Assembly (NCBI GenBank): GCA_013416795.1 | Contig: RQSC01001240.1 | Coordinates: 1 to 64,000 of the forward strand | DNA length: 64,000 nt | From: Prasinococcaceae sp. CCMP 1430 | Taxonomy: Eukaryota > Prasinodermophyta > Palmophyllophyceae > Prasinococcales > Prasinococcaceae | Direction: 5' to 3' | Shown: positions 1 to 64,000 of the stretch, in pieces | Layout: every line of letters starts with the position of its first letter | Numbering within the stretch: position 1 is the first letter of the stretch | Notes under the pieces: model-generated | Seen by the model: only the letters and a program-made list of their open reading frames with translations | Told to the model about the DNA's origin: nothing | Databases searched by the model: none | Position numbers and translations under genes: made by a program

Positions 1-390
1 AGAGGCCGGCCGCGCGCTCGCCGTCGCCGCGGGCGCGCGCGGGGGCTCGCAGCCACTCGCGGCCGCTGGGGCGGACTGCGCCCGCCGCCCGCGCCCCGCT
101 CGTCGCTGAGTCTCAGCGGGTGAGCGATCGCCGGGGATTTTTTTGTGGCAGGGTGGGTGTTCAGGTCGGGCGTAGTGGCCCACTACTAACGGGGCGAAGG
201 GAGATGGAGGCCACGCTGCCGCAGCAGCTCGCGCGCTCCGGCAGCGGGGCGCCCCCCGGCGGCGGCGCGACGCCTTCGCCTCCTGCGGGCAGCCCGCCGC
301 CGGGGGCAGCGCCTCACCAACAGCAGCACCACCAGCACCAGCCCCGCCCGCAATGGGCACCCGCGCCGCCCGCGGGAGGCAGCTACGCGC

Positions 391-448
<58 letters not shown>

Positions 449-1114
449 TGTGTGTGTGTGTACAGTCCCATCGATGGTGGTACTGTACAGTACGTAGGCA
501 TTGTGCCTGGCCGAGCATCGCGTGGAAAGGGTGAGAAAAAAGGGAGAAACTACCGACAAAACGCATGCGATCCGCCGTCATTTTTCTCGCATTGTACGCG
601 CGCGGGGGGTGCGGAAAGTCTCTACGAGTAGCCTGGGTAAAACTGGGCGCCCCGGCCAAGCGGCGCGCGCTGGAACGACTTTGAGGCGGGCGTACATCCG
701 CCTGGCGAAGCGAACGATTTTTGTGGACACCTCTGTACTGTATACACGCTGGCAGTGCGGTGTTGTACGTGTAAATGAAAGGGAAGTTTTTTTTTTTGGC
801 GCGTGTTGTGGCAGCTGGCGGCGGCGATGCTCATGTGCGTAACCTTCCTTCGTGTCGATGCGCGTGCGAATGCGCGCGCGCAAGTATGCGCATCGATGTG
901 CGCTCGCATGCATGTGCTCATGCAAGAATGAAAGTCGATCCTTGGTGCTCTCCGTCGCTAGGGGTCGGTGGCCGCGTCGTACGTATGCCTGCGGGCTGCG
1001 GCGCCGTGTCCGACTCGTCGCNGCGCGGAGGTCGTCGCAGGTGGGCGCGGCGGCGTGGGTGGCGGCTCTGCGGCGGTGCTCGTGCAGCGTCAGCGCGAGG
1101 CGCAGGTGCTCGCG
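1..1114. other. Upstream non-coding region with TG microsatellite
   Basis: I see no convincing gene here. The open frames are products of GC richness and change strand and frame freely. It contains a TG dinucleotide run, purine/pyrimidine tracts near 785-800, and a single N at 1022 that interrupts any reading frame. It probably holds the promoter and 5' leader of the WW-domain protein gene that follows. Confidence 0.5.
394..461. repeat. (TG)n microsatellite
   Basis: An almost perfect TG dinucleotide run with one interruption (gatg) near 447. It is the same dinucleotide class as the much longer AC tract at 34.7-34.9 kb. Confidence 0.95.
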
Positions 1115-2629
1115 ATGGGCGCGCACGGCGTCGACCTGGAGGGGGTGCCCCACCGCGTCAGCGCGGACGGGTCCGGCAGCCCCGGCGGCGAGGTGTCCTC
1201 CCTGTCGGGGGGGGCGCACGCGCGCGGCCACAACAGGTCGGGAACGCTCTACCGGCGAGGGCCGGGCTCGTCCGCGCGCCACAGCGGCGAACTCGCTCCT
1301 TCGTCGGGGCGCCTGGTGGAGCGCCTGTGCGCGCTGGCGTTGCTGACATTGATGGCGGTGGTGGGGCTTCTCACCTTCCATGCGCCCGACAGCGCGCTGC
1401 CCGCGCGCTACCGCCGCGACGGGCGGGGCGCCTTCGACGGCGGCGCGGGCAGCGGGCGCTCCAAGGCGGTGTACGCCCCTGGAAGTGCGCGCCGCCGCCG
1501 CGGCACTTTCGATGGCGCCGAAACCGCCCAGTACGAGGATGGCGACAAATTCACAATGGCGGGCTTCGTCGACAACTACGCCATGTCGCTCGCATCGACG
1601 ACGCGCCCCAATAAGTACATCAAGAGCCGCACTGCCGAGGCGGAGGGCGCCATGCGCTGGATGGATGTGCTCGAAGAGCGCACGCGCCGCGCTGCGGCTG
1701 TGACCGCGGCCGTCAGCGGCATCGACGACGCTCAGCGCTCGGGCGGCAACGGCAAGAAGGCGGCGCGGACGGGCGATCCCTGCAACGCCGCGAAGGCGGC
1801 CGCGCGCGACGACAGCGCGCGCTTGCGTCACTGCGAGATCCACGGCGTGCATATCGCCGCGCACTGCCCGGCGCTGTGCTTCGAGGTGGCCGCCGCGGCC
1901 ATCGAGGACGCGCAGCTCATGGACGAGCTTATGGTGGACGTCCCTATGGTCCAAGAGGCCCTGGCGCGCGCGCAGTCGGGCGTGCCGACCTGCGTAGACT
2001 TCGACACTGCGCGCTGCTTCCAGACAGCCACGACGCACTCGTGCGTGGCGTCGGAGGGCGAGGAGGCCGACCAGTGGTTCGGTGTGAGCGAGATGAGCCT
2101 CATGTGCCCGCGCACGTGCATGTGGCTCCTCATCAGCGACAGCTATCGCTTCGCCCAGTCGTACTTCGACAGCCACCACTGCGATCAAATGGCGCAGGCA
2201 GACGGAACCTTTGCCACCGTTGACAAGAACAGCTTCTACAAGTCCATGCACATGGAGATCGCCCACAAGGTCCACAAGAGTGGCGGCATCGACCTGGAGT
2301 TCGCCAGCGAGCAGCGGCGCCTCAACATCGGTCTCGCGGACGGCTGGACCGTGAAGAAGGATTTCAAGTCAAAGAAGGCCTTCTACGAGCACGTTGACGG
2401 CAAGGTGCAGTGGGACCGTCCCGAGGGGTCCGAGGCTGCGATCAGCAAGGAGCGCTTTGCGCAGTTTGAGGCCGACGCCCGCGCAGCACGCGTGAAGGCG
2501 GTCGGCACCATGACGGTGCATGATCGCATTCTGCAGCGTCTCGCGCAGGGAGACGCGGCGACGAGGAGGGCCAGCGCGCAGCAAAAGAAGGCGACGTCAC
2601 CGCCGCCGAAGTCACAGGCAAAGTCCTAA
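1115..2629 (+). CDS. Membrane-anchored Cys-rich protein with WW domain
   Basis: Single-exon open frame of about 504 residues from the ATG at 1115. An ATG at 968 is in frame but reads through the N at 1022, so I prefer 1115. Residues about 75-90 form one hydrophobic segment (LALLTLMAVVGLLTF) after a basic stretch, fitting a type II signal anchor with the rest in the lumen or outside. Two Cys-rich stretches follow, around 1780-1885 (CEIHGVHIAAHCPALC) and 1990-2130 (ending MCPRTC), resembling loose ShK-type motifs. Near 2340-2420 a WW-like domain is visible: GW, then FYEH, then WDRP, the usual Trp-Tyr-Trp-Pro pattern. WW domains bind proline-rich ligands, normally in the cytosol, so its place after a signal anchor is odd. 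The C-terminus is basic and low-complexity. I do not recognise the whole protein; the function is unknown. Confidence 0.7.
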   Translation: MGAHGVDLEGVPHRVSADGSGSPGGEVSSLSGGAHARGHNRSGTLYRRGPGSSARHSGELAPSSGRLVERLCALALLTLMAVVGLLTFHAPDSALPARYRRDGRGAFDGGAGSGRSKAVYAPGSARRRRGTFDGAETAQYEDGDKFTMAGFVDNYAMSLASTTRPNKYIKSRTAEAEGAMRWMDVLEERTRRAAAVTAAVSGIDDAQRSGGNGKKAARTGDPCNAAKAAARDDSARLRHCEIHGVHIAAHCPALCFEVAAAAIEDAQLMDELMVDVPMVQEALARAQSGVPTCVDFDTARCFQTATTHSCVASEGEEADQWFGVSEMSLMCPRTCMWLLISDSYRFAQSYFDSHHCDQMAQADGTFATVDKNSFYKSMHMEIAHKVHKSGGIDLEFASEQRRLNIGLADGWTVKKDFKSKKAFYEHVDGKVQWDRPEGSEAAISKERFAQFEADARAARVKAVGTMTVHDRILQRLAQGDAATRRASAQQKKATSPPPKSQAKS

Positions 2630-3811
2630 GCGGCGACGCAGCAACAGGCGAAACCGCAAACGGCGATGCCGCAGCAGCAGCAAACAGCGAAGGGCAAATG
2701 AGGGAAGCGCTGGCGGTGCAGCCTGAACTCACACTTACTGGCTAGAGTGCGTGCACTGAGCAAGCGCAGCCGAACCGGCGTGCAAGAAGCAAGGGCTCCC
2801 AGTGCTCCGAACGATCCGCTGCGGGGTCAGTGTGGGGCTGCCAATGGTGCGCCGGTCACTTCTGCGCAGATAGTCACGTGCGTGATCGTCGGGGGCGGAG
2901 CTTGCATAAGACGGCCATACATAAACTTATACAGCACCAACGTCCCGAGTGCTTGAGCTCTGCGCGGCCGATCACGAAGGCCCGCGCCGTGCCTAGCTGT
3001 GCCTGCGAGGCTTCGAGCGGTGCGCGGCCACGGACGTACTACTAGGCACCCGCCAGTGCCTCGTGCGGCCCAGCAGCCCGCTCAGGGCCAGCTGGTGTGA
3101 AGACCGACACCGCATGCCGCATGTGCACGTCGGCCCGGGGGTGGGCGTGGCCACACGAACGACGCCACCCCACACACTGCTTTTGCCCATTGGCATGAGC
3201 TCAGCCCATCGGATGCGGTCTTGGTGCATGTACGGTTTGCATCGACAGCATTTGCGCGTACCGTTGACGGTACGACACGACGCAGCGCGTTCCCCCGCGC
3301 GCGCGTGCGCGCGCGCGCGCTTTTCGTTTTCGCGGAGGGACGCGCGCGCGAATTCGCGCGGTGAAAGAGGTTCGATCGAATGCGGTGCGGCGCGTTTCGG
3401 CGGATGCGAAATCGTGGAGATATTTTTTGGAGATATTTTTTTTGAAAATGCGCGCGCTGAGGTGTCGTCCGCTCGCGCGCCGTTCCCCGAGCGCGCGCGC
3501 GCGCGCTGCAGCGGCAGCAGAGGGCGAGAGGAGGGGTGGGGAGCAGGGAGTGCCTCGCGCTCCGCCTGCGCGCCCCTGCGCGCGCGCGCGCCCGCCTGCG
3601 AGAGGCCGAACCCCAAGTGCGGGCGGTTGGTGCGCGGCGCCGGCCGCGGCACAGGCGCGCCCCGCCGCGGCGCCGCGCCCCTCGCCTGGGGTGCGGGCAC
3701 CGCCCCTCTCTGTCTCTCTCTGTCTCTCTCGCGTGCGCGCACGTGCCGCTCGGGCGCTCGCCCCCGCCCGCTCGCATCCTCTGGCTGCCGCTGCGCCGCC
3801 GCGCGGGGGCG
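2630..3811. other. Intergenic region without a recognisable gene
   Basis: About 1.2 kb between two + strand genes. It contains a CG-dinucleotide-rich stretch (3290-3360), a short AT island with repeated gagatattttttt (3415-3445), and a CT-rich tract (3710-3735) just upstream of the DUOXA-DUOX start. It is probably the 3' UTR of the WW protein plus the promoter of the oxidase. I see no conserved coding. Confidence 0.5.
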
Positions 3812-6800
3812 ATGGCGAGGACCGTGTTGCACACGCCCGCGGCGCCATTCGCGACAGCCGCTCTGCTCGGGGTCATCGGTGCGTTCGCGCTGCGCGCCGC
3901 GCCCCCCAGCCTTTGCATAGCTGCAACACAGCCCTCGGCGCACGTCTTCAAGCCCCCCCCACCCCCCACCCCCCACCCACCAGCCCCCCAGCCCTCCACC
4001 CTAGCTCAGTTTGCGACGCACAGTCCGCGCGCGAGGGCAGACGCCTAGGCGCTGACAGCGCATCATGTCCTTGGGACGCCGCTGCGCCTTTCTGCCGGGC
4101 GGCCTGCAGCGGCAGTCACGCTGCTGTCGTTGGCGGTGACCGGCGAGCGCTGGGCGGTCGGCTCGCTCTCGTCGCCGCTGCTCCCGCTGCGTAGCGGCGG
4201 AGGCGGCGGAGCGCTGGCCGCGCCGGGCCGCGTGACGCTCGAGGTGGGGCTGACGACCGCCACGGCGAGCGTGAGCGACATGGACGGCGCGTCCTTTCCC
4301 GCGCCCTGGCGTATGGCGGGGCTCTATCCGGACGGCGAGGGCTGCTGTGAGGCCACCGTGGCGCTGAAGGACATCGCCGGCGCAGGCGCGCGCGCGCGCG
4401 CCGCCGGAGAGGCCGACCCCGTCTGGTGGGCGCTGCAGGTGCGTGGTGCGGCGCGCGTGCGGCGCGGCGCAGTAAGGCGCGAGGCAGCGCGGCGCGGCGT
4501 CTCCTCCATTCCTCCTCGTGTGGTGTGCCAGCCGCGCCACGGAAAACAAGAAAGCGCTCCCGCCGTCCACACGGCAGCTGCGCCGGACCTTGTGCCCCTG
4601 AAAGCCATCCGCGCGGCCACCGATCACGGTCAGCGCAGCTGGCGACCGGTGGCTGACCCGCCGCGCCGCAGCACGCCACGACGCTCGCGCGCGATCCGAC
4701 AGGCGCTCGGACCGCCCTTCAAGTACGGCATTGGCTTCAGGGTCGTCGGCGTAGTCATACGCCTACTCGGCGGCGCTTCGCTCGCTGTGAGCCTCTGGAT
4801 ATTCTTCCTGCTCTGGAACAATGCGTGGTTGATGGCTACCGCCGCCGCGGCGCTTGCCGCGGCGCTCGCGGCCGGCGCGTTGGGCTTCTTCCACGGCCTC
4901 GCGCCGATGGGGCTCGAGTTCGAGGTGTCGGGTGAGCTCGTCGGCGTGCGGGCCGGCCCTAGCCACGATGCAATGATCGCCGCCGCAGCCGTCCTGGCCT
5001 GCGTGGCCGTCGCCTGTTTGGGTGCGCTCGCCGTGCGCAGCAGCAATGCAGGATCTGGTGCAAAGCCCAGCGGCTCGCCCCGTCGTTCGGCGCAGGGTCA
5101 GGGCAGCAAGTCCAAGCCCAGCGGCCCGCCCCGTCGTTCGGTGCAGGGTCAGGGCAGCAAGTACAAGCGGGCAATAGCTGCCACGGCCGCCATACTGTGT
5201 CTGGCTCTTCCGAGCGCGCACGCCGACGGCTGCCCCTTTGGCTTCGACTTGGCGAGCAGCCCGGCCGCAGCAGCGTCTCCTGATCTGGGCGCGCACCTTC
5301 GCTCCCTTCAGGCATCGAAAGGGGTCCAAGCAGGTGCCGAACCGCTCAGCTGGGGCACACGCGTCCCAGATCGTCAAGGGTACGACGGCTACGGCAATAA
5401 CGCTCTCGATGCAAGCAACGGAGCCGCAGGGGTCATGCGCCGAGCCGCACCGGCAACGTACAGCGACGGCTTCGGCCGGATGGAGTTCGCGCGCCCGAAT
5501 CCCGTGGCCGTGTCGGAGGCCATGTGCGCCGCCCCATCAGCTGCGGGTGTGCGCGACACTGGCGATAACGCGCTCAGCGATCTCGTCGTGTTTTTCGGGC
5601 AGCATATCTCGCACGAGATCGCGCACTCTGGTGGCAAGGCATGCCCAATCGAAGCGCTTCCAATCCCGAACCCGGGCCAGGCTCATATTCAGGGCAAGGT
5701 ACCCTTCCAGCGTACGCGCTTCGTCGGTGGCAAGGGCCCGAACTCGCAACGCGAGCAGCTCTCGGCGGTGTCGGCGTTCATCGACGGCTCGGCTATCTAC
5801 GGAAATACCAAAGCGCACGCAGACAAGCTGCGCGCGTACGAAGGCGGTCGCCTCGCCACGCTTGCCGACGGGGCACACGATACGGTGCATCCAGGAATGG
5901 AGACGCTCCCTCGGAGGAGTTCCGGTGGTGGCGACCCGGGCGACATCAACATGGTGAACCCGGTGCGCCGGCCGGACGGTACATATTTCGAGCTGGGCAA
6001 CAATAGGGGCAACGAAAGCCCCGGACTGCTTACCCTCCAGGTTATGTGGGTTCGGGAGCACAACAGGCACGCCGGCCGCATTGCCGCGGCAGACCCTGAC
6101 GCGACTGATGAGGAAGTCTACCAAGCCGCTCGTCGATGGACGATCGCGACGCAGCAGCGCCTCACGCTCGAGTATCTGAGTGTGCTTGGCATCGATCTCG
6201 GAGAATACGCCGGCTACGACCCGACGGTCGATGCGCGCGTCGCGAACGAATTCGCGACGGCGGCCATGCGCTTTGGTCACTCGATGGTGAGCCCCATGAC
6301 CCTCCGCGGCACCTATGTCGGCGACTCGCAGCTGGGTACGGGTTGTGCCAGTCTGCAGGAAACAGAACCGCTGCGCCTCTGCTCGCACTTCTTCTCGCCC
6401 GAGCACGTGATTGGCCCTTCGGGCTCACTTACAGCTGTTCTGCGTGGGGTGATCGGCTCGGTGGCACAGGCAGTCGATACCGTGGTAGTTGATGACCTCC
6501 GCACCTTTCTCTTCAGCCCGCCCTTTCCCACGAAGAAGCCGCGTATGGATTTGGTCGCGGTGAACATTCAACGCGGGCGTGACCACGGCCTGGCTGACTT
6601 CAACACGGTCCGGCAAGCGTATGGGCTGCCCGCCATCTCTTCGGCGCTCGATGTCACGTCTGATGCAGAGCTGGCGCAGCGCATGAATACCACGTACGGC
6701 GGGCGCGTCGCAGACACTCTGGACCTTTTCATCGGCGGTTTAGCCGAGGACCACGCAAGCGCCGATCCCGGCGCGCTGACTCAGCCGACAGCAAAGCTCG

Positions 6801-8755
6801 GTCCGACGTTCAAGGCGATCATCAAGGACCAGTTTAGACGCGTGCGCGACGGGGACAGCTGGTGGTACGAGCGCCCTGCTGCCCAGGGCGGCTACTTCGA
6901 TGATGCGGAGATTCAGCTGCTCCACGACTTCACCATGGCAGACTTTGTCGCGTTGAACGGCGACATACGTTCAGCCGAATTGAGGGACGCGGGGCTGCCC
7001 CATGGGAGCCCATTCTACGCGCCAGCGCTTGGCTGCTCGGACGCTCAATACGACCAGCTGATCGACGCAGCAGGGGAGTGTTTGGCGAAGCAGTGTGGGT
7101 ACGCACGCAACGCCGACTCGGTGGCGTGTAACGATCCTGGTCGCATGCGCCAGCAATTCTACGATTATGGATGGGGATACCTGGTCCTCACTGCGATCCT
7201 GGCTGTCTCTGTGGTCGTCGCAGTCTACGCCGGCTTCAGACGCCGCCATCGGAGCCAGAGCTTCTGGCTCACGTTTGTGTCACAGGCGGTAGTGCAACAT
7301 CTGCGGTGGTTTCAGTCTGCAGATGCGCGCGCGGCGAGAATCAAGGGCCTCGCTCAGATTGCCTGCTCGTCGCAGCCGCCCACCGACGACGACACGCAGG
7401 AAAGCGCGGAGGAAGAGGCAGCGCTTCTGGCGCTGTGGATGGAGGTGCAAGACGTCGATGATCTCGACGCGACCCTGGATAAGCTGGGTCCGGCCGAGCT
7501 TTGGGCCCGGTTGACCTCTGACGTCGTGCTGGATCGGAGCGAGCTCGCCGCTTTCCTCGGCGTGAAGCTCGACAACGCGCTGGTGTGCGCGATCTTTCGC
7601 GTGCTCGATGAGGATGAGAGCGGCGAGCTGTCGTTCGCCGAGTGGAGAGCGCTGATGCGTCTGATCGTCGGAGCGCACACAGAGAAGGGTGCGGACGTCG
7701 CCTTCGCCCTCTTCGATCGGGACGGGAACGGGGACATAGACGCCGAGGAGTTTGCGTCCGTCCTACGCGCCAACTTGCGCGAGTCAGGCATGGACGAAAC
7801 GGCTGTCGAGCGCCTCGACTTGCCTGCTCATTTCGCGCGGATAGACGTTGACATGTCGGGCTCGGTTTGCAAGGACGAATTCTGCGCTCTGCTCGAGAGC
7901 CTAGGCATGGACCCCAAGGCGAGCGTCACCCCAGGTCGCGGGACCGCTCTGGAGAGCTACCTCAGCGCGCGCGCCGAGCGCCTCAATCGCGTGCCGATGC
8001 GACAGGCGGTGGCTGATTTCGTGGCAGAGAGCACGCGCGACTTGGTCGCACTCGCTTTCCAATCGCGAAAGCTTTTGCTGCTGTTCGGTGTGTACCTCGT
8101 CCTTCTCGCCTGCATCATTTGGGAGCGCCTCGAGTACTATTATCAGATCGTGCAGCTGCGCTGGGCCTCGCAGGAGGGCGTGCCCAAGAGCCGCGTGACT
8201 GCCCAGCTCGTTGGTTTGCATTTCGCGTTCGTCTTTATTACCAAGTGCTCCCGCTTCCTCGCCGCGGTCGGATCAACACCCGTGGGATCGTGGCTGCCTC
8301 TGAGCCGGCTGCAGCTCGTGCACAACTTCGCCGGGCTCGGAGGGGCGGTCGTCGCCGCCGCGCACATGTACTACCATTTCCACAATTTCTACTACCTCAG
8401 CGAGATGATGACGCCAATGCTCAACTGCTGGTTCGGCCTGGGACTCAGCGCGGGCGAAGACCTCACCTTCGCTGGCATGATGCTTGCTGTACCGACGCTC
8501 ACGACCGGCCACCTGAGCACGGTGTTCTTCATGCTTCTGTTAGCGTTCGCATTGCCTGCTGTGCGGGCTCATGCGTACGGCGTCTTTCTGTGGGTGCACT
8601 ACCTGTCGGGGTACATTCTGGTGACCCTGCTGTTCCTGCACGGCAGCATTGAGCTCGTCCAGGAGCCGCACTTTTGGTACTTCATGATCGGGCCGCTGCT
8701 GCTCTACACGCACGAGCGACTGCGCGCTCAAGACGATGTTACTGCGCCGCCATAA
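3812..8755 (+). CDS. DUOXA-DUOX fusion: dual oxidase maturation factor joined to dual oxidase
   Basis: One open frame carries two proteins that are normally separate. Part 1 (to about 5040) looks like DUOXA: a hydrophobic N-terminus, a luminal segment (VTLEVGLTTATASV), then three membrane helices (about 4720-4800, 4830-4900, 4970-5040). A linker and an internal signal sequence (5164-5225) follow. Part 2 is DUOX: an animal-type haem peroxidase domain (about 5370-7060) with distal Gln/His in FGQHISHE, proximal His in RFGHS and NIQRGRDHG; one membrane span; three EF-hands (7600-7890, e.g. DRDGNGDIDAEEF); then the six-helix ferric-reductase core with paired His (HNF...AHMYYH; WVHY...FLHG). DUOX makes extracellular H2O2 with Ca2+ control, and DUOXA is needed for its ER exit. 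Likely introns are 3879-4058 (weak) and 4439-4702 (GTGCGT...CGACAG, 264 nt, stop-free). The frame stops at 8755, before the FAD domain. The family calls are strong; the exon 1 start is tentative. Confidence 0.88.
5063..5164 (+). repeat. 2 x 51-bp tandem repeat in DUOXA-DUOX linker
   Basis: Two 51-bp copies with few differences encode two 17-residue basic units, KPSGSPRRSAQGQGSKS and KPSGPPRRSVQGQGSKY. They lie exactly between the last DUOXA helix and the signal-like helix that opens the DUOX half, so they form the predicted cytosolic linker. Confidence 0.95.
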
Positions 8756-8756
8756 C

Positions 8757-9227
8757 TTCCGCGCTGGCGGCGACTACGCCGTCCAGAGGGCGCACCTGCT
8801 GTGGCTCGCGCCAAATCAGGCGACTTTTGACAGCCTGCGCCCAGCGCTCGAGGACCTGGAGCGCCTGGACGCTGATGAGGTGCTCCAGCTCGACTTCGCC
8901 ATCACTCGCGCAAAATCGAGCGGCGACGCGCGCGCGCTCATGCTCACGGCGGTCGACAAGTTAGACAAGGAGGGCGGCTCAGGCGGCCTGATGAACTTCC
9001 GCCGGGCCAACGTGCACTTTGGAAGCTTCAAGAGTGAACAGATCATGCGCTATCTGGCGGATGCTGTCGAGAGCGCGGGCGCTGAGCTCCAGCTCGAGGG
9101 TGGTCGCAAGCCGCGCATCGCCGTCCAGACCTGCGGTCCCACACCCATGACGGCCGCCGTTTGGTCGTCAGCGCGGTCCCTGCAGCAGCAGGGCCACTTC
9201 CTGGACGTCTTCGAAGACATCTTTTGA
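8757..9227 (+). CDS. NADPH-binding C-terminal part of the DUOX, out of frame
   Basis: Reads in a different frame from the upstream oxidase and ends at 9227. The segment HLLWLAPNQATFDSL matches the place in NOX/DUOX proteins that follows the nucleotide-binding motif. The end carries VQTCGPTPMT (family CGPxxM motif) and finishes in FEDIF, like the aromatic C-terminus typical of NOX enzymes (…xxF). The FAD-binding part (HPFT motif) and the GGxGxxP motif, together about 150 residues, are absent between the two parts, and no DNA is available to hold them. Either the assembly lost about 450 bp or the gene is broken. Confidence 0.75.
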   Translation, partial: FRAGGDYAVQRAHLLWLAPNQATFDSLRPALEDLERLDADEVLQLDFAITRAKSSGDARALMLTAVDKLDKEGGSGGLMNFRRANVHFGSFKSEQIMRYLADAVESAGAELQLEGGRKPRIAVQTCGPTPMTAAVWSSARSLQQQGHFLDVFEDIF

Positions 9228-9714
9228 AGTCTGGACCCTTCAGCGTCAGCATTGGCGGCGAGGACCACCACTGTGACGTCCTACTAAGTTAGCTAAAGTA
9301 CAGTGTAAGTAAGTAAGTGCACTGTGTAAGTCTTTTGGCAGCAAGAAAGGGCCGGCGTGGTGCGAATGCATAACACTGTCCATTACGTCTACGCGAGTTC
9401 TGTCGCGAGTGGCTTGGATTGGCACCGCGATGGTGCTGCTTAGGATCGTTGTGTGTGTGTTGCATGGCTTAGGTGACTCGCTTTCGTGTCCGGTGGTGCG
9501 AGCGGACGCACGCGCGCGCGCGGCGCGGTCGCTCGTGTCGGCGGTGGCATGTGCTTAGCAGGTGGTGTCCCTGGCGGAGGAAGACAAAAAGCATCCTGGA
9601 AGGCCTGTCCATAGCTTGTCTAGTCGGGCCACTGAATGGAGATGCCTTCGTGGTGCTGACCTCACCACTGATGCCGCAGCAGAAGTGCGGGAGAGTGTAC
9701 CTCTCTCGCTCTCC
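9228..9714. other. Convergent intergenic region
   Basis: About 490 bp between the oxidase (+) and the DM15 gene (-), which end towards each other. It contains a short repeat-rich stretch (aagta/agtgta units at 9290-9335) and no convincing coding. It probably holds both 3' UTRs. Confidence 0.5.
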
Positions 9715-11738
9715 CTATGAGCGTGCGTTATGACTCGGATGATGGTACTGCGGCACCAGGAAGGAGCCGCCCATCGAGCCTGGCATGTACACAGGCATTG
9801 CGTGCGGCACGCCACCGTTGGCGCGCGCCGCGGCCATCGCCACCGATGTGGCGCTCATATGAGGGGGCACATATGGCATGGTGGACGCGGTGGCTGTGCT
9901 CGACTTTACGCCGACGCCACTGGTCGCCTCTACGGTTGTCGGCCGCCCCGTGCCTGCATGCATGCCCGCAGAAGTCTCGTGGTGCACGGCGGCGCCATCA
10001 GCACAGCTACCAGCGTGCTTCTGGCGCGCGAGAGCGGCAGAGTGCTGCTGTCGCATGTATGCCTGAGTGTGCGCATGCGCGTGCGCTGCGTGATGCACGG
10101 CGTGCTCGGCCATGGGTGACAGCTGCGGCGGAGGCGAGGATGAGAGGCGCACCGCCTCGGCGGTTTGCATGGCGACCGCCGCGTGCGTATCGATGCCCGC
10201 CATCGCCCCCGTCGACAGCACGCGCCCGCGGCCGGGCACGTAAAAGTGACGCTGCGCCGTGGTGCGCTGCATGTGGGCCATCGGCCCGCCGGTACCACCT
10301 CCGTATGCGGAGTTCAGCGGCATCGCGTGCGCGTGATGCGGGTACAGGTGGTACGCGTGTGGTGCGTACATCTGCGCCATCGCAAAAGCATGTGGGGGTG
10401 GGTATCCTCCCATGGCCATGGAGGGCGCAGCAACATCGAACTGGCGCGCGGCGAAGCGGTCGGCGAGCGCCCCCAGAAGTTCGGCGGCGCGCGGTGACAC
10501 GCACTGAGTTGACACGCTCTCCGGGGCAGCGCTGCGCGCCTGGCGCTGCAGGCCGCTTGCGTCGCCACCGTCGCCGCCAACGGAGCTCATTGACCTGTCC
10601 GTAGCAGCATCAGGTCCCGCCACGACCACCGCTTCCATCGTGACCCCAGACGCACGGTGGAAGCGCCAGAGCTTCTCCAGGCCGTATTCAAGGTCAAACT
10701 CATCGTTCAACCTCACGGCGAGGCGCTCGAAGTGGGCATAGAACGCGTCGCGACCGGCGGAAGAGCGCGAGCACGCGGTATAGAGGAAACGAATGACCCA
10801 AGTAGCGCCATGATCGGGGCGCACGTCGCCGCTGCCGCTCGTGAGGATGTGCTGCCTCGCGAGACCCCCGTGCTGCGCCCGCTGCGCCTGCTGTGCCTTG
10901 CCCGTCTGGGCATCGGCCAGAGCCTCACGGACGAACTCGTCAAAGGCGCCTTCGAGCTGCGGGTGCATGAGGAGCAGATTGGCCCAGAACTGGTAGAGAT
11001 TGAGCTTTGTAAGCGCGCGGCGCCCATGACGCGACGAGGAGGATGTTGACGGCGCCTCGGCGGCGATGGGGCCGCCGCGCTCCCACCGCGGCGCGGAAGA
11101 TGCCGCCGGGCACGAAGGCGGCGACTGGGGTGCCTCGGGCGACGCGCTTCCGTCCGATGCGCTGTCACCGCGCTCCGAGCCTCGGTGGCTGTTCGCGCGG
11201 GGGCTGCGAGCATGGCCCGTGGCGACGGCCGCGGCGCCACGCTGCGCGCCCGCCTTGCACGCGGCGACGAAGGCACAGTAGACGGTATAGTCCTCCGTGG
11301 CAGCTTCGGTGGGGAGGCGATCGCCCGGCGCGCGCACACGTTCCAAGGCGGGCGCGAGCGCCGCTGCCGCCCGGCGGGTGAACAGGCAGGCGACCTGCTT
11401 CGGAGGCGAGTAGCCTCCGATGCCCGCGCGGCGGGGCCCGGCGCCGCCGTTGCTTCTCAGGCCGCCGAGCGTCGCTTCCGTGATGGGGGACGCCGCGTGA
11501 GACGCCGCGGGCGCGGATGCGGGGCGGGGGCGTGCCTCATGCGGGACAGGAGATAGAGAGGGCGAAGGGGATGCGAATGGCGAGGCGGCGTTGGGGCTTG
11601 ACTCGCCACCCGTGCGCTCCGCGACCCGCGGCGGTGCGGGCGTGACGACTCTTGGCTTGGCCTCCAACACGTCGCCGCCGCGCACCTCCCCCTCGCCGCC
11701 CTCGCTGCCCGCCGCATTCGCAAATGTCCGAGTCCTCC
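9715..11738 (-). CDS. LARP1-type DM15-repeat protein, N-terminus undefined
   Basis: The reading frame runs from upstream of 11738 down to a stop at 9715. Its core (about 10630-11030) shows DM15 repeats: LNLYQFWANLLL followed by FDEFVREALADA, then WVIRFLYTACS, FYAHFERLAVRL and EYGLEKLWRFH. The DM15 region of LARP1 has the same order (LYRFW, EF..LA..DA, FRFYS, F..DF, YGLEKFWAF) and binds capped 5'-TOP mRNAs. The C-terminal third is His/Met/Pro-rich low-complexity sequence. No La motif is visible upstream, so it may be a DM15-only protein or its 5' exons may lie elsewhere. A possible splice acceptor (ctgcag) lies at 11739-11744; the frame stays open above it only as GC-rich sequence. The domain call is good; gene limits at the 5' end are uncertain. 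Confidence 0.65.
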
Positions 11739-12140
11739 CTGCAGCGCGCGCGCACGGGCCGCAGCCACGGACAGGCCGGGGGACAGGCGGGCGGGCGGAT
11801 ATGCATCGCGACGCGCGCGGCGCGCCAGCATGGCGCGTGGCGCGCCAGCGTGGCATGTGTCGCGTACAGCCTGTCAGCGGCGCGTGCTCGCGCTCGCGCG
11901 AGGGAGGTCTCTGCCTGCCGCCGCAGGCAATCGCGGGCGGCTCGAGCTCTGGGGGGCGGGCGCTGCGTCCTTTCCTCCCTCCAGGCACGGCAGTTGATCT
12001 CTTCTCTCTCTCTTTCTCGCGCGCGCGTGGCCGCGGTCGCGCCTTCGGCGGCAGCGGGCGGGCGCCCCCCCCCCCACACCGCCCACACCTCCCCCACCGC
12101 ACCTTTGGCGCCGCCGCCGCGGCCTCCGGCGCGGCGCGCG

Positions 12141-12340
12141 NNNNNNNNNNNNNNNNNNNNNNNNNNNNNNNNNNNNNNNNNNNNNNNNNNNNNNNNNNNN
12201 NNNNNNNNNNNNNNNNNNNNNNNNNNNNNNNNNNNNNNNNNNNNNNNNNNNNNNNNNNNNNNNNNNNNNNNNNNNNNNNNNNNNNNNNNNNNNNNNNNNN
12301 NNNNNNNNNNNNNNNNNNNNNNNNNNNNNNNNNNNNNNNN
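12141..12340. other. Assembly gap (200 N)
   Basis: A run of 200 N, flanked on the left by C-rich low-complexity sequence. It separates the exonuclease from the DM15 gene; the 3' end of the exonuclease is lost in it. Confidence 1.
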
Positions 12341-13252
12341 GGCGTCGCGCGCGAGGCGCGCGGCCGCTTTGGCCTGGGCTCGGGCGGCCGCGCGCGTCTC
12401 CCGCCGCTCGGCCTCGCGCTGCAGCCGCTCCTTCTTGGCGAGCTTCTTGTCGAGGCGCGCGGTGCGCGGAGCGCCCGTGATGGTCTCCAGCACGCTCGGG
12501 CGCTCCACCGCGCTCCACGACATAGTAGGCGCGCCGCCGCGCTCGTACGCCTCGGCGACAGCCTCCGAGCCCATCGAGCTCACCCACGCGTCCCAGATCT
12601 GCACGCACGCATGCGCGTCGAGCGCGGCGTACTCCTGCTGCGCGGAGGAGAGCGGGCGATCCTCCCAGTCGGAGCACTGCTGGCGCTTGTCAAGCGGGGC
12701 GCCAAGCGTCGCTCGCGCGAGGCCGCTCAGACCGCGCGCTCGGCGCACGGCGCCGGGGGCCTGCGGGCACGAGCGAGCGAGCGAGCGAGTGTGAGCGGGT
12801 GAAATGGAGGGAGAGAGAGGTGGAGAGATGGGGAGGGAGCGAGGGAGAGGGACAGGAAGAGCGCCAGCTGCTGCGCGAGGGACACCGCAGGAGCGCGCGC
12901 TATCGCCAGCGCTGTCGCGCACCTTGGGCCCCAGCGCGCGCGCCACGCGTGCGAGGTCTACGACGCGCGTCGCCCTGAGTCCCGCGAGCGACTCCGCCCG
13001 CGGGTAGGAGCTTGCCAGCCGTCTGAGGTCGTAGCCCACCACGTAGCCGACCAGTTGCGTGTCGTCTCCCTCGAAGAGCTCCCCGATTGCCGCGCCGACC
13101 CGCTCGACGCCCTCGTCGCCCTCCTCTGCGGCGATGCGGAAGAGGTCCACGAGCACGCACGCGTCGCGCGACGCCAGCTGGCAGAGCGCGACGGGTCGCA
13201 TTGGCTCCGCACGGTCGGTCTGTGGCCGCCACTCGCAATCGAGGCCCACCAT
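12341..13252 (-). CDS. DEDDy-type 3'-5' exonuclease (EXD/Mut-7/WRN-like), 3' end in gap
   Basis: The N-terminus opens MVGLDCEWRP with the DxE metal motif, followed by a VALCQLAS strand, then LVGYVVGYDLRRL (second Asp) and, after the intron, SSAQQEYAALDAHACVQIW with the Tyr...Asp of the third exonuclease motif. These are the four acidic residues and Tyr of DEDDy ribonuclease D/WRN-like exonucleases, which trim RNA or DNA 3' ends. Intron 12761-12922 (GTGCGCGAC ... CTGCCCGCAG, 162 nt, stop-free) interrupts the region before LSGLARATLG. A Lys/Arg/Glu/Ala-rich tail (KKLAKKERLQREAERRE) runs into the gap. The frame stays open for a few residues above the Met (TTLRGAP fits the family), so the true start may be in a missing 5' exon. 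On the other strand an unrelated exon starts only 27 bp away. Confidence 0.75.
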
Positions 13253-13278
13253 CGGCGCGCCGCGCAGCGTCGTCAGCG

Positions 13279-13405
13279 GTCGGCGCCAAGGTCGAGGTCA
13301 TGTACACTGACGACGACAGCTGGTACGAGGCGACGGTGGAAAGCGGTAGCAAGAATGGCATCGTGGTGGTGTACGAGTACGACGGCTCCAAAGAGAAGCT
13401 CACGC
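13279..13405 (+). pseudogene. Orphan Tudor-like exon
   Basis: About 42 codons after a plausible acceptor (cgtcgtcag) read VGAKVEVMYTDDDSWYEATV and continue to YEYDGSKEKLT. This is the typical Tudor/SGF29-like pattern, a small barrel that reads methylated histones or arginines. It runs into the single N at 13406, and I find neither a preceding nor a following exon: the DNA upstream codes the exonuclease on the other strand. It looks like the stump of a gene left by an assembly join. Confidence 0.5.
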
Positions 13406-13562
13406 NCCCGCGCCCCCCCCCGCGCAGCAGCGCCCGTGTGGCGCGCGCGCGCTCGCGCTCGCGCGCACCTGGGGTTTTGGGTTAAGGTTTCAATTAAGGT
13501 TGAAACAACTCAGGGTTAAACATTTCAGTCGAGGTGACACGACTGCAATACGTGCGCATCGC

Positions 13563-15344
13563 TCAGGCACGGCCGCTACCGCCCCCGTGCTTGTGCGTAG
13601 ACAGGACCGGAAAGGCCGGCATGACTCTGAGCGGCGGCCCGCCCTTCTGGTAGTAAAACTGGTGGAGGCTCGAAGAGCCGATGGCTTCGACCCCAACGCT
13701 GGCGTTGAGCGCGCTGAGCTCGGCCATGACGCAATCGACGCCGCGGCGCGCGCCGCCTCCGGCGCTGCAAAGCGTGCCAGCGAGCACGTTTTCGCTGCCG
13801 AATTTCTTGTCGAGGGCCCTCTTGACCACGGCCATGCACCTGTCGCTCGGCAGGCCGCACCGCCTTTCTTTTGGTTTTCGCGCTGCGAGGCGGTTTTGTT
13901 CCCTGAGAGTCCTGCTGCCGTCTGGCCCGACATCGGTCGCCAGGTACACCGCCCTCGCGCCGCGCTGCGCTCGCAGGCGCTCGGCTGACGCATTGACTTC
14001 CTGCACGAGGGCAGCGCAACGCGCGCGGGGCGAATCCAGCACGCGCCGGACCTTCGGCTCGTTCATCCATCCGCACAGGCGCTCCGTGCGCACCTGCAGA
14101 CCTGCATACGCGTCGCGGCTCTCGCTCGGGAGCGCGGCGCGCACTTCCTTAATCGCCTGCCTTTGGAGTCCTTGAGCAAAGCTGAAGAATCCCGCTGGCG
14201 GTGGCTACATGTGGGACTTGGGGCCGATCGTCTTCGACTGCGTGCCGCTGCTCTTGCTGGCCGTGTGGTCGGAGGGTCTCTCGGCGCACAACAGCCTCCC
14301 AAATCTGGCCTCTTTAGACCTTGCATTGGACCGACTGCCGTCCCCGTTGCCATTTCTGTAGAGCCTCGCTGCGGCATCCAACTGCTCCGGGCTGATTCTC
14401 TGGTTCATCATGCCGCGCCACGAGGCCAAGTACACGCAGGCGGGCTGCCCGGTGGCGTTGAGGAGCGCTGGCGCCCGCGATTGGGTGTCGTGGGCGGCGA
14501 GCGCCGCCTCAGCAAGCAAGGCGGCCTCGCCACAGTCGGTGGCAGTACGGGTGCCATGCGCGTACTCGCCGGGCGCGAACGCGTGCGCGTAGCTGCCCAG
14601 CTCTCGCTCCTTGCGCACGTCCTCCCACGGAAAGTGCCACCTCTCATATCCCACGACATCGCACGCGGCGAGTGCCTCGCGCGCGGGCACCACTGGGCAT
14701 CCAGCGAGCGACAGGAAGTCCCCCGCTTGTCGCGAGGCGTCGAACTCGCCGCCGACAGCGCTCGACTCGTCCGCCGCGGCTCGCGCGTGCTGGGGCGACC
14801 CCTCCGGTGCGGCGAGCGCTGGCGTGTGCAGCAGCGGCTTCTCTCCACGGGACATGGCCGGCGTGGCCAGAACGAAGCCTGTGTCGCGCGCGAAGGCGCA
14901 CAGCTGCCCGAGCGATGCCAGCGCCATCCCCAGCTGCTCGCCCACCGAACCCACGACGATCACGCCGCGCGCGTCCGCCAGGCGCATCTCGTCGGCGCGG
15001 GCACCGGCGGCAGCCGCCGCCGCCGCTGCGCACAGAGCGGATTCTGACGACGAGGACGACTTCGATGCAGAGGGTATCTCTAGCAGCAGTCCCCCCGCAC
15101 AGCAGCGGCCGTGCACAGATACGAGGGCGTTGCGCGCTGCTGCTTCCGCTCCGAAGCGATGCGCGCGTTGCGTGATGGCGTTACGGCTCGCCTCGTCTGC
15201 TCTTGAGGCCGCCTTGCCGCTCTCGCAGGAACGCACTCTCACGACAGGCGATGCTGTCGTGCAGCTGAACGCTCTGCAGGCTTTGGGCACGTGTCTCGAG
15301 GCGCTCGCGCGTGTCGACGAGGCGATATCAGTGGAGCACAACAT
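13563..15344 (-). CDS. GDP-fucose O-fucosyltransferase-like protein
   Basis: Two exons on the minus strand end at 13563. Exon 1 has a family-like opening strand and helix (ARGVIVVGSVGEQLGMALAS, then LCAFARDTGFVLATP), the element that binds the donor in O-fucosyltransferases, followed by GYERWHFPWED and CVYLASWRGMMNQ. Intron 14182-14319 (AAG|GTCTAAAG ... TTCTTCAG, 138 nt) joins in phase to give SNASFAQGLQRQ. Exon 2 has RAVYLATDVGPDG, RRCGLPSDRC and a C-terminal VDCVMAEL...GSSSLHQF like the family's (D-M-E..SSFS) end. Such enzymes act in the ER/Golgi. The start is uncertain: Met codons lie at 15344 and 14987, and the region upstream of 15000 is low-complexity and also open on the plus strand. 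The family is likely; the exact acceptor is unknown. Confidence 0.6.
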
Positions 15345-15489
15345 CGCGTCGCTGCTGGCAGAGCTCCAATTGAGTCCTGAGCCTCCGGAGGATCGCGTGG
15401 AGGCGCTCGGTGCGACGGACCATGCCGAGCTGCCACGCCTGCTGCCTTCAGTTGTGCTCGCGTGGCCAGGCGTCAGGGCGNCCTCGCGG

Positions 15490-17670
15490 ATGCGCTCAGG
15501 TGTGGAGCGCATTGCGAGCGCGAGAGTGCAGGGCGGGCGGGCACGCGCGGAGGGCGCTGCGCCCTGGGCGGTCGGCCTCGTCCTCGTCTCGGGCATGTGC
15601 TCGCTGGCGCTGGCGCTGGCCAAGGCGGCACTGCGGTGGCCGGCGCCAGGGCACGCGGGCGGTGCTGACGACGTGGAGGCCGGCCTATGGTGGGCCATGG
15701 CGGCGTGGACGGCCACGGCCGGGGCGGGCGCGCTGTGGGTCGCGCGCGCGCGCGTGCGCGCGCATGTCCGTCAGCGGTCGAGCGATCTGGAGGACCCGCT
15801 GCTGGGCGGGGAGTCGCAGGAAGGCTCCGGCGGCGGCCGAGCTGGCGCCGTGCGCAAGCTCGCCAAGCTGAGCGCGCCCGACTGGCACGTCCTCGCGGGG
15901 GCGAGCTTCTTCCTGGTGGTGGGCGCCGTGGCAAACGCGGCCGTGCCGCGCTTCAGCGGCGGGGTGGTCAACGCTGTCTCGTTCGGGTACGACCGCAGCG
16001 CCTTCCGCACGCAGCTGTGTCTGCTCACGGGCGCCGCCGTCGTGAATGGCATCGGATCCGGCTGCCGCGGCGCGCTCTTCCTGATACAGATTGCCCGCTT
16101 GAACCGGCGCGTGCGAGAGCGCCTCATGGAGGCCTTGCTGGCCCAGGACCTCTCGTTCTATGACGTCACTCCTCTGGGGGACATCACCAGTCGCATGAAC
16201 AACGACACCAGCAAGCTGACGGACACGCTGGGCCTCAATACGAACGTGCTGCTGCGCAACTTGGTCTCGATTGCCTTTCTCCTCGGCTTCATGCTGCACT
16301 TGGAGCCGCGGCTCACGTTGCTGACGTTCGCGGTGGTGCCAGTCGCCACTGTGACGAGCAAAGTGTACGGAACATTCTATCGGAAGAAGACCAAGGAGAC
16401 GCAGACGAGCTTAGCCGAGGCCGGTACGGTCGCTGACGAGACGCTCGGGGCCCTGGCGACGATCCGCTCGTTTGCCGCCGAGGAGCTCATGGCGGCCGCA
16501 TATTCGGAGAAGCTCGAAACATTCTACGTACTGCAAAAAATCCAGGCCTATTGGTACATCGCGTACATGGCCACGATGACCGCATTGCCACAGCTCAGCC
16601 AGGCGCTTGTGCTCTTGTACGGCGGACACCTGGTGCTGGAGGGTCGCACGCAGCCGGGGACGCTCGTATCGTTCCTGCTCTATCAGCAGACCCTCTCGAG
16701 CGCGTTCTCCAATTTGGGCGACGTCTACTCGCAGATGATGCAGGCCCTCGGTGCAGCTGACAAAGTGCTCGAGCTGCTCGAGCGCGTTCCTCTCTTCGAC
16801 AACCGCTCCGGTGCCGTGCGTCCGTTGGAATGCCGTGGCGAGGTGGCGCTCGTGGGCGTCCAGTTCCAGTATCCTGGCCGTGACCGCGTCGTACTCAAGA
16901 ACTTCAGCCTTTGCGTGAAGCCCGGGGAGTGCTGCGCGCTGTGTGGACCGTCGGGGGGCGGCAAATCGTCCATCGTCAAACTCATACAGCGATTTTATGA
17001 GCCGGACCTCGGGCGCGTGCTCTTCGACGGGCGTGACCTGCACACGCTCGACGCGCACTGGCTGAAACGTCAGATCGGGCTGGTGGGCCAGGAGCCTGTG
17101 TTGCTGGCGCGCAGCGTGCGTGAAAACATCCTTTTTGGGCTCGAAGGCGAGGGCACTACTGAGGAGATGGAGGCGAGGATGATTAAGGCGGCGCAGAGGG
17201 CCAACGCACACGCCTTCGTGTCCGCGCTGCCCGACGGCTACGAAACTCAGTGCGGCGAGAAAGGGACGATGCTAAGCGGCGGGCAGAAGCAGCGCATTGC
17301 CATAGCACGGGCGCTCGTGCGCGAGCCGCGCCTGCTGCTGCTTGATGAGGCCACCAGCGCGCTCGATGCCGAGAGCGAAGCGCTCGTGCAGGCTGCTCTG
17401 GAGGAGCTCATGACGGGACGCACGACGCTGGTCGTCGCGCATAGGCTCAGCACGATCGCGGCTGCCGATCGAATCGTGGTGGTCGAGGGCGGGGAAGTGG
17501 CCGAAGCTGGGACACACGAGGACCTGATTCGGCGAGATGGGACGTATGCGCAGTTGGTACGACGGCAGCTAGGCGGCGGCTCGAGCAGGGCGAGCAAGGC
17601 GTTGCTCATGGCGGGCGGCGAGCAGGACGACGAGGAAGGCGCCGAAGATGCGCCACCAACGCTTGAGTGA
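15490..17670 (+). CDS. ABCB-type half transporter (TAP/TAPL-like)
   Basis: Begins at the first ATG after the single N at 15481. Two N-terminal hydrophobic segments (about 15570-15625 and 15690-15740) precede a six-helix ABC membrane domain (about 15880-16790), recalling the extra TMD0 of TAP/ABCB9. The nucleotide-binding domain has Walker A GPSGGGKSS, Q-loop VGQEPVL, signature LSGGQKQR, Walker B LLLLDEATSALD and switch His in VVAHRLST, so it should be an active ATPase. The coupling segment TPLGDITSRMNNDTSKL is typical of ABCB half transporters, which work as dimers and export peptides or lipids into organelles; the substrate cannot be told. The tail is acidic (GGEQDDEEGAEDAPPTLE). An open frame continues upstream past the N, but it is not part of any ABC transporter I know and overlaps the fucosyltransferase gene. 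It ends 96 bp from the convergent SbcD-SbcC gene. Confidence 0.9.
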   Translation: MRSGVERIASARVQGGRARAEGAAPWAVGLVLVSGMCSLALALAKAALRWPAPGHAGGADDVEAGLWWAMAAWTATAGAGALWVARARVRAHVRQRSSDLEDPLLGGESQEGSGGGRAGAVRKLAKLSAPDWHVLAGASFFLVVGAVANAAVPRFSGGVVNAVSFGYDRSAFRTQLCLLTGAAVVNGIGSGCRGALFLIQIARLNRRVRERLMEALLAQDLSFYDVTPLGDITSRMNNDTSKLTDTLGLNTNVLLRNLVSIAFLLGFMLHLEPRLTLLTFAVVPVATVTSKVYGTFYRKKTKETQTSLAEAGTVADETLGALATIRSFAAEELMAAAYSEKLETFYVLQKIQAYWYIAYMATMTALPQLSQALVLLYGGHLVLEGRTQPGTLVSFLLYQQTLSSAFSNLGDVYSQMMQALGAADKVLELLERVPLFDNRSGAVRPLECRGEVALVGVQFQYPGRDRVVLKNFSLCVKPGECCALCGPSGGGKSSIVKLIQRFYEPDLGRVLFDGRDLHTLDAHWLKRQIGLVGQEPVLLARSVRENILFGLEGEGTTEEMEARMIKAAQRANAHAFVSALPDGYETQCGEKGTMLSGGQKQRIAIARALVREPRLLLLDEATSALDAESEALVQAALEELMTGRTTLVVAHRLSTIAAADRIVVVEGGEVAEAGTHEDLIRRDGTYAQLVRRQLGGGSSRASKALLMAGGEQDDEEGAEDAPPTLE

Positions 17671-17766
17671 GCGGGTGTGCGCGCCGTAGCCAAGTGAACG
17701 CATTTGTATAGTGGAATTCTTTTCGAGATCTGTATGGTACGTATCGTACAAAGCCAACGCGCCACC

Positions 17767-20700
17767 TCACGGCGAGCCGTCCAGCACGACGAAGCTCCTG
17801 TCGTCCTCCTTGACCACAGTGTCCACTTTGGCGAACGCTCCTTCAAGCGCGCTGTTGGCTTGACACACGACGAGCACTGTGCCATAGCTCAGCCTACGGA
17901 AGAGGCGCGCGGCGGCGTGCATGCCGTCTTCGTCAAGGTGAGCGAGGGCCTCGTCGAGAACGAGGAGCTCAACGCGGCATGCTGCGCTCTCGGCGGCGAG
18001 CTCGCCGTACGCCAGCGCGAGCGCGAGCGCAACACGACGGCGCTCCCCGCCGCTGCACTGCTTGAGCGAGCGCGTCACCATCTCACCACTCTTTGAGCGT
18101 ATGCGGATCTCCCTTCCGACGCGCTGCAGCGCGCCGCCCCTGGCGCTCTTGGACTGCGTCGTCGCGCTCAGCGCGAGCGTGATGCCGCCACCGCTAAGCT
18201 CGCGCAGCAGCTCGCAGCTGCGCGCGGTGAGAGACGAGAGTGCCTCATCGAGGACAAACGACTGCACACCGCGCCGCCCAAACGCGACGTCGAGCTCTTT
18301 GCTGACCGCCTCCTCCTCCGCCAATGCCAATTCCGCCTTTTCCGTGCGTGCCAGTGCGTCCGCCTCGGACTTCGCGAGCGCACGGAGGCGTGCTTGCTCG
18401 GAGAGATGCGGGTTTGGAGTCAGCTCGCGAGCGCGCGCGTCCGCCTCTGCGGCCGCCCGCGCGTGCTCCGCGCGCGCAGCGCTGTCGACGCTCGTGGAAG
18501 CGCTGGCACACGCGCGATCAAGTGCGGTTGCGTACGCGCGCATGTTGGCCGGAAGTGCGCTCGAATCGACGGAGAGGGTCGCGTCGCCTGCCCTGGTTGT
18601 GTCATGACTGCGACAGCGTGCAGACGCGAGCATGGGTCAGCTGCTCTGTGCAAGCGAGCGAAGAGCAAGGCGGACTGCGCGGCGCGCATCCACGGGCACG
18701 CATGCGCGCCGCGGCCCGACCGCACGCACAGGATGTCGGCTGTCGATGCAGAATGGTCGAGTGCCCTCCCGATGGTGGACATCATCGAGTCCGCTCTGCG
18801 CAGCGCCGATTGCAAGGCGTCTCGCGCGGCTGCTTGCTCGGCGCCACGCGTCGCCTCTTCGCGCAAATCCTCGAGTTCTCGCCTGCGTGCATCCTCTAAT
18901 GCTCGCGCTCGAGCGTCTGCGTCCGCACGCAGCGCGGCTGCTTCCTCCGCGAGCGCTGTCGCACGCGCTGCCACGCTTGCTACAGCAGCTTCAAGTTCGA
19001 GCCTTCCCGCGGTGAGCACTGCGGCATCCACGGGCTGAAGGCATCTGTCACACGTTGCCACGCTGTCTGCGCCACCCATTGCGTGGTCGAGACGATGGGC
19101 GAGCGCGCCCTGCTCGGCGACTGCCGCCGTTGCACGCGCCTCAGCGTCGGCGGCAATATCTCGCGCGTGCGCGGCGTCAGCCTCGAGCGAACTGAGATGC
19201 GCATCTGAGGCGGATTGCGCGCCACCTTCGGCGCCCGCTCCCGTGCACGTGTTGTCACTGGCCTCGCAAAGAGTGGCTGCCTCGCCCATGATGCGATGGA
19301 GGCTCAGTCGCGCCTGCAGCAGCTCAGTGCACGTGCGCTGTGCCTCGACTTCGAGCTCGTTGGTGCGAGCCTGAGCGGCTGCGACCTCTTCTGCGCTTGC
19401 AGCGTCCCACGCGGCGGCGCGGGCGGCGCACGCGTCCGCCTCATCAGCGAGGCGTGCGACGAATTCAGCGAGTTTCGCGGACTCGGCAGCGGTGGCTACG
19501 CGAGATTCGCGCGCGCTCTTGAGCCTCGAGGACGCCTCCTCCGAAGCTGCCTCCCACACGTCCATCGGCACTACCCGCATCATCGCACGCTTCATCTCCG
19601 TATCTGTCGAGTCGATCATGCAACCGACTGAGATAGTGTGCTGCCCATGGAAAGCGACGCTCGAGAGCAGGTCTGCAGGCAGCAATGCGCTGTCGATGGC
19701 CTCCTGCGTGAGCGCCATCTCCTGCGTCGTCATGTCGCGACCGCCGAGTGTGAATGTGAGCGCCTTCTTTCCGCCCCGGCTCCTCGAGGTGATACGCTCG
19801 ACAGTGAACGGCGTTCCATTGACAGCGCCCTGGAGGAGCACGCGTGCGCTCGTGCAGTTCTCATTAATCACATCAGCGCCGCTGAGTCCACGCATGGAGG
19901 ATCCCTCCGGCCGTGGATCGGTTTCCCCGGAAAGTGCCCACAGCGGCGCCATCACCAGCGAGGTCTTTCCGGCTGCAGAATTGCGATGCACGCGCGTCAG
20001 CCAATGCGTGCGCGGATACGCGTGCTGCGCGCGTGTAGGGGTGGCTCGTGCGCGCAATGCGCACTCGTACCGCCGTTCGATGACGATGACGTCAGCCCCC
20101 CCGCCTGCACTCCGGCTTCTCCGTCCCTGTTGCTGCCAGTCACCATACGCACTCCTCGATTTTCTAGTGGGTAAGTCACCTCGTTTGCAAACGGACCAAA
20201 GCCCTCTACGGTCACACTCGAGAACCTCACGTGCGTCGGAGGGCGCTCAGCCTCCCCCACGCCTTCCTGTGCGAGTGACTCGAGCAGCGCGAGGCCTTCT
20301 GAAAGCGCGTTCGGCGAGAGCGACATTTTTGTGTCGCTATTGCACTCAGCATAGGCGCGCAGCAGCGCGGTCGGTGCCATACGAGCCGCTCCCTCTATCC
20401 GTTCGGCGCGCGTCTCCGGTTTGCGCACGACGTCAACTGCCACCCCTGCCGCGCGCAACGCATCTACCATCTCCTGCGTAGCATCAGACTCAGCGACGCT
20501 CAAAGATCCCTCGCTTTCAAGCGTCATCCGCACGCGGTCGCCCTCGCGCGGAGCGCGCGGAGTGGCATGCACGCTGCGCCCTTCGCGCAGAGCGGTCGCG
20601 TGCGTTGCGCGACCGACCACTCCAAGCACGGCCTCGCTCGATGTGGCGCAGTCAGCGCCGTCGCGGTCTGTCACGGCACAATCGTCCAGCGCTGCCAGCG

Positions 20701-22117
20701 CGTCGCGCGCTTCCACGCTGAAATGCCGCGGGCCGATATCGAGCGGCAGCTCACCCACCCGCCTCCACTCAACCCCGCCATTTGTGCCGCTCGAGTCACC
20801 GGCCGCCCCTGGCTCCGGCCAAATCGATTCGAAGAGCAGCATGCGCTTGTCCTGGCCCTCCTCTGCGAAGGTGAGCTGGTATGGAGAGCCGATGTACTCA
20901 ATGCGGGGGTGCGCGCCGCCAGGGTCGGCATCGATGGCCTGTGGCTTGTGATAGTGGCCGGAGTACACGCCGCGCACGTGACCTCCTGCCGCACCGAAAG
21001 CCGACGGCGCGAGGCCCAGCGCGCTCTGATGCGACTCGTTCACCGCGGCGCCGATCACGTCGGCGTGGCAGAAGACCGCGGTCGGACCTCGCTCGCCGAG
21101 GGACTGCGTCCTGGCCGCAGCTTGCAGGGCGGCGACGATGTCCGAGTGACGCCGGCGGTATGGGAGAAAGACTGAGCCGAGCGCGGCGGTTGGCTCGTCT
21201 ATGACACGGACCAATCCCGGAGGCGCCGCAGCGGCCAGCGCGTCGAGCGAGTGCAGGCGTCCGTCGAGCGATACCATGTCATGATTGCCGGCGAGGATGA
21301 TGGTGGGCACCTCCCACTGCGCGAAGAGTCTCACGGCGTCTGCGAGGGGCGCGACGGGGATGGCGCCCCGGGCGTGCCAGAAGTCTCCCTGTAAGTCGAG
21401 AGTCGAGGGCGCGGGAGCGGTCGTGGGTGCGTGCAGCGCGCGGGTGGTCTCGCGCGTCAGACGCGTCCCAGCCACGCGGAAGCGCCGGCGGCGGCGCGGA
21501 GGCGCCTGAGGCGCTGCGCCACGCACCAGGAGAAGAACCCCACCGCCTCTTGCGCGCGCGTGCTCGTGCGCGGCGCGCAGGCTCGCGCACGCGAGCGAGC
21601 GCGTGCGCGCACACATGTGCACGTCCGAGAGGGCCACCCACTCGCGCACGCGCGCAAAGCGCGCATCCGCCTCCAGCTCGTGCGTCGGAAGCGAGTCCGC
21701 TGCAGCCGCCGCGCCGTCCGCGGCGAACGTCCTGCGCCTCCGACGCGCGCGCAGGCCCGAGGCCCGTGTGCGCGAGGGAGGACGAGCGCGCGAGCGCGCG
21801 CGAGCTGGCGTGCCGCGGCAAGCGCCATGCTGCGCACGCGCACGAGCGCGCGCGCACGGGCGCACAGGCGCGCGCCCTGCACCCAGAGTGGTCGCGCTCG
21901 TTGCGAGCCCGCCGTTTTGCGTGTTTCGCGCGCGCGCGGCCGAGTCGTCCGGCCCGCCCGGCGCGTCGCCACATTTCTCGCGCGCGGCGCGCAGGGGCCA
22001 CGTGCTGGGCCCTCGCGCGTGGGGCACTCGTGCTGTTGCCTCCATTCGCGGTCCCACTGCGCGGGCAGCGCCCGCGGGGGTGGGCGCGGCGGCCACCGTG
22101 CCCCTTCGCGAGGCCAT
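17767..22117 (-). CDS. SbcD-SbcC (Mre11-Rad50-like) fusion: nuclease plus zinc-hook ATPase
   Basis: One minus-strand gene. First a calcineurin-like phosphoesterase: LSDVHMC (metal site 1), GDFWHARG (site 2), ILAGNHDMVSLDG, FCHADVIGAA and GVYSGHYHKPQ (last metal His). Then an SbcC/Rad50 ATPase: VRFSSVTVEGFGPFANEV, a P-loop split by an intron (GSN...AGKTSL), Q-loop AFHGQH, about 400 residues of Ala/Glu-rich coiled coil with a CDRC zinc hook, a second coiled coil, signature QCSGGERRRVALAL and Walker B LLVLDEALAHLDEDG. Such complexes process DNA ends. Introns: 21389-21526 (GTGCGT...ACAG), 18593-18729 (GTGCGTGC...CCAG, phase-matched), and 19973-20124, whose acceptor is normal but whose donor lacks GT. 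The N-terminus is uncertain: a basic Ala/Arg-rich leader could be an organelle signal, and its ATG at 22117 overlaps the ATG of the divergent gene. Confidence 0.82.
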
Positions 22118-23444
22118 GTTCTCGTGCTGCCTCCCATTTGCGGGCTTCGGCGGCGCCGCCGCGGACGAGCCCCCTTCTGAGGAGCAGCTTCTGATCGACG
22201 CGGCGGAGGCACGCGTGGCGCGGAAGATCGCGGAGGAAGCGCGCGCCGAGGCGTCGACTGAGTGGCGCGACCGTGCACGCGCGGCTCTCGCACGCGCGCG
22301 CTGGCTCGTCGGCTATGAGGACGTGAGCGCAGACGAGGACAGCGACGAAGACGCAGACGCGGAGAGCAAACACGCACACCCGCCACCGAGCGATAGCGGA
22401 GTAGCTGGTGGCGCGCACGCCCAAAGAGCCGAGCCAGAGCACACGCACGCAGCGTGGCAGTGGCATGCATGCGAGCCCGACGCACGCGGCGACGACCAGC
22501 TCGCTCTTGCGTGCGCAGGCGCGCCCGATGCGTGCACGCGCAAGCACTTGGCTCTTGCGTGCGTCCTCGCGCACCCCGACACAAGCGCCCGCGCACGAGC
22601 GCGCGCAGCATGCGTGGACACGCACACGCGCGTGGCGGCGTACCGTGCCATGCGTGAGACGTTCGTGCGCACGCATGGCCTCGGCGAGCTACGCGTTCAT
22701 GCAGACCCTCCGTCAACCAAATTCTGGTACGCTCTCGTGCGCGCAAACACTCGTGCGGCTTTGCGAGTACATCTGGACTAACGCATGCGCGCTCGGCGCG
22801 TACGCAGGACGTCGCGAGCCTCGACAGTCTTTGCTCGGCCCCACACGTGTGCGGGTGGTGAGAGCTGGCAGGGCGTCGCGCTCGCGTACGGGAGCACAGG
22901 TGGGTACTAGCAGATGGGCTGCCCATTTGCGTCATGCGCGCAGCGTGCGCATCTGCCTGCTGGACGTTGATGGCACTAGACTCAGCTGACACGCTCATTT
23001 TCGTACCCAGCCGAGGCGGTGGCGTCGGCGAGTCGCCTCACGTCGCATGAGCGCACGTTGGCGTCCCCACGGACGACGCTACTCGTGCCTCCAGCGCGCA
23101 GGAACGCAAACCTGGCGCGCGCGCGCGCAGTTCTCGCGCGTGATCCCGAGAGCGGACGGCTGCTCTGCCTCTACGACAACGACAGCAGCGACGCGCGCGA
23201 GAGTTTTGCTCGAGCGGCGAAGACTCGGAGGGCCTCCGCTCGCGCGGCGGTGTTACATGCGGCGCGAGTCGACGATGCCTTTGTCGGCAGCGCTGCTGTG
23301 TCCGCGTGCGAGTATTACCTCGGCGCCGCGTCGGGCGACGCCGTGAATGCGCGCAAGCTCATGAGCGAAGACAGACGCTGGGAGGAGAGCCACGCGCGCG
23401 CACGCGAGCACCTGGGCTCAGCTGTGCTCTTGCCGCTCTCTTAA
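22116..23444 (+). CDS. Unknown protein, probably two or more exons
   Basis: Opens MFSCCLPFAGFGG at 22116, then a charged helical part (EEQLLIDAAEARVARKIAEE) up to WLVGYEDV. The following 22320-22640 is rich in His/Ala/Arg codons and may be an intron (GTGAGC at 22323) or low-complexity coding. YRAMRETFVRTHGLGELRV to 22779 and the frame 23011-23444 (after the acceptor cgtacccag at 23002-23010; ends AREHLGSAVLLPLS) look like further exons. The Cys pair at residues 4-5 could be a lipidation site. I recognise no family. The gene stops only 12 bp from the stop of the convergent glycosyltransferase. Exon structure is tentative. Confidence 0.4.
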
Positions 23445-23456
23445 GCACCCTCTTTG

Positions 23457-25631
23457 CTAGCCTCCCCACCAATGCGCAGTCCCGGCGGCAATTTCGCACC
23501 CGCTGTATACGTTGGTGCCGGCATTGTACTGCACGCACTCGTTCATGCCGCGCAGCAAAGAGCGGCTGCGGTCGCGACATGCCCCTCGCACGACTGCAGC
23601 GGCTGCGCGTGCTGTGCGGCATTCGTGGGTCCCGTCTCCAAGCTCGGCCGCACGAAGCGCCGAGTCGCCTTCGTGGTCACCGACACGTCGGAGCAAGAGT
23701 TTGGGGACCGGGTAGAACGCCATTTCCGAGGGCTTGCAACAGAGCAAGTCGCACACGCGCGCGAGTTCATCCGTGGCCACAACAGCGCTCGTCACGTCAC
23801 CAGGAGGGAACGCGATGAGGGTCACCCGCGCGTACGTGCTGGCGACTACTTCGGCACCGTCGCCTCCTTCGGCACGCGCACGCCCACTCGCTTGCTGGAT
23901 GCGCGCGCTGTCGGCGCGCATCCTCTGCGCAAGGTCACGCACGCCCTCCATAGTATCGATGAGGTCGAGCTGCTTGTGCGCGTCGCTGAGGTCGTTTTGG
24001 GAGCCAACGAGTCCAGAAGCTACGAGCGCATCGACGAACGCTTTTTCCATGTGCGCGTGATCGCCAGCGTTGAGCACGAGTTCCACCTCGCCTGCATGCA
24101 CCCCGTCTGCGAGATGCCCGATGAGGTCGGTTATGAATTGCCTTTGTGCGCCGGCGCCCCCGACGGGAAGCAGCAAGCGCAGCGGTGCACACGCGTTGCA
24201 GCGCGCGAGACGCAACTCGCAGTCGGTGTATAGGTTGACGACCATGTCTCTCGGGACCCAATGGCCGGCCAGTGAGATGCTCTCGGGCGGCACTCCCATG
24301 CGTAGCAGCTGGTGGTACGTCGCTGGCCCTTGCACCAGGTTGAGCGCGCCCGGCACCACCACGAACCACTGTGCGTGGTTGTCGATCACGAGATTGATGA
24401 CTTTGGAAAAACCTGCGGCGACGGCCGCGAGGCCAACCAGGCAGTGCGTCGCCACTACGGGCAGATCCCGGGGCACGCCGTCCAGCAGCGGTGTGAGGTG
24501 CGCCGCTGCGATTAGTGCGGCGACGCGCAGCGCGTCAGGGTTGGCCGAACCCGCCCCATCATCGCCATCGCTGCCATAACTGCCAGCCGTCAGGGTTCCC
24601 CACATGTACTCAATCACCCCTCCCACCTCGCTCGCGACGCGCGACAAGCGCGAGTACAGTCGCTCCCCGTCCCTCAGCACGCGCACGGCCTCGGGCTCGT
24701 CGCTGCTGCCGCGCGCTCGCCCGCGCTGGCCGGCTGCAGCTGGTTGCGCGTGCACATTGAAGCTGGGGCCGTCGAAAGCGGCGCTGGGGGCGAGGAAGTC
24801 AAAGATGTAGCTGCGCCTCGGACGCACCCCAGGACATTCTGCCTCGCTAGACGCAACTCCGTTCGCATCGCTTCTGCTGTCATGGTCGCAGCACCACGAT
24901 GCCAACGCCCTGGCGATGCGCAAATGGCCGTAGCCCATGCGCATTGTCCCCACGAGCACTGCCTCGCCTGGCTCGATGCCTGCGGACGCCATCGTGAGCG
25001 GACCCAGTGCTGTGAGGTGGTCTTTGGCGGCGGCGCCCGCGTCGTCGGTCTGCAGCGCGGCGAGGAGCGGCACGAGCACCGTAGAAACTTGCCACGGCGA
25101 GAGCGCCTCCGCTGCGAGGCCATTGCGACTGAGGTCGTCGCCCTCTGACGGGGCAGCCTCATCAACGCCGAGTGGCATTGCTTGACTGCATTGTTGCGGT
25201 TGTGACTGCCTGCTTCGCGCTTGCTGTTGTGGCCCACGGGGCGTGGTGATCGTTCTGAGGAGCAGAGCGCGCAGGGCGCCCAGCGCGCCGCGCGCCACGC
25301 TGCCGGTGAGGACGCGCATGACGAGCACGCACTTGCCGCGCGTGAGCGCCGATGGGCGCCGCGGGCGACCGTCCTCCTCTCCTTCTTGCCCTGGAGACCA
25401 ACGCCCGCCAGGCTGGGCGCCCATGATGAAGTCGTCGATGTCAGCGGCGCGCGCACCGAAATCCTCCAGCAGCTCGTCGTACTCGACGCTCAGTAGCAGG
25501 ACCATCAGCAGCAGCGCCAGCAGCACTGCCCCAGCCACCAGGAGCGCGCCGACCGCCGCCGCTGCGACCGGCATCATCGCGACCGCCAGCGTCCTCGCGG
25601 CGCGCGCGAGGTCGCCCACGACGGCGTCCAT
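23457..25631 (-). CDS. Membrane glycosyltransferase-like protein, GT28/MGDG-synthase-like fold
   Basis: Single open frame of about 724 residues from the ATG at 25631. Residues about 10-60 are very hydrophobic (AVGALLVAGAVLLALLLMVL) and form one or two membrane spans. The middle has a G-x-G-H donor loop, VGTMRMGYGHLRIARALASW, then THCLVGLAAVAAGFSKVINL, IDNHAQWF, LLRMGVPPESISLAGHWVP and LRLLLPVGGAG. The order matches GT28-type enzymes such as plastid MGDG synthase (GGGH loop, D-x-H strand, G-V/I turn, then a Gly-rich loop). A C-terminal CKPSEMAFYPVPKLLLRRVG and DHEGDSALRAAELGDGTHE is strongly patterned and is probably the sugar-nucleotide site. A lipid or other acceptor glycosyl transfer on a membrane is a fair inference; the acceptor is unknown. 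An ATG further upstream is in frame, but its leader is not persuasive. Confidence 0.55.
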   Translation of the reverse strand: MDAVVGDLARAARTLAVAMMPVAAAAVGALLVAGAVLLALLLMVLLLSVEYDELLEDFGARAADIDDFIMGAQPGGRWSPGQEGEEDGRPRRPSALTRGKCVLVMRVLTGSVARGALGALRALLLRTITTPRGPQQQARSRQSQPQQCSQAMPLGVDEAAPSEGDDLSRNGLAAEALSPWQVSTVLVPLLAALQTDDAGAAAKDHLTALGPLTMASAGIEPGEAVLVGTMRMGYGHLRIARALASWCCDHDSRSDANGVASSEAECPGVRPRRSYIFDFLAPSAAFDGPSFNVHAQPAAAGQRGRARGSSDEPEAVRVLRDGERLYSRLSRVASEVGGVIEYMWGTLTAGSYGSDGDDGAGSANPDALRVAALIAAAHLTPLLDGVPRDLPVVATHCLVGLAAVAAGFSKVINLVIDNHAQWFVVVPGALNLVQGPATYHQLLRMGVPPESISLAGHWVPRDMVVNLYTDCELRLARCNACAPLRLLLPVGGAGAQRQFITDLIGHLADGVHAGEVELVLNAGDHAHMEKAFVDALVASGLVGSQNDLSDAHKQLDLIDTMEGVRDLAQRMRADSARIQQASGRARAEGGDGAEVVASTYARVTLIAFPPGDVTSAVVATDELARVCDLLCCKPSEMAFYPVPKLLLRRVGDHEGDSALRAAELGDGTHECRTARAAAAVVRGACRDRSRSLLRGMNECVQYNAGTNVYSGCEIAAGTAHWWGG

Positions 25632-25913
25632 CGTCCTCTGCTTCGACGATGGAGCTCGCGCAGATGGCGCGCGTCCGGCGCGCGCCGCGTCCGGAGCGCG
25701 GCGCGCGCGCGCTCTGCCGCCTGGCGCGCCCTCGTGCGGTGCGTGCGGACACCGCACACCCTCCGCCTGACCGCACATGCATGTGCCCCCCGTCGCCAAC
25801 AGCCCACCGCCGCTGCCGCTGCCGCTGCCGATGCGCTGCACTCCGAGCTGGCGCACTCAGCGCACTGCCTCATCGTCATGGTATCGTGTGACCATACGTC
25901 GTCTTCCCGGAGC

Positions 25914-25947
25914 GCAGCCCGGGGCAGCCCGGGGCAGCCCGGGGCAG
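25914..25947. repeat. 10-bp tandem repeat (gcagcccggg)
   Basis: Three perfect copies of a 10-bp unit plus a partial fourth, in the divergent promoter region. Confidence 0.95.
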
Positions 25948-26624
25948 GCCTACGCAGCCCTGGCCCCTGAGGCCCCGAGTAAACCCACCCCCGCGTGAGC
26001 TGATCCGGGGGAGGGGGGGGGGCGTGGGGCACCCTGCCATTGGCCAGCGCCGCTGCGTGAGGCGCTGGGCTGCGTTCGGCGTGGCGGCGACGCCCAGCCG
26101 GTGCCCCGGCCAGCCGGTGGCGTTTGACGGCCGAGCATCTCCTTCGTACGGCGCAGTATCTTTATCGCAGAAGGCGTGGAATGTGATGGCGCCGGCCGGC
26201 GGCGTTGCTGTTGTTGTGATTGTGCGGTCGCGAGTGCGCGCCGCCGCGCATTTTTCCGCGCGCCACACAGCGCGCGGGCCGCCGCGGGGCGGCGCGGGGC
26301 GACGCGTCGTCGCGCCCTGCCCGTACGCGCGCGCTGTGGCAGGCCGAGTCGAATTTCGAACAAGCTTCAGTCAGGTCCCGGCAGGACCAACAAAAAATGG
26401 GACGTCAAGGGTTTCACCATCAAACAGGGTTTACAGTATTGTCAGTCAGCTCAAGCTCAGTCCCGTCAGCCTCTCCCGTCCGGTCATGAGTCGATCCACG
26501 GCGAAGATGATCCGGAATCCATCGGGGGTGCGCGCGGAGTCGGGGTGTGTGTCGCCTCGCTCTTCGCCGCCCCAGAAAGTCCCATTTGCGTCCGCGTCAA
26601 TCAAATCGCTCGGCACGCGCGCAC

Positions 26625-26644
26625 TCGATCGATCGATCGATCGA
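26625..26644. repeat. (GATC)n microsatellite
   Basis: About five tandem copies of the self-complementary tetranucleotide. Confidence 0.95.
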
Positions 26645-26853
26645 GCACGCCCAAACGATCGAGCGAGCACGGCACAAACGAAGGGAGGGGCGGGGCGGCG
26701 CGCGGCCGTCGACGCGCCCCGCGGACGGTGGGGGGGGGGGCGTGCGACGCCTTCGTTCACACTCACCGCATTTTGTGGGTTGCTGCTACTCGCTTGGCGG
26801 TGCCGCCATCAGGCAGATACCACGGCCCGCCAGTGGCCGCGGCAGGCACAAAT

Positions 26854-29800
26854 ATGGACAGCGCCGTCATGGAGGAGGCTGAGGTGCTGGGCGGCGAAGG
26901 CGGCCGCGGTGGCGGTTCGAACGAGGGACTCGGAAGCGACGGTGGCGACGACGGGAGGCCCGCGCCGAGGAGCTTGCTCAAGGCACGCGCTGCGCTCTCC
27001 GATGGCGCGCTGGAGGGAGCCTTTGGCGGCGCGCGTGAGGCGCTCGGCGCAGCTGGCGGCGCCGAGGCGCTCGCCGCACGCGCGGCGGCCGCTGCGGACA
27101 TGCTCCTCGACGCGGCCGAGGCGCGCGGCGCGCTCTCCAGAACGATTGCAGGCGCGGGGAGGCGGTTGCTCGGTGAGTGCGCGTGCGCCCGTGCGCCGCG
27201 ACAGGCGCGCCCACATCAATAGTATTCGGCGTCGGGTGGCGCGCGCCCGGCCGGCTGGTTGAACAAAAGCGCCGTGGTGGCGCCCATGCATGTATCGTCA
27301 CGCGCACTGCTGACACGCGCAACGCTCGCGCGCGCGCGCCCACAACACGCATTGCGCGAGCCAGACGCGCTGAGCGGCCTGGTAGCTGAGGTCTACGGCC
27401 GCTTCACCGCCTCGGGCATCAGCATCGAGGCGACCGCCATCTCATGGAAAAACGCCGCTCTCGAATCTAAGCTGGCTACCAGCGCAGCCACCGCCGCCGA
27501 GGCGCTCTCCGCGCGCGCGGCAGACGCATATGGCGCGCGTGCCGAGGCAGCCGCGGGCGACTTCAAGGCGCTCGTGAAACAGCGCGGCGTGTTCGCTGCC
27601 GCCGACCTCACCGCGGCCGCCTCCAAGTCACTGGAGAGCGACGAGTACGCCATCAGCGCCGACGAGGCGCGATCCAGGCTCACGGACGCCGCCACAGAGC
27701 TCGCTACCGTCGAGGGCGTCTCCGAGACGCTCGCAGGACTCAAGGAGGCTGCGAGTAGCGTAGGCATTGACGTCGAGGGCGGGTTCAAAGCCGTGAAGAG
27801 CCTCGTTGCGACTGTCAACGAGGATGTTGATGGCGAGGGCGAGAAAGACACCGAGGAGATGGATGGCCCGCCACTCAGAAAGAAGTCGTCGTCCATTGTG
27901 AACAGCATCGATGGCGTCGTCAGCAGCGCAGCGAGCGCCCTGTCATCAATGTCGCGCGACGATCTCCGCGGGCGGGCGGAGAGCTGGCTGCAGCGCCCGC
28001 TGACGCCTGCCGAAGAAGGCGTCGTTGACTCGGCACTGGCACTGTGGGACGAGCTCGCAAAGGCGCCACTGGCAGCTCGCTTTGGCAAGGCCTTCGTCGC
28101 CGCAGCGCGCAAGATGCGGCAGTACGCAAAAGAGGTGGAGGAGGCGGCTGCGAACAAGACAGGGGGACCAGAGCTCAGTCTGCGGAGCGCTGCCAGCGGT
28201 GCCGGTGATGCCTGGGCACGCCTCGCGGACGAGCGCGCCGAGCTGTGCGAGTGTGTCCGCCTTCTTAAACCTTCTGCGCTCGCATTCGTGGACGCAATCA
28301 ATGACGTCGCCTGCAACGAGTTGCTCCCGGGCCTCACCCTGCCACGCTTCGACGGCATCAGCGACTCGCCGATTGGACGCATTTGCTATCACGTGGGCTC
28401 ACTCGAGTTTTCGAAGGTGAGCTTCGATCCCAAAATGGTGCGCCTCACGTTGCCTAGCTTCGGCGGCGGTGGACCCGGGTCAGAGAGTGCTTGTGGGGGC
28501 GACATCCGCAAAGCAGTACCGCACACCCCGTCGACAGCAAGCGCGGTGATGACGGCAGAGGAGGACTCGGTGGCAAAGATGGAAGGCGCCAGAGGCACTG
28601 CAACGACTGCTGCAACCTCCGGTGATGGCGCCGCGCCTGCGCGGCAGGTGACGGGAGGCGAGGCACCGACCGCAGACAGACAGTCCTTCGGCGAGCTTTT
28701 CGTCCCCGGCATAGGAGTGTGTCTCGAGGGCATTCGATGGCAGTACTCCAAGCGTGGCAACCCGTACGTGCCTCGTGACGATGGGCGCGCACGCGTGGAT
28801 GTCTCTGGGCTGTCGTGTCGCATCGCATATGGCTTCAAGCTCCAAGGCACAACGCTCACGCTTTTGATTCGCTCCGTGACAGTTGAGACCGAGCGCTGCG
28901 ACGTGCGGATTGGCACGGAAGGGGGGTCCAATGCGGTCATGTACAACCTGCTGATGACCCTGATCTCCAAGCGCATGCGCGACGAAATTAGCAACCAGAT
29001 CACGCTGCAGCTGGGAGGCCTCGTCGAAAGCATCTCGAACCTCATCAGGCCGTATGCAGCGGGCGTGATCGAGGTCGCGCACACGCTCGAACAGCCACCA
29101 CCAGAGCCGGTCTTCGTCTCGCCTTACCAAACGAAGCAGCTCGTCGCCGGGAAGGTCCATGTGCTCGACGACGTGGAGACAGGCCACTTCTTGAAGAGCT
29201 TGCCTGACCAGCCGCGTCTTGTATACTTTGCTCAGGCTGCGGATGGTGGCGACGCCGACACCACCCGCGGAGTGGCTCCCGAGTGGCTGTGCAAGCTGTC
29301 GGAGCGTCTCGGCGACGGCATGCTGATTGCGTACGTGCCCTTTGCAAACAAACGTGTGCGGCGGGAGCTCGGCGCGGCCTACTACGACACGCGCTCATTG
29401 CCTGAGGCGGTGCTCATGCCTCACTCCGCGCCAGGCGGCGAGCCGATGTGGGCTCGAGGAGCTGCAGATGCGGCGCCCGAGGCAATCGAGCAGCTGTGTG
29501 CTCCCTTCAGCTGGGCACCCAATCGCGTGGTTGCTATGGACAACACGACGAACGCCGACGTGCTGCTCGCGCGTCCCATGCGGCATGTGTTGGTGATAAT
29601 GTTCACCTCGCAGGACCCGCCACCGAAGGCCTTCAGAGAGCTCGCTCGCCGCCACGCCGAGCACGCCGCCGAATCAGAAGGCGCTGAGCTGGCGCCGGCG
29701 TTGTTTGCCAGCGTCCACGTGCCTACGCAGCCCGAGCTCGTCGCGCGTTTTGGCGTCGACAGGAGCCCACGCGTGGCCTTTGTACCCGCTGTCACCTCGC

Positions 29801-31070
29801 GCGCTCCGTCTGGACGCTCCACCAAGGTGCGTCGGCGCATGGTCGTGCCAGTGGGTAAATTGCCTTGCGCGCGGGACACGCCGCCACTGGCAGCTGCTCT
29901 GGCTGGCGCGTCTCCTCACTGTCCATTTTGCGCACGCATCGTACTGACGGCTGGATGCCTGCGCGCCACGTCCCGCGCGCGCGCGCGCAGTACGAGTTCA
30001 TGGAGATGCCGGTGACTCCGCGCAATGTCGAGGTCAGCCTGTCTGATTACGCGGTGCCGTACAGGCACGGTGTTGTCATCGTCACCGAGAAAAACGCCGA
30101 GGCATTCTTTTTGACGAAGGTGAACCGCTTCAAGCTGCTTGTCTGGGGAGACCGAGCCGAAGCTACTCCGGCAGTGCGAGAATTGCAGCTGCGCTATCCG
30201 AAGAAGCTCGTCGTTGGCTACTGTGGCACCGTCGGCGGCGACGATCTACGTGAGCGCTTCGGCTTGCCTCGTGCGGGCCCAGCGGCCATCGCGGCCTTGG
30301 GCCACAGGCTTATTGACATCAAGGCCGAGAAGGAGGCCATGCTAGCCGCTGGGGTGGACAAGCGCCTCGGGCGCGCGGCAAGCTCTGTCGGCGGTTTCTT
30401 TCGCAAGGCTAGCTCCTCCGTGCGCTCCATGACGCAAATCGGAGGTAGCGGGGGGGGCGAATCGGCAGGTGCCACCAGCGGTACCGCGGCGTCGGGAGTG
30501 GGCGCGTCGGCGGGAGCAGAGAGCAGCGGCGCCTCTCGCGGCGGCTTTGGCGGCCTCTTGCGGAAGGCGAGCAGATCGGTCAGCGGGGGTGTTGGTGGCA
30601 TCCTGCGGAGCGCGAGCTCGGACACCAGCGGCGGCGCCCGAGGTGGCGGAGAAGGCACGGACAGTACGAGTCGGGGCTCATCGTCGTTGACGACGCTATT
30701 GCCACTCCAGCAGCCAGCCAAAGCTCTGTCGGCATCCCCCATGGCGGGGCAAGGGAGGGGCGAGTCACCCTCGAAGAACTTGGCGGAAGACATGGAGTCC
30801 GTGCGCCTGAGCGGTTCGGAGTCAGACGCGCCCATACCCAAAGACGAGGACGATGAGGAGGATGAGGCCGACGCGGAGCTGACAGTGCTTGGCGGCAGCA
30901 CAGCTGCGGCTGACGCCGCAACTTGGCTCGCGGGCGGTGTGCCGTTCGAAGTTGAGCATTGCCCGCCACACGAGGCGGCATCCGCCAAGGGCCTCATCGC
31001 TTTTGCTAAGATCTATGCGAGGATGAAGCTGTCAAAGCGCCGCCTATCGAGACTCAATACGGGCACCTAA
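26854..31070 (+). CDS. TULIP/HAM1-like lipid-binding protein with a thioredoxin-like region
   Basis: Exon 1 starts at 26854 and ends at 27172 (CTCG|GTGAGTGC). Exon 2 begins near 27365 or 27386 (both in phase; the second follows tggtag). Exon 2 ends at 29826 (ACCAAG|GTGCGTCG) and exon 3 begins at 29991 (gcgcag|TACGAG), phase 0, intron 164 nt. A long Ala-rich helical N-terminus leads to CNELLPGLTLPRFDGISDSP, ICYHVGSLEFSKVSF, LSCRIAYGFKLQGTTLTL and ISNQITLQLGGLV. These strands resemble the HAM1-like/DUF5923 type of the TULIP lipid-binding fold of membrane-contact proteins. Towards 29590-29790, VLVIMFTSQDPP ... ELVARFGVDRSPRVAFVP looks like a thioredoxin fold with the usual cis-Pro position but no CxxC. 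The C-terminus has Ser/Gly-rich repeats of GGFFRKASSSVRSM type, probably membrane-facing, and an acidic patch. Function is inferred only. Confidence 0.6.
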
Positions 31071-31214
31071 ATGATGTGCGAGGCGGATTTGGCTGGGCAG
31101 TGCTTTCTGTCTGAGTGCGCCTCGCGCCGAGCTGAGTGAGACGAAGTTATACAGAACTTATGGAACAAATATATATACAAAGACGAGCCGATCCGAGCAC
31201 GTCGCGTGCGCACG
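31071..31214. other. Short convergent intergenic spacer
   Basis: 144 bp between the stop codons of the TULIP-like gene (+) and the ABC1 kinase gene (-). It contains a short ATATATAC tract near 31170. Both polyadenylation signals must lie here or inside the neighbour. Confidence 0.7.
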
Positions 31215-33849
31215 TCAGGCCTCTGCGGATGCGTACCCGCTCGTGTCACTGTCGCTGCCGCCAGCTGCAGCCGCATGCGCCCCCCCTCTCGACTCAAGGT
31301 CGTGCATCGGCCAGTCGCCGCCGCCGGCCAGTAGGCCCGACATGTGCTCGCCCGGGGAGAGCGGGTCAAGGGCAGCCTCGCGCCAATTGGCGGGGATCGA
31401 CGCACTCCTCTCCAACGAGCCAGGGGGCGAATGAGGTGCCCGGTCGATCGCGCCCACCGACTGCTCGTGTCCGTGCCGCAGAGCCTGGCGGTGCGGCGAC
31501 GAGTGCGGCGCGAGTGGCAGCTGCTCCGGGGTCGCGGTACCCACCCCTGACCTCAGCTGCGCGTCGTCGAGCTCCTCGGCGGCGCGCAACGCCTCCCGCG
31601 CGAGTGGTGCCCACCTCTTTGGCAGGTCCGCTCGCATGCCGAGCACGAGCCCCGTGCCCCAGAGTATCACCGACAGCCTGCTCACCCAGTTGAGTTCTTC
31701 TGGGCACTCCTCAAGAGGGTCCCTCTTTTCGAGGGACTGCGGATTGCACCCTTTGATCGCCTCATTGCCCTGGTCAAGACGCAGGAGCACATGGCTCAGG
31801 ATGACCTTGTGGTCGCCGTGGCGCGTGCGCACGCCGAGCTCGGTCGCTGCGTGCACGATGGCGTCGCTGTCGCCAGCGTCCATCGCCAGCACCAGCCTGC
31901 ACAGCGCGAGCCTCTGGCCGCGTCTGAGCTCCTTGACCTGCCCGTAGTCGATGAGGCCGATTGAGCCGCCCTCCATGAGCAGCACGTTCCCCGGATGGGG
32001 GTCGGCGTTGAAGAGGCCGTCCACCAGCACTTGGCGGCCGTGCACCGACACGAGCGCCTCGAAGAGCGCCGATGGGTTGATGGCGGGAAGGTCCTTGCGG
32101 TACTGCGCCTTGGTGCCCGTGGCGATCGAGTACAGCGCGATGCCGGTGTTGACGAACACATTGGTGGTGCGCGCGTACGCGCGGTTAAGCCCCAGGATGA
32201 GCGCGACGGTAGCGCTCGATCCCAACCGGCTTGTTATGCCGCCCACGGCGCCGCCGCCACTCAAGCTGCCTTCGCTGCCACCAGCAGTCATGGCGTCCTT
32301 GCCCTTCTCGATGAGTTCCTCCAGCGTCATCCCCATGTTCTTGGCGATCTGCGCCAGGTGGTCCTTGACGCCGTCAATCAGCTTGACGCCACTGAAAAAG
32401 TCCATCACTAGCACGTGCTCGCTGGCCATGCCCGGCACCGGCCGCGGGATGGCCACGCGCGGCGCGCCGTGCTCGCGCGGCAGCCGCGAGAGGTTGGCGG
32501 CGCAGCGCGCGAGGTTGGCCGCCTCCGTGCGGAAATCGAGCTCGCCGCTCACTGAGTTCTTCATGTCCTGGAGCGTGTCGGCGTAGTCGGGCTTGGCCAG
32601 CCTGCAGAACATGATGCAGCAGTCGAAGTCAAGGTCAAACAGCTCCTGCGCCTCGGGGTACTGCACCTTGACGACCACTTCGCGGCCGGTGTGCAGGCGC
32701 GCGCGGTGCGCCTGGCCGATCGACGCGGCGCCCAACGGCTTGTAGTCGAACTCGGCGAAGAACTTCTCCGGTGTGTCGCCCAGGGCAGCCACCACCATGC
32801 GTCGCACGGCCGTCTTCCCGCGCGGTGGCATGCCGTCCTGCAGCGGCTCGAACGCCGTGCAGTACGCCTTGGGCATGAGCACGTTGAACGTGCTCACTAT
32901 CTGGCCCACCTTGACGAACCACCCGCGCAGATCGACCACGGCGCGGTAGGCGCGCGGCGCGTACAGCCGATGCAGCTCGTCGTACATTTCCTGCCGCTCC
33001 TCGTCCTCGAGCTCCCAGTGTCGGCAGTAGATCTGTGTGCCGCGGTAGTGCACGTATATGGGCAGCACCCAAAGCAGGAAGCGCGCGTAGCGGCGCAGGC
33101 GCTTGTCCGCGAGCACGGTGTAGCCACCGCCGCCGAAGATGACCACCACGTAGAAGAGCAGGTAGCGCCCGGCGTACGGCATGCGGCCCAGCCACGCGCC
33201 GAAGAGCCCGAGCAGCGCCACCACGAAGAGCGCGACGACGGTGAGCGTGCGCTCAATTGACAGCGCGCGCAGCTGGTGCATGCCGCCGAGCAGCACGATC
33301 GGCACCACGGGCGCGCACAGCACCATGTTCTGCAGCACCCCGACCACCATGGAGATCAGGGCGGTCCAGAGCCACGCGGCGCCGCGCCGCAGCACGAGAC
33401 CGCCCGCCAGCGCGCTCTCCACGGGCCATAGCATGCGCTGCAGGCCGATCGCCGCGCCCTGCATGCGCCCCTCGGCCGGCCGCGCCGCGCGCGAGGCGCA
33501 TCGCGCTCGCCCTCCCCCTCCGCGCGGCCGGCCGCGTCGGCGCCCTCGTCCATGTCGTCGCGGGGCGTCGCAAGCGCCTCCGCGCGCTGCGCCGCGTCCG
33601 CGTCGGCCTCCCCCGTCGAATGCGGCGGGCCTGCCGCGCCCGCCGCTCTGTGCGCCCTCGCGTCGTGCGTGACGCTCTTGGTGAACTGCGTGACGCCGTA
33701 CAGCTGGACGGAGAACGTGAGGTTGAGCACGATGGAGACCACGAGCAGCAGCGCGAGGAACTTGCGGCCGTGCACGTGCAGCGCCCCCGACGCCTTGTCG
33801 ACGGCGCCCATCGCGTACGACGGCAGCGCCGCGGTGCCGGTCCCCATGT
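31215..33849 (-). CDS. ABC1/ADCK-type atypical kinase, N-terminal frame break
   Basis: The kinase part is classic for ABC1K/COQ8/ADCK proteins, which support ubiquinone or plastoquinone synthesis in mitochondria and plastids. It has the signature VKVGQIVST near the KxGQ helix, GAASIGQAHRARL (Ala-rich loop in place of the Gly-rich loop), VVVKVQYP (VAVKVxxP Lys), the ExD-type SGELDFRTEAANL, VDGLFNADPHPGNVLL (catalytic loop) and GLIDYGQVKEL (metal loop). Upstream are several membrane spans (WTALISMVVGVLQNMVLC, TLTVVALFVVALLGLFGAW, YLLFYVVVIFGG). An N-terminal part from the ATG at 33849 (MGTGTAALPSYAMGAV ... ALLLVVSIVLNLTF) reads in another frame and only joins the rest if one base is gained or lost around 33470-33540, a GC-only stretch. 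Without it, translation could begin at the Met codon near 33463. C-terminus: low-complexity, Ser/Pro/Gly-rich. Confidence 0.85.
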
Positions 33850-34734
33850 CGCGCGCCGCGCACCGCGCGCGCCCCCCCCCACCACCACCACCTCCTCCTC
33901 CTCTCTCCCCCTCCCCCCTTCCCCTCCGCCTCTCCCTCGCCTCGGGGTCGCAAAAGAGCGCACACCTGCAGGGGGCGGGGGAGGGGGGCGCGGTCCCGCG
34001 CGCGCCGCGCGCGCCCCCTCCCCGCGCGCGGGCGGCGCCGTATCCGCGGGGCGCGAGGTGGTGTCCGAGGTGTCCCTTCCCCCTCCCCTCCCCTCTCCGA
34101 GCGGTTGCCGCCTCCTCCCCCCCCTCCTCTCCCCCAGGCGTTCGCCCCTCGCCGCCGCGCCGCGGGGCGTGCGCGGTGTGGTGTGGCGTGGAGCGGTGCG
34201 GTCCCGCCTCGCTCTCGCCCCGCCTACGGCGCGCGCAAACCCACCCAACGAACCCCGCGCTCGGCCCGCGCGCGCGCGCCCGCGCGCGCGTCCCCCGGCC
34301 AGAACCCACCTCCACATCCATTTCAAAAAAAAAACGCGCGCGAAACGAAGCGCGCGACGGGCGCCGTCGTCGTCGGTGTGTTGTTGTCGCCCATTCGCGT
34401 GATACCACGAAAGGGCCGAAATAAAAAAGAAGAAAAAAAAAAACGGGGGGAGGTGGCGCGGTGGCAGCGAGGGAGTCCCTGGGAGGGAGGGAGGCGCGGC
34501 GGCGGGGGAGAGGGGCAGCGCAGCGCCCGGCAAGCAGCCCCGCGCCCGCCTGCGTCTCCGCTCTGCGTCCTGCTCAGGGCTGCGGGGAGGGGGGGTGGCT
34601 GGGGAGGCCCGGGAGCGCCCCACGCGCAGCCGATGAGTGCCGCGCCGGCGCCCACTCATTGGCGGCCCGTCGCTGACCGCCTGAATGGCGCGTTTGAAGA
34701 GCGGACGGAGGCTGCTGCAAGGCTGTGCGGCCGA

Positions 34735-34824
<90 letters not shown>

Positions 34825-34861
34825 NNNNNNNNNNNNNNNNNNNNNNNNNNNNNNNNNNNNN

Positions 34862-34943
<82 letters not shown>

Positions 34944-35326
34944 CACACATGCACGCAACGCACCAACAACCGCGGCAAACCTGCGGAGTTGTTTTTCGGA
35001 GGCGATTTCCGATGGGTCGGTCCCGATGTGATGTGACGTGGGCTCTCTTATTGGTGGCGCGTGTGCGAGCGAGTGCGCGAGCGGCACTGAGTGCGTGCGG
35101 CGCCGGTGCCTGAGAGAGCCTCTGGACGTCGGCGCCGCGACGAGGGGCCACAGCGCGGGCGCGGGGCGGTGCAGGTGGGTGTTGGCGGGGGCGGGGGCGA
35201 GGGCGGGGAGGGGAGGGGAGGAGAGGGGACGGGAGGGGAGGGGGGAGCGGCGTCGGAGAGCCGGCGTCGGGACCTGGTGGGCTCGTGGCCGTCGCAGCGG
35301 GTGCGGCACTTGGCGAGCGGGCGGCG
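33850..35326. other. Divergent promoter region with AC microsatellite and gap
   Basis: About 1.5 kb between the divergently transcribed ABC1 kinase and H-NOX kinase genes. It contains C-rich and CT-rich tracts (33870-34140), A-rich tracts (34325-34335, 34420-34445), the AC microsatellite with a gap and a G-rich GGGGAGG/GGGCGGGG stretch at 35190-35250. No convincing coding sequence. Confidence 0.6.
34738..34941. repeat. (AC)n microsatellite with 37-N gap
   Basis: At least 83 AC units on each side together of a 37-N gap (34825-34861). The real length is therefore unknown. It lies about 400 bp upstream of the H-NOX kinase start. Confidence 0.98.
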
Positions 35327-38300
35327 ATGTACGGGTGGATTCACCAGTGCGCGGAGGACCTGGTGTGCGGCCGCTTCGGCCACGACGCGTGGGCGCGCAC
35401 GCTGCTCGAGGCAGGCTTCTCGCACGTCGGCCATGGCGGCTGGATCCGCGAGAAGTACTACGACGACTCGGTCATCTACTCGCTGGTGGCGGGCGCCTCA
35501 AAGGCCCTCGGCATCACCCAGGTGCAGGTGCTGGGGGCCTTCGGCACGCACTTCGTGCACTTCGCGGAGAAGGCCGGGTATGGCAAGCTCATGAGGAGCA
35601 TGGGGGAGACCCTGGAGGATTTCTGCGATGGGCTGGACCGCATGCACCGACATCTGGCGAAGACCATGCCCGACATCGTCTTTCCCGCATTCTGGACGTC
35701 GCGAGATGCGGTCGGGGGTGAAGAGCGCCTCCTCGTCCACTACTCGTCGCTCAGGCCTGCACTCGCGCCCATGGTCGAGACCATACTCGTCGAGGTGGGT
35801 GCCTTGTATTTCGACACGCGCGTGAGCGCATCCATCGTGAAGCCGCAGGAGCTCAACGAAGCCACCGGGGAGTACGAGAGCACCATCGCAGTCGTCGCTG
35901 AGAAGGAGGAGACGCCATCCAAATCGGTCGACAAGAAGCTCTTTCGAGCGAGATCTGGCAACGCGAAGGATGGCGAGGGCACCGCGGCCGACGCCAACGG
36001 GCATGGCGCTGCTGGCAACGACATCCTGCGCTGCCCGTTCTCGGGCGCGACGATCCAGTCCTCGTCCCTGCACGAGGGTAGTGCTACTACCGCCGGAGCT
36101 TCCTGCCCCGTGGCGACGAAAGCACGTGGTGGCCTGGCGCCCCGCTCGCCCGAAGCATCATCCGCCGCGCAGGCTGACTCGGAGTCCTCCGTGCTGAGAT
36201 GCGATGCACCGGAGGCGGAACGAGGAGATGCGCAGCTGGCCGCCGAAGAGGTACTCAAGACGCTCCCCTACCACATCATGCTATGCGACGACACCATGGG
36301 AGTGAAGAGCGCCGGTCGCGAGCTGAAGAGGATGTACGCCGGGCTGCACTGGCGAGGCCCCCCGACGCCAATGCCCGTCGCCAAGGACTTCTTTACCGTC
36401 ATCCATCTCTCGCACACCGTCGCCCACCACCGCGTCCACCCTCCGCAAAACGAGCCAGAGGAGGGCACCCTCGAGCCTGACCGGACGCAACTCCTGACGG
36501 TCGCCGAGCAGCGGAGCGAGTTCGTGGACGCGGTGGGGAGGTCCGAAAGCGGCGTCGCGACGATCGAACTCGCAGCACGGACCAAGCTGCCCGGGGCGAC
36601 TCACCACCTGCGGCTTAACGGCCAGCTGTCTCGGCTCAGCAATGGCGACTGGCTGTTTCACGGAGTCCCTGCCGTCCTGACGGTGGAGAGCCTGCTCAAG
36701 CAAGGCCTCTCGCTCAACTGCCTGCCAGCGTACGCTTCGGGATTGGACCTGCTCATGGTCGGCGAGAGCATGTTTAGGGCCAACGAGGACGCCAAGGCGC
36801 AGTTTTTGGAGCGCGATCGCGCGGCCACGCGTGCCACCAACGCGAGGCTGGCGACTGCGCTACAGTATCTGTCGCACGAAGTCAGGAACCAGCTGGCGCC
36901 GGTCGAGGCGCTCGTCAGGACACTGCCTCTGGACGACGTAGGCGGGCGGGCGGCGTCGGACCGCGATGAGATCGTCACATCCCTACGCACTACGAGTGAC
37001 ATCCTGAATTCCGTCCTCGCGATCGCTAAGCTGACCGCCGGGACAATTGATGCGCCGCATTCGGTGTTCTCGCTCGCTTCGCTCGTCCACGCCACCGATA
37101 GCTACGCTGTCGCCAGCGTCGAGCGCAAAGGCCAGGACGTCATGCTCGAGAGCAAGCTGGTGATGAACACTGCAGACCGAGGCTGCATCGAGGTGCCAGT
37201 TTCGTCGTCCTACGAGGAGACGACAAAGGTGCCCCATCTCGATGAGCTGTATGTCTGCAGCTGCAAGTCATGGCTGATGCAGATCATCGTCAACCTGATC
37301 AGCAATGCGACCAAATTTACTGACCAAGGCGGCATCTTTCTTTCCTGGCGGATTGACGAGTGCGCCCCGGGTGCTAGCCGCAGCGGCAACGGCGCTAGGG
37401 ATGGGGTTGGGAGCGCGGCCATTGCCGATCCGACCACCAGTGCGAGCGTGGCGACAGAAGACTCGACAGCAGCGGAGGACACCGCCCCGCTCCGAAGCGA
37501 TGCACCCGCCAGGCAAGATGGCGCCGAAGCAGGCGGGGAGGTGGTCTCGACGTCTACTACTAAGGCTGCTGCAACCATCCCAGTCGGCGGTGGCATGCGC
37601 ACTTCCACGTGCGAGTGCGGCGGCTCATCAGCGGATGGCCCGGCGAAGGATGACGACCGCGTTTTGCTCTCGTTGACCGTGACCGACACGGGCTGCGGCA
37701 TTCGACCCGAGGACCTGTCCATTGTGATGGAGGAGTTCGGTCGCGTACGCACGGGCTCCTCCAGCCAGAGTGGCACTGGCCTCGGTTTGCCGCTCGCGAA
37801 GCGCATGATCGAGACGCTCGGGGGCACCCTTGAGCTGGAGAGCGAGTACGGTGTGGGAACGTCCATAACCATCACGATCTCTCTGCCTCGCATGCAAGAG
37901 CCCGCCGCCGACGACGCCAGTCGCCTTGACGTCTTTCAGGGCATCGAGCAGGCCGCCATTGACGCCATGGACCATTCTGATGCGTTGGATGCTGACGTGC
38001 TTGGGGTCGACGACAACAGTCTGCTCCTAAAGATGTACGCGCGGAAAGCGTTGAAGAGCGGACTCAGCTTCAAATCGGCCTCCGATGGTGACGCTGCCGT
38101 CGAGCTCGCACGCCAAGGCAAGCGCTACGGAATCGTTCTTATGGACAAGCAAATGCCCGAACTCACGGGAGATCTCGCATGCTCCTCAATGCGGCAGCTC
38201 GGATACAAGGGACTGGTCGCGCTGGTCACAGCGGACAACATGTCGGGAGAAGAGAAGGACAAGCTCATCTGCGAGTTCGGCCTCAATATGGTGCTCATCA

Positions 38301-38476
38301 AGGGCGAGGCGCCCTCGTGGATGGAGTGTCTCGACGCGTGGTCCAAGGGCAAGAAGGAAGCGCTGGCTTCCAAGCGGCAAACCGCGCCGCACGACCGGTC
38401 GCTCAACCGGACCCAGCCCCGAGCCGATCGCAGATCCTTCCGAGGTTTGTGCAAGTCACACTCTGTGGCGTTCTGA
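35327..38476 (+). CDS. H-NOX/HNOBA hybrid histidine kinase: nitric-oxide sensor with receiver domain
   Basis: One 1049-residue frame. Residues 1-185 are an H-NOX haem domain: MYGWIHQCAEDLV start, proximal haem His in DRMHRHLAK, and the YxSxR motif (HYSSLRPAL) that holds the haem propionates. This is the NO-binding module of soluble guanylyl cyclase. After a linker, LPYHIMLCDDTMGVKSAG and FFTVIHLS to LDLLMVGESM fit the HNOBA (PAS-like) domain. A helical coil leads into a histidine kinase: LSHEVRNQLAPVEAL (phospho-His), IVNLISNATKFTDQGG (N box), VTDTGCGI and SGTGLGLPLAKRM (G boxes). A receiver domain ends it: VDDNS (acidic pocket), IVLMDKQMPELTG (phospho-Asp), VTADN and VLIKGEAP (Lys). The start at 35327 is fixed by the canonical N-terminus. 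No membrane segments, so probably cytosolic. The output partner is likely a phosphotransfer protein elsewhere. High confidence in the architecture. Confidence 0.95.
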   Translation: MYGWIHQCAEDLVCGRFGHDAWARTLLEAGFSHVGHGGWIREKYYDDSVIYSLVAGASKALGITQVQVLGAFGTHFVHFAEKAGYGKLMRSMGETLEDFCDGLDRMHRHLAKTMPDIVFPAFWTSRDAVGGEERLLVHYSSLRPALAPMVETILVEVGALYFDTRVSASIVKPQELNEATGEYESTIAVVAEKEETPSKSVDKKLFRARSGNAKDGEGTAADANGHGAAGNDILRCPFSGATIQSSSLHEGSATTAGASCPVATKARGGLAPRSPEASSAAQADSESSVLRCDAPEAERGDAQLAAEEVLKTLPYHIMLCDDTMGVKSAGRELKRMYAGLHWRGPPTPMPVAKDFFTVIHLSHTVAHHRVHPPQNEPEEGTLEPDRTQLLTVAEQRSEFVDAVGRSESGVATIELAARTKLPGATHHLRLNGQLSRLSNGDWLFHGVPAVLTVESLLKQGLSLNCLPAYASGLDLLMVGESMFRANEDAKAQFLERDRAATRATNARLATALQYLSHEVRNQLAPVEALVRTLPLDDVGGRAASDRDEIVTSLRTTSDILNSVLAIAKLTAGTIDAPHSVFSLASLVHATDSYAVASVERKGQDVMLESKLVMNTADRGCIEVPVSSSYEETTKVPHLDELYVCSCKSWLMQIIVNLISNATKFTDQGGIFLSWRIDECAPGASRSGNGARDGVGSAAIADPTTSASVATEDSTAAEDTAPLRSDAPARQDGAEAGGEVVSTSTTKAAATIPVGGGMRTSTCECGGSSADGPAKDDDRVLLSLTVTDTGCGIRPEDLSIVMEEFGRVRTGSSSQSGTGLGLPLAKRMIETLGGTLELESEYGVGTSITITISLPRMQEPAADDASRLDVFQGIEQAAIDAMDHSDALDADVLGVDDNSLLLKMYARKALKSGLSFKSASDGDAAVELARQGKRYGIVLMDKQMPELTGDLACSSMRQLGYKGLVALVTADNMSGEEKDKLICEFGLNMVLIKGEAPSWMECLDAWSKGKKEALASKRQTAPHDRSLNRTQPRADRRSFRGLCKSHSVAF

Positions 38477-38757
38477 GTCTCTGCTTAGTCTGCTTGCTTC
38501 AGCGCAGTGTCACGCTGCGCAAAACCCTTCTTCCACTAACATACACGTACTTAGATGTACGTAGATCACGCATAGAATCAAGCCTCGTCGGCGTGCATTG
38601 GGCCGAGCGGAGAGCTGTGCTCGCACAGAACACAAATATGTATACGTAACTTTGTACGGTTGATTATACTACAAGAAGTCCTTCAAGCACCGCCTGCTGT
38701 GTCCAAAAACACAGCGCACGTACTAGTACGGCCGCGCATTCAGACGAACGCGCTGCA
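38477..38757. other. Convergent intergenic spacer
   Basis: 281 bp between the H-NOX kinase stop (+) and the HTH-ankyrin-RING stop (-). It has AT-richer sequence with a palindromic tacgtactta/gtacgta element near 38545-38565. No coding. Confidence 0.6.
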
Positions 38758-41522
38758 CTACACGAACACGTCCATGACTTCGACGACTGGGCTCTGACAG
38801 AGAGGGCAGAGGTTGCGGCGCTGTTGGTTGCCGGTGGCGTCCTTGGGCGCCAGAACCGAGCTCGCGCACCCCTTACATAGGCACAGATGCTTGCATGGCA
38901 AGAGCAGCGTGCATCGAGGAGAATCGAGGCACACGACGCAAAGGTGTTCGTCGGAAGCGCTCTTTTCATTGCGTTCCTGCCCCGTGTTAGGTGCGGTTCC
39001 AAAGGTCGTTGCAGCAGAGTGACTCCCGCTGGCGGCGGCTGCGTACGCGTGAGGAGGCTCTACCCGTGCGTTGGCGTGACTGGGTGATTCAGTGGCTGCG
39101 GCTGCACCGCCGAGAGCAACGCTCTGGGCCATCTTCTCTGCGAGAATCTCCGCCGCCCGCTCAGCGATCCGGTCCATGTGGGACGCATTGAAGGCGTGGC
39201 TTCCGCTGCCACTGATACCAACGGGCGTCGTCATGGCCTGCCTATCACAATCAATGGCGGCAATCGAGGCCGAGGTCGAGGCCTCGCTTCTGCTCCCTTC
39301 GTGGCTGATAGCATTAGTGGGTTCAACTTGAAAGTCCCTCGCCGATGCGGATTCCCGCCTCCACACGTGCGAATGAAGCGCACCTGCTACAGGCTGGGCA
39401 GCGCGCGTCGGCGGTGAGGCGCGTGACGAGTTTATTGCGCTACTGTCGCGAGAGCTTTCGAACATATATGAAGACGCTGGATACACCGGTTGGACATTTG
39501 TGGTAGAGACGGCAGGTACAGTTCCACCAGTGGTAGGATCCATGCTCGGGAACTCGTTTTCCCGATGAATCGTGGGCCCCGAATATTCACTGGGTGTGTT
39601 GTCATCGCAGATGTCACCGCTAGTGTTGTTGGCGGCACCGCGCTCGCCAGAGCTGCCATGCAGTGTGAGGCCGGCAACACGATCGACGTGGCCATCCATC
39701 GCCGCGGCAAGCACACGCTCGCACTCTGCGTGGCCGTATTTGACGGCAAGGTCGAGAGGAGACTGGGCATTCCATCGGTCGCGCCCTCCCGACGGCGAAA
39801 GGTCCGCCCCAGCGGCTATGAGCATACGAAGCGTTCCCGAGTGCCCCCACCTGGCCGCCAGGCCGGCCGCAGTGAATCCGTGGTTATCTTCGTAGTCGAG
39901 GCTCATCACTCCTGCGTCAAGTAACAGCTGCAGCACTTGCTCGTGCCCATTGCTGGCGGCGTCGTGCACGGGGGTGCGGCCTAGGTGGATGGAGCGCGCG
40001 TCTGGGCACGCGCCTGCGTTGAGAAGGTCAGCCACCACGGCGATCTTTCCGAGGCGCGAGGCGTTCGCCAGCGGAGTCACGCCCATGGCGTCCCCGAGGG
40101 TCGGATCGGCACCTCGGCGCAACAGCAATCGCAGCATGGACCGCTGCTCGACCGTCGTAGATAAGTTCTTGCTCCACACTAGCGCGTGGAGCGTCGTACG
40201 CCCGCAACGACCTTTGCACTCGTCGGGCTGGTTTGGATCGGCGCCTCCAACGAGGAGCGCACGCGCGGTGTCTTCGTGACCGTGGTCCACGGCGTTGTGG
40301 AGCGCTGTCGAGCGTGCGTCACGCGGGTCACCGTAAAGATGGCGCAAGCAGGTGAGTCAATTATGAGAGTACAGCAAGACGTGCGCCGAGGCTGACACCG
40401 GCCACTGCGATTTTCATTCGCGCAAATAGGTGGGTGGGAGCACACACCTGGAGTCCCACCGGCGTCTCGCGTGGAAGGATCTATGCTTCCTCCAGCTTTG
40501 GACATAAAGTATTTCACGCGTTCGGTGTTGCCGAAGGCCGCAGCGTTCAAGAATGCCTCGCTCGGGGTCCACGTCGTGGGGCGCCGTCGGTGCCCGTCGT
40601 GCCGGTGCCTCGTGCTGTTGCGCCGCGCGGGCACCTGCTGCCAGTTCCCTGATGCTTCGTCGGTGGGGGCGCCGGAATGACGCTCGGACTCGGCATGCGA
40701 ACGCGTTCCTCCGCTCCATGGCTGGCTATCGCTCGCGCCCCCGCCGCGCCACCCGGCCGCCGTGAGGTCAGGGCCGTGCGCGCGGCCGGCGCTTTGATGC
40801 CGCCCGCGCGAGTGCGGCAACGAGGACTGATGCCGAGGAGGCGCTGTTGCTGCCTCGCGCACGTGTTTCTGGCGGACCCAGTCGTCTGATTCGGCGCCCG
40901 CGTCGGCGTCGGCGAGGTCCCATGGGCTACTAGACGTCGCCGACGCCACTGACCCGCGCGCGGACGCGGAGCGCCCACCGGCAGCCGCAGGCGCCCACTC
41001 CGACATTGTTCTTTCCTCCGTCACGCGAGCGCTTTCTTCCGTATCGTACGGTAACAGCCTTCTTTTGGCCGGTGGCGCAATCCGTCCGCGGGCGCGCACG
41101 TCGCCGCCCGGCGAGCGCCGCAGCTTGTAGGCACTGCCGACCGACATGCCGACCTGCCGCGCCGCCTCGGTCACCGAGCCGCGATCGGCCAGCGCCTCGA
41201 TGAAGTCGCGCTGGCGCTCGGGGGACCAGCCATCATGCCGATGTTTCCGGCGCACGGGCACCCATTCATAGTCGTCCGGGTAATGGCCGTGCTCATCGAG
41301 CGGCGTCAGCGGCCGCGCATCCGGCGGCGCAACGGCACCGCCCTGGGTGACGGCGGGAAGGTTGACGGGATCGATGCCGGCGGAGAGCGCGGGATCGAAG
41401 CGCGGCGGCGGCGGCGGCGGCGTGGCGACCGCGCCGCGCCGGAAAAAGTTACGACTCGCAGGCAATGAGTGGCGCGCGACGACTCCGAGCGACGCGACGG
41501 AGGGACGGAACGACGCCGCCAA
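38758..41522 (-). CDS. Ankyrin-repeat RING-type E3 ligase with HTH-like N-terminal segment
   Basis: Two exons. Exon 2 (38758-40304) has about four ankyrin repeats (TPALHNAVDHGHEDTARALL formed across the splice, LLRRGADPTLGDAMGVTPL, RTPVHDAASNGHEQVLQLLL, GFTAAGLAARWGH), a Ser-rich linker, and a C-terminal RING of the XIAP/MGRN type (CVVCLDSPRCTLLLPCKHLC ... CPLCQSPV). It probably acts as a ubiquitin ligase. Intron 40305-40447 (TCCAG|GTGTGTGC ... CTCGACAG, 143 nt) joins in phase. Exon 1 (40448-41522) carries FLNAAAFGNTERVKYF, a fifth ankyrin-like part, a low-complexity Ser/Arg/Gly-rich stretch, and upstream of Met 41005 a helix-turn-helix segment (see next entry). Either the protein starts at 41522 or at the Met at 41005 (MSEWAPAAAGG). 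Confidence 0.8.
41020..41522 (-). other. Bacterial-looking helix-turn-helix segment at the 5' end of the ankyrin-RING gene
   Basis: The frame reads ATPPPPPPRFDPALSAGIDP, then DYEWVPVRRKHRHDGWSPER and QRDFIEALADRGSVTEAARQ VGMSVGSAYKLRR. The 'DGW(S/T)PERQRxFIEALAxxGSVxxAARxVGMS...AYxLRR' pattern is, to my memory, that of HTH proteins common in sphingomonad-type alphaproteobacteria. Codon bias here is as GC-rich as the neighbours, so it does not decide the origin. It runs in frame into the ankyrin-RING protein without a stop. Confidence 0.6.
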
Positions 41523-42315
41523 AAACGGGTGCCACTTTTGGCACTCCCGCGGGGCTGCAACGTGCGGGTGCGGGCCGTCGGACCCACGCGCACACCCGAC
41601 GGGGCGTGGCTTCGTGTCTCGCGCTTAGGCTGGCACACTTTATGCCCAACGTCGCCTGCTTCTCGCCCGCACACGAAGCAACTGCACTCTCCCGCACAAG
41701 AAGAACGTAGGTCAAAACGAAGAGGAAAATCCACATCCATTCAATCTGACGTATGAATGATTCAAGCCGAGCCCGAGCCGTCACCTCGTTTATTTGGTTC
41801 TGAGGGCTCGGTGTCGTGTTGCCACCAATGTGAATTAGGCTGATTTTGATGCGCGTGGTCTGTTTGGGCGCGCCATACTCAGTCTGCAGGCTCGATTCCA
41901 TGGCGAGGCAGCAAAAAGAGGTGACAGCGGCCTCTTCCGCGCGGGCGGGGGATGCGGATTCCGCGCGGGTGATCAGCGAGCGCAGGCGCGCGCACGTGCG
42001 GAGCGGCTGCGGTTGGCGCACAGGCGGGGAAGGCGGGACGGTGCTGGCGCCGCGCGGCGTGCACGGCGCAAGCGCAGGGCGGGGAGGCAAAGGGGGTACC
42101 ACTTGCCGCCGCCGCGGCAGCGGTGGCGTGCCTGCACGGCCAGGCGCGAAGAGCTGGAGAGTGAGCTCGCGAGATCGCTCGCTCGCTCGCTCGCTCGCTC
42201 GCTCGCTCGCGTGCTCGGTGCCAGTGGCTCATCAGCTGGCCGCAGGGCAGGCGGGGACGACGGAAGGTTCAGTCTGTGCGCGGTGGGGGAGCCGGCCACC
42301 TCGGGCTGTGACGCA
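41523..42315. other. Divergent promoter region
   Basis: About 790 bp between the HTH-ankyrin-RING gene (-) and the glycosyltransferase gene (+), both starting here. It contains an AT-richer part (41640-41860) and a (GCTC)n run. No convincing coding. Confidence 0.5.
42176..42210. repeat. (GCTC)n microsatellite
   Basis: About eight to nine tandem tetranucleotide units in the 5' region of the glycosyltransferase gene. Confidence 0.95.
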
Positions 42316-43844
42316 ATGCGCGCGAGCGCTGCCAGAACGGCGCGAGCGGCGCGGCGAGCGGCGCGGCCGCCCGCGCAGATGCTCTCCGCCGTCGCGACGG
42401 CACTCGCGGCATTCGTGGTGGCGGGAGCGATGGCGCGCACAGCGGACGGCATCGACTCTGGCAGCGGTGCGGGAGATCAACCAGTCGGCGGGCGACTCGA
42501 CGCGGCGGCGGTGACCGGCGGTGAGGCAGGACTTTCTCGCCTCGGGCCAAACACAACGACGTCGGCGCGACCAGTGCTGCAGGGGCTGCAGAGCAGGGCT
42601 GCATCGAGGAGGAACCAGCGAGAGCCGCAGCCAGACAGTGGCCCTCCGGGCGTCGCAGTGGTCTGCATGCTCCCGGTTCAACACGACGACGCCAGGCTGG
42701 GCGCTTGGTTCGCCGCCAACCATCGCTGTGGGCGAGTGATTGTCATCATCGCCGACCCGAACACACCGGAAGGGGAACTGACGACCGGCGCGCAGGGTGA
42801 CCGATGCGGCGCGGCCGATCGCGCAGCCGAGCGCAGGCAGGCAATAGGAAGCGCTCAGCGGCAGCACCGGATGCAGTGCGCCACGGTGAATGTCGTCCTG
42901 CCTTCAGGGCGCGGCGAGTCATCGGACAACCTATGGGAAAAGCTCATGGCGTCGTGGTTGTGGATGGCACGCGCGCACGCGTCGGGGCACCGCATGCTGC
43001 GCGGCGCAAGGTGGGTGCTCAAGCTCGACATCGACGGCATCTTCCTTCCCGCCAACTTCGAGAGACTCACGCGAGAGCAGGGCTGGGACGCCAACGCCAC
43101 GACTCACCCGTGGTACCTCGGGCACACCAACACGTGGCGACTGAAGGGAGGGACCGGGCCGCCCTTCAACACGGGGCAGTATGCGCTCAGCGTGGGCGCC
43201 ATGCGCGCGGTGGCGCCTCGCCTACGCGAGGCCATCGCCGCCACGGACGATCAGTCGGTGCTCGACGACCCCGCATTTCTCGCGTACAAGCAGTCTGCGG
43301 GAGTGCCTCGCATGGGGACAGAGGACTACTGCGCGAACGCGTGGGGTACGCACGCCGACGACTTGAATATCGCAGTGTGCCTCGCCCTCGTGGGCGTCAA
43401 GGCCACGCCCGCCGTTGACGCTATGGGGCGCGAATACTTCCTGCCGTTTGACCCGCGCGCGCACCGCTGGCTCGAGTACGCCGAGCGCGACACCGCAAAG
43501 CCTTGGAGGACGTGGTTCTGGGACGGGAAGACTCGGGAGCAGTCGCTTGAGAACTGCTGCGCGCCGCGGATCGCCGCCATCCACGGCTTCGCTCGGGAGC
43601 GCACGCTGCTCGAATGGGGCTGGGTGATCGATGTGCGTGCGCGGTCATGCGCGCGGCGCGCGCACTGCTGCTGCACCCACGAAGTGCGCGCGCGAGAGAG
43701 AGCGCGTGCTGACGCGCGGCATGCATGTACTGCCACCGACGACAGCTGGTACAGGTGGACAATTGGGCGACTCCGAGGGGGGGGCAAGGGAAGAGAATCA
43801 CGCGACGGCTGCTGCGCGCGCCGCCGGGCAGGAGCGGGCGGTAG
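42316..43844 (+). CDS. GT31-like (C1GalT1-like) Golgi glycosyltransferase
   Basis: Type II membrane layout: from the ATG at 42316 a basic stretch, then a hydrophobic helix (MLSAVATALAAFVVAGAMA), then the catalytic domain. Motifs: AVVCMLPVQHDD, RVIVIIADPN, ARWVLKLDIDGIFLPANFER (DxD metal site in LDID), PWYLGHTNTW, PPFNTGQYALSVGAMRAVAP (acceptor region of the family's FNSGG...LS), TEDYCANAW and NIAVCLALVGVKATPAVDAMGR, then the C-terminal IAAIHGF. These fit beta-1,3-galactosyltransferases of family GT31, most like the C1GalT1/Drosophila-type subset. The donor GAT|GTGCGTGC at 43633 and acceptor tacag at 43754 remove a 122-nt intron, giving a 29-residue basic tail and a stop at 43842-43844. Substrate unproven. 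Confidence 0.75.
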
Positions 43845-44359
43845 TAGGCGCTGGCGCGCAGCCGATACGCATGTCTAGACTACCGGATAGTACGTAAAGT
43901 ATAAACCCTCTTTTGGTGTAACCCTTTCAGTCCATGGATCGCATTGGCGGTGCGAGAGAAAAGGAAGTTTCGAAGTGCACACAGAAACCTCAGCCGCAGC
44001 TGTCGCATCGGCGCGGCGTCGCGGCGGCGCTGACAGCGCGCGGCGGCGCGGCGCGCGCCAAGGGCGGCGGAGCGCTGAGCGCCCGTTGGGTGCGGATGGG
44101 ACCGCGGGCGGGAACGTGGCGGCAGGGACTGTGGCGGCGCGCGAGTGCTTTGCCCGTCTTCAGGCGCTGCATTGCGGCATCCCTGTCCGAGCGAGCGACG
44201 GAGCGAGCGCGCAAGGGGCGTGGGGAAAGGGTGGGCCCCAGCGAGCGCTTGGCGGGGCGGGCGCGGCGTGTACGGCGCCGCGGGGGGATCTGGCTGCGCG
44301 CGGCGGCCTGCGGCGGGTGCGCGGGGCTGGCCTCAGTGCGCGAAAGGGGCAGCAAGGCG
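43845..44359. other. Intergenic region
   Basis: 515 bp between two + strand genes. GC-rich, with no gene I can support; promoter and 5' leader of the GEX1-like gene. Confidence 0.5.
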
Positions 44360-45974
44360 ATGGCGGCGCGCGCGCGCGCTCTGTCCCTGCTCGCCACGGC
44401 GTTCGCGGTCGCCGTCGCGGCGGCGCGTGGGGTGTTCGCCGCCACCGCCAGCGACGGCGGCACCGGCACCGGCGGCGTCCCGCGCCAGCACATCTTCGAG
44501 GCGCCCTCCGCTCCCGACGGAAGCGATGCGCTTGCCGCGGCAGGCGCGGCTGCACTCTCTGTGCTCGAGCGCAAGGGACCCACTGCGTGCTGGCGGCACG
44601 CGCGCGAGCGCGTGCTCGCCTCATGCCGCGAGATCGAGGCCGACGACTCGTTGCAGCGGCTCCTTGCGGTGCAGCTGACCAATTGCCACCTGGCGGAAAG
44701 CGGTCTTCCTACACACGCCTGCGAGGAAGGCGACTCCGTGCTGGCCTGCACGCGCGCGATGAAGGCCAGCAACGATTTCGACGTTTACACGCAGTTCTTC
44801 AATATGGCGACGGCGCTCTGCTACTATCTGCAGGGTGTGTGCTCGCGCGTGCCTGCAACGCTCCCTCTCAGCCCGCGCGCGTGCGACTCGCCGTGCGCAA
44901 GGCAGTACCATCAGACGAACAAACTTGTGTGCTTCGTGTATGTACGCAGTGCGCCTCTGCTGACGACCGTGAGAGCCACACGCGCCCTTAGGTGCGCTCT
45001 TCCGTGAGGCCAGCGAAGCGGCCGTGAACCAGCTGCTAGGCGCGGCCAACTCAGCTGGGCGTGTGCTCGAGGGTGTCAAGTCGGTCTCCGACCGCGCGCT
45101 TGCATACCAACAAGCCCTCGCTGGAATGGCAGATGATGTGGCCGGTGCGCAGGCGTCGCTGGTGTACGGCGCCGCCGCAGCGCTCGCCTTGGTGGCGACA
45201 CAGCCGCGCTCGGCGGCTGGTGCGCGGGCACCGCTGCTTGCGACACTCCTCGCGGCCAGCGCTGTCGAAAAGCTGGTCTTCTCAGGGTTCCTGCGAAGCT
45301 ACGTGTCGATAGATGCGCTGCGTGCGTGCGTGTCGGCACTGCGAGGTGCGTGGGCCGTCCTCGCCGCTGCCGTCTGGATGTACGTGATCTGGCATTTCCG
45401 CGACCCCGCAAATGAGCTTCATCTTGCAAGGCTTGCATTCGAGCGGGCGCTCGCAGATGCGCACGCGCTCAGCGGTGTGAGCCCTGTCCGCGCATGTGGT
45501 GATGAGGAGGGTTACCGAGGCCGCACAGCCGGAGGCGCGACTACGCGAAAGGGACAAGGTGCGATGGGTGACGACCCGACACTTCAGAGGCTACTTGAGC
45601 AGAATGAAGACGAATGGTGTTGGCCTGACGATGAAGGTGCCGATGATCCTGACTACAGCCTCACAGACAGCGAGGCTGGATGCTCGCAGTGCGTGCGCAC
45701 ACGCGCCTACGCGCTGCGCCCCACGCGCGCCCGCGCGAAACGCCGAGCATCGGGATCAGCATTCGACGCTCAGGGTAGGGGCGCGAGAGAGGCACTAGAG
45801 GAGCTCGTTGGCACACTCTGCTGCGACTCAACGCCCGCGGAAGATACAGTGGACGAGACAGACACGGTAAGCAACGGGCACACACCCAATGAGCTCTCCG
45901 ATGACGCTGTATCGCAGCCCGTGTCGGGAAGTGAGCGGTCATTGGAGTGGTTGAGAGGGTCCCCTCGGTGGTGA
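44360..45974 (+). CDS. GEX1: GEX1/KAR5/Brambleback nuclear-fusion protein
   Basis: A signal peptide from the ATG at 44360 (ALSLLATAFAVAVAAARG) is followed by the family's Cys-rich domain: CWRHARERVLASCREIEADD, LLAVQLTNCHLAESGLPTHACEEG, VLACTRAMKASNDFDVYTQF, CYYLQ. Intron 44835-44991 (CTGCAGG|GTGTGTGC ... CCCTTAG, 157 nt) joins in phase to give YYLQGALFREASEAAVNQLL, the exact family junction before the coiled-coil part. Then two to three membrane helices (LVYGAAAALALVAT, LLATLLAASAVEKLVFSGFL, LRGAWAVLAAAVWMYVIW) and an acidic/Ser-rich tail. GEX1/KAR5 proteins sit in the nuclear envelope and drive nuclear fusion after gamete fusion in plants, fungi and protists. Its presence implies a sexual cycle. 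A second small intron in the tail is possible but unsupported. Confidence 0.92.
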
Positions 45975-46649
45975 CACGATGGAGGCGAGGCGTGTCCGAA
46001 CCTCGCCATGCCGTCGACAGTGACAAGCAAGGCGAGGACCCCAACTGCGCCGAGCTTGCCGTGAAGGCCTGCCAAGCTCTTCCGCGACTAGAAGATAGCC
46101 CGCTTCACAAGACGACGTTTCAGGGAGATCGTAAGATCGATGCAGCACCGTGGCCGAGCTCAAAGCCTTTGGTCTTGTCGTAGGCGCGTCGGGTGAAGCC
46201 AACGTGCCAGCCTTGCGCGCCTTCAAGGGCACGGTAGAAGTTGGCACACTGTCTAGGCTCCCACGCACGCGCGTCGGCATGCAAACTTGCGCGCGCGCAT
46301 TTGTGTGCCTTTGCTTTCGCGTACGAAGCAGTTGTTCACCCTGTTCAGTAAGTAGTTCTTCTTCGAAGGGTGCGATAACAGTGCGATTAAAATCTTCGTA
46401 TTTTTATAGTCCACAATTCCATATCAATTTGCACTCAACGCGCTTTGCTCGGGTTGCGCCCGACCTGGCACGCCGCTCCGCAGGCGGATGTGCGCGCGGG
46501 TCCGCATGCCAAGCAGGTCCGGCTCCGGCGCCTCCGGCGCCTCTTGCGCCTCGGGGACGCCCGGCCGGTCGGGCACCCGCACGCCCGGCCGCTCCGGCCG
46601 CTCCGGAGATGCCTGCTGCAGAGTGGCACGAGGGAGCGTGTGGGGCGTC
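45975..46649. other. Intergenic region with low-complexity Gly/Pro-codon tract
   Basis: About 675 bp after the GEX1-like gene. A short frame near 46150-46250 (VAELKAFGLVVGASGEANVP) looks coding but stays unidentified. The sequence cttcttcgaagggtgcgataa near 46355 resembles the retroelement tail repeat further right. A GGC/CCG-rich repeat at 46505-46610 encodes Gly/Ala/Pro-rich sequence in several frames and is best read as low complexity. Confidence 0.4.
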
Positions 46650-46904
46650 CGGAGAGACGAGCGTCGACTGAAGCCCGAAGCGACGACACCAGGCCATGCA
46701 GTAGCCGCGCTCTGTGGTGCGAGGCATGAGCAGGTCTTGTGGGGAGCCGAAGCGGTCTCTGTAGATGGGGTGCGCGAACGTGCGATGCATCTCGTTGTCC
46801 TTGTGCAAGACGGAGTCGAGGCGAACGCGGTCCTCCGTTGTAACGGTTGAGAGGGTGAGGAGCTCGTTCTTGATGAGTCCGTCGACGGCCTTCTGCAGGG
46901 TGTC
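46650..46904 (-). pseudogene. Truncated unknown coding fragment interrupted by a retroelement
   Basis: The minus frame reads VDTLQKAVDGLIKNELLTLS, VTTEDRVRLDSVLHKDNEMH and RTFAHPIYRDRFGSPQDLL, then GYCMAWCRRFGLQS. It looks like genuine protein but stops being so where the retroelement copy starts (about 46905), and no start codon is seen. I do not recognise the family. Confidence 0.35.
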
Positions 46905-46909
46905 CACAC

Positions 46910-47144
46910 GCTGGCGTTCGACACCCTGGGCCGTGCGCACAGGTCCACCAAGGGGGACATCCGTCACCTCTTCACCAACCGGGTCAAGCAGGCGGACCCA
47001 AGCCGCTGGCCGACGGGCAAGGTCTTTCGGGTCCTTGCCGACGGCCTGCACAGTTCATCGTCGGCATGCGTTCTCCGCGCGTGCGGCGTGCACACACACG
47101 ACCGCCCCAGGCGCCGCTCTCGCGGCAGCGCTGCGGGCGGATAG
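46910..47144 (+). pseudogene. Retroelement ORF C-terminus, copy A
   Basis: In frame from LAFDTLGRAHRS to the shared stop at 47142-47144 (RRRSRGSAAGG end). It starts abruptly after the broken minus gene. One substitution (STKGD for STRGD) against the other copies. Confidence 0.85.
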
Positions 47145-47237
47145 CTAGCTTTCACTCATGCCCTTACTTCTTAGACACACGCGCGCTACGCAACCTCGCG
47201 CTTGCGTCTTCTCGTACTGTAATCGCAACCTTTGCAG

Positions 47238-48245
47238 CAGCAGGGTGTTCTGGCAGACGGCAGCCGGGATTGACATGGAAGCTGGGTCGGCATTGGCGGG
47301 AAACGGTGGAGCCAAGGTCTCGTTGTCGGTGTTGATCATGGTGTGCAGGGCCTCGTACAGGGCAGCGCCCGCGGTGTCGGGGTGGGTGAAGTACTGCCAA
47401 GCGAGGGGGTGGCGTGTGGCGAAGGGAAGGACGGAAGTCCTCGCACCAACCCACGCCGGCAGGCGAACGGTGGAAGGGGCGCGCATACCGAACCCACCCT
47501 GGGAGATGGGAAGCCCGATGTGCTTCGGGAAGATCTTCGCCAGCGACCCAGTGCGGGTCGGAGTGTCGTCTGGCGGGACCTTGCCGAGTGCGCAATCCAC
47601 CGTGGCCTGGAGCAGGGCGTGGTGACGCTTCACGAGGAAGTGTGTTGGCTCAGCGTACCTGTCCTGTTCGCCCTTGCCGCCCGGGAAGAGGCCGCGCAGG
47701 AGGTAGTCGCTGATGGGGTGGACACACGTGCGGAGTACCTTGAGCGCTGCGCTGTGGTGCCCCCACGCGGAGAACTGGTTGCAGGCGGTGAGCTTGCGAT
47801 AGTACACCGCGTCCTTCTTCTCGAGAGCCCCTGCCACGAAGTCCTTGGTGCCGAGCGGGAAGCCCACGACGACGACGCCTTCAACCGCCCCTGGCGCGCA
47901 GCCAGCGGTGGAGGTGCGGGGGTCGGGGGGAAGGGAGTCGAGGTAGGCGACCACCGCCTTGCCGTCGCCCACGGTGAGCAGAGCCGCATCGAGGACGCAG
48001 TTGACGTCGGCGATCTTGTTGAAGAGGTCGTGGCCGAGCGCCTCCTTGCGAGCAGCGGTGAGCCTGTCAGGGTGGACGTGCATGCGCAGCTTGCGCTGCT
48101 GGGACTTGGCGAGCGCGACCACTTTGGCGGCGCGTCCACTCGCCCCGTTGACAGACGCGATGCCGGCGCGAAGGCCCCTCGGAGCGATGTGTAAGCAGCG
48201 AAGAGCCGACGGCACGTCCTTGCAGCGCTGCTGCTCGAAGCGTTG
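47238..48245 (-). pseudogene. Retroelement reverse transcriptase, C-terminal half only
   Basis: The minus frame reads LRMHVHPDRLTAARKEALGH, DLFNKIADVNCVLDAALLTV, then GVVVVGFPLGTKDFVAGALE (the family's 'GVVVLGAPVG...' box), YYRKLTACNQ and ALKVLRTCVHPISDYLLRGL, then KHIGLPISQGGFGMR. This is the region that follows the catalytic palm in non-LTR reverse transcriptases. The upstream fingers/palm (with the catalytic Asp pair) are not present. Confidence 0.8.
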
Positions 48246-48270
48246 CTGACTGCCTTGCGAGCCAGGGGCT

Positions 48271-48558
48271 TTGCCGCGAGGCCCGAGGGCCCGCTCCCCC
48301 GAGGGGGCGGGTCGCGTCTCCCACGGCCCCCCAGGCTCGTGCCGCTGCCCGGTCTGCCGCGAGACCAAGGCATCTGCCAAGGAGCTCCGGGACCACTGGA
48401 CCGCCAAGTGCGAGCCGGTCGGCGCCCCGCCCGCAGGCTGGAAGAAGGGCGACCCGGTACCCACACGCCTCCTGCCAGACTTGGCCACGGCCTGGCGCGA
48501 CCATCCGGTCTGCCGGCTCACCCAGGCTGAGAAGGAGTCTATGGGCGCTCACCACCAG
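48271..48558 (+). pseudogene. Retroelement N-terminal zinc-finger fragment
   Basis: The plus frame contains CPVCRETKASAKELRDHW followed by TAKC, a C2HC finger of the kind at the start of R2/NeSL-type retroelement ORFs, then WKKGDPVP and LTQAEKESMGAHH before it meets the tail repeat (tgcaaagggtgcgattaca) at about 48559. It is in the opposite orientation to the reverse transcriptase fragment next to it. Confidence 0.6.
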
Positions 48559-48653
48559 TGCTGCAAAGGGTGCGATTACAGTACGAGAAGACGCAAGCGC
48601 GAGGTTGCGTAGCGCGCGTGTGTCTAAGAAGTAAGGGCAGGAGTGAAAGCTAG

Positions 48654-49270
48654 CTATCCGCCCGCAGCGCTGCCGCGAGAGCGGCGCCTGGGGCGGTCGT
48701 GTGTGTGCACGCCGCACGCGCGGAGAACGCATGCCGACGATGAACTGTGCAGGCCGTCGGCAAGGACCCGAAAGACCTTGCCCGTCGGCCAGCGGCTTGG
48801 GTCCGCCTGCGTGACCCGGTTGGTGAAGAGGTGGCGGATGTCCCCCCTGGTGGACCTGTGTGCACGGCCCAGGGTGTCGAACGCTAGCGTGTGGAACTGG
48901 ATGCGGTGGTGCTCGCAGATCTTCGCGTAGCGCTGGACGTGGACCTTGTAGAGGTGCTCCAGGCCTGCCGCCGTGGACGGGTTCGCGCCTGCCATGTTGA
49001 CCTTGGCTGACGGATCCGTGAAGGTGACGTCGAGGCAGTGTCTGTAGCCTGTGTCGGTGTCGGTGATGACTAGGTCCGAGCGCAGGTCAGTGGGCTGGCC
49101 ATTTTCGTCAGTACCGAACGAGTACTCGAACGAGTTGGTGGAGCTGGGGCCGTTGGTGTGCACGTGGTAGCCGGTGCGGCGAGCGACCTTCGCGAAGTTG
49201 CGCACGAGGCGGTTGTGGCGGTAGGTGCGCTCCCCTGCTGTCGACAAGCAGACCGTGGCGTGGGCGCCGT
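48654..49270 (-). pseudogene. Retroelement C-terminal endonuclease-like part, copy B
   Basis: Longest copy of the C-terminus. RSDLVITDTDTGYRHCLDVT has the R...D...DVT pattern of the restriction-like (PD-(D/E)XK) endonucleases at the C-terminus of R2/NeSL-type elements, followed by LYKVHVQRYAKICEHH and the shared C-terminus. It ends 3' at the tail repeat near 48559. Confidence 0.75.
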
Positions 49271-49430
49271 TTCGTACTGTAATCGCACCCTTTGCAGCTT
49301 GCGTCTTCTCGTACTGTAATCGCACCCTTTGCAGCTGCTGCAAAGGGTGCGATTACACTCATGCCCTTACTTCTTAGACACACGCGCGCTACGCAACCTC
49401 GCGCTTGCGTCTTCTCGTATTGTAACATGG

Positions 49431-49770
49431 CAGGCGCGAACCCGTCCACGGCGGCAGGCCTGGAGCACCTCTACAAGGTCCACGTCCAGCGCTACGCGAA
49501 GATCTGCGAGCACCACCGCATCCAGTTCCACACGCTAGCGTTCGACACCCTGGGCCGTGCACACAGGTCCACCAGGGGGGACATCCGCCACCTCTTCACC
49601 AACCGGGTCACGCAGGCGGACCCAAGCCGCTGGCCGACGGGCAAGGTCTTTCGGGTCCTTGCCGACGGCCTGCACAGTTCATCGTCGGCATGCGTTCTCC
49701 GCGCGTGCGGCGTGCACACACACGACCGCCCCAGGCGCCGCTCTCGCGGCAGCGCTGCGGGCGGATAGCT
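49431..49770 (+). pseudogene. Retroelement C-terminus, copy C
   Basis: Starts right after a tail unit (tattgtaac) with MAGANPSTAAGLEHLYKVHV and runs to the shared stop at 49766-49768. Nearly identical to copy B over the shared part but on the other strand. Confidence 0.85.
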
Positions 49771-49840
49771 AGCTTTCACTCATGCCCTTACTTCTTAGAC
49801 ACACGCGCGCTACGCAACCTCGCGCTTGCGTCTTCTCGTA

Positions 49841-50187
49841 ACCGCGCGTGCGGCGTGCACACACACGATCGCCCCAGGCGCCGCTCTCGCGGCAGCGCTG
49901 CGGGCGGATAGCTAGCTTTCACTCCTGCCCTTACTTCTTAGACACACGCGCGCTACGCAACCTCGCGCTTGCGTCTTCTCGTACTGTAATCGCACCCTTT
50001 GCAGCGTATTGTAATCGCACCCTTTGCAGCAGTACGAGAAGACGCAAGCGCGAGGTTGCGTAGCGCGCGTGTGTCTAAGAAGTAAGGGCATGAGTGAAAG
50101 CTAGCTATCCGCCCGCAGCGCTGCCGCGAGAGCGGCGCCTGGGGCGGTCGTGTGTGTGCACGCCGCACGCGCGGAGAACGCATGCCG
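49841..50187. repeat. Two head-on retroelement 3' ends
   Basis: 49841-50031 (+) and 50032-50187 (-) carry the last 60 bp of the ORF, the stop and the 3' UTR, meeting tail to tail at repeat units gtattgtaatcgcacccttt. Together they form a large inverted repeat. Confidence 0.85.
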
Positions 50188-50370
50188 GCGTACATGCGAC
50201 ATGCGGCCCTTGGAAGCTCGTGCCAGGGCGCGAAAGGACGCTAGGGGGTCGCACTGGGAGCACGGAAGATCTACAGCGGCATCCCTTGCGGGATGCGGCG
50301 AGTCTTACGGCACGCGGGGGACGCGGTATGTTCAGGGCGTTCGGGGAGCGCCTGCCAGCAGACTATAGCC

Positions 50371-52170
50371 TCACTGTGCTCTAGCGGAGTACGCCGAGAG
50401 GTCGGAAGGGGGCGCCGACCACTTGACTCCTTCGGCGCGTTCCACGATTCGACCGACATCGAGCAGCATGGCACCCTGGACCTGACCGAATGGAACCCCG
50501 GGTGTTTTGACCACGCTGCACTTGACCTTCACAATCACGCCAAAAGGTCCACTTAGGTCGGTCGCAGCGCACCAGGGCATCTCGCTCACGCTCCATGGGG
50601 TTTGGATGACTTCCTTGTGTGCTCGCAGATACGCAAGGATGTCGTCACACAGGCGCTCGACGTGATCCATCGACTCCACATCGAGGCAGATCTCGTGCTC
50701 GAAGAAGCGATTGCGCGCGGCGGTGATGTTCTTGATGCCCCCTGGGTTGTTCAGGAGTACGTGGTTCGCAATCGTGTGCGGGGTCTTGGACACGCCCGTC
50801 CTAGTGAGCAAGGTGGTGCTGGACGCTCCGATGCCGATGACGGTGCCGTGAATGTCCTTGCCGACGTGGATAGTGTCACCGACCTGGAAGATCGGGCGCG
50901 TCAGAAGAGCGATGCCAGCGATGACGTCGGCGACTGCATCTTTCACGCCAAAGGACAGCGCCACGCCGCCGATGCCGAGGAGACCCTGTCACATGCCGCG
51001 GCGACAAAGGCGGTGCAGGGAGTTTCGCTCCCGTCAGCGCCCTCGCTGCGTTCATTGCTGATGTCAAACCCTAACCCTAAACATGCAATTCAATACTGCG
51101 AGCATGGACATCTGTCCATCTACGCACGTGCGATGCAAGGAGGCGCCAGGCTCTTAGACGCACCCAAACAGTGCTGAGGGCAATGCCCATAGAGTTGAGA
51201 AAAACAATGGTTCCGACACAGCTCACCACTGCCTGGATGACGTTGCAATTCCTGCGAAGTAGGCGCCTGCGTCAGGACGCGCGAGGTCGAACGCAACAGC
51301 TTGCGGCACCATGATGCTGCTAGCTACCACAGCAAATGCGGAACGCTGGTGCCGATCAACTCACGTAGAAATCCGCGGTTCCAACTTGCGCGCTTCACCT
51401 CCAACGACGGCACAGGCCGCCAGCAAGCGCCTGCGGACCCTCTTGACGACTCTCCTGGCAAACCAGGCGCATGCCACGACGTACACCGGCCAGGGAAGCT
51501 GGAAGTTGGAGACGAAGCATCCCTTCGTGCCGATGAGCGTCACGTGCAAGGTCTTCGACATCCCCGTCGCCATGAGCAGGCGCGTGAGCTCGTTGGCCAC
51601 GACCAGCAGCTGAAGGGGGCCAGAGAGCGCCGCTGCGACGCTTTGGTCGTATGTGTAGCTCTCGCGAGCTCTCGTTTTGATCTTGTCCGCGAGCCGCCTG
51701 TCCGCAGAGCTGAACGCGCGCACGGGGAGGAAGTGGCCGATGAAGTCGGTGTGGAAGACGCGCTCCTGCATGTGCCAAAAGAGTCGGCAGGCACGCGGGA
51801 TGGCCAAGAAGATGACAGCGCCAACGAGGGTAGGCACTAGCACCTCAGCGTGGAATTTGGCCTCGGTCAGCCCAACGGCGCTGCGAGCATATTCAAGCGC
51901 CGCGCCGAGAAAGGTAGGCGGGGCGATCGCCTTTGCTGCCAACAGCGCGGGGCTACTCCGACCGCGAGCATCGGTACTAGGCGTGGCATGAGCATCGTCG
52001 TCGCTTCCCGGCACACCAGAGGAGGCCTCACAGCGACGCACACCCCTCGCCTTGGCAAATTTTCGCTTGCCTCTCCGCCGCGGCCTGCGGCTGTTGTGAC
52101 CCGCCGCTGCCCCTAGCGGTGCCATCGCCGCAGCAGCCATTGCACTGCCCCTGGTACGTGGACGTGGCAC
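50371..52170 (-). CDS. MscS-type mechanosensitive channel
   Basis: Three exons. Exon 1 (51365-52170) has a basic, Arg/Lys-rich N-terminus and helices (VPTLVGAVIFLAIPRACRL, LLVVANELTRLLMATGM, LPWPVYVVACAWFARRVV). Intron 51252-51364 (TTTCTAC|GTGAGTTG ... TTCGCAG) joins in phase 2. Exon 2 (51164-51251) is a helix, VIQAVVSCVGTIVFLNSMGI. Intron 50986-51163 (TTTGG|GTGCGTCT ... GTGACAG, phase 0). Exon 3 (50371-50985) has the MscS pore helix and core: GLLGIGGVALSFGVKDAVAD, VIAGIALLTRPIFQVGDTI, GTVIGIGASSTTLLTRTG, HVLLNNPGGIKN. The splice joins restore the classic 'LLGIGGVALSFGVKD' without a gap. Family members open under membrane tension and protect cells or organelles from osmotic stress. The start (52170 or a Met a few codons inside) is uncertain. 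Confidence 0.9.
51066..51081. repeat. Interstitial telomere-like repeat (aaaccctaaccctaaa)
   Basis: Two CCCTAA(A) units inside intron 2 of the MscS gene. Short enough to be chance or a scar. Confidence 0.6.
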
Positions 52171-52802
52171 TCGCCGAGGATGCCCTCAGTGCCGTGACCA
52201 CGATATCGCGACGCCAGGCGCGTGCTGCGGCCACCGGGTGTACAGGCTGGGAGCTCCTGTGTAGTGACTTGAAATGTCTGCGGTCTGCGTCAGCTGTCTG
52301 CTCGTGGCTCCGCACACCATGTGGTCAGCCAGCGGCGCGGTGGGCGCGCGCGCGGTCGCGCAGGCGATGGGCCTGCCGCTCAGTGGCAGGTGGGCAGTGG
52401 CAGGCGAGTGCGCGCGAGACACAGGGCGCCCCACACCGCTGTGGCCCTGCGCTGGCAATTTGGCCGCACGTCGAACCATTCCGCGACAGCGCAGCGGGCG
52501 GCTGCCGCGACGCGCGCCGGCGTCCCTCGCCCTATGGCCCCGCCCCGACCTTCCACCCGCCCGCACCTGATCGCGCCTTGTGTGCTGGTGGCGCGCGGTG
52601 GCTCGCAGTGGCGCTCGGCGGCGCGTGGGCAGCGGCGTACACCGGGTAGCTGCGCGTGCGCGGTGTGGGGCGCGGCGGGCGCGCGTTTTCCTCCTGCGCG
52701 TCCGCAAACTCACTTTTCCCTGCGCTGCGTGCACGGGGGGGCTGCGCTGGGGTCCAAAAGTCGCCTGAACGTAAGTATTTACACAATGGTGCCGACTGCG
52801 GA
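52171..52802. other. Intergenic region between two minus-strand genes
   Basis: About 630 bp; promoter of MscS and 3' flank of the RING/PHD gene. No supported coding. Confidence 0.5.
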
Positions 52803-53858
52803 TCATCCCGGCGCACCTCTGCGCGGCTGCCACCTCCGCTCGCTCATGCACACGCCGCAGTACCAGGCCTCCTCAGGCACGTGATCGAGGCCCACGCACG
52901 CGACGTGCGCGGCGCCGGCCTCGCACCCGTCGCACAGCAGCAGCGATCCCTCGTGGCCACCCGATCCACAGATCGAGCACACGACCTGATCCAGGTTGAG
53001 CAGCTGCGCGGCTTCAATGGGCTGCCCAGCGGCTTGCAGTTGCGCGGCCTCGGCGGCCGCCGCCTCGGCATCCCAGACCACCTGGTCGCGGTCGACGAGT
53101 GCGACGCCGTCGAGGGAGCTCACGCGTACGCGGCACACCGGGCAGGTGTTCTGACGCCGCAGCCACTCGTGTGCGCATCGGCGGTGGAACGAGTGGCCGC
53201 AAACCGGCAACGTCGAGACCAGCGACGAGGAGGACGAGCGCGTCGTTCTGCGGTCGCCTGGCTGCACGGCTGCGTGCGCGCCGCCGCCCGCGCCCACGCT
53301 GACGCCGGCGTCGTCGCGCTCAATGGCCTCGAAGCAGACAGCGCAGACGCTGTTGTCGGCGGTATCCCTGTCGAAGTGCGCGCTGCTCTTCTTCGGGGAG
53401 GCGGGCGGCGCGAGCGCGCGTTTTGGTCGTTTGGCGGGTCGCCACTGGCCGCTCGCGCGTACCCTCGTCGCTGCGCGCGGGCGCTGCGCTGCGTCGCCTC
53501 GCGGGGCCATCTTGCCGCCGCTGTCGTGCTCCCTCTCGTTCGGTTCCTCCTCCTCTTCGTCGTCGATGATCCTGATGTGGTCGCTCTCGCTACTGGTGGG
53601 CGTCGGGTAGCGCGCTGGCACACGCGTTTCCGCCTGCTTCTGCGCATGTGTCGAGCGGCGATCGCTGCCGAGCGGCGGCTGCGGCCCCGACGGCCGTCCG
53701 CGCGGCCGCAGGTGCGCGCCGCAGGCGCCGCCGACGACGGCCGCATCGCCGAAGGTTTGCGCATAGAGGGCGCTGAAGGCGACCCGGATCTCGTTGGCGT
53801 CCGGCTGAGAGCTCTCCCCCGTCCAAGCCGAGTGCGGCGCGCGGCCCCGTCGCGTCAT
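52803..53858 (-). CDS. RING-H2 plus PHD finger protein (PHRF1-like)
   Basis: Single frame of about 351 residues from the ATG at 53858 (MTRRGRAPHSAWTG). The N-terminal half is low-complexity with an acidic patch (RIIDDEEEEEPNEREHD). The middle has a split RING-H2: CAVCFEAIERDD, a long Ser-rich insert, then LPVCGHSFHRRCAHEWLRRQ, NTCPVC. The C-terminus has a PHD finger: VCSICGSGGHEGSLLLCDGC, AHVACVGLDHVPEEAWYCGV. The RING-then-PHD order is that of PHRF1-like proteins, E3 ligases that also read histone H3. Immediately 5' is the divergent TTL-like gene; an N at 53968 lies between them. Confidence 0.85.
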   Translation of the reverse strand: MTRRGRAPHSAWTGESSQPDANEIRVAFSALYAQTFGDAAVVGGACGAHLRPRGRPSGPQPPLGSDRRSTHAQKQAETRVPARYPTPTSSESDHIRIIDDEEEEEPNEREHDSGGKMAPRGDAAQRPRAATRVRASGQWRPAKRPKRALAPPASPKKSSAHFDRDTADNSVCAVCFEAIERDDAGVSVGAGGGAHAAVQPGDRRTTRSSSSSLVSTLPVCGHSFHRRCAHEWLRRQNTCPVCRVRVSSLDGVALVDRDQVVWDAEAAAAEAAQLQAAGQPIEAAQLLNLDQVVCSICGSGGHEGSLLLCDGCEAGAAHVACVGLDHVPEEAWYCGVCMSERRWQPRRGAPG

Positions 53859-54354
53859 GGTCGACGCGGCCGTCGGCGTCGCCGGTGCGCCGTACGCTAC
53901 TTTTCCCGCCGCCGCCGCCGCCGCGGGGGCGGTCGCCGCCGCCGCCGCGGGGCGCGCACCCTGGCTGNCACCCGCACACCCGCCCTCTCCCCGCCACCCT
54001 GTCGTCGTCGCCCCGCGCGCGCGGGCGGGGCGCCGCGCAGACCGCGCTTTCCCGCCAAGACCAACCGAACGCAACCGCACCAAACCCAATCCATATCCCA
54101 CACACAAACCACACCACACCACACCACATCATCGAAAGGTCCTGATGAGAGAAAGAGAGACCGCCAAAGTAGATTACGTAGCAAAACGGGAGCGCGCATC
54201 GCATCGCGCGCCGCTCCCTCTCCGCACGGCCTCGCTCGATCGACCTCTCGCCTCGACCTCGACCTCGACCGCGACCTCGCTTCGCCGCTGCGCTGCGCTG
54301 CGCTGCGCCCGACCCACCGAGGGGGGGGTGCATGTGGCATGAGCGCGCGCGCCA
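53859..54354. other. Divergent promoter region
   Basis: About 500 bp between the RING/PHD gene (-) and the TTL-like gene (+). It contains CCG repeats, a single N at 53968, a cacacc/acca-rich tract (54090-54130) and a gacctcgacctcgacc tract near 54250. No supported coding. Confidence 0.5.
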
Positions 54355-56905
54355 ATGCCCAATGCCAATGGACGGGGCGGCGCCTCCGCTCCGGCTTGGA
54401 CGAAACGGTTGTGTGTGTCTTGTCTGTTTGTGTGCTTGTCTGTGTGCTTGTTTGTCTGCCTCTCTGTGCGTTCGTGTGTTCGCGTTGGGCGGAGCCAGTG
54501 GGCGGACGGCGCACCCGTTCCCCGGGCGCGGCGGTGCCCGCGAGACGGAGCGCCGGCCGGCCGCGCACCGGAGGGGTCGCGAGCGCACGCGCCACACGCA
54601 CGCCTCGCCCCGCACGCGAGCGCGCCCGCGCGCGTGAGAGCGCTGCTGGCGCTCGCGCTGTGGGGGGCGCTGCTGGCGACGTCCGCCGTCGGCGCGGGGG
54701 TGGAGTGCGCCGAGCCCGGCGCGGGTGACGGCGGCGCACCGACACGAGTGGGGGGGACGAGCGACGGCGGCGCGCCCCGCTCGCTATTGGGGATTCCAGA
54801 TGAGGGCACCGGCGAGCACGCGAAGCTGTTCGGCCCCGCCGACTATCCCACTGACGAGGACGCCAAGCTGGCGCTGTGCCGGTGCGCGGGCTTCTGGATG
54901 CGCGCGCGCACCTCCAAGAGCCTCCGCGACAGCGGCTACCCCGAGGCGGTCGCCGACTGGGCGGCGTCACGGAGCGCGCTCCGGCTCGCCGAGGACTGCG
55001 AGTCCGTCCTCGCGCGCCCACCCGCGTCGTCGCCGCCGCCCGCGGGCATCTTCAACGCGAAGCACGTAAACGCAGGCTACATCGCCGCCGCCGAGATGTG
55101 CGCGAGCGGATGGGAGTGGCAGGACTTGGAGGCCCTCGAACAAGCCCAGGCCGTCGACCCGGAGTCGAAAGCGCGCACGGTGCGTCGCGCAGCTCCGCAC
55201 AGCCCCGCGCCTGCCGCAGATGCACAGAGGAGTGAGTGCAAGGATCCCGCAGCGCAGACGCTGCGACGGTGCGCTCGCGCGCGCGGTCCTGCCGCCATTC
55301 AATGCGCGCCGCTGTGCTGACCGCCTCGCGCCGCGCGCTGTGGCCCCGTTTTTCCCATCGCCATTCTGCGACTGACGACCCCTCCGCACGTCGTAGCGCA
55401 CGCTGGCGTGGACGACGCATCCCAAGGGCGTATCGCACGCACTGCTGTCGCCGACGCACGACCTCGTGAACATGCTCCCCGAGACCATGCTCACCTCCAA
55501 AGACACGCTCGCCAGCACGCTGAGGCGCTTCGGCGAGCGACGCGGCGCCGCATGCGCCGCGGGCCTGCAAGAGCACCTAGTCCCGCAGACCTTCGTGCTC
55601 TCCGATCCGGCGCAGTGTGCTGCGTTCGCATCGGCCGCGCGCGCCAACGTCGGCGCCATGTGGATCCTCAAGCCCGCGCAAGGGTCCCAAGGGAAGGGGC
55701 TGGCGGTGTGGCGGAGCGAGGGTGAGCTGGACGAGGTGACGGCTCTCTTCATCGAAGGCAATCGGTGCCCAGCGACGGCGAGGGGGGTCGCGCAGCGCTA
55801 CATAGCGGAGCCGCTCCTCCTTGGCGGCAAAAAGTTTGACTTGCGCATGTATGCGGTCGTAGTGAGCGTCGAGCCGCTCATAGCGTACTACGCGCGCGGG
55901 CACGCACGCGTGGCGCTCGCCGACTACGATCCTGAAAGCTATGACAGAGGGGCTCACCTCACCAACACCCACGTTGCGAGGCAAGGCGAGGCTTGGAGTG
56001 AGGTGCGGCCTATGGGCGCGTTGCGAAGCCAGCGAGTGCGTGATCGGGAAGGATCTCTCCCGACGCACCCACCGAAGTTTTTGCACTGGCGGCCGCGTTC
56101 GATGTCAGTTGCTGACGCCCCATCGATGTCACCGCTGCGCTCCTTCCGACGTCCCCGCGCTCAACGGCGGGCCCTTTGCCTCCGCAACACGCTCACATAG
56201 ACCAACGAGGATCACGCATGGAGCTTACAGCGATTGCTCGACTTCCTGCATTCGATTGATACCGATGGGCGGCACAAGGCGTTGGCTGGAAGCCTCGAGG
56301 CACGCATTCGAACGATGGCGGCGACGGCGATCTTGGCAGGCAAGGAGACGTGGGATCTGGACAAGAAGGACGGGGCCTACTTTCAGGGTAAGCTTCAGTA
56401 CATGCGCCGCGTCATATGGCCGCCCGACCCGCGTCCCGAGCGTCCACAGCGCTCGCGCTGCCCTCTCCAGCTCGCTGACACGAACGCGGGATGTCCCACG
56501 AATGCGCGCACCATGCCGTGTCGCTGCTTCTACGCCCACCTCAAACACCGCATGCACTTGACGCTCGCAGTTATCGGCTTTGACTTCATGATCGATAGCG
56601 ACTTGCGGCTGTGGCTAATCGAAGGCAACAAGAACCCACTCTTCTTCCCATCGAGCCAATCCAAGGAAACCACGACGCCCTCGTTGGTGCGCCACACGCT
56701 GAGGACGGTGCTCGCGCTGGCGGACGCGCGCATTGAGGGTAAAGATGCCAGCATCGCGCTCGCCGGCCACTTCAATGGTACGCTGCAGCCCCTCATCGAC
56801 AACGGGCATTCTCTGGCGGGGCTCATAAGAGGGTGCGGCGAGCAACCGTTGCATGAGATTGCCGCAGAGGGCGTTGAGGGCAGCGCAGGGCAGGGCGGAG
56901 CATGA
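54355..56905 (+). CDS. Tubulin-tyrosine-ligase-like (TTL/TTLL) protein with signal-like N-terminus
   Basis: Four exons: 54355?-55179, 55397-56002, 56201-56387, 56571-56905; introns GTGCGTCG...CGTAG, GTGCGGCC...CATAG, GTAAGCTT...CGCAG, all phase-matched. Exon 1 includes RALLALALWGALLATSAVGA, which looks like a signal peptide, but no ATG directly precedes it; the first ATG is 54355. Exon 2: TLAWTTHPKGVSHALL, NMLPETMLTSKDTLA, WILKPAQGSQGKGL (ATP-grasp Lys loop), QRYIAEPLLLGGKKFDLRMY, YYARGHARVA, HLTN. Exon 4: VIGFDFMIDSDLRLWLIEGN, with the E-x-N metal ligands followed by KNP. The TTL domain adds amino acids to tubulin tails. The secretory-looking N-terminus is unusual for a tubulin enzyme; 54420-54480 has TGT/TGC-rich repetitive codons (CVSCLFVCLSVCLFVCLSV) that are probably not real coding. 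Confidence 0.85.
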
Positions 56906-57008
56906 AAGGCCTTCTCTTGCAACAGTACGTAATATTATTCCAACGCCGCAAGTCGACCCCAAAAGCGAGCACGCATGCTGCGCGTGCGCCATGGGGGTGC
57001 AACCGCGC
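56906..57008. other. Short convergent spacer
   Basis: 103 bp between the stops of the TTL-like gene (+) and the Ariadne gene (-). No coding. Confidence 0.7.
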
Positions 57009-59494
57009 TTATTCGGCACCCATGAGCATGAGCACCGCCCTATCGGCATCGCCCGCGCACATTTGCAGCGCATCTCGAGCCTGTAGTCGATCAAATCCCA
57101 TGTCGAGGAGTCCAGGGAGGGCTGCATGGGCGGCATCCTTGGCGGCTTGACAAGCAGGGCGTTCGCATTGCTCTGCGACGCCGTCCATACCGTCGTCTAT
57201 GGGTACGCTGTGCGTTCTCAATGAGGCCTCGTGACGCCCCGGACTGTCGTCCGACGCGGCGTCGCCGCCCATACCAGCCGCAGCTTCGTGGGCAGCTGAG
57301 CCAGCGCCATCGACCTCCATGGCCGCCTTTCCCATCGACATCGACGAGGGCGACCGTGACAGCACCTTTCGGGAGTCGCTGGTCACGCCATCGAGGTCGC
57401 TGTCGCGCGCACGCTTGCTCGTACCGGCACAACCAGTGGGCAGTGTCCTCTCCTTGGATATGCTGATGACCTTCATGGGCGTCACTGCATACGGCGCGAA
57501 CGGTTGCCGGTGCTTGGGGTGCAGAGCATTCATCAAATCGCTCTCGATGAAGTTGAAGAGGTGAACGCAGCGCTGGTCGCACCCCTTCGTGAGATTGAGG
57601 AGAAGCTGCCGAAGGTTGTTGAGGTCGATGGGCCCCTCCTGTGGCGCGTCGCCTGCATCGCTCGCAGCTCCAGGAGTACATTTGCTCTTGGCCTTGGCCT
57701 TGTCCCCTGGCGTGCCCTTGTCCAGCCGCTTGGTCTTCTTCTCTGCCCCGGCGCAAGTGGCACCTTTCGAGCCCTCCTTGAGCTCAGGAACAATCTCACC
57801 GGGCTGCGCCTCGAGAAGGCCGCTGAGTCTCTCGACGGCGGCCTCCATCTGCTCGCGCGCATCATCGAACAGGTCCTGGACGCGCCGTTTGTCCCCATCG
57901 GCCATGGACGGGTCGCCGAAGTCACCGAAGGCGTAGAAAGCGAAGCAATACGCGCGCGCGAGCACGCGCCTGCTGCGAAAGAGCTGCTCGAGCCCCCCCC
58001 GAAGCCACGACAAATCGACCAAATGCGCCACGTCGCAGACAATGCCGCGGTCGCCAACACCGAGGCTTCCACTTTTGCCCCCGCTCCCCCCAGCGGCGCT
58101 ACTTCCAACGGAGCACGACAGCCGCCCCGTCTCTGCGCTCAGCTCGATCGCTGCGATTCGCCTTTCCAGCGCCGACTTGAGCTCCTCCTCCTTGTTCGCC
58201 GAGTCCATGTGGAGCTTGAAGCGATTGAAGAAGTGAAGGTAGCGTTTGTGCTGCTTGGCAGCGCTCTTCTCGCGCTGCTCCGCTTCTTCGCGGTATCGGC
58301 CACACGTGTGTCCTGATATGGAATTCCACGTGTGCGCGCTCCCGGTTTCCTGGCCGCACAGCCAGCACATATACGCACCGCATTTGCAGCGCACCTGGTT
58401 GCATCCGCCGTTCTTCTCCACGCTCGCCGAACACCGTGGGCAGGGCTTCGTGTGCGCGGCGAGCCAGGTGTGCGTCTCCGACTCGTCGCTGTTCTTGCGC
58501 TCCCACGCATCCCACATCTCGCAGGTCGCCGGCGCGTGTGGGACACTCCGACATCGGAAACAGAATGTCGTCCCACACGCGCAGCGAGGCTCTCCAACTG
58601 CGGATGCATCCAAGCCGGCCGGCGCGCGCACCGCCCTGCCACAGTGCGGCACGGAGGGGCACCATGCCATGCGCGGATTGTCGTCAACATACGACTCGGC
58701 CAGCGCTCGCTCAAAGCGCGTGAGAGCCAGCGGATCCCTGCGGCGAAGGATGCGCCTCACGGCGCGTTCGTCCACCGCAGCCGTACAGTCGGGTGCCATG
58801 CAGCTCAGTCGGCGACTCTGGCCCTCCGCGATGCGCGAGCGAAAATGGCCAGCCCAGCAGCTGTCGCAGAATGCGTGTTCGCAGCCCAGCCTCGTGGCCT
58901 GTGACGGCGGAACGTCGTCGAAGCACACCATGCACGAAACAGTGGCGCCGTCGCCGTCAAGTGTGCGCTCCTTCCGTAAGGGCGCGATGAAGAGGCCAGC
59001 ATCGTCGAACAGTGCCTCGGGGCCGCGGTCGGTAAAGCCAGCGAGCACGTGCTGCTCGTTTGCGGGATGCGCGTGCACATTTTTCGTATGCGCGAGCGCG
59101 CGCGCGTGTGCGCGCGTGTGTCGCAGGTCGTCAGCACTCATTGGTCATACCGCGCGCGCAGCTCTTGATGGGATGGCGCACTGCGCACCTCGATGTTCCA
59201 CCGGTGCTTCATCAGCAGCGTGCGCGCTTGCCACGTCTCGACGCCGAGCACATCCACGAGTGCGCGCATTTCCTCGTCAGCCGCGGACGCGAGAGCGTCC
59301 GCTGGCACGACTTCGTACGGCGCCGAATCCATGGCTGCGCCATTCGTGGCACCAGCGGCCGCACTGCCAGGGCCGTCTCCAGCCATTCCACCGACGTCGA
59401 TTCCATCCATGAGGCTGCCGTCGTCGCTGTAGAAACTGCAGTCGGAGGGGTCTTCGCCCCACCCGCTGCTGTCGTCATCGCCGCCGCCCGCCAT
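57009..59494 (-). CDS. Ariadne-type RBR E3 ubiquitin ligase with C-terminal UBA
   Basis: Two exons, start at 59494. Exon 1 has an acidic N-terminus (GWGEDPSDCSFYSDDGS), then LLMKHRWNIE. Intron 59052-59188 (GAG|GTGCGCAG ... ACGAGCAG, 137 nt, phase 0) joins to give LLMKHRWNIEHVLAGFTDRG, the family's junction. Exon 2 has RING1 (CMVCFDDVPPSQATRLGCEH, CDSCW), an IBR (CPSVPHCGRAV ... CACGTTFCFRCRSVPHAPA), and Rcat (KPCPRCSASVEKNGGCNQVR, with the catalytic Cys in GGC, then CWLCGQ). A His/Lys-rich Ariadne part (HKRYLHFFNRFKLHMDSANK) follows, then a low-complexity stretch, and a UBA-like end (LLDMGFDRLQARDALQMCAG). RBR enzymes pass ubiquitin through the Rcat Cys. Confidence 0.93.
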
Positions 59495-59829
59495 CGCGCC
59501 CGCAGCGGGTCACCCGCACGGTCCGCGCGCAGACGCCACAAGGGGGCGCGGGCGAGGACGGAGCAAGCTGTTGGAGAGGCCCTACGTCGCGGTCGTCGTG
59601 GCAACCAACCCAGCCAGTGCACGCGGCGGTCGGGCCCTTGTCCCCACCGCCCTCCGCACCCCCTCCACTGCCTCCACCCCCTACACCCACCCACACCAAA
59701 AAAAAACGGGTGCGGGGGGGCAACCAAAGCACGCGCGCGCCGCCGCAGTCCCCGCCGCCAGCGTGGCGCCCGCGCCGCAACCGCCGGTCCGACCCCTCCG
59801 CCACCGCCGCGCCCGGCGCGGCGCGGCAC
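59495..59829. other. Spacer before the orphan methyltransferase exon
   Basis: About 335 bp; an A-run (59700-59706) next to a G-run (59714-59719), CCG-rich. No coding seen. It lacks any continuation of the NSUN2-like protein to its right. Confidence 0.5.
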
Positions 59830-60280
59830 AGGCGAAACGTGAGCGGCAGCGGCGTGCGCATGCACTCGCGCATCGCCGCCGCGTCAGCCGCGTCGCCGAG
59901 CACCGCGTCGTAGTACTGCCTGAAGAGCTCGGGGCCGAAGCCGCACTTGCGGAACCAGAGCTCCGCCGCCTTGCTTGCTGTGCGCTGCGCGGCCTTGTGG
60001 GCGTTGCTCAGCGTGTTCACGCCGCCCTTGCCGACCCTGTCACCAGCGCGCTTCGCCTTGCCTCCCCGCTTCGCGCCGACGCCTTGCCCGAGCGCGGCAT
60101 CGGCGCCGTCCGCACGCAGGCGCTTGCGTTGGTGGCCCTCCTGCTGAGGCACTCCATCGCCGCTGTCGCCACCGCTCGCGGCGCCGCCACCCACGCGCAC
60201 GACCTCGAAGCCCGCACCACCCCCTCCCTTCCCTCGCGCCGGACGCCCCCGCGCCCGCCTCGCTCGCTGCCTCGCTCGCC
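59830..60280 (-). pseudogene. Orphan NSUN2/TRM4-like N-terminal exon (5-methylcytosine RNA methyltransferase)
   Basis: The minus frame reads VGKGGVNTLSNAHKAAQRTA, AAELWFRKCGFGPELFRQYY and RECMRTPLPLTFRL, then a donor (CGCCT|GTGCCG) at 59830. The FRQYY...PLPLTFRL pattern is the start of NSUN2/TRM4 tRNA m5C methyltransferases (F..YY ... LPxTFR). No catalytic domain (Cys-Cys, AdoMet site) lies within the window on either side; the next 330 bp are non-coding and then the Ariadne gene begins. Either the rest is lost by misassembly or only a stump remains. No start Met is visible. Confidence 0.5.
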
Positions 60281-60408
60281 AGCGCTGCGCTGAGTGCCAC
60301 TCTGAGTGGGAGCTGCCGACAGCGCGGACGAAAGCGACGGGAGCGAGCGCGGACCGAGCGCACACGAGATTCTCTGCGCGGGCTACGCATGCGTTTTGAT
60401 AGGCCCAG

Positions 60409-60450
60409 TTCGGCTTCGGCTTCGGTTTCGGTTTCGGTTTCGGCTTTGCC
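60409..60450. repeat. Hexanucleotide (TTTCGG/CTTCGG) tandem repeat
   Basis: Six units giving a Lys-Pro repeat on the minus strand in the leader of the orphan methyltransferase exon. Confidence 0.9.
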
Positions 60451-60757
60451 GTGGGGCGTGCGCGCGCGGCTGCGCTGGCGGCGGGCGCTGCCTCGTTGGA
60501 GCGGCCTCCGATGCGACCCGGCGCGTCGGTCGGCGCGCCGGCCCCACGCGGCGGGGGCGGGCGGCGCGCGCAGCCGAGGCGGGAGAAAAGCTGCAAGCGA
60601 GCGCAATTGAGTGTGCAAACGGTCGGCCAACGCCCGTGCGCCGCACAAGATTGAACCGAGCCGTGGCGCTGTCCCTTGCAAAAAGTCGCACCCTTGACAC
60701 GCCGACGAGGGAAGAGCTGCTCGGAGCTCGCACTCTACTTTGTGTGTGGCTACGCGG

Positions 60758-63524
60758 CTAGGCTGGAGGGCTCGAGACGACCACGCGGCCATCGGCGGTG
60801 GCGCTGAGCGCGAGCGCGCTGGCGTGGTGCCAGTCGACGCTCGTGCAGCCGGCGGCATGGTAGAGCAGCGCACCGCGGGCGCCGCCGCTGCGTGCATCCA
60901 CAAGCGGCGCGCAGGCGGCGCGCGACGTCATGAGCAGCAGCGGCGCACCACTGACACCGCCGTCGAGCCCGCGCGCCCATGCCATCTCGGGTGGCCGCTG
61001 CGTGCCGTCAATCGAACTCATGGCGCAGCCCAGTGGCGCCACCAAAGCCCGCGAAGTCACGCACGCGCCGCCACCAATAGCGCCCGAAGCACTGCCGCCG
61101 TCAAACACTCCACCGGCGACGCTTGTGCTGACGTTGCTGCCCATCCGCACGTCCCATTCGAGGAGCTCCCCGTCAGTCGTGAGCACATGCAAAACGTCCG
61201 CGCTCTCACCGAAGCGCACGCATACGCCCGAACCAGTGCAACCTGCCGCGCCGCAGTCCAGCACGCCGCAGAAGGCACGAGAGCTCGCGTCAAATAGCCG
61301 CACGAGGCTGTCGTCTGATGCCACCGCGGCGAGCTTGCCGTCGACAGGCGACAGCCGCACAGAGCTGACACCAGGCGCGTCGTTGCCCAAGGGAAGTGTA
61401 TGCAGCCTCTTGAGCGTGCTCGCCGACCACAGCGTCACCACACCACGCCTCCCGGAGCGCATTGCCGTGGGGCCCGGCAATGAGCAAGCGGCCGACACGA
61501 AGCACGGCTCGGCCGCCGACGGGCTCAGGTGCAGGTCGCACACGTATGGCGTGGCGGCGTCCACCGAGAGATCGCCCATGATACGCCGCGTGTCGGCGTT
61601 CCATGCCTTGATGGAGCGCTCGGCGGTGCCTAGCAGCAGGAGTCGATCGCCGCTCGACTCCCAGGCAAGTGAGAGTACGTCTGCGCCGCAATAGATGGTG
61701 GCGTTGCGGTCTGTCGAATCGTCGCCGATCGTCCACACGCGCGCGCTCTTGTCTGCGGAGGCGCTCGCGGCCGCCGCACCGCCGCCGGAGAGCCGACAGC
61801 ATCGCGCAGCAGCAGAGTGCCCGCTGAAAACGCTGCGTCTCACGAAGCAGACACCATCCGATGGAATGGAATCTACCCAGTCGGGGAGTCCCTCAGGCAC
61901 GATACCATCCTCCCCCACCGTAACATTCTCGTAGGTCGGCACAGCTGCGGATGCAGACGGCGCGAATTTGTGGTAGGATTCATCAACCGCATGATTCAGG
62001 AGTGATGCATCACTCCCTTCGTCGCTGCCGCCCCCATCCTTGCTTGTGTTAGGGCCGCCTTCAGCGTGGCCTGTCTCGCCAGATGTCAGGCTTTCGACGT
62101 TCGTTTCCGGCGGGGAATCGCGAAGGCTACTCGCGATGAACGCTGCGTCTGCGTCGGCACCTGCACCGGCATGCGTTCCAGTTCTTGTGCCTGAAACCTG
62201 CGGAGTGCTTTCCCCTCCAGCGCCATCGACCGAGCCGACGGCGAATGGCACCGGCGATGGCAAGGAAGCATCCAGGGAAGAGCTTGACGCTCGGGGCGAG
62301 TCACCATCCGGCGCACCGCGTGGCAATGGTGTCGCGCGCGTCTCGATTGGTACGAGCGAAGTGCGCTGTGGCTGCGCGGGGGTGTGCACGTGCTCGTCCG
62401 TGAGCGGTTGCGCGTGCGACCCCGTCCCGGGTGTTTCGCTTCCATCGGGCCCATCCAAGCTCACGATGCGGCGCCGATGATGGTGGTGCATCGGAGCCTT
62501 CGCGCCACTGCCACTTGCGCGCGCCTCGCTCTGCGCTATGGTGCCGTTGCCGCTGTCTTTGGTGCCGCCGTCGCTGCCAGCGCTCGGCTGCGCCCCCCTG
62601 GGTGTTTCCAGCGAGCCACTCGACCCCTCCCCCATCCGTGCGAGGGAACTCGCACGTGCGCCCCCGCCGCCGAAAGCACGCATGGCGGCACCGCCTTCGC
62701 CGCCCCCACGTTCGCTGGCGAGAGAAACCGCCCCCGCGGTGCTCGCGGCCCTGAGCTCAAGCATGCTTTTCAGGCGTGTCACCTCCGAACGCATGCCCTC
62801 GAGCTCCAGCTCCAGCGTTCTGCGGCGAACGCGCTCCACATTAAAACCGAGCACCGCCGGCGGGCGCACAGCTCCAAACACCTCGGTCAGGAGGTTGGTC
62901 AGGTCTGTTGCCAGCGCGTCGGTCCATGCGCGCGTGAAGTACGCACGGAATCGCGCATCGCGCGGCGCGTTGCTGCAGTATGGGAGCGAGAACCACGCCG
63001 CCCACTCGGCCGCGCCGCCCACCTCGGGCGAGAGAACCCCCTAAGCAAGCATAGATCCAGTCAGACACAAGAGATAAAGTGGTTGTGGCGTGCAGTCCGC
63101 ATGTCAGCGCTGACCCGCGCGCGCATGCGCCCGCTCGCGTGGGAACGGCCGTGAACCGTGCTCTGGCGGGGGTGGGGCGTACCTGCAAGAAAGCGGTGAG
63201 CGCAGCCGTGTCCCCTGCGAACGCGCACATGCACATAAAGTGCTTTCGAAGCGCCGCCCAGAGCGCGGCGACGGCCTCGGCGAGCCGCTCGTCGAGCCTG
63301 GAGAAGAACCTCCTCTCTAGGAAACGCCACGTGTCGCAGAGCGCCGCGCGGTCGCGGCGTGCGCAGGCTGCGAGCAGCCGTTTTGCCACGCGGCGGGGCG
63401 GCGCCCCCGGCGGCGCGATGTCGGCGGCGAGAGCGGTGTCGAAGGATGCCAGGCAGCGGTCGAAGCCACGGAAGAGCAGGTACTCGCGAAAGAGCTCGTC
63501 CACATACTCGGTGCTTGACTCCAT
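60758..63524 (-). CDS. WDR91: WDR91-like endosomal WD40 protein
   Basis: Exon 1 (63183-63524) begins MESSTEYVDELFREYLLFRG, the WDR91 LisH-like start, then RFLERRFFSRLDERL. Intron 63023-63182 (TTGCAG|GTACGCCC ... CGCCCGAG, 160 nt, phase 0). Exon 2 has AEWAAWFSLPYCSNAPRDAR, YFTRAWTDALATDLTNLL, PAVLGFNVERVRRRTLELEL, a coiled coil, and a long low-complexity Ser/Gly/Thr-rich part. The WD40 propeller follows: SADKSARVWTIGDDSTDRNA, TAERSIKAWNADTRRIMGD, VVTLWSASTLKRLHTLPL, SDDSLVRLFDASSRAFCGVL, TDGELLEWDVRMGSN. WDR91 binds Rab7 and lowers early-endosome PI3P, promoting endosome maturation. The N-terminus makes the assignment secure; the propeller has about six or seven blades. Confidence 0.92.
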
Positions 63525-64000
63525 CGCTCCCTCCCTCCGCGCCCCTCGGCTCCCGCGCCACCCCCGCTCTCGCTCCGTAGCGCGTGGGGCGCGGACGGAC
63601 GCGCACACAGGCGCTCGGGGCGCAGCACGCGCGCGGCACGCGCGCGGCACGCGCGTGCGAGAGAGGTGCAGCGATGAAGGGGGGCAGAGGGCCGCGCCTG
63701 GTCGCCCTCCCCCTCCAGCGGGGGGGTGGGGGTGGGGGTGGGGGGGGCTCGCGTTGTGCCGCGCGCACGCAGAAGCGCCGTTCGTTTTCAACATTCAGGT
63801 TTTGATTTCGCAGGTTGCCAACCGACAAACGAGGCCTTGCACGGCGTGCGCGGCGCCTGATGTCCGCGGGGGCGCCACGCACCGTACCTCACACGACGGT
63901 GCGCGTGGTGCACGTCAGCAAGGGGGGGAGCCGAGTGCTCGGGCGCCGCACGCGGCGGCGCCGCATGCGTGCGCCTGCAAGCGCCACGCTCGCGGCCGTA
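63525..64000. other. 5' region of WDR91 with a G-run
   Basis: About 475 bp upstream of the WDR91 start; no coding seen. It contains GC-rich tracts, the G-run (next entry), and an AT-richer point at 63780-63800. Confidence 0.5.
63720..63748 (+). promoter_or_regulatory. G-quadruplex-prone G-run
   Basis: Four runs of five or more G separated by single T (gggggg t ggggg t ggggg t gggggggg), ending about 200 bp upstream of the WDR91 ATG (that gene runs leftwards). Such runs can form G-quadruplexes. Only sequence support. Confidence 0.6.

Follow-up and report, generated by a model that had tools for sequence, protein, structure and literature searches.

A green-algal dual oxidase outside animals, joined in frame to a four-helix membrane module

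Organization of the locus

Within the window, a stretch of 64,000 nucleotides of contig RQSC01001240.1 from the prasinodermophyte alga Prasinococcaceae sp. CCMP 1430, frame 2 of the forward strand is open from after the TAG at 4046-4048 to the TAA at 8753-8755, with an ORF of 1541 amino acids (4130-8755). In order, the frame encodes a membrane segment of four helices, a basic linker, a signal-like helix, a haem peroxidase, EF-hands and the helices of a reductase (Table 1). The GC content is 67%, at which long open frames come cheaply.

Table 1. Features of the locus, in window coordinates
Feature	Position	Strand	Basis
Probable exon 1, from the start codon into helix 1 (its first half; MARTVLHTPAAPFATAALLGVI)	3812..3878	+	ATG; donor GTGCGT at 3879 in phase; codon score +0.19
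Probable intron 1, containing TAG 4046-4048	3879..4109	+	Acceptor 4058, 4109 or 4115; codon score -0.22
Probable exon 2 (remainder of helix 1, luminal segment)	4110..4438	+	Codon score +0.41 in frame 2
Probable intron 2, without stops, phase 0	4439..4702	+	GTGCGT...CGACAG; codon score -0.30
Front membrane module, helices 2-4	4703..5045	+	Hydropathy; codon score +0.40
Basic, putatively cytosolic linker, 17-residue unit twice	5063..5164	+	Sequence; codon score -0.20, yet highest of the three frames
Internal signal-like helix AIAATAAILCLALPSAHA	5171..5224	+	Hydropathy; 15/18 identical in P0002
Animal-type haem peroxidase, DUOX kind	5378..6970	+	PF03098, 2e-110; trees; haem residues
EF-hand region	7547..7954	+	PF00036, 9.8e-16, three stretches; aligns with DUOX1
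Ferric-reductase-type transmembrane domain	7982..8716	+	PF01794, 5.6e-4, 20.4 bits (below cut-off 28); DUOX1 match
Divergent tail RLRAQDDVTAPP and stop, past the break	8717..8755	+	Comparison with P0001 and P0002
Piece of NADPH-binding domain, other frame	8718..9227	+	PF08030; codon score +0.48 in that frame

The preliminary description had read the locus, from position 3812, as one stop-free frame in which a DUOXA-like membrane protein leads into a dual oxidase (DUOX). The open frame and the contact between the two halves are indeed there, but the ATG at 3812 joins frame 2 only through an intron, and the stretch 4439-4702, whose codon score drops below those of both adjoining exons, is with high probability another intron, by chance without stops. 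Part of the single open frame is, thus, intron read-through. We infer this splicing from the splice signals and codon scores. In the probable exon 2, no Pfam family scored above the cut-off.

At the junction, the linker (11 K/R and no D/E) does consist of two copies of a 17-residue unit, of 51 bp each (5063-5113 and 5114-5164), and the signal-like helix does follow it, both as originally described. Two database relatives on other contigs have the same junction: P0001, 99% identical and representing 18 member sequences (contig of 9325 bases), and P0002, 92% identical (contig of 8659 bases). P0002 shares with the window 78 of 82 residues in the front helices, from SLWIFF onward, and 486 of 531 in the peroxidase. 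With the whole frame as query, a protein search listed 3 proteins; redone with the peroxidase, it listed 105 (8000 candidates scored). No relative was found among the viral contigs searched.

At such a GC content the open frame is in itself weak evidence, and the contact could be an accident of GC-rich DNA between two genes or transcripts, namely a membrane protein ending at ~5050 and a DUOX started from an unseen upstream exon. The linker and the stretch ahead of the peroxidase do score as slightly non-coding (-0.14 and -0.19, with frame 2 still the best there), a second frame is likewise without stops across the linker, and the second intron is an example of a stop-free intron at this very locus. 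However, the junction recurs in P0002, which carries a single 17-residue unit and yet stays in frame, its length changed by exactly that unit; 50 of the 51 residues preceding the peroxidase are identical between the two; and helix 4 is separated from the signal-like helix by only ~120 bases. Moreover, the DUOX half has no in-frame Met ahead of the peroxidase: those of the window are at 4973, in helix 4, and next at 5435, where the peroxidase has already begun (223 and 377 in the numbering of the spliced model), with none between, and P0002 has none between TM4 and the peroxidase. We, therefore, consider two separate genes unlikely.

The DUOX half and its kinship

That the second half is of the DUOX kind, as first proposed, was borne out by its peroxidase and EF-hand matches, by the reductase helices, for which DUOX1 was the sole PDB match (2.3e-7), and by phylogeny. 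The haem residues of the peroxidase are intact (distal Gln, His and Arg; proximal His and Asn), and alignment places all four haem His in the reductase helices. PF26659, listed for 20 of 21 animal DUOX rows, was listed for neither P0001 nor P0002.

An FG-GAP peroxidase of the same genome is 42% identical to the window peroxidase over residues 406-916, and the peroxidase on its own scored higher with a lactoperoxidase entry than with DUOX1 (233 versus 208 bits). These two results led us to suspect grafting, a suspicion later overruled by the trees. In a tree of 104 rows (the query and 103 of 106 domain matches, rows of short coverage left out), the algal peroxidase grouped with 21 animal DUOX (SH-aLRT 99); in a tree of 51 of these rows, selected manually so as to reduce long branches and near copies, it grouped with 14 (support 100/98). 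Among the animal DUOX we counted, by our own labelling, P0124, a metagenome protein called 'dual oxidase'. AU tests on the 51 rows against two alternative placements gave p values of 0.0004 and 0.008. Since trees and AU tests place the domain with animal DUOX, a convergent origin of the DUOX layout was rejected. Both the algal branch (~1.04 in the 51-row tree) and the stem of animal DUOX (0.63) are long, so that long-branch attraction may have contributed to the grouping. By path length, the nearest non-algal rows were bacterial or unnamed (P0125 and others).

Animal contamination was also rejected, because the algal protein falls outside animal DUOX in the trees and the GC content is like that of other loci. 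The contig also encodes a haem-NO-binding histidine kinase with a response regulator, which counts against contamination too, this type not being known from animals. The genome carrying the locus is the alga's.

The stop at 8755 is not the natural C-terminus. After 8716 the window frame diverges into its short tail, whereas P0001 and P0002 both go on KLHYW...; a break at ~8717 costs the window copy its FAD domain. Pfam searches of the window copy returned no FAD domain, nor was one found in the sequences of P0001 and P0002, and no match to the FAD region of DUOX was reported for the window gene. The tail of the relatives had no counterpart elsewhere in the genome (best E 0.35), and a whole-genome search for PF08022 was empty, which carries little weight as it had no working control. 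Past the break, PF08030 matched 8736-9224 at 9.2e-4 and 19.7 bits, just below the cut-off of 22.2, and the alignment of this piece to DUOX1 was weak (E 0.48). The FAD gap probably reflects a break or misassembly in the window and an intron in the relatives. With its N-terminal peroxidase, EF-hands in between, reductase helices and position in the trees, but lacking a FAD domain and an in-frame NADPH domain, the window copy is classed here as DUOX-like rather than as a complete DUOX.

The frame break, the missing FAD domain and the absence of the relatives' tail from the rest of the genome would also suit a dead or misassembled gene, the fusion being its relic or an artefact. Yet the break is 3.5 kb away from the junction, P0001 and P0002 have the junction without the break, the haem residues are intact and the NADPH piece is still coding in character, which makes such an explanation quite improbable.

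The front membrane module

The preliminary description had called the front module DUOXA from its helix pattern and luminal segment, and had staked the call on a match to the DUOXA family HMM (PF10204). We could not detect such a match in the unspliced frame (E up to 1) or in two spliced versions, P0001 and P0002 (E up to 10). Whole-genome searches, with PF10204 and with insect DUOXA, were likewise empty; neither had a working control, and the former is given little weight for that reason. The spliced front part matched no solved DUOXA in the PDB at E up to 10, while a fly DUOXA found both solved DUOXA1 structures, at 2.6e-42 and 1.3e-41. The absence of PF10204 lowered the claim, although a fast-evolving, Ala/Gly-rich homologue would still be compatible with it.

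We also scored the module against a DUOXA profile (the 120 matches listed out of 304, arthropods where named, and two PDB fragments) and against shuffled sequences. The local HMM score was reached by 16-50 of 2000 shuffles (11 for one model), a number that varied with the model and the way of shuffling, and with the HMM variant fam2 the real sequence got no score. In a semi-global test 247 and 255 of 300 shuffles reached the score, and in a global hhalign test 22 and 171 of 200, both no better than shuffles; further semi-global settings gave between 7 and 323 of 400 in 24 counts, many again no better. Taken together, the shuffle tests for DUOXA likeness range from borderline to negative. With a claudin-like fold in question, AlphaFold modelled the front part without splicing and, separately, the luminal exon; the pLDDT was 37.6 in both runs.

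Animal DUOXA has five membrane helices and a luminal N-terminus. Hydropathy gives four helices in the algal module rather than this arrangement; there may be a further exon upstream. The lower helix count, the lack of a PF10204 or solved-DUOXA match and the weak or negative profile tests would all be expected if the module were a four-helix membrane protein unrelated to DUOXA that came to serve DUOX as an additional anchor, with no escort role. Such an anchor would not explain why the module adjoins DUOX, why its helix, luminal loop and three further helices follow one another as in DUOXA, why so few shuffles match its local HMM score, or why weak motifs shared with DUOXA, seen by eye in the alignment, lie at corresponding places. 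The original call, thus, retains topology, position and some motifs in its favour, with HMM and PDB searches against it. We put the chances of the module being a genuine though diverged DUOXA at about even, and those of an unrelated anchor somewhat lower.

Interpretation and comparison with known systems

On balance, we favour reading the locus as a single-gene green-algal DUOX that stands beside animal DUOX and is extended at its N-terminus by an in-frame four-helix module, most likely a calcium-controlled generator of H2O2 with its own escort. The reading builds on the observed domains and their order, on the kinship and haem residues of the peroxidase and on a junction that two relatives share; the topology and the escort role of the front module are predicted. 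From a cytosolic N-terminus, the chain would pass through helix 1 into a luminal loop and then through helices 2-4 to the basic linker in the cytosol. The one-time signal peptide of DUOX, now an internal helix, would return it to the lumen, where the haem peroxidase would be followed by one helix, the cytosolic EF-hands and the electron-transfer helices. The suggestion that the putative DUOXA part ends in the cytosol and that the helix leads DUOX into the lumen agrees with this predicted topology and its basic linker. The product would generate H2O2 under calcium control, bringing along both a peroxidase and a membrane escort of its own. Being in one chain, escort and enzyme would be made 1:1 and, we propose, assemble in cis. 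A hypothetical cut at AHA-D, as put forward in the preliminary description, would set the two parts free in the same ratio.

Dual oxidases are commonly regarded as enzymes of animals. More tentatively, the pair DUOX-DUOXA might predate animals by far or have moved between lineages, and prasinodermophytes might have factor and client in one polypeptide, the signal peptide turned into a start-transfer helix and the distal His kept, giving a working oxidase and peroxidase with its own escort. A green-algal DUOX with both distal and proximal haem His would represent the state preceding the loss in animals and make the original role of the peroxidase domain testable. Should the front module prove to be DUOXA, the fusion would amount to a ready-made 1:1 complex, and the partnership would go far back in time. 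In the parts of a 2022 NOX survey available to us, Chlorophyta have only unclassified NOX-like proteins and DUOX is among the metazoan enzymes; prasinodermophytes may be unsampled there (PMC9421330). We found no paper on DUOX in Prasinoderma in the open-licence literature, and no report of such a fusion there by title and start of abstract, or in the available part of PMC10282587. The latter describes animal DUOX and DUOXA as separate, back-to-back genes; that they are separate had been stated in the preliminary description.

The FG-GAP peroxidase of the same genome (L002, G000:C130) shares the An_peroxidase domain; however, it has FG-GAP and UnbV domains, no EF-hands or reductase were matched in it, and it clusters with other FG-GAP peroxidases. 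To DUOXA (PF10204; 6wxr_B, 7d3e_B) the algal module is similar in its helix, luminal segment, three helices and cytosolic tail, in having DUOX as partner and in a few motifs in order; it differs in giving no HMM or PDB match, in having one N-terminal helix fewer and in being fused head to tail with its partner. Animal DUOX1 and DUOX2 (7d3e, 6wxr) have the same order of luminal haem peroxidase, helix, EF-hands and reductase helices. The alga adds the in-frame front membrane module, with PF26659 not listed and no FAD domain seen in the window copy; its TM5 His are 14 residues apart instead of the 13 of DUOX1, one extra residue; and it keeps the distal haem His, which none of the 21 animal DUOX rows checked possesses.

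Gene structure and domains of the DUOX-like frame

The source genome of the window (24.5 Mb, 145 contigs) holds 22 matches to chlorophyll a/b-binding proteins, and the GC content of the window is 67.0%. At locus L012 kynureninase and 3-hydroxyanthranilate dioxygenase share a single frame, a fusion also reported for the Prasinoderma coloniale genome (PMC7455551), whose GC content of 69.8% is close to that of the window. Prasinoderma or a near relative is therefore the most likely host.

In frame 2 of the window Pfam recognises An_peroxidase at E 2e-110 and, in three stretches, EF-hands at 9.8e-16; Ferric_reduct reaches 5.6e-4 (20.4 bits) and stays below its cut-off of 28. Against solved structures, the peroxidase matched best entry 8s6c, named lactoperoxidase (233 bits), followed by DUOX1 (208 and 198 bits), the EF-hand part could be aligned with DUOX1 and likewise with many calmodulins, and the reductase helices matched, at E up to 10, two DUOX1 sequences only. 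Together with the grouping of the peroxidase with animal DUOX in trees, these matches bear out the DUOX half of the gene. The only full-length match of the frame in its own genome was the frame itself.

The gene had been described as one open frame, placed at 3812-8755. Frame 2 is indeed open over most of this stretch, but the ATG is cut off from it by a TAG stop. A GTGCGT donor with three phase-compatible acceptors lies in this region, and a second GTGCGT donor and an acceptor flank a stop-free stretch (probable intron 2), whose codon score of -0.30 points to non-coding DNA; the flanking exons score +0.41 and +0.40. In the spliced model the front part comprises hydrophobic helices at residues 14-32, 149-167, 175-193 and 223-241, four in all, and a linker of 45 residues (11 K/R, no D/E) joins it to a signal-like helix beginning at residue 289; no Met occurs between residues 223 and 377. 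The codon scores of the linker (-0.14) and of the pre-peroxidase stretch (-0.19) count against a coding linker, although frame 2 is still the best of the three in both.

Features of the window and of other loci in the same genome
Feature	Sequence	Positions	Strand	Remarks
ATG	window	3812	+	
First GTGCGT donor	window	3879	+	
Stop TAG	window	4046-4048	+	separates ATG from frame 2
Stop-free frame 2	window	4049-8755	+	
Acceptors for first donor	window	4058, 4109, 4115	+	
Intron 2 (probable)	window	4439-4702	+	second GTGCGT donor at 4439; acceptor ends at 4702
Haem histidines of the fifth reductase helix	window	8591-8644	+	
Frame-breaking junction	window	8717-8718	+	FAD domain lost relative to P0001/P0002
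NADPH-domain piece	window	after break, up to 9227		different frame
DUF6938/DUF6937 frame	window	23457-25856	-	7.6e-65; 6.2e-19
Single frame, probable NO-sensing hybrid kinase	window	35285-38476	+	HNOB (haem-NO-binding) 8e-30, HNOBA, histidine-kinase ATPase, response regulator
L002, second animal-type haem peroxidase	G000:C130	570-5066 (feature at 1-3318 of this locus)		FG-GAP and UnbV/ASPIC domains
L012, kynureninase fusion	G000:C73	675050-675496 (match)	-	
L017, another reductase/NOX-like frame, possibly the alga's other NOX	G000:C105	35273-35881 (match)	-	DUOX 5.4e-8; NAD_binding_6 1e-6

Relatives and the frame break at 8717

A protein search found two close relatives and additionally one nematode protein. 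P0001, which has 18 member sequences, is 1601 aa long and 99% identical; P0002, of 1367 aa, is 92% identical. Both relatives read through the junction, so the in-frame joining of membrane module and DUOX is common to window, P0001 and P0002. P0001 retains the letters of intron 2 and is therefore genomic, not transcript, evidence. P0002 has a single copy of the 17-residue linker unit; it is identical to the window protein at 78 of 82 positions in helices 2-4, 24/28 in the linker outside the indel, 15/18 in the internal helix, 50/51 up to the peroxidase, 486/531 in the peroxidase and 237/255 in the reductase. By these identities, the part of the front module covered by P0002 is as well conserved as the enzyme.

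At 8717 the relatives go on 'YTHEKLHYW...', and the window instead has 'YTHERLRAQDDVTAPP' and then a stop. Pfam found no FAD domain in the window copy, an amphioxus DUOX query gave no FAD-region match in the gene, and a search of the rest of the genome for the tail of the relatives gave no match better than E 0.35. The break is either a misassembly or a broken allele. The frames of P0001 and P0002 likewise stop short of the FAD domain, possibly at an intron; none of the three copies shows a complete enzyme.

Identity and possible working of the front module

We consider the odds that the front module is DUOXA to be near even, with most weight coming from gene context. It precedes DUOX, and its helix, luminal loop and three helices follow the order of DUOXA. 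Motifs chosen by eye and post hoc, and hence leads only, occupy corresponding positions: W-x-V-G follows helix 1, V-[ST]-x-[DE]-V-G-L lies in the loop, D-P-V precedes helix 2, [YF]-R-x-x-G falls on helix 2 itself and G-P precedes helix 4. Also in favour of DUOXA, an HMM built from 120 listed relatives and two solved sequences gave 5.2 bits, a score reached by 16, 25 and 28 per 2000 shuffles; 21 and 11 per 2000 reached it after reweighting, and 50 and 24 with a two-sequence vertebrate HMM. Other searches count against the DUOXA-like protein first described. PF10204, the check set in advance, was silent on the residues before the peroxidase, and at E up to 10 none of the solved DUOXA sequences was matched by the front part, although a fly DUOXA does match both. 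Semi-global profile alignment was reached by 247 and 255 per 300 shuffles, or by 7 to 323 per 400 over 12 settings and two shuffle types, and hhalign by 22/200 (local) and 171/200 (global). AlphaFold models of the module were of too low confidence to bear on its identity (pLDDT 37.6 in both runs).

If the N-terminus is cytosolic, the linker would be so too, and the peroxidase would be carried by the internal helix to the luminal side, where DUOX has it. Similarity to DUOX starts about 40 residues past the helix, at 'EPLSWG', and the helix therefore sits about at the place of the DUOX signal peptide. Its AHA-D end, a candidate cleavage site, agrees with the -3,-1 rule for signal peptidase cleavage. 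Cut or uncut, a fusion would set the stoichiometry of its two parts. In animals the genes of DUOX and DUOXA are arranged back to back, and their products assemble into a heterotetramer (PMC10282587). Our search of the open-licence PMC literature found no paper on a DUOXA-DUOX fusion, nor on DUOX with Prasinoderma; a 2022 NOX survey assigns to Chlorophyta unclassified NOX-like sequences only (PMC9421330).

Kinship and haem site of the peroxidase

In a tree of 104 peroxidase domains three algal rows grouped with 21 animal DUOX (SH-aLRT 99), and in a 51-row subset two algal rows grouped with 14 (support 100/98). The L002 peroxidase is of a different type, clustering with FG-GAP peroxidases in the 51-row tree. 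AU tests rejected a grouping of the window peroxidase with that FG-GAP clade (p 0.0004) and with 19 mostly unnamed rows whose bacterial label is our assumption (p 0.008).

In the fifth reductase helix the two haem histidines of the window protein are 14 residues apart, compared with 13 in DUOX1; P0002 has an additional His adjoining the first.

In the haem site of the window peroxidase, with positions named after myeloperoxidase, the distal residues are Gln, His and Arg and the proximal ones His and Asn; in P0002 Lys replaces the distal Gln. The 21 animal DUOX rows have proximal His (21/21) and mostly Asn (18/21). Human and mouse DUOX1 are not part of this set; in structure-search alignments they carry Ser at the proximal position. 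A green-alga DUOX that keeps the distal haem His is the firmer finding, and the DUOXA fusion the bolder one. In contrast to the window protein, none of the 21 animal rows has this His, the place being taken by Glu (16), Asp (4) or Ala (1).
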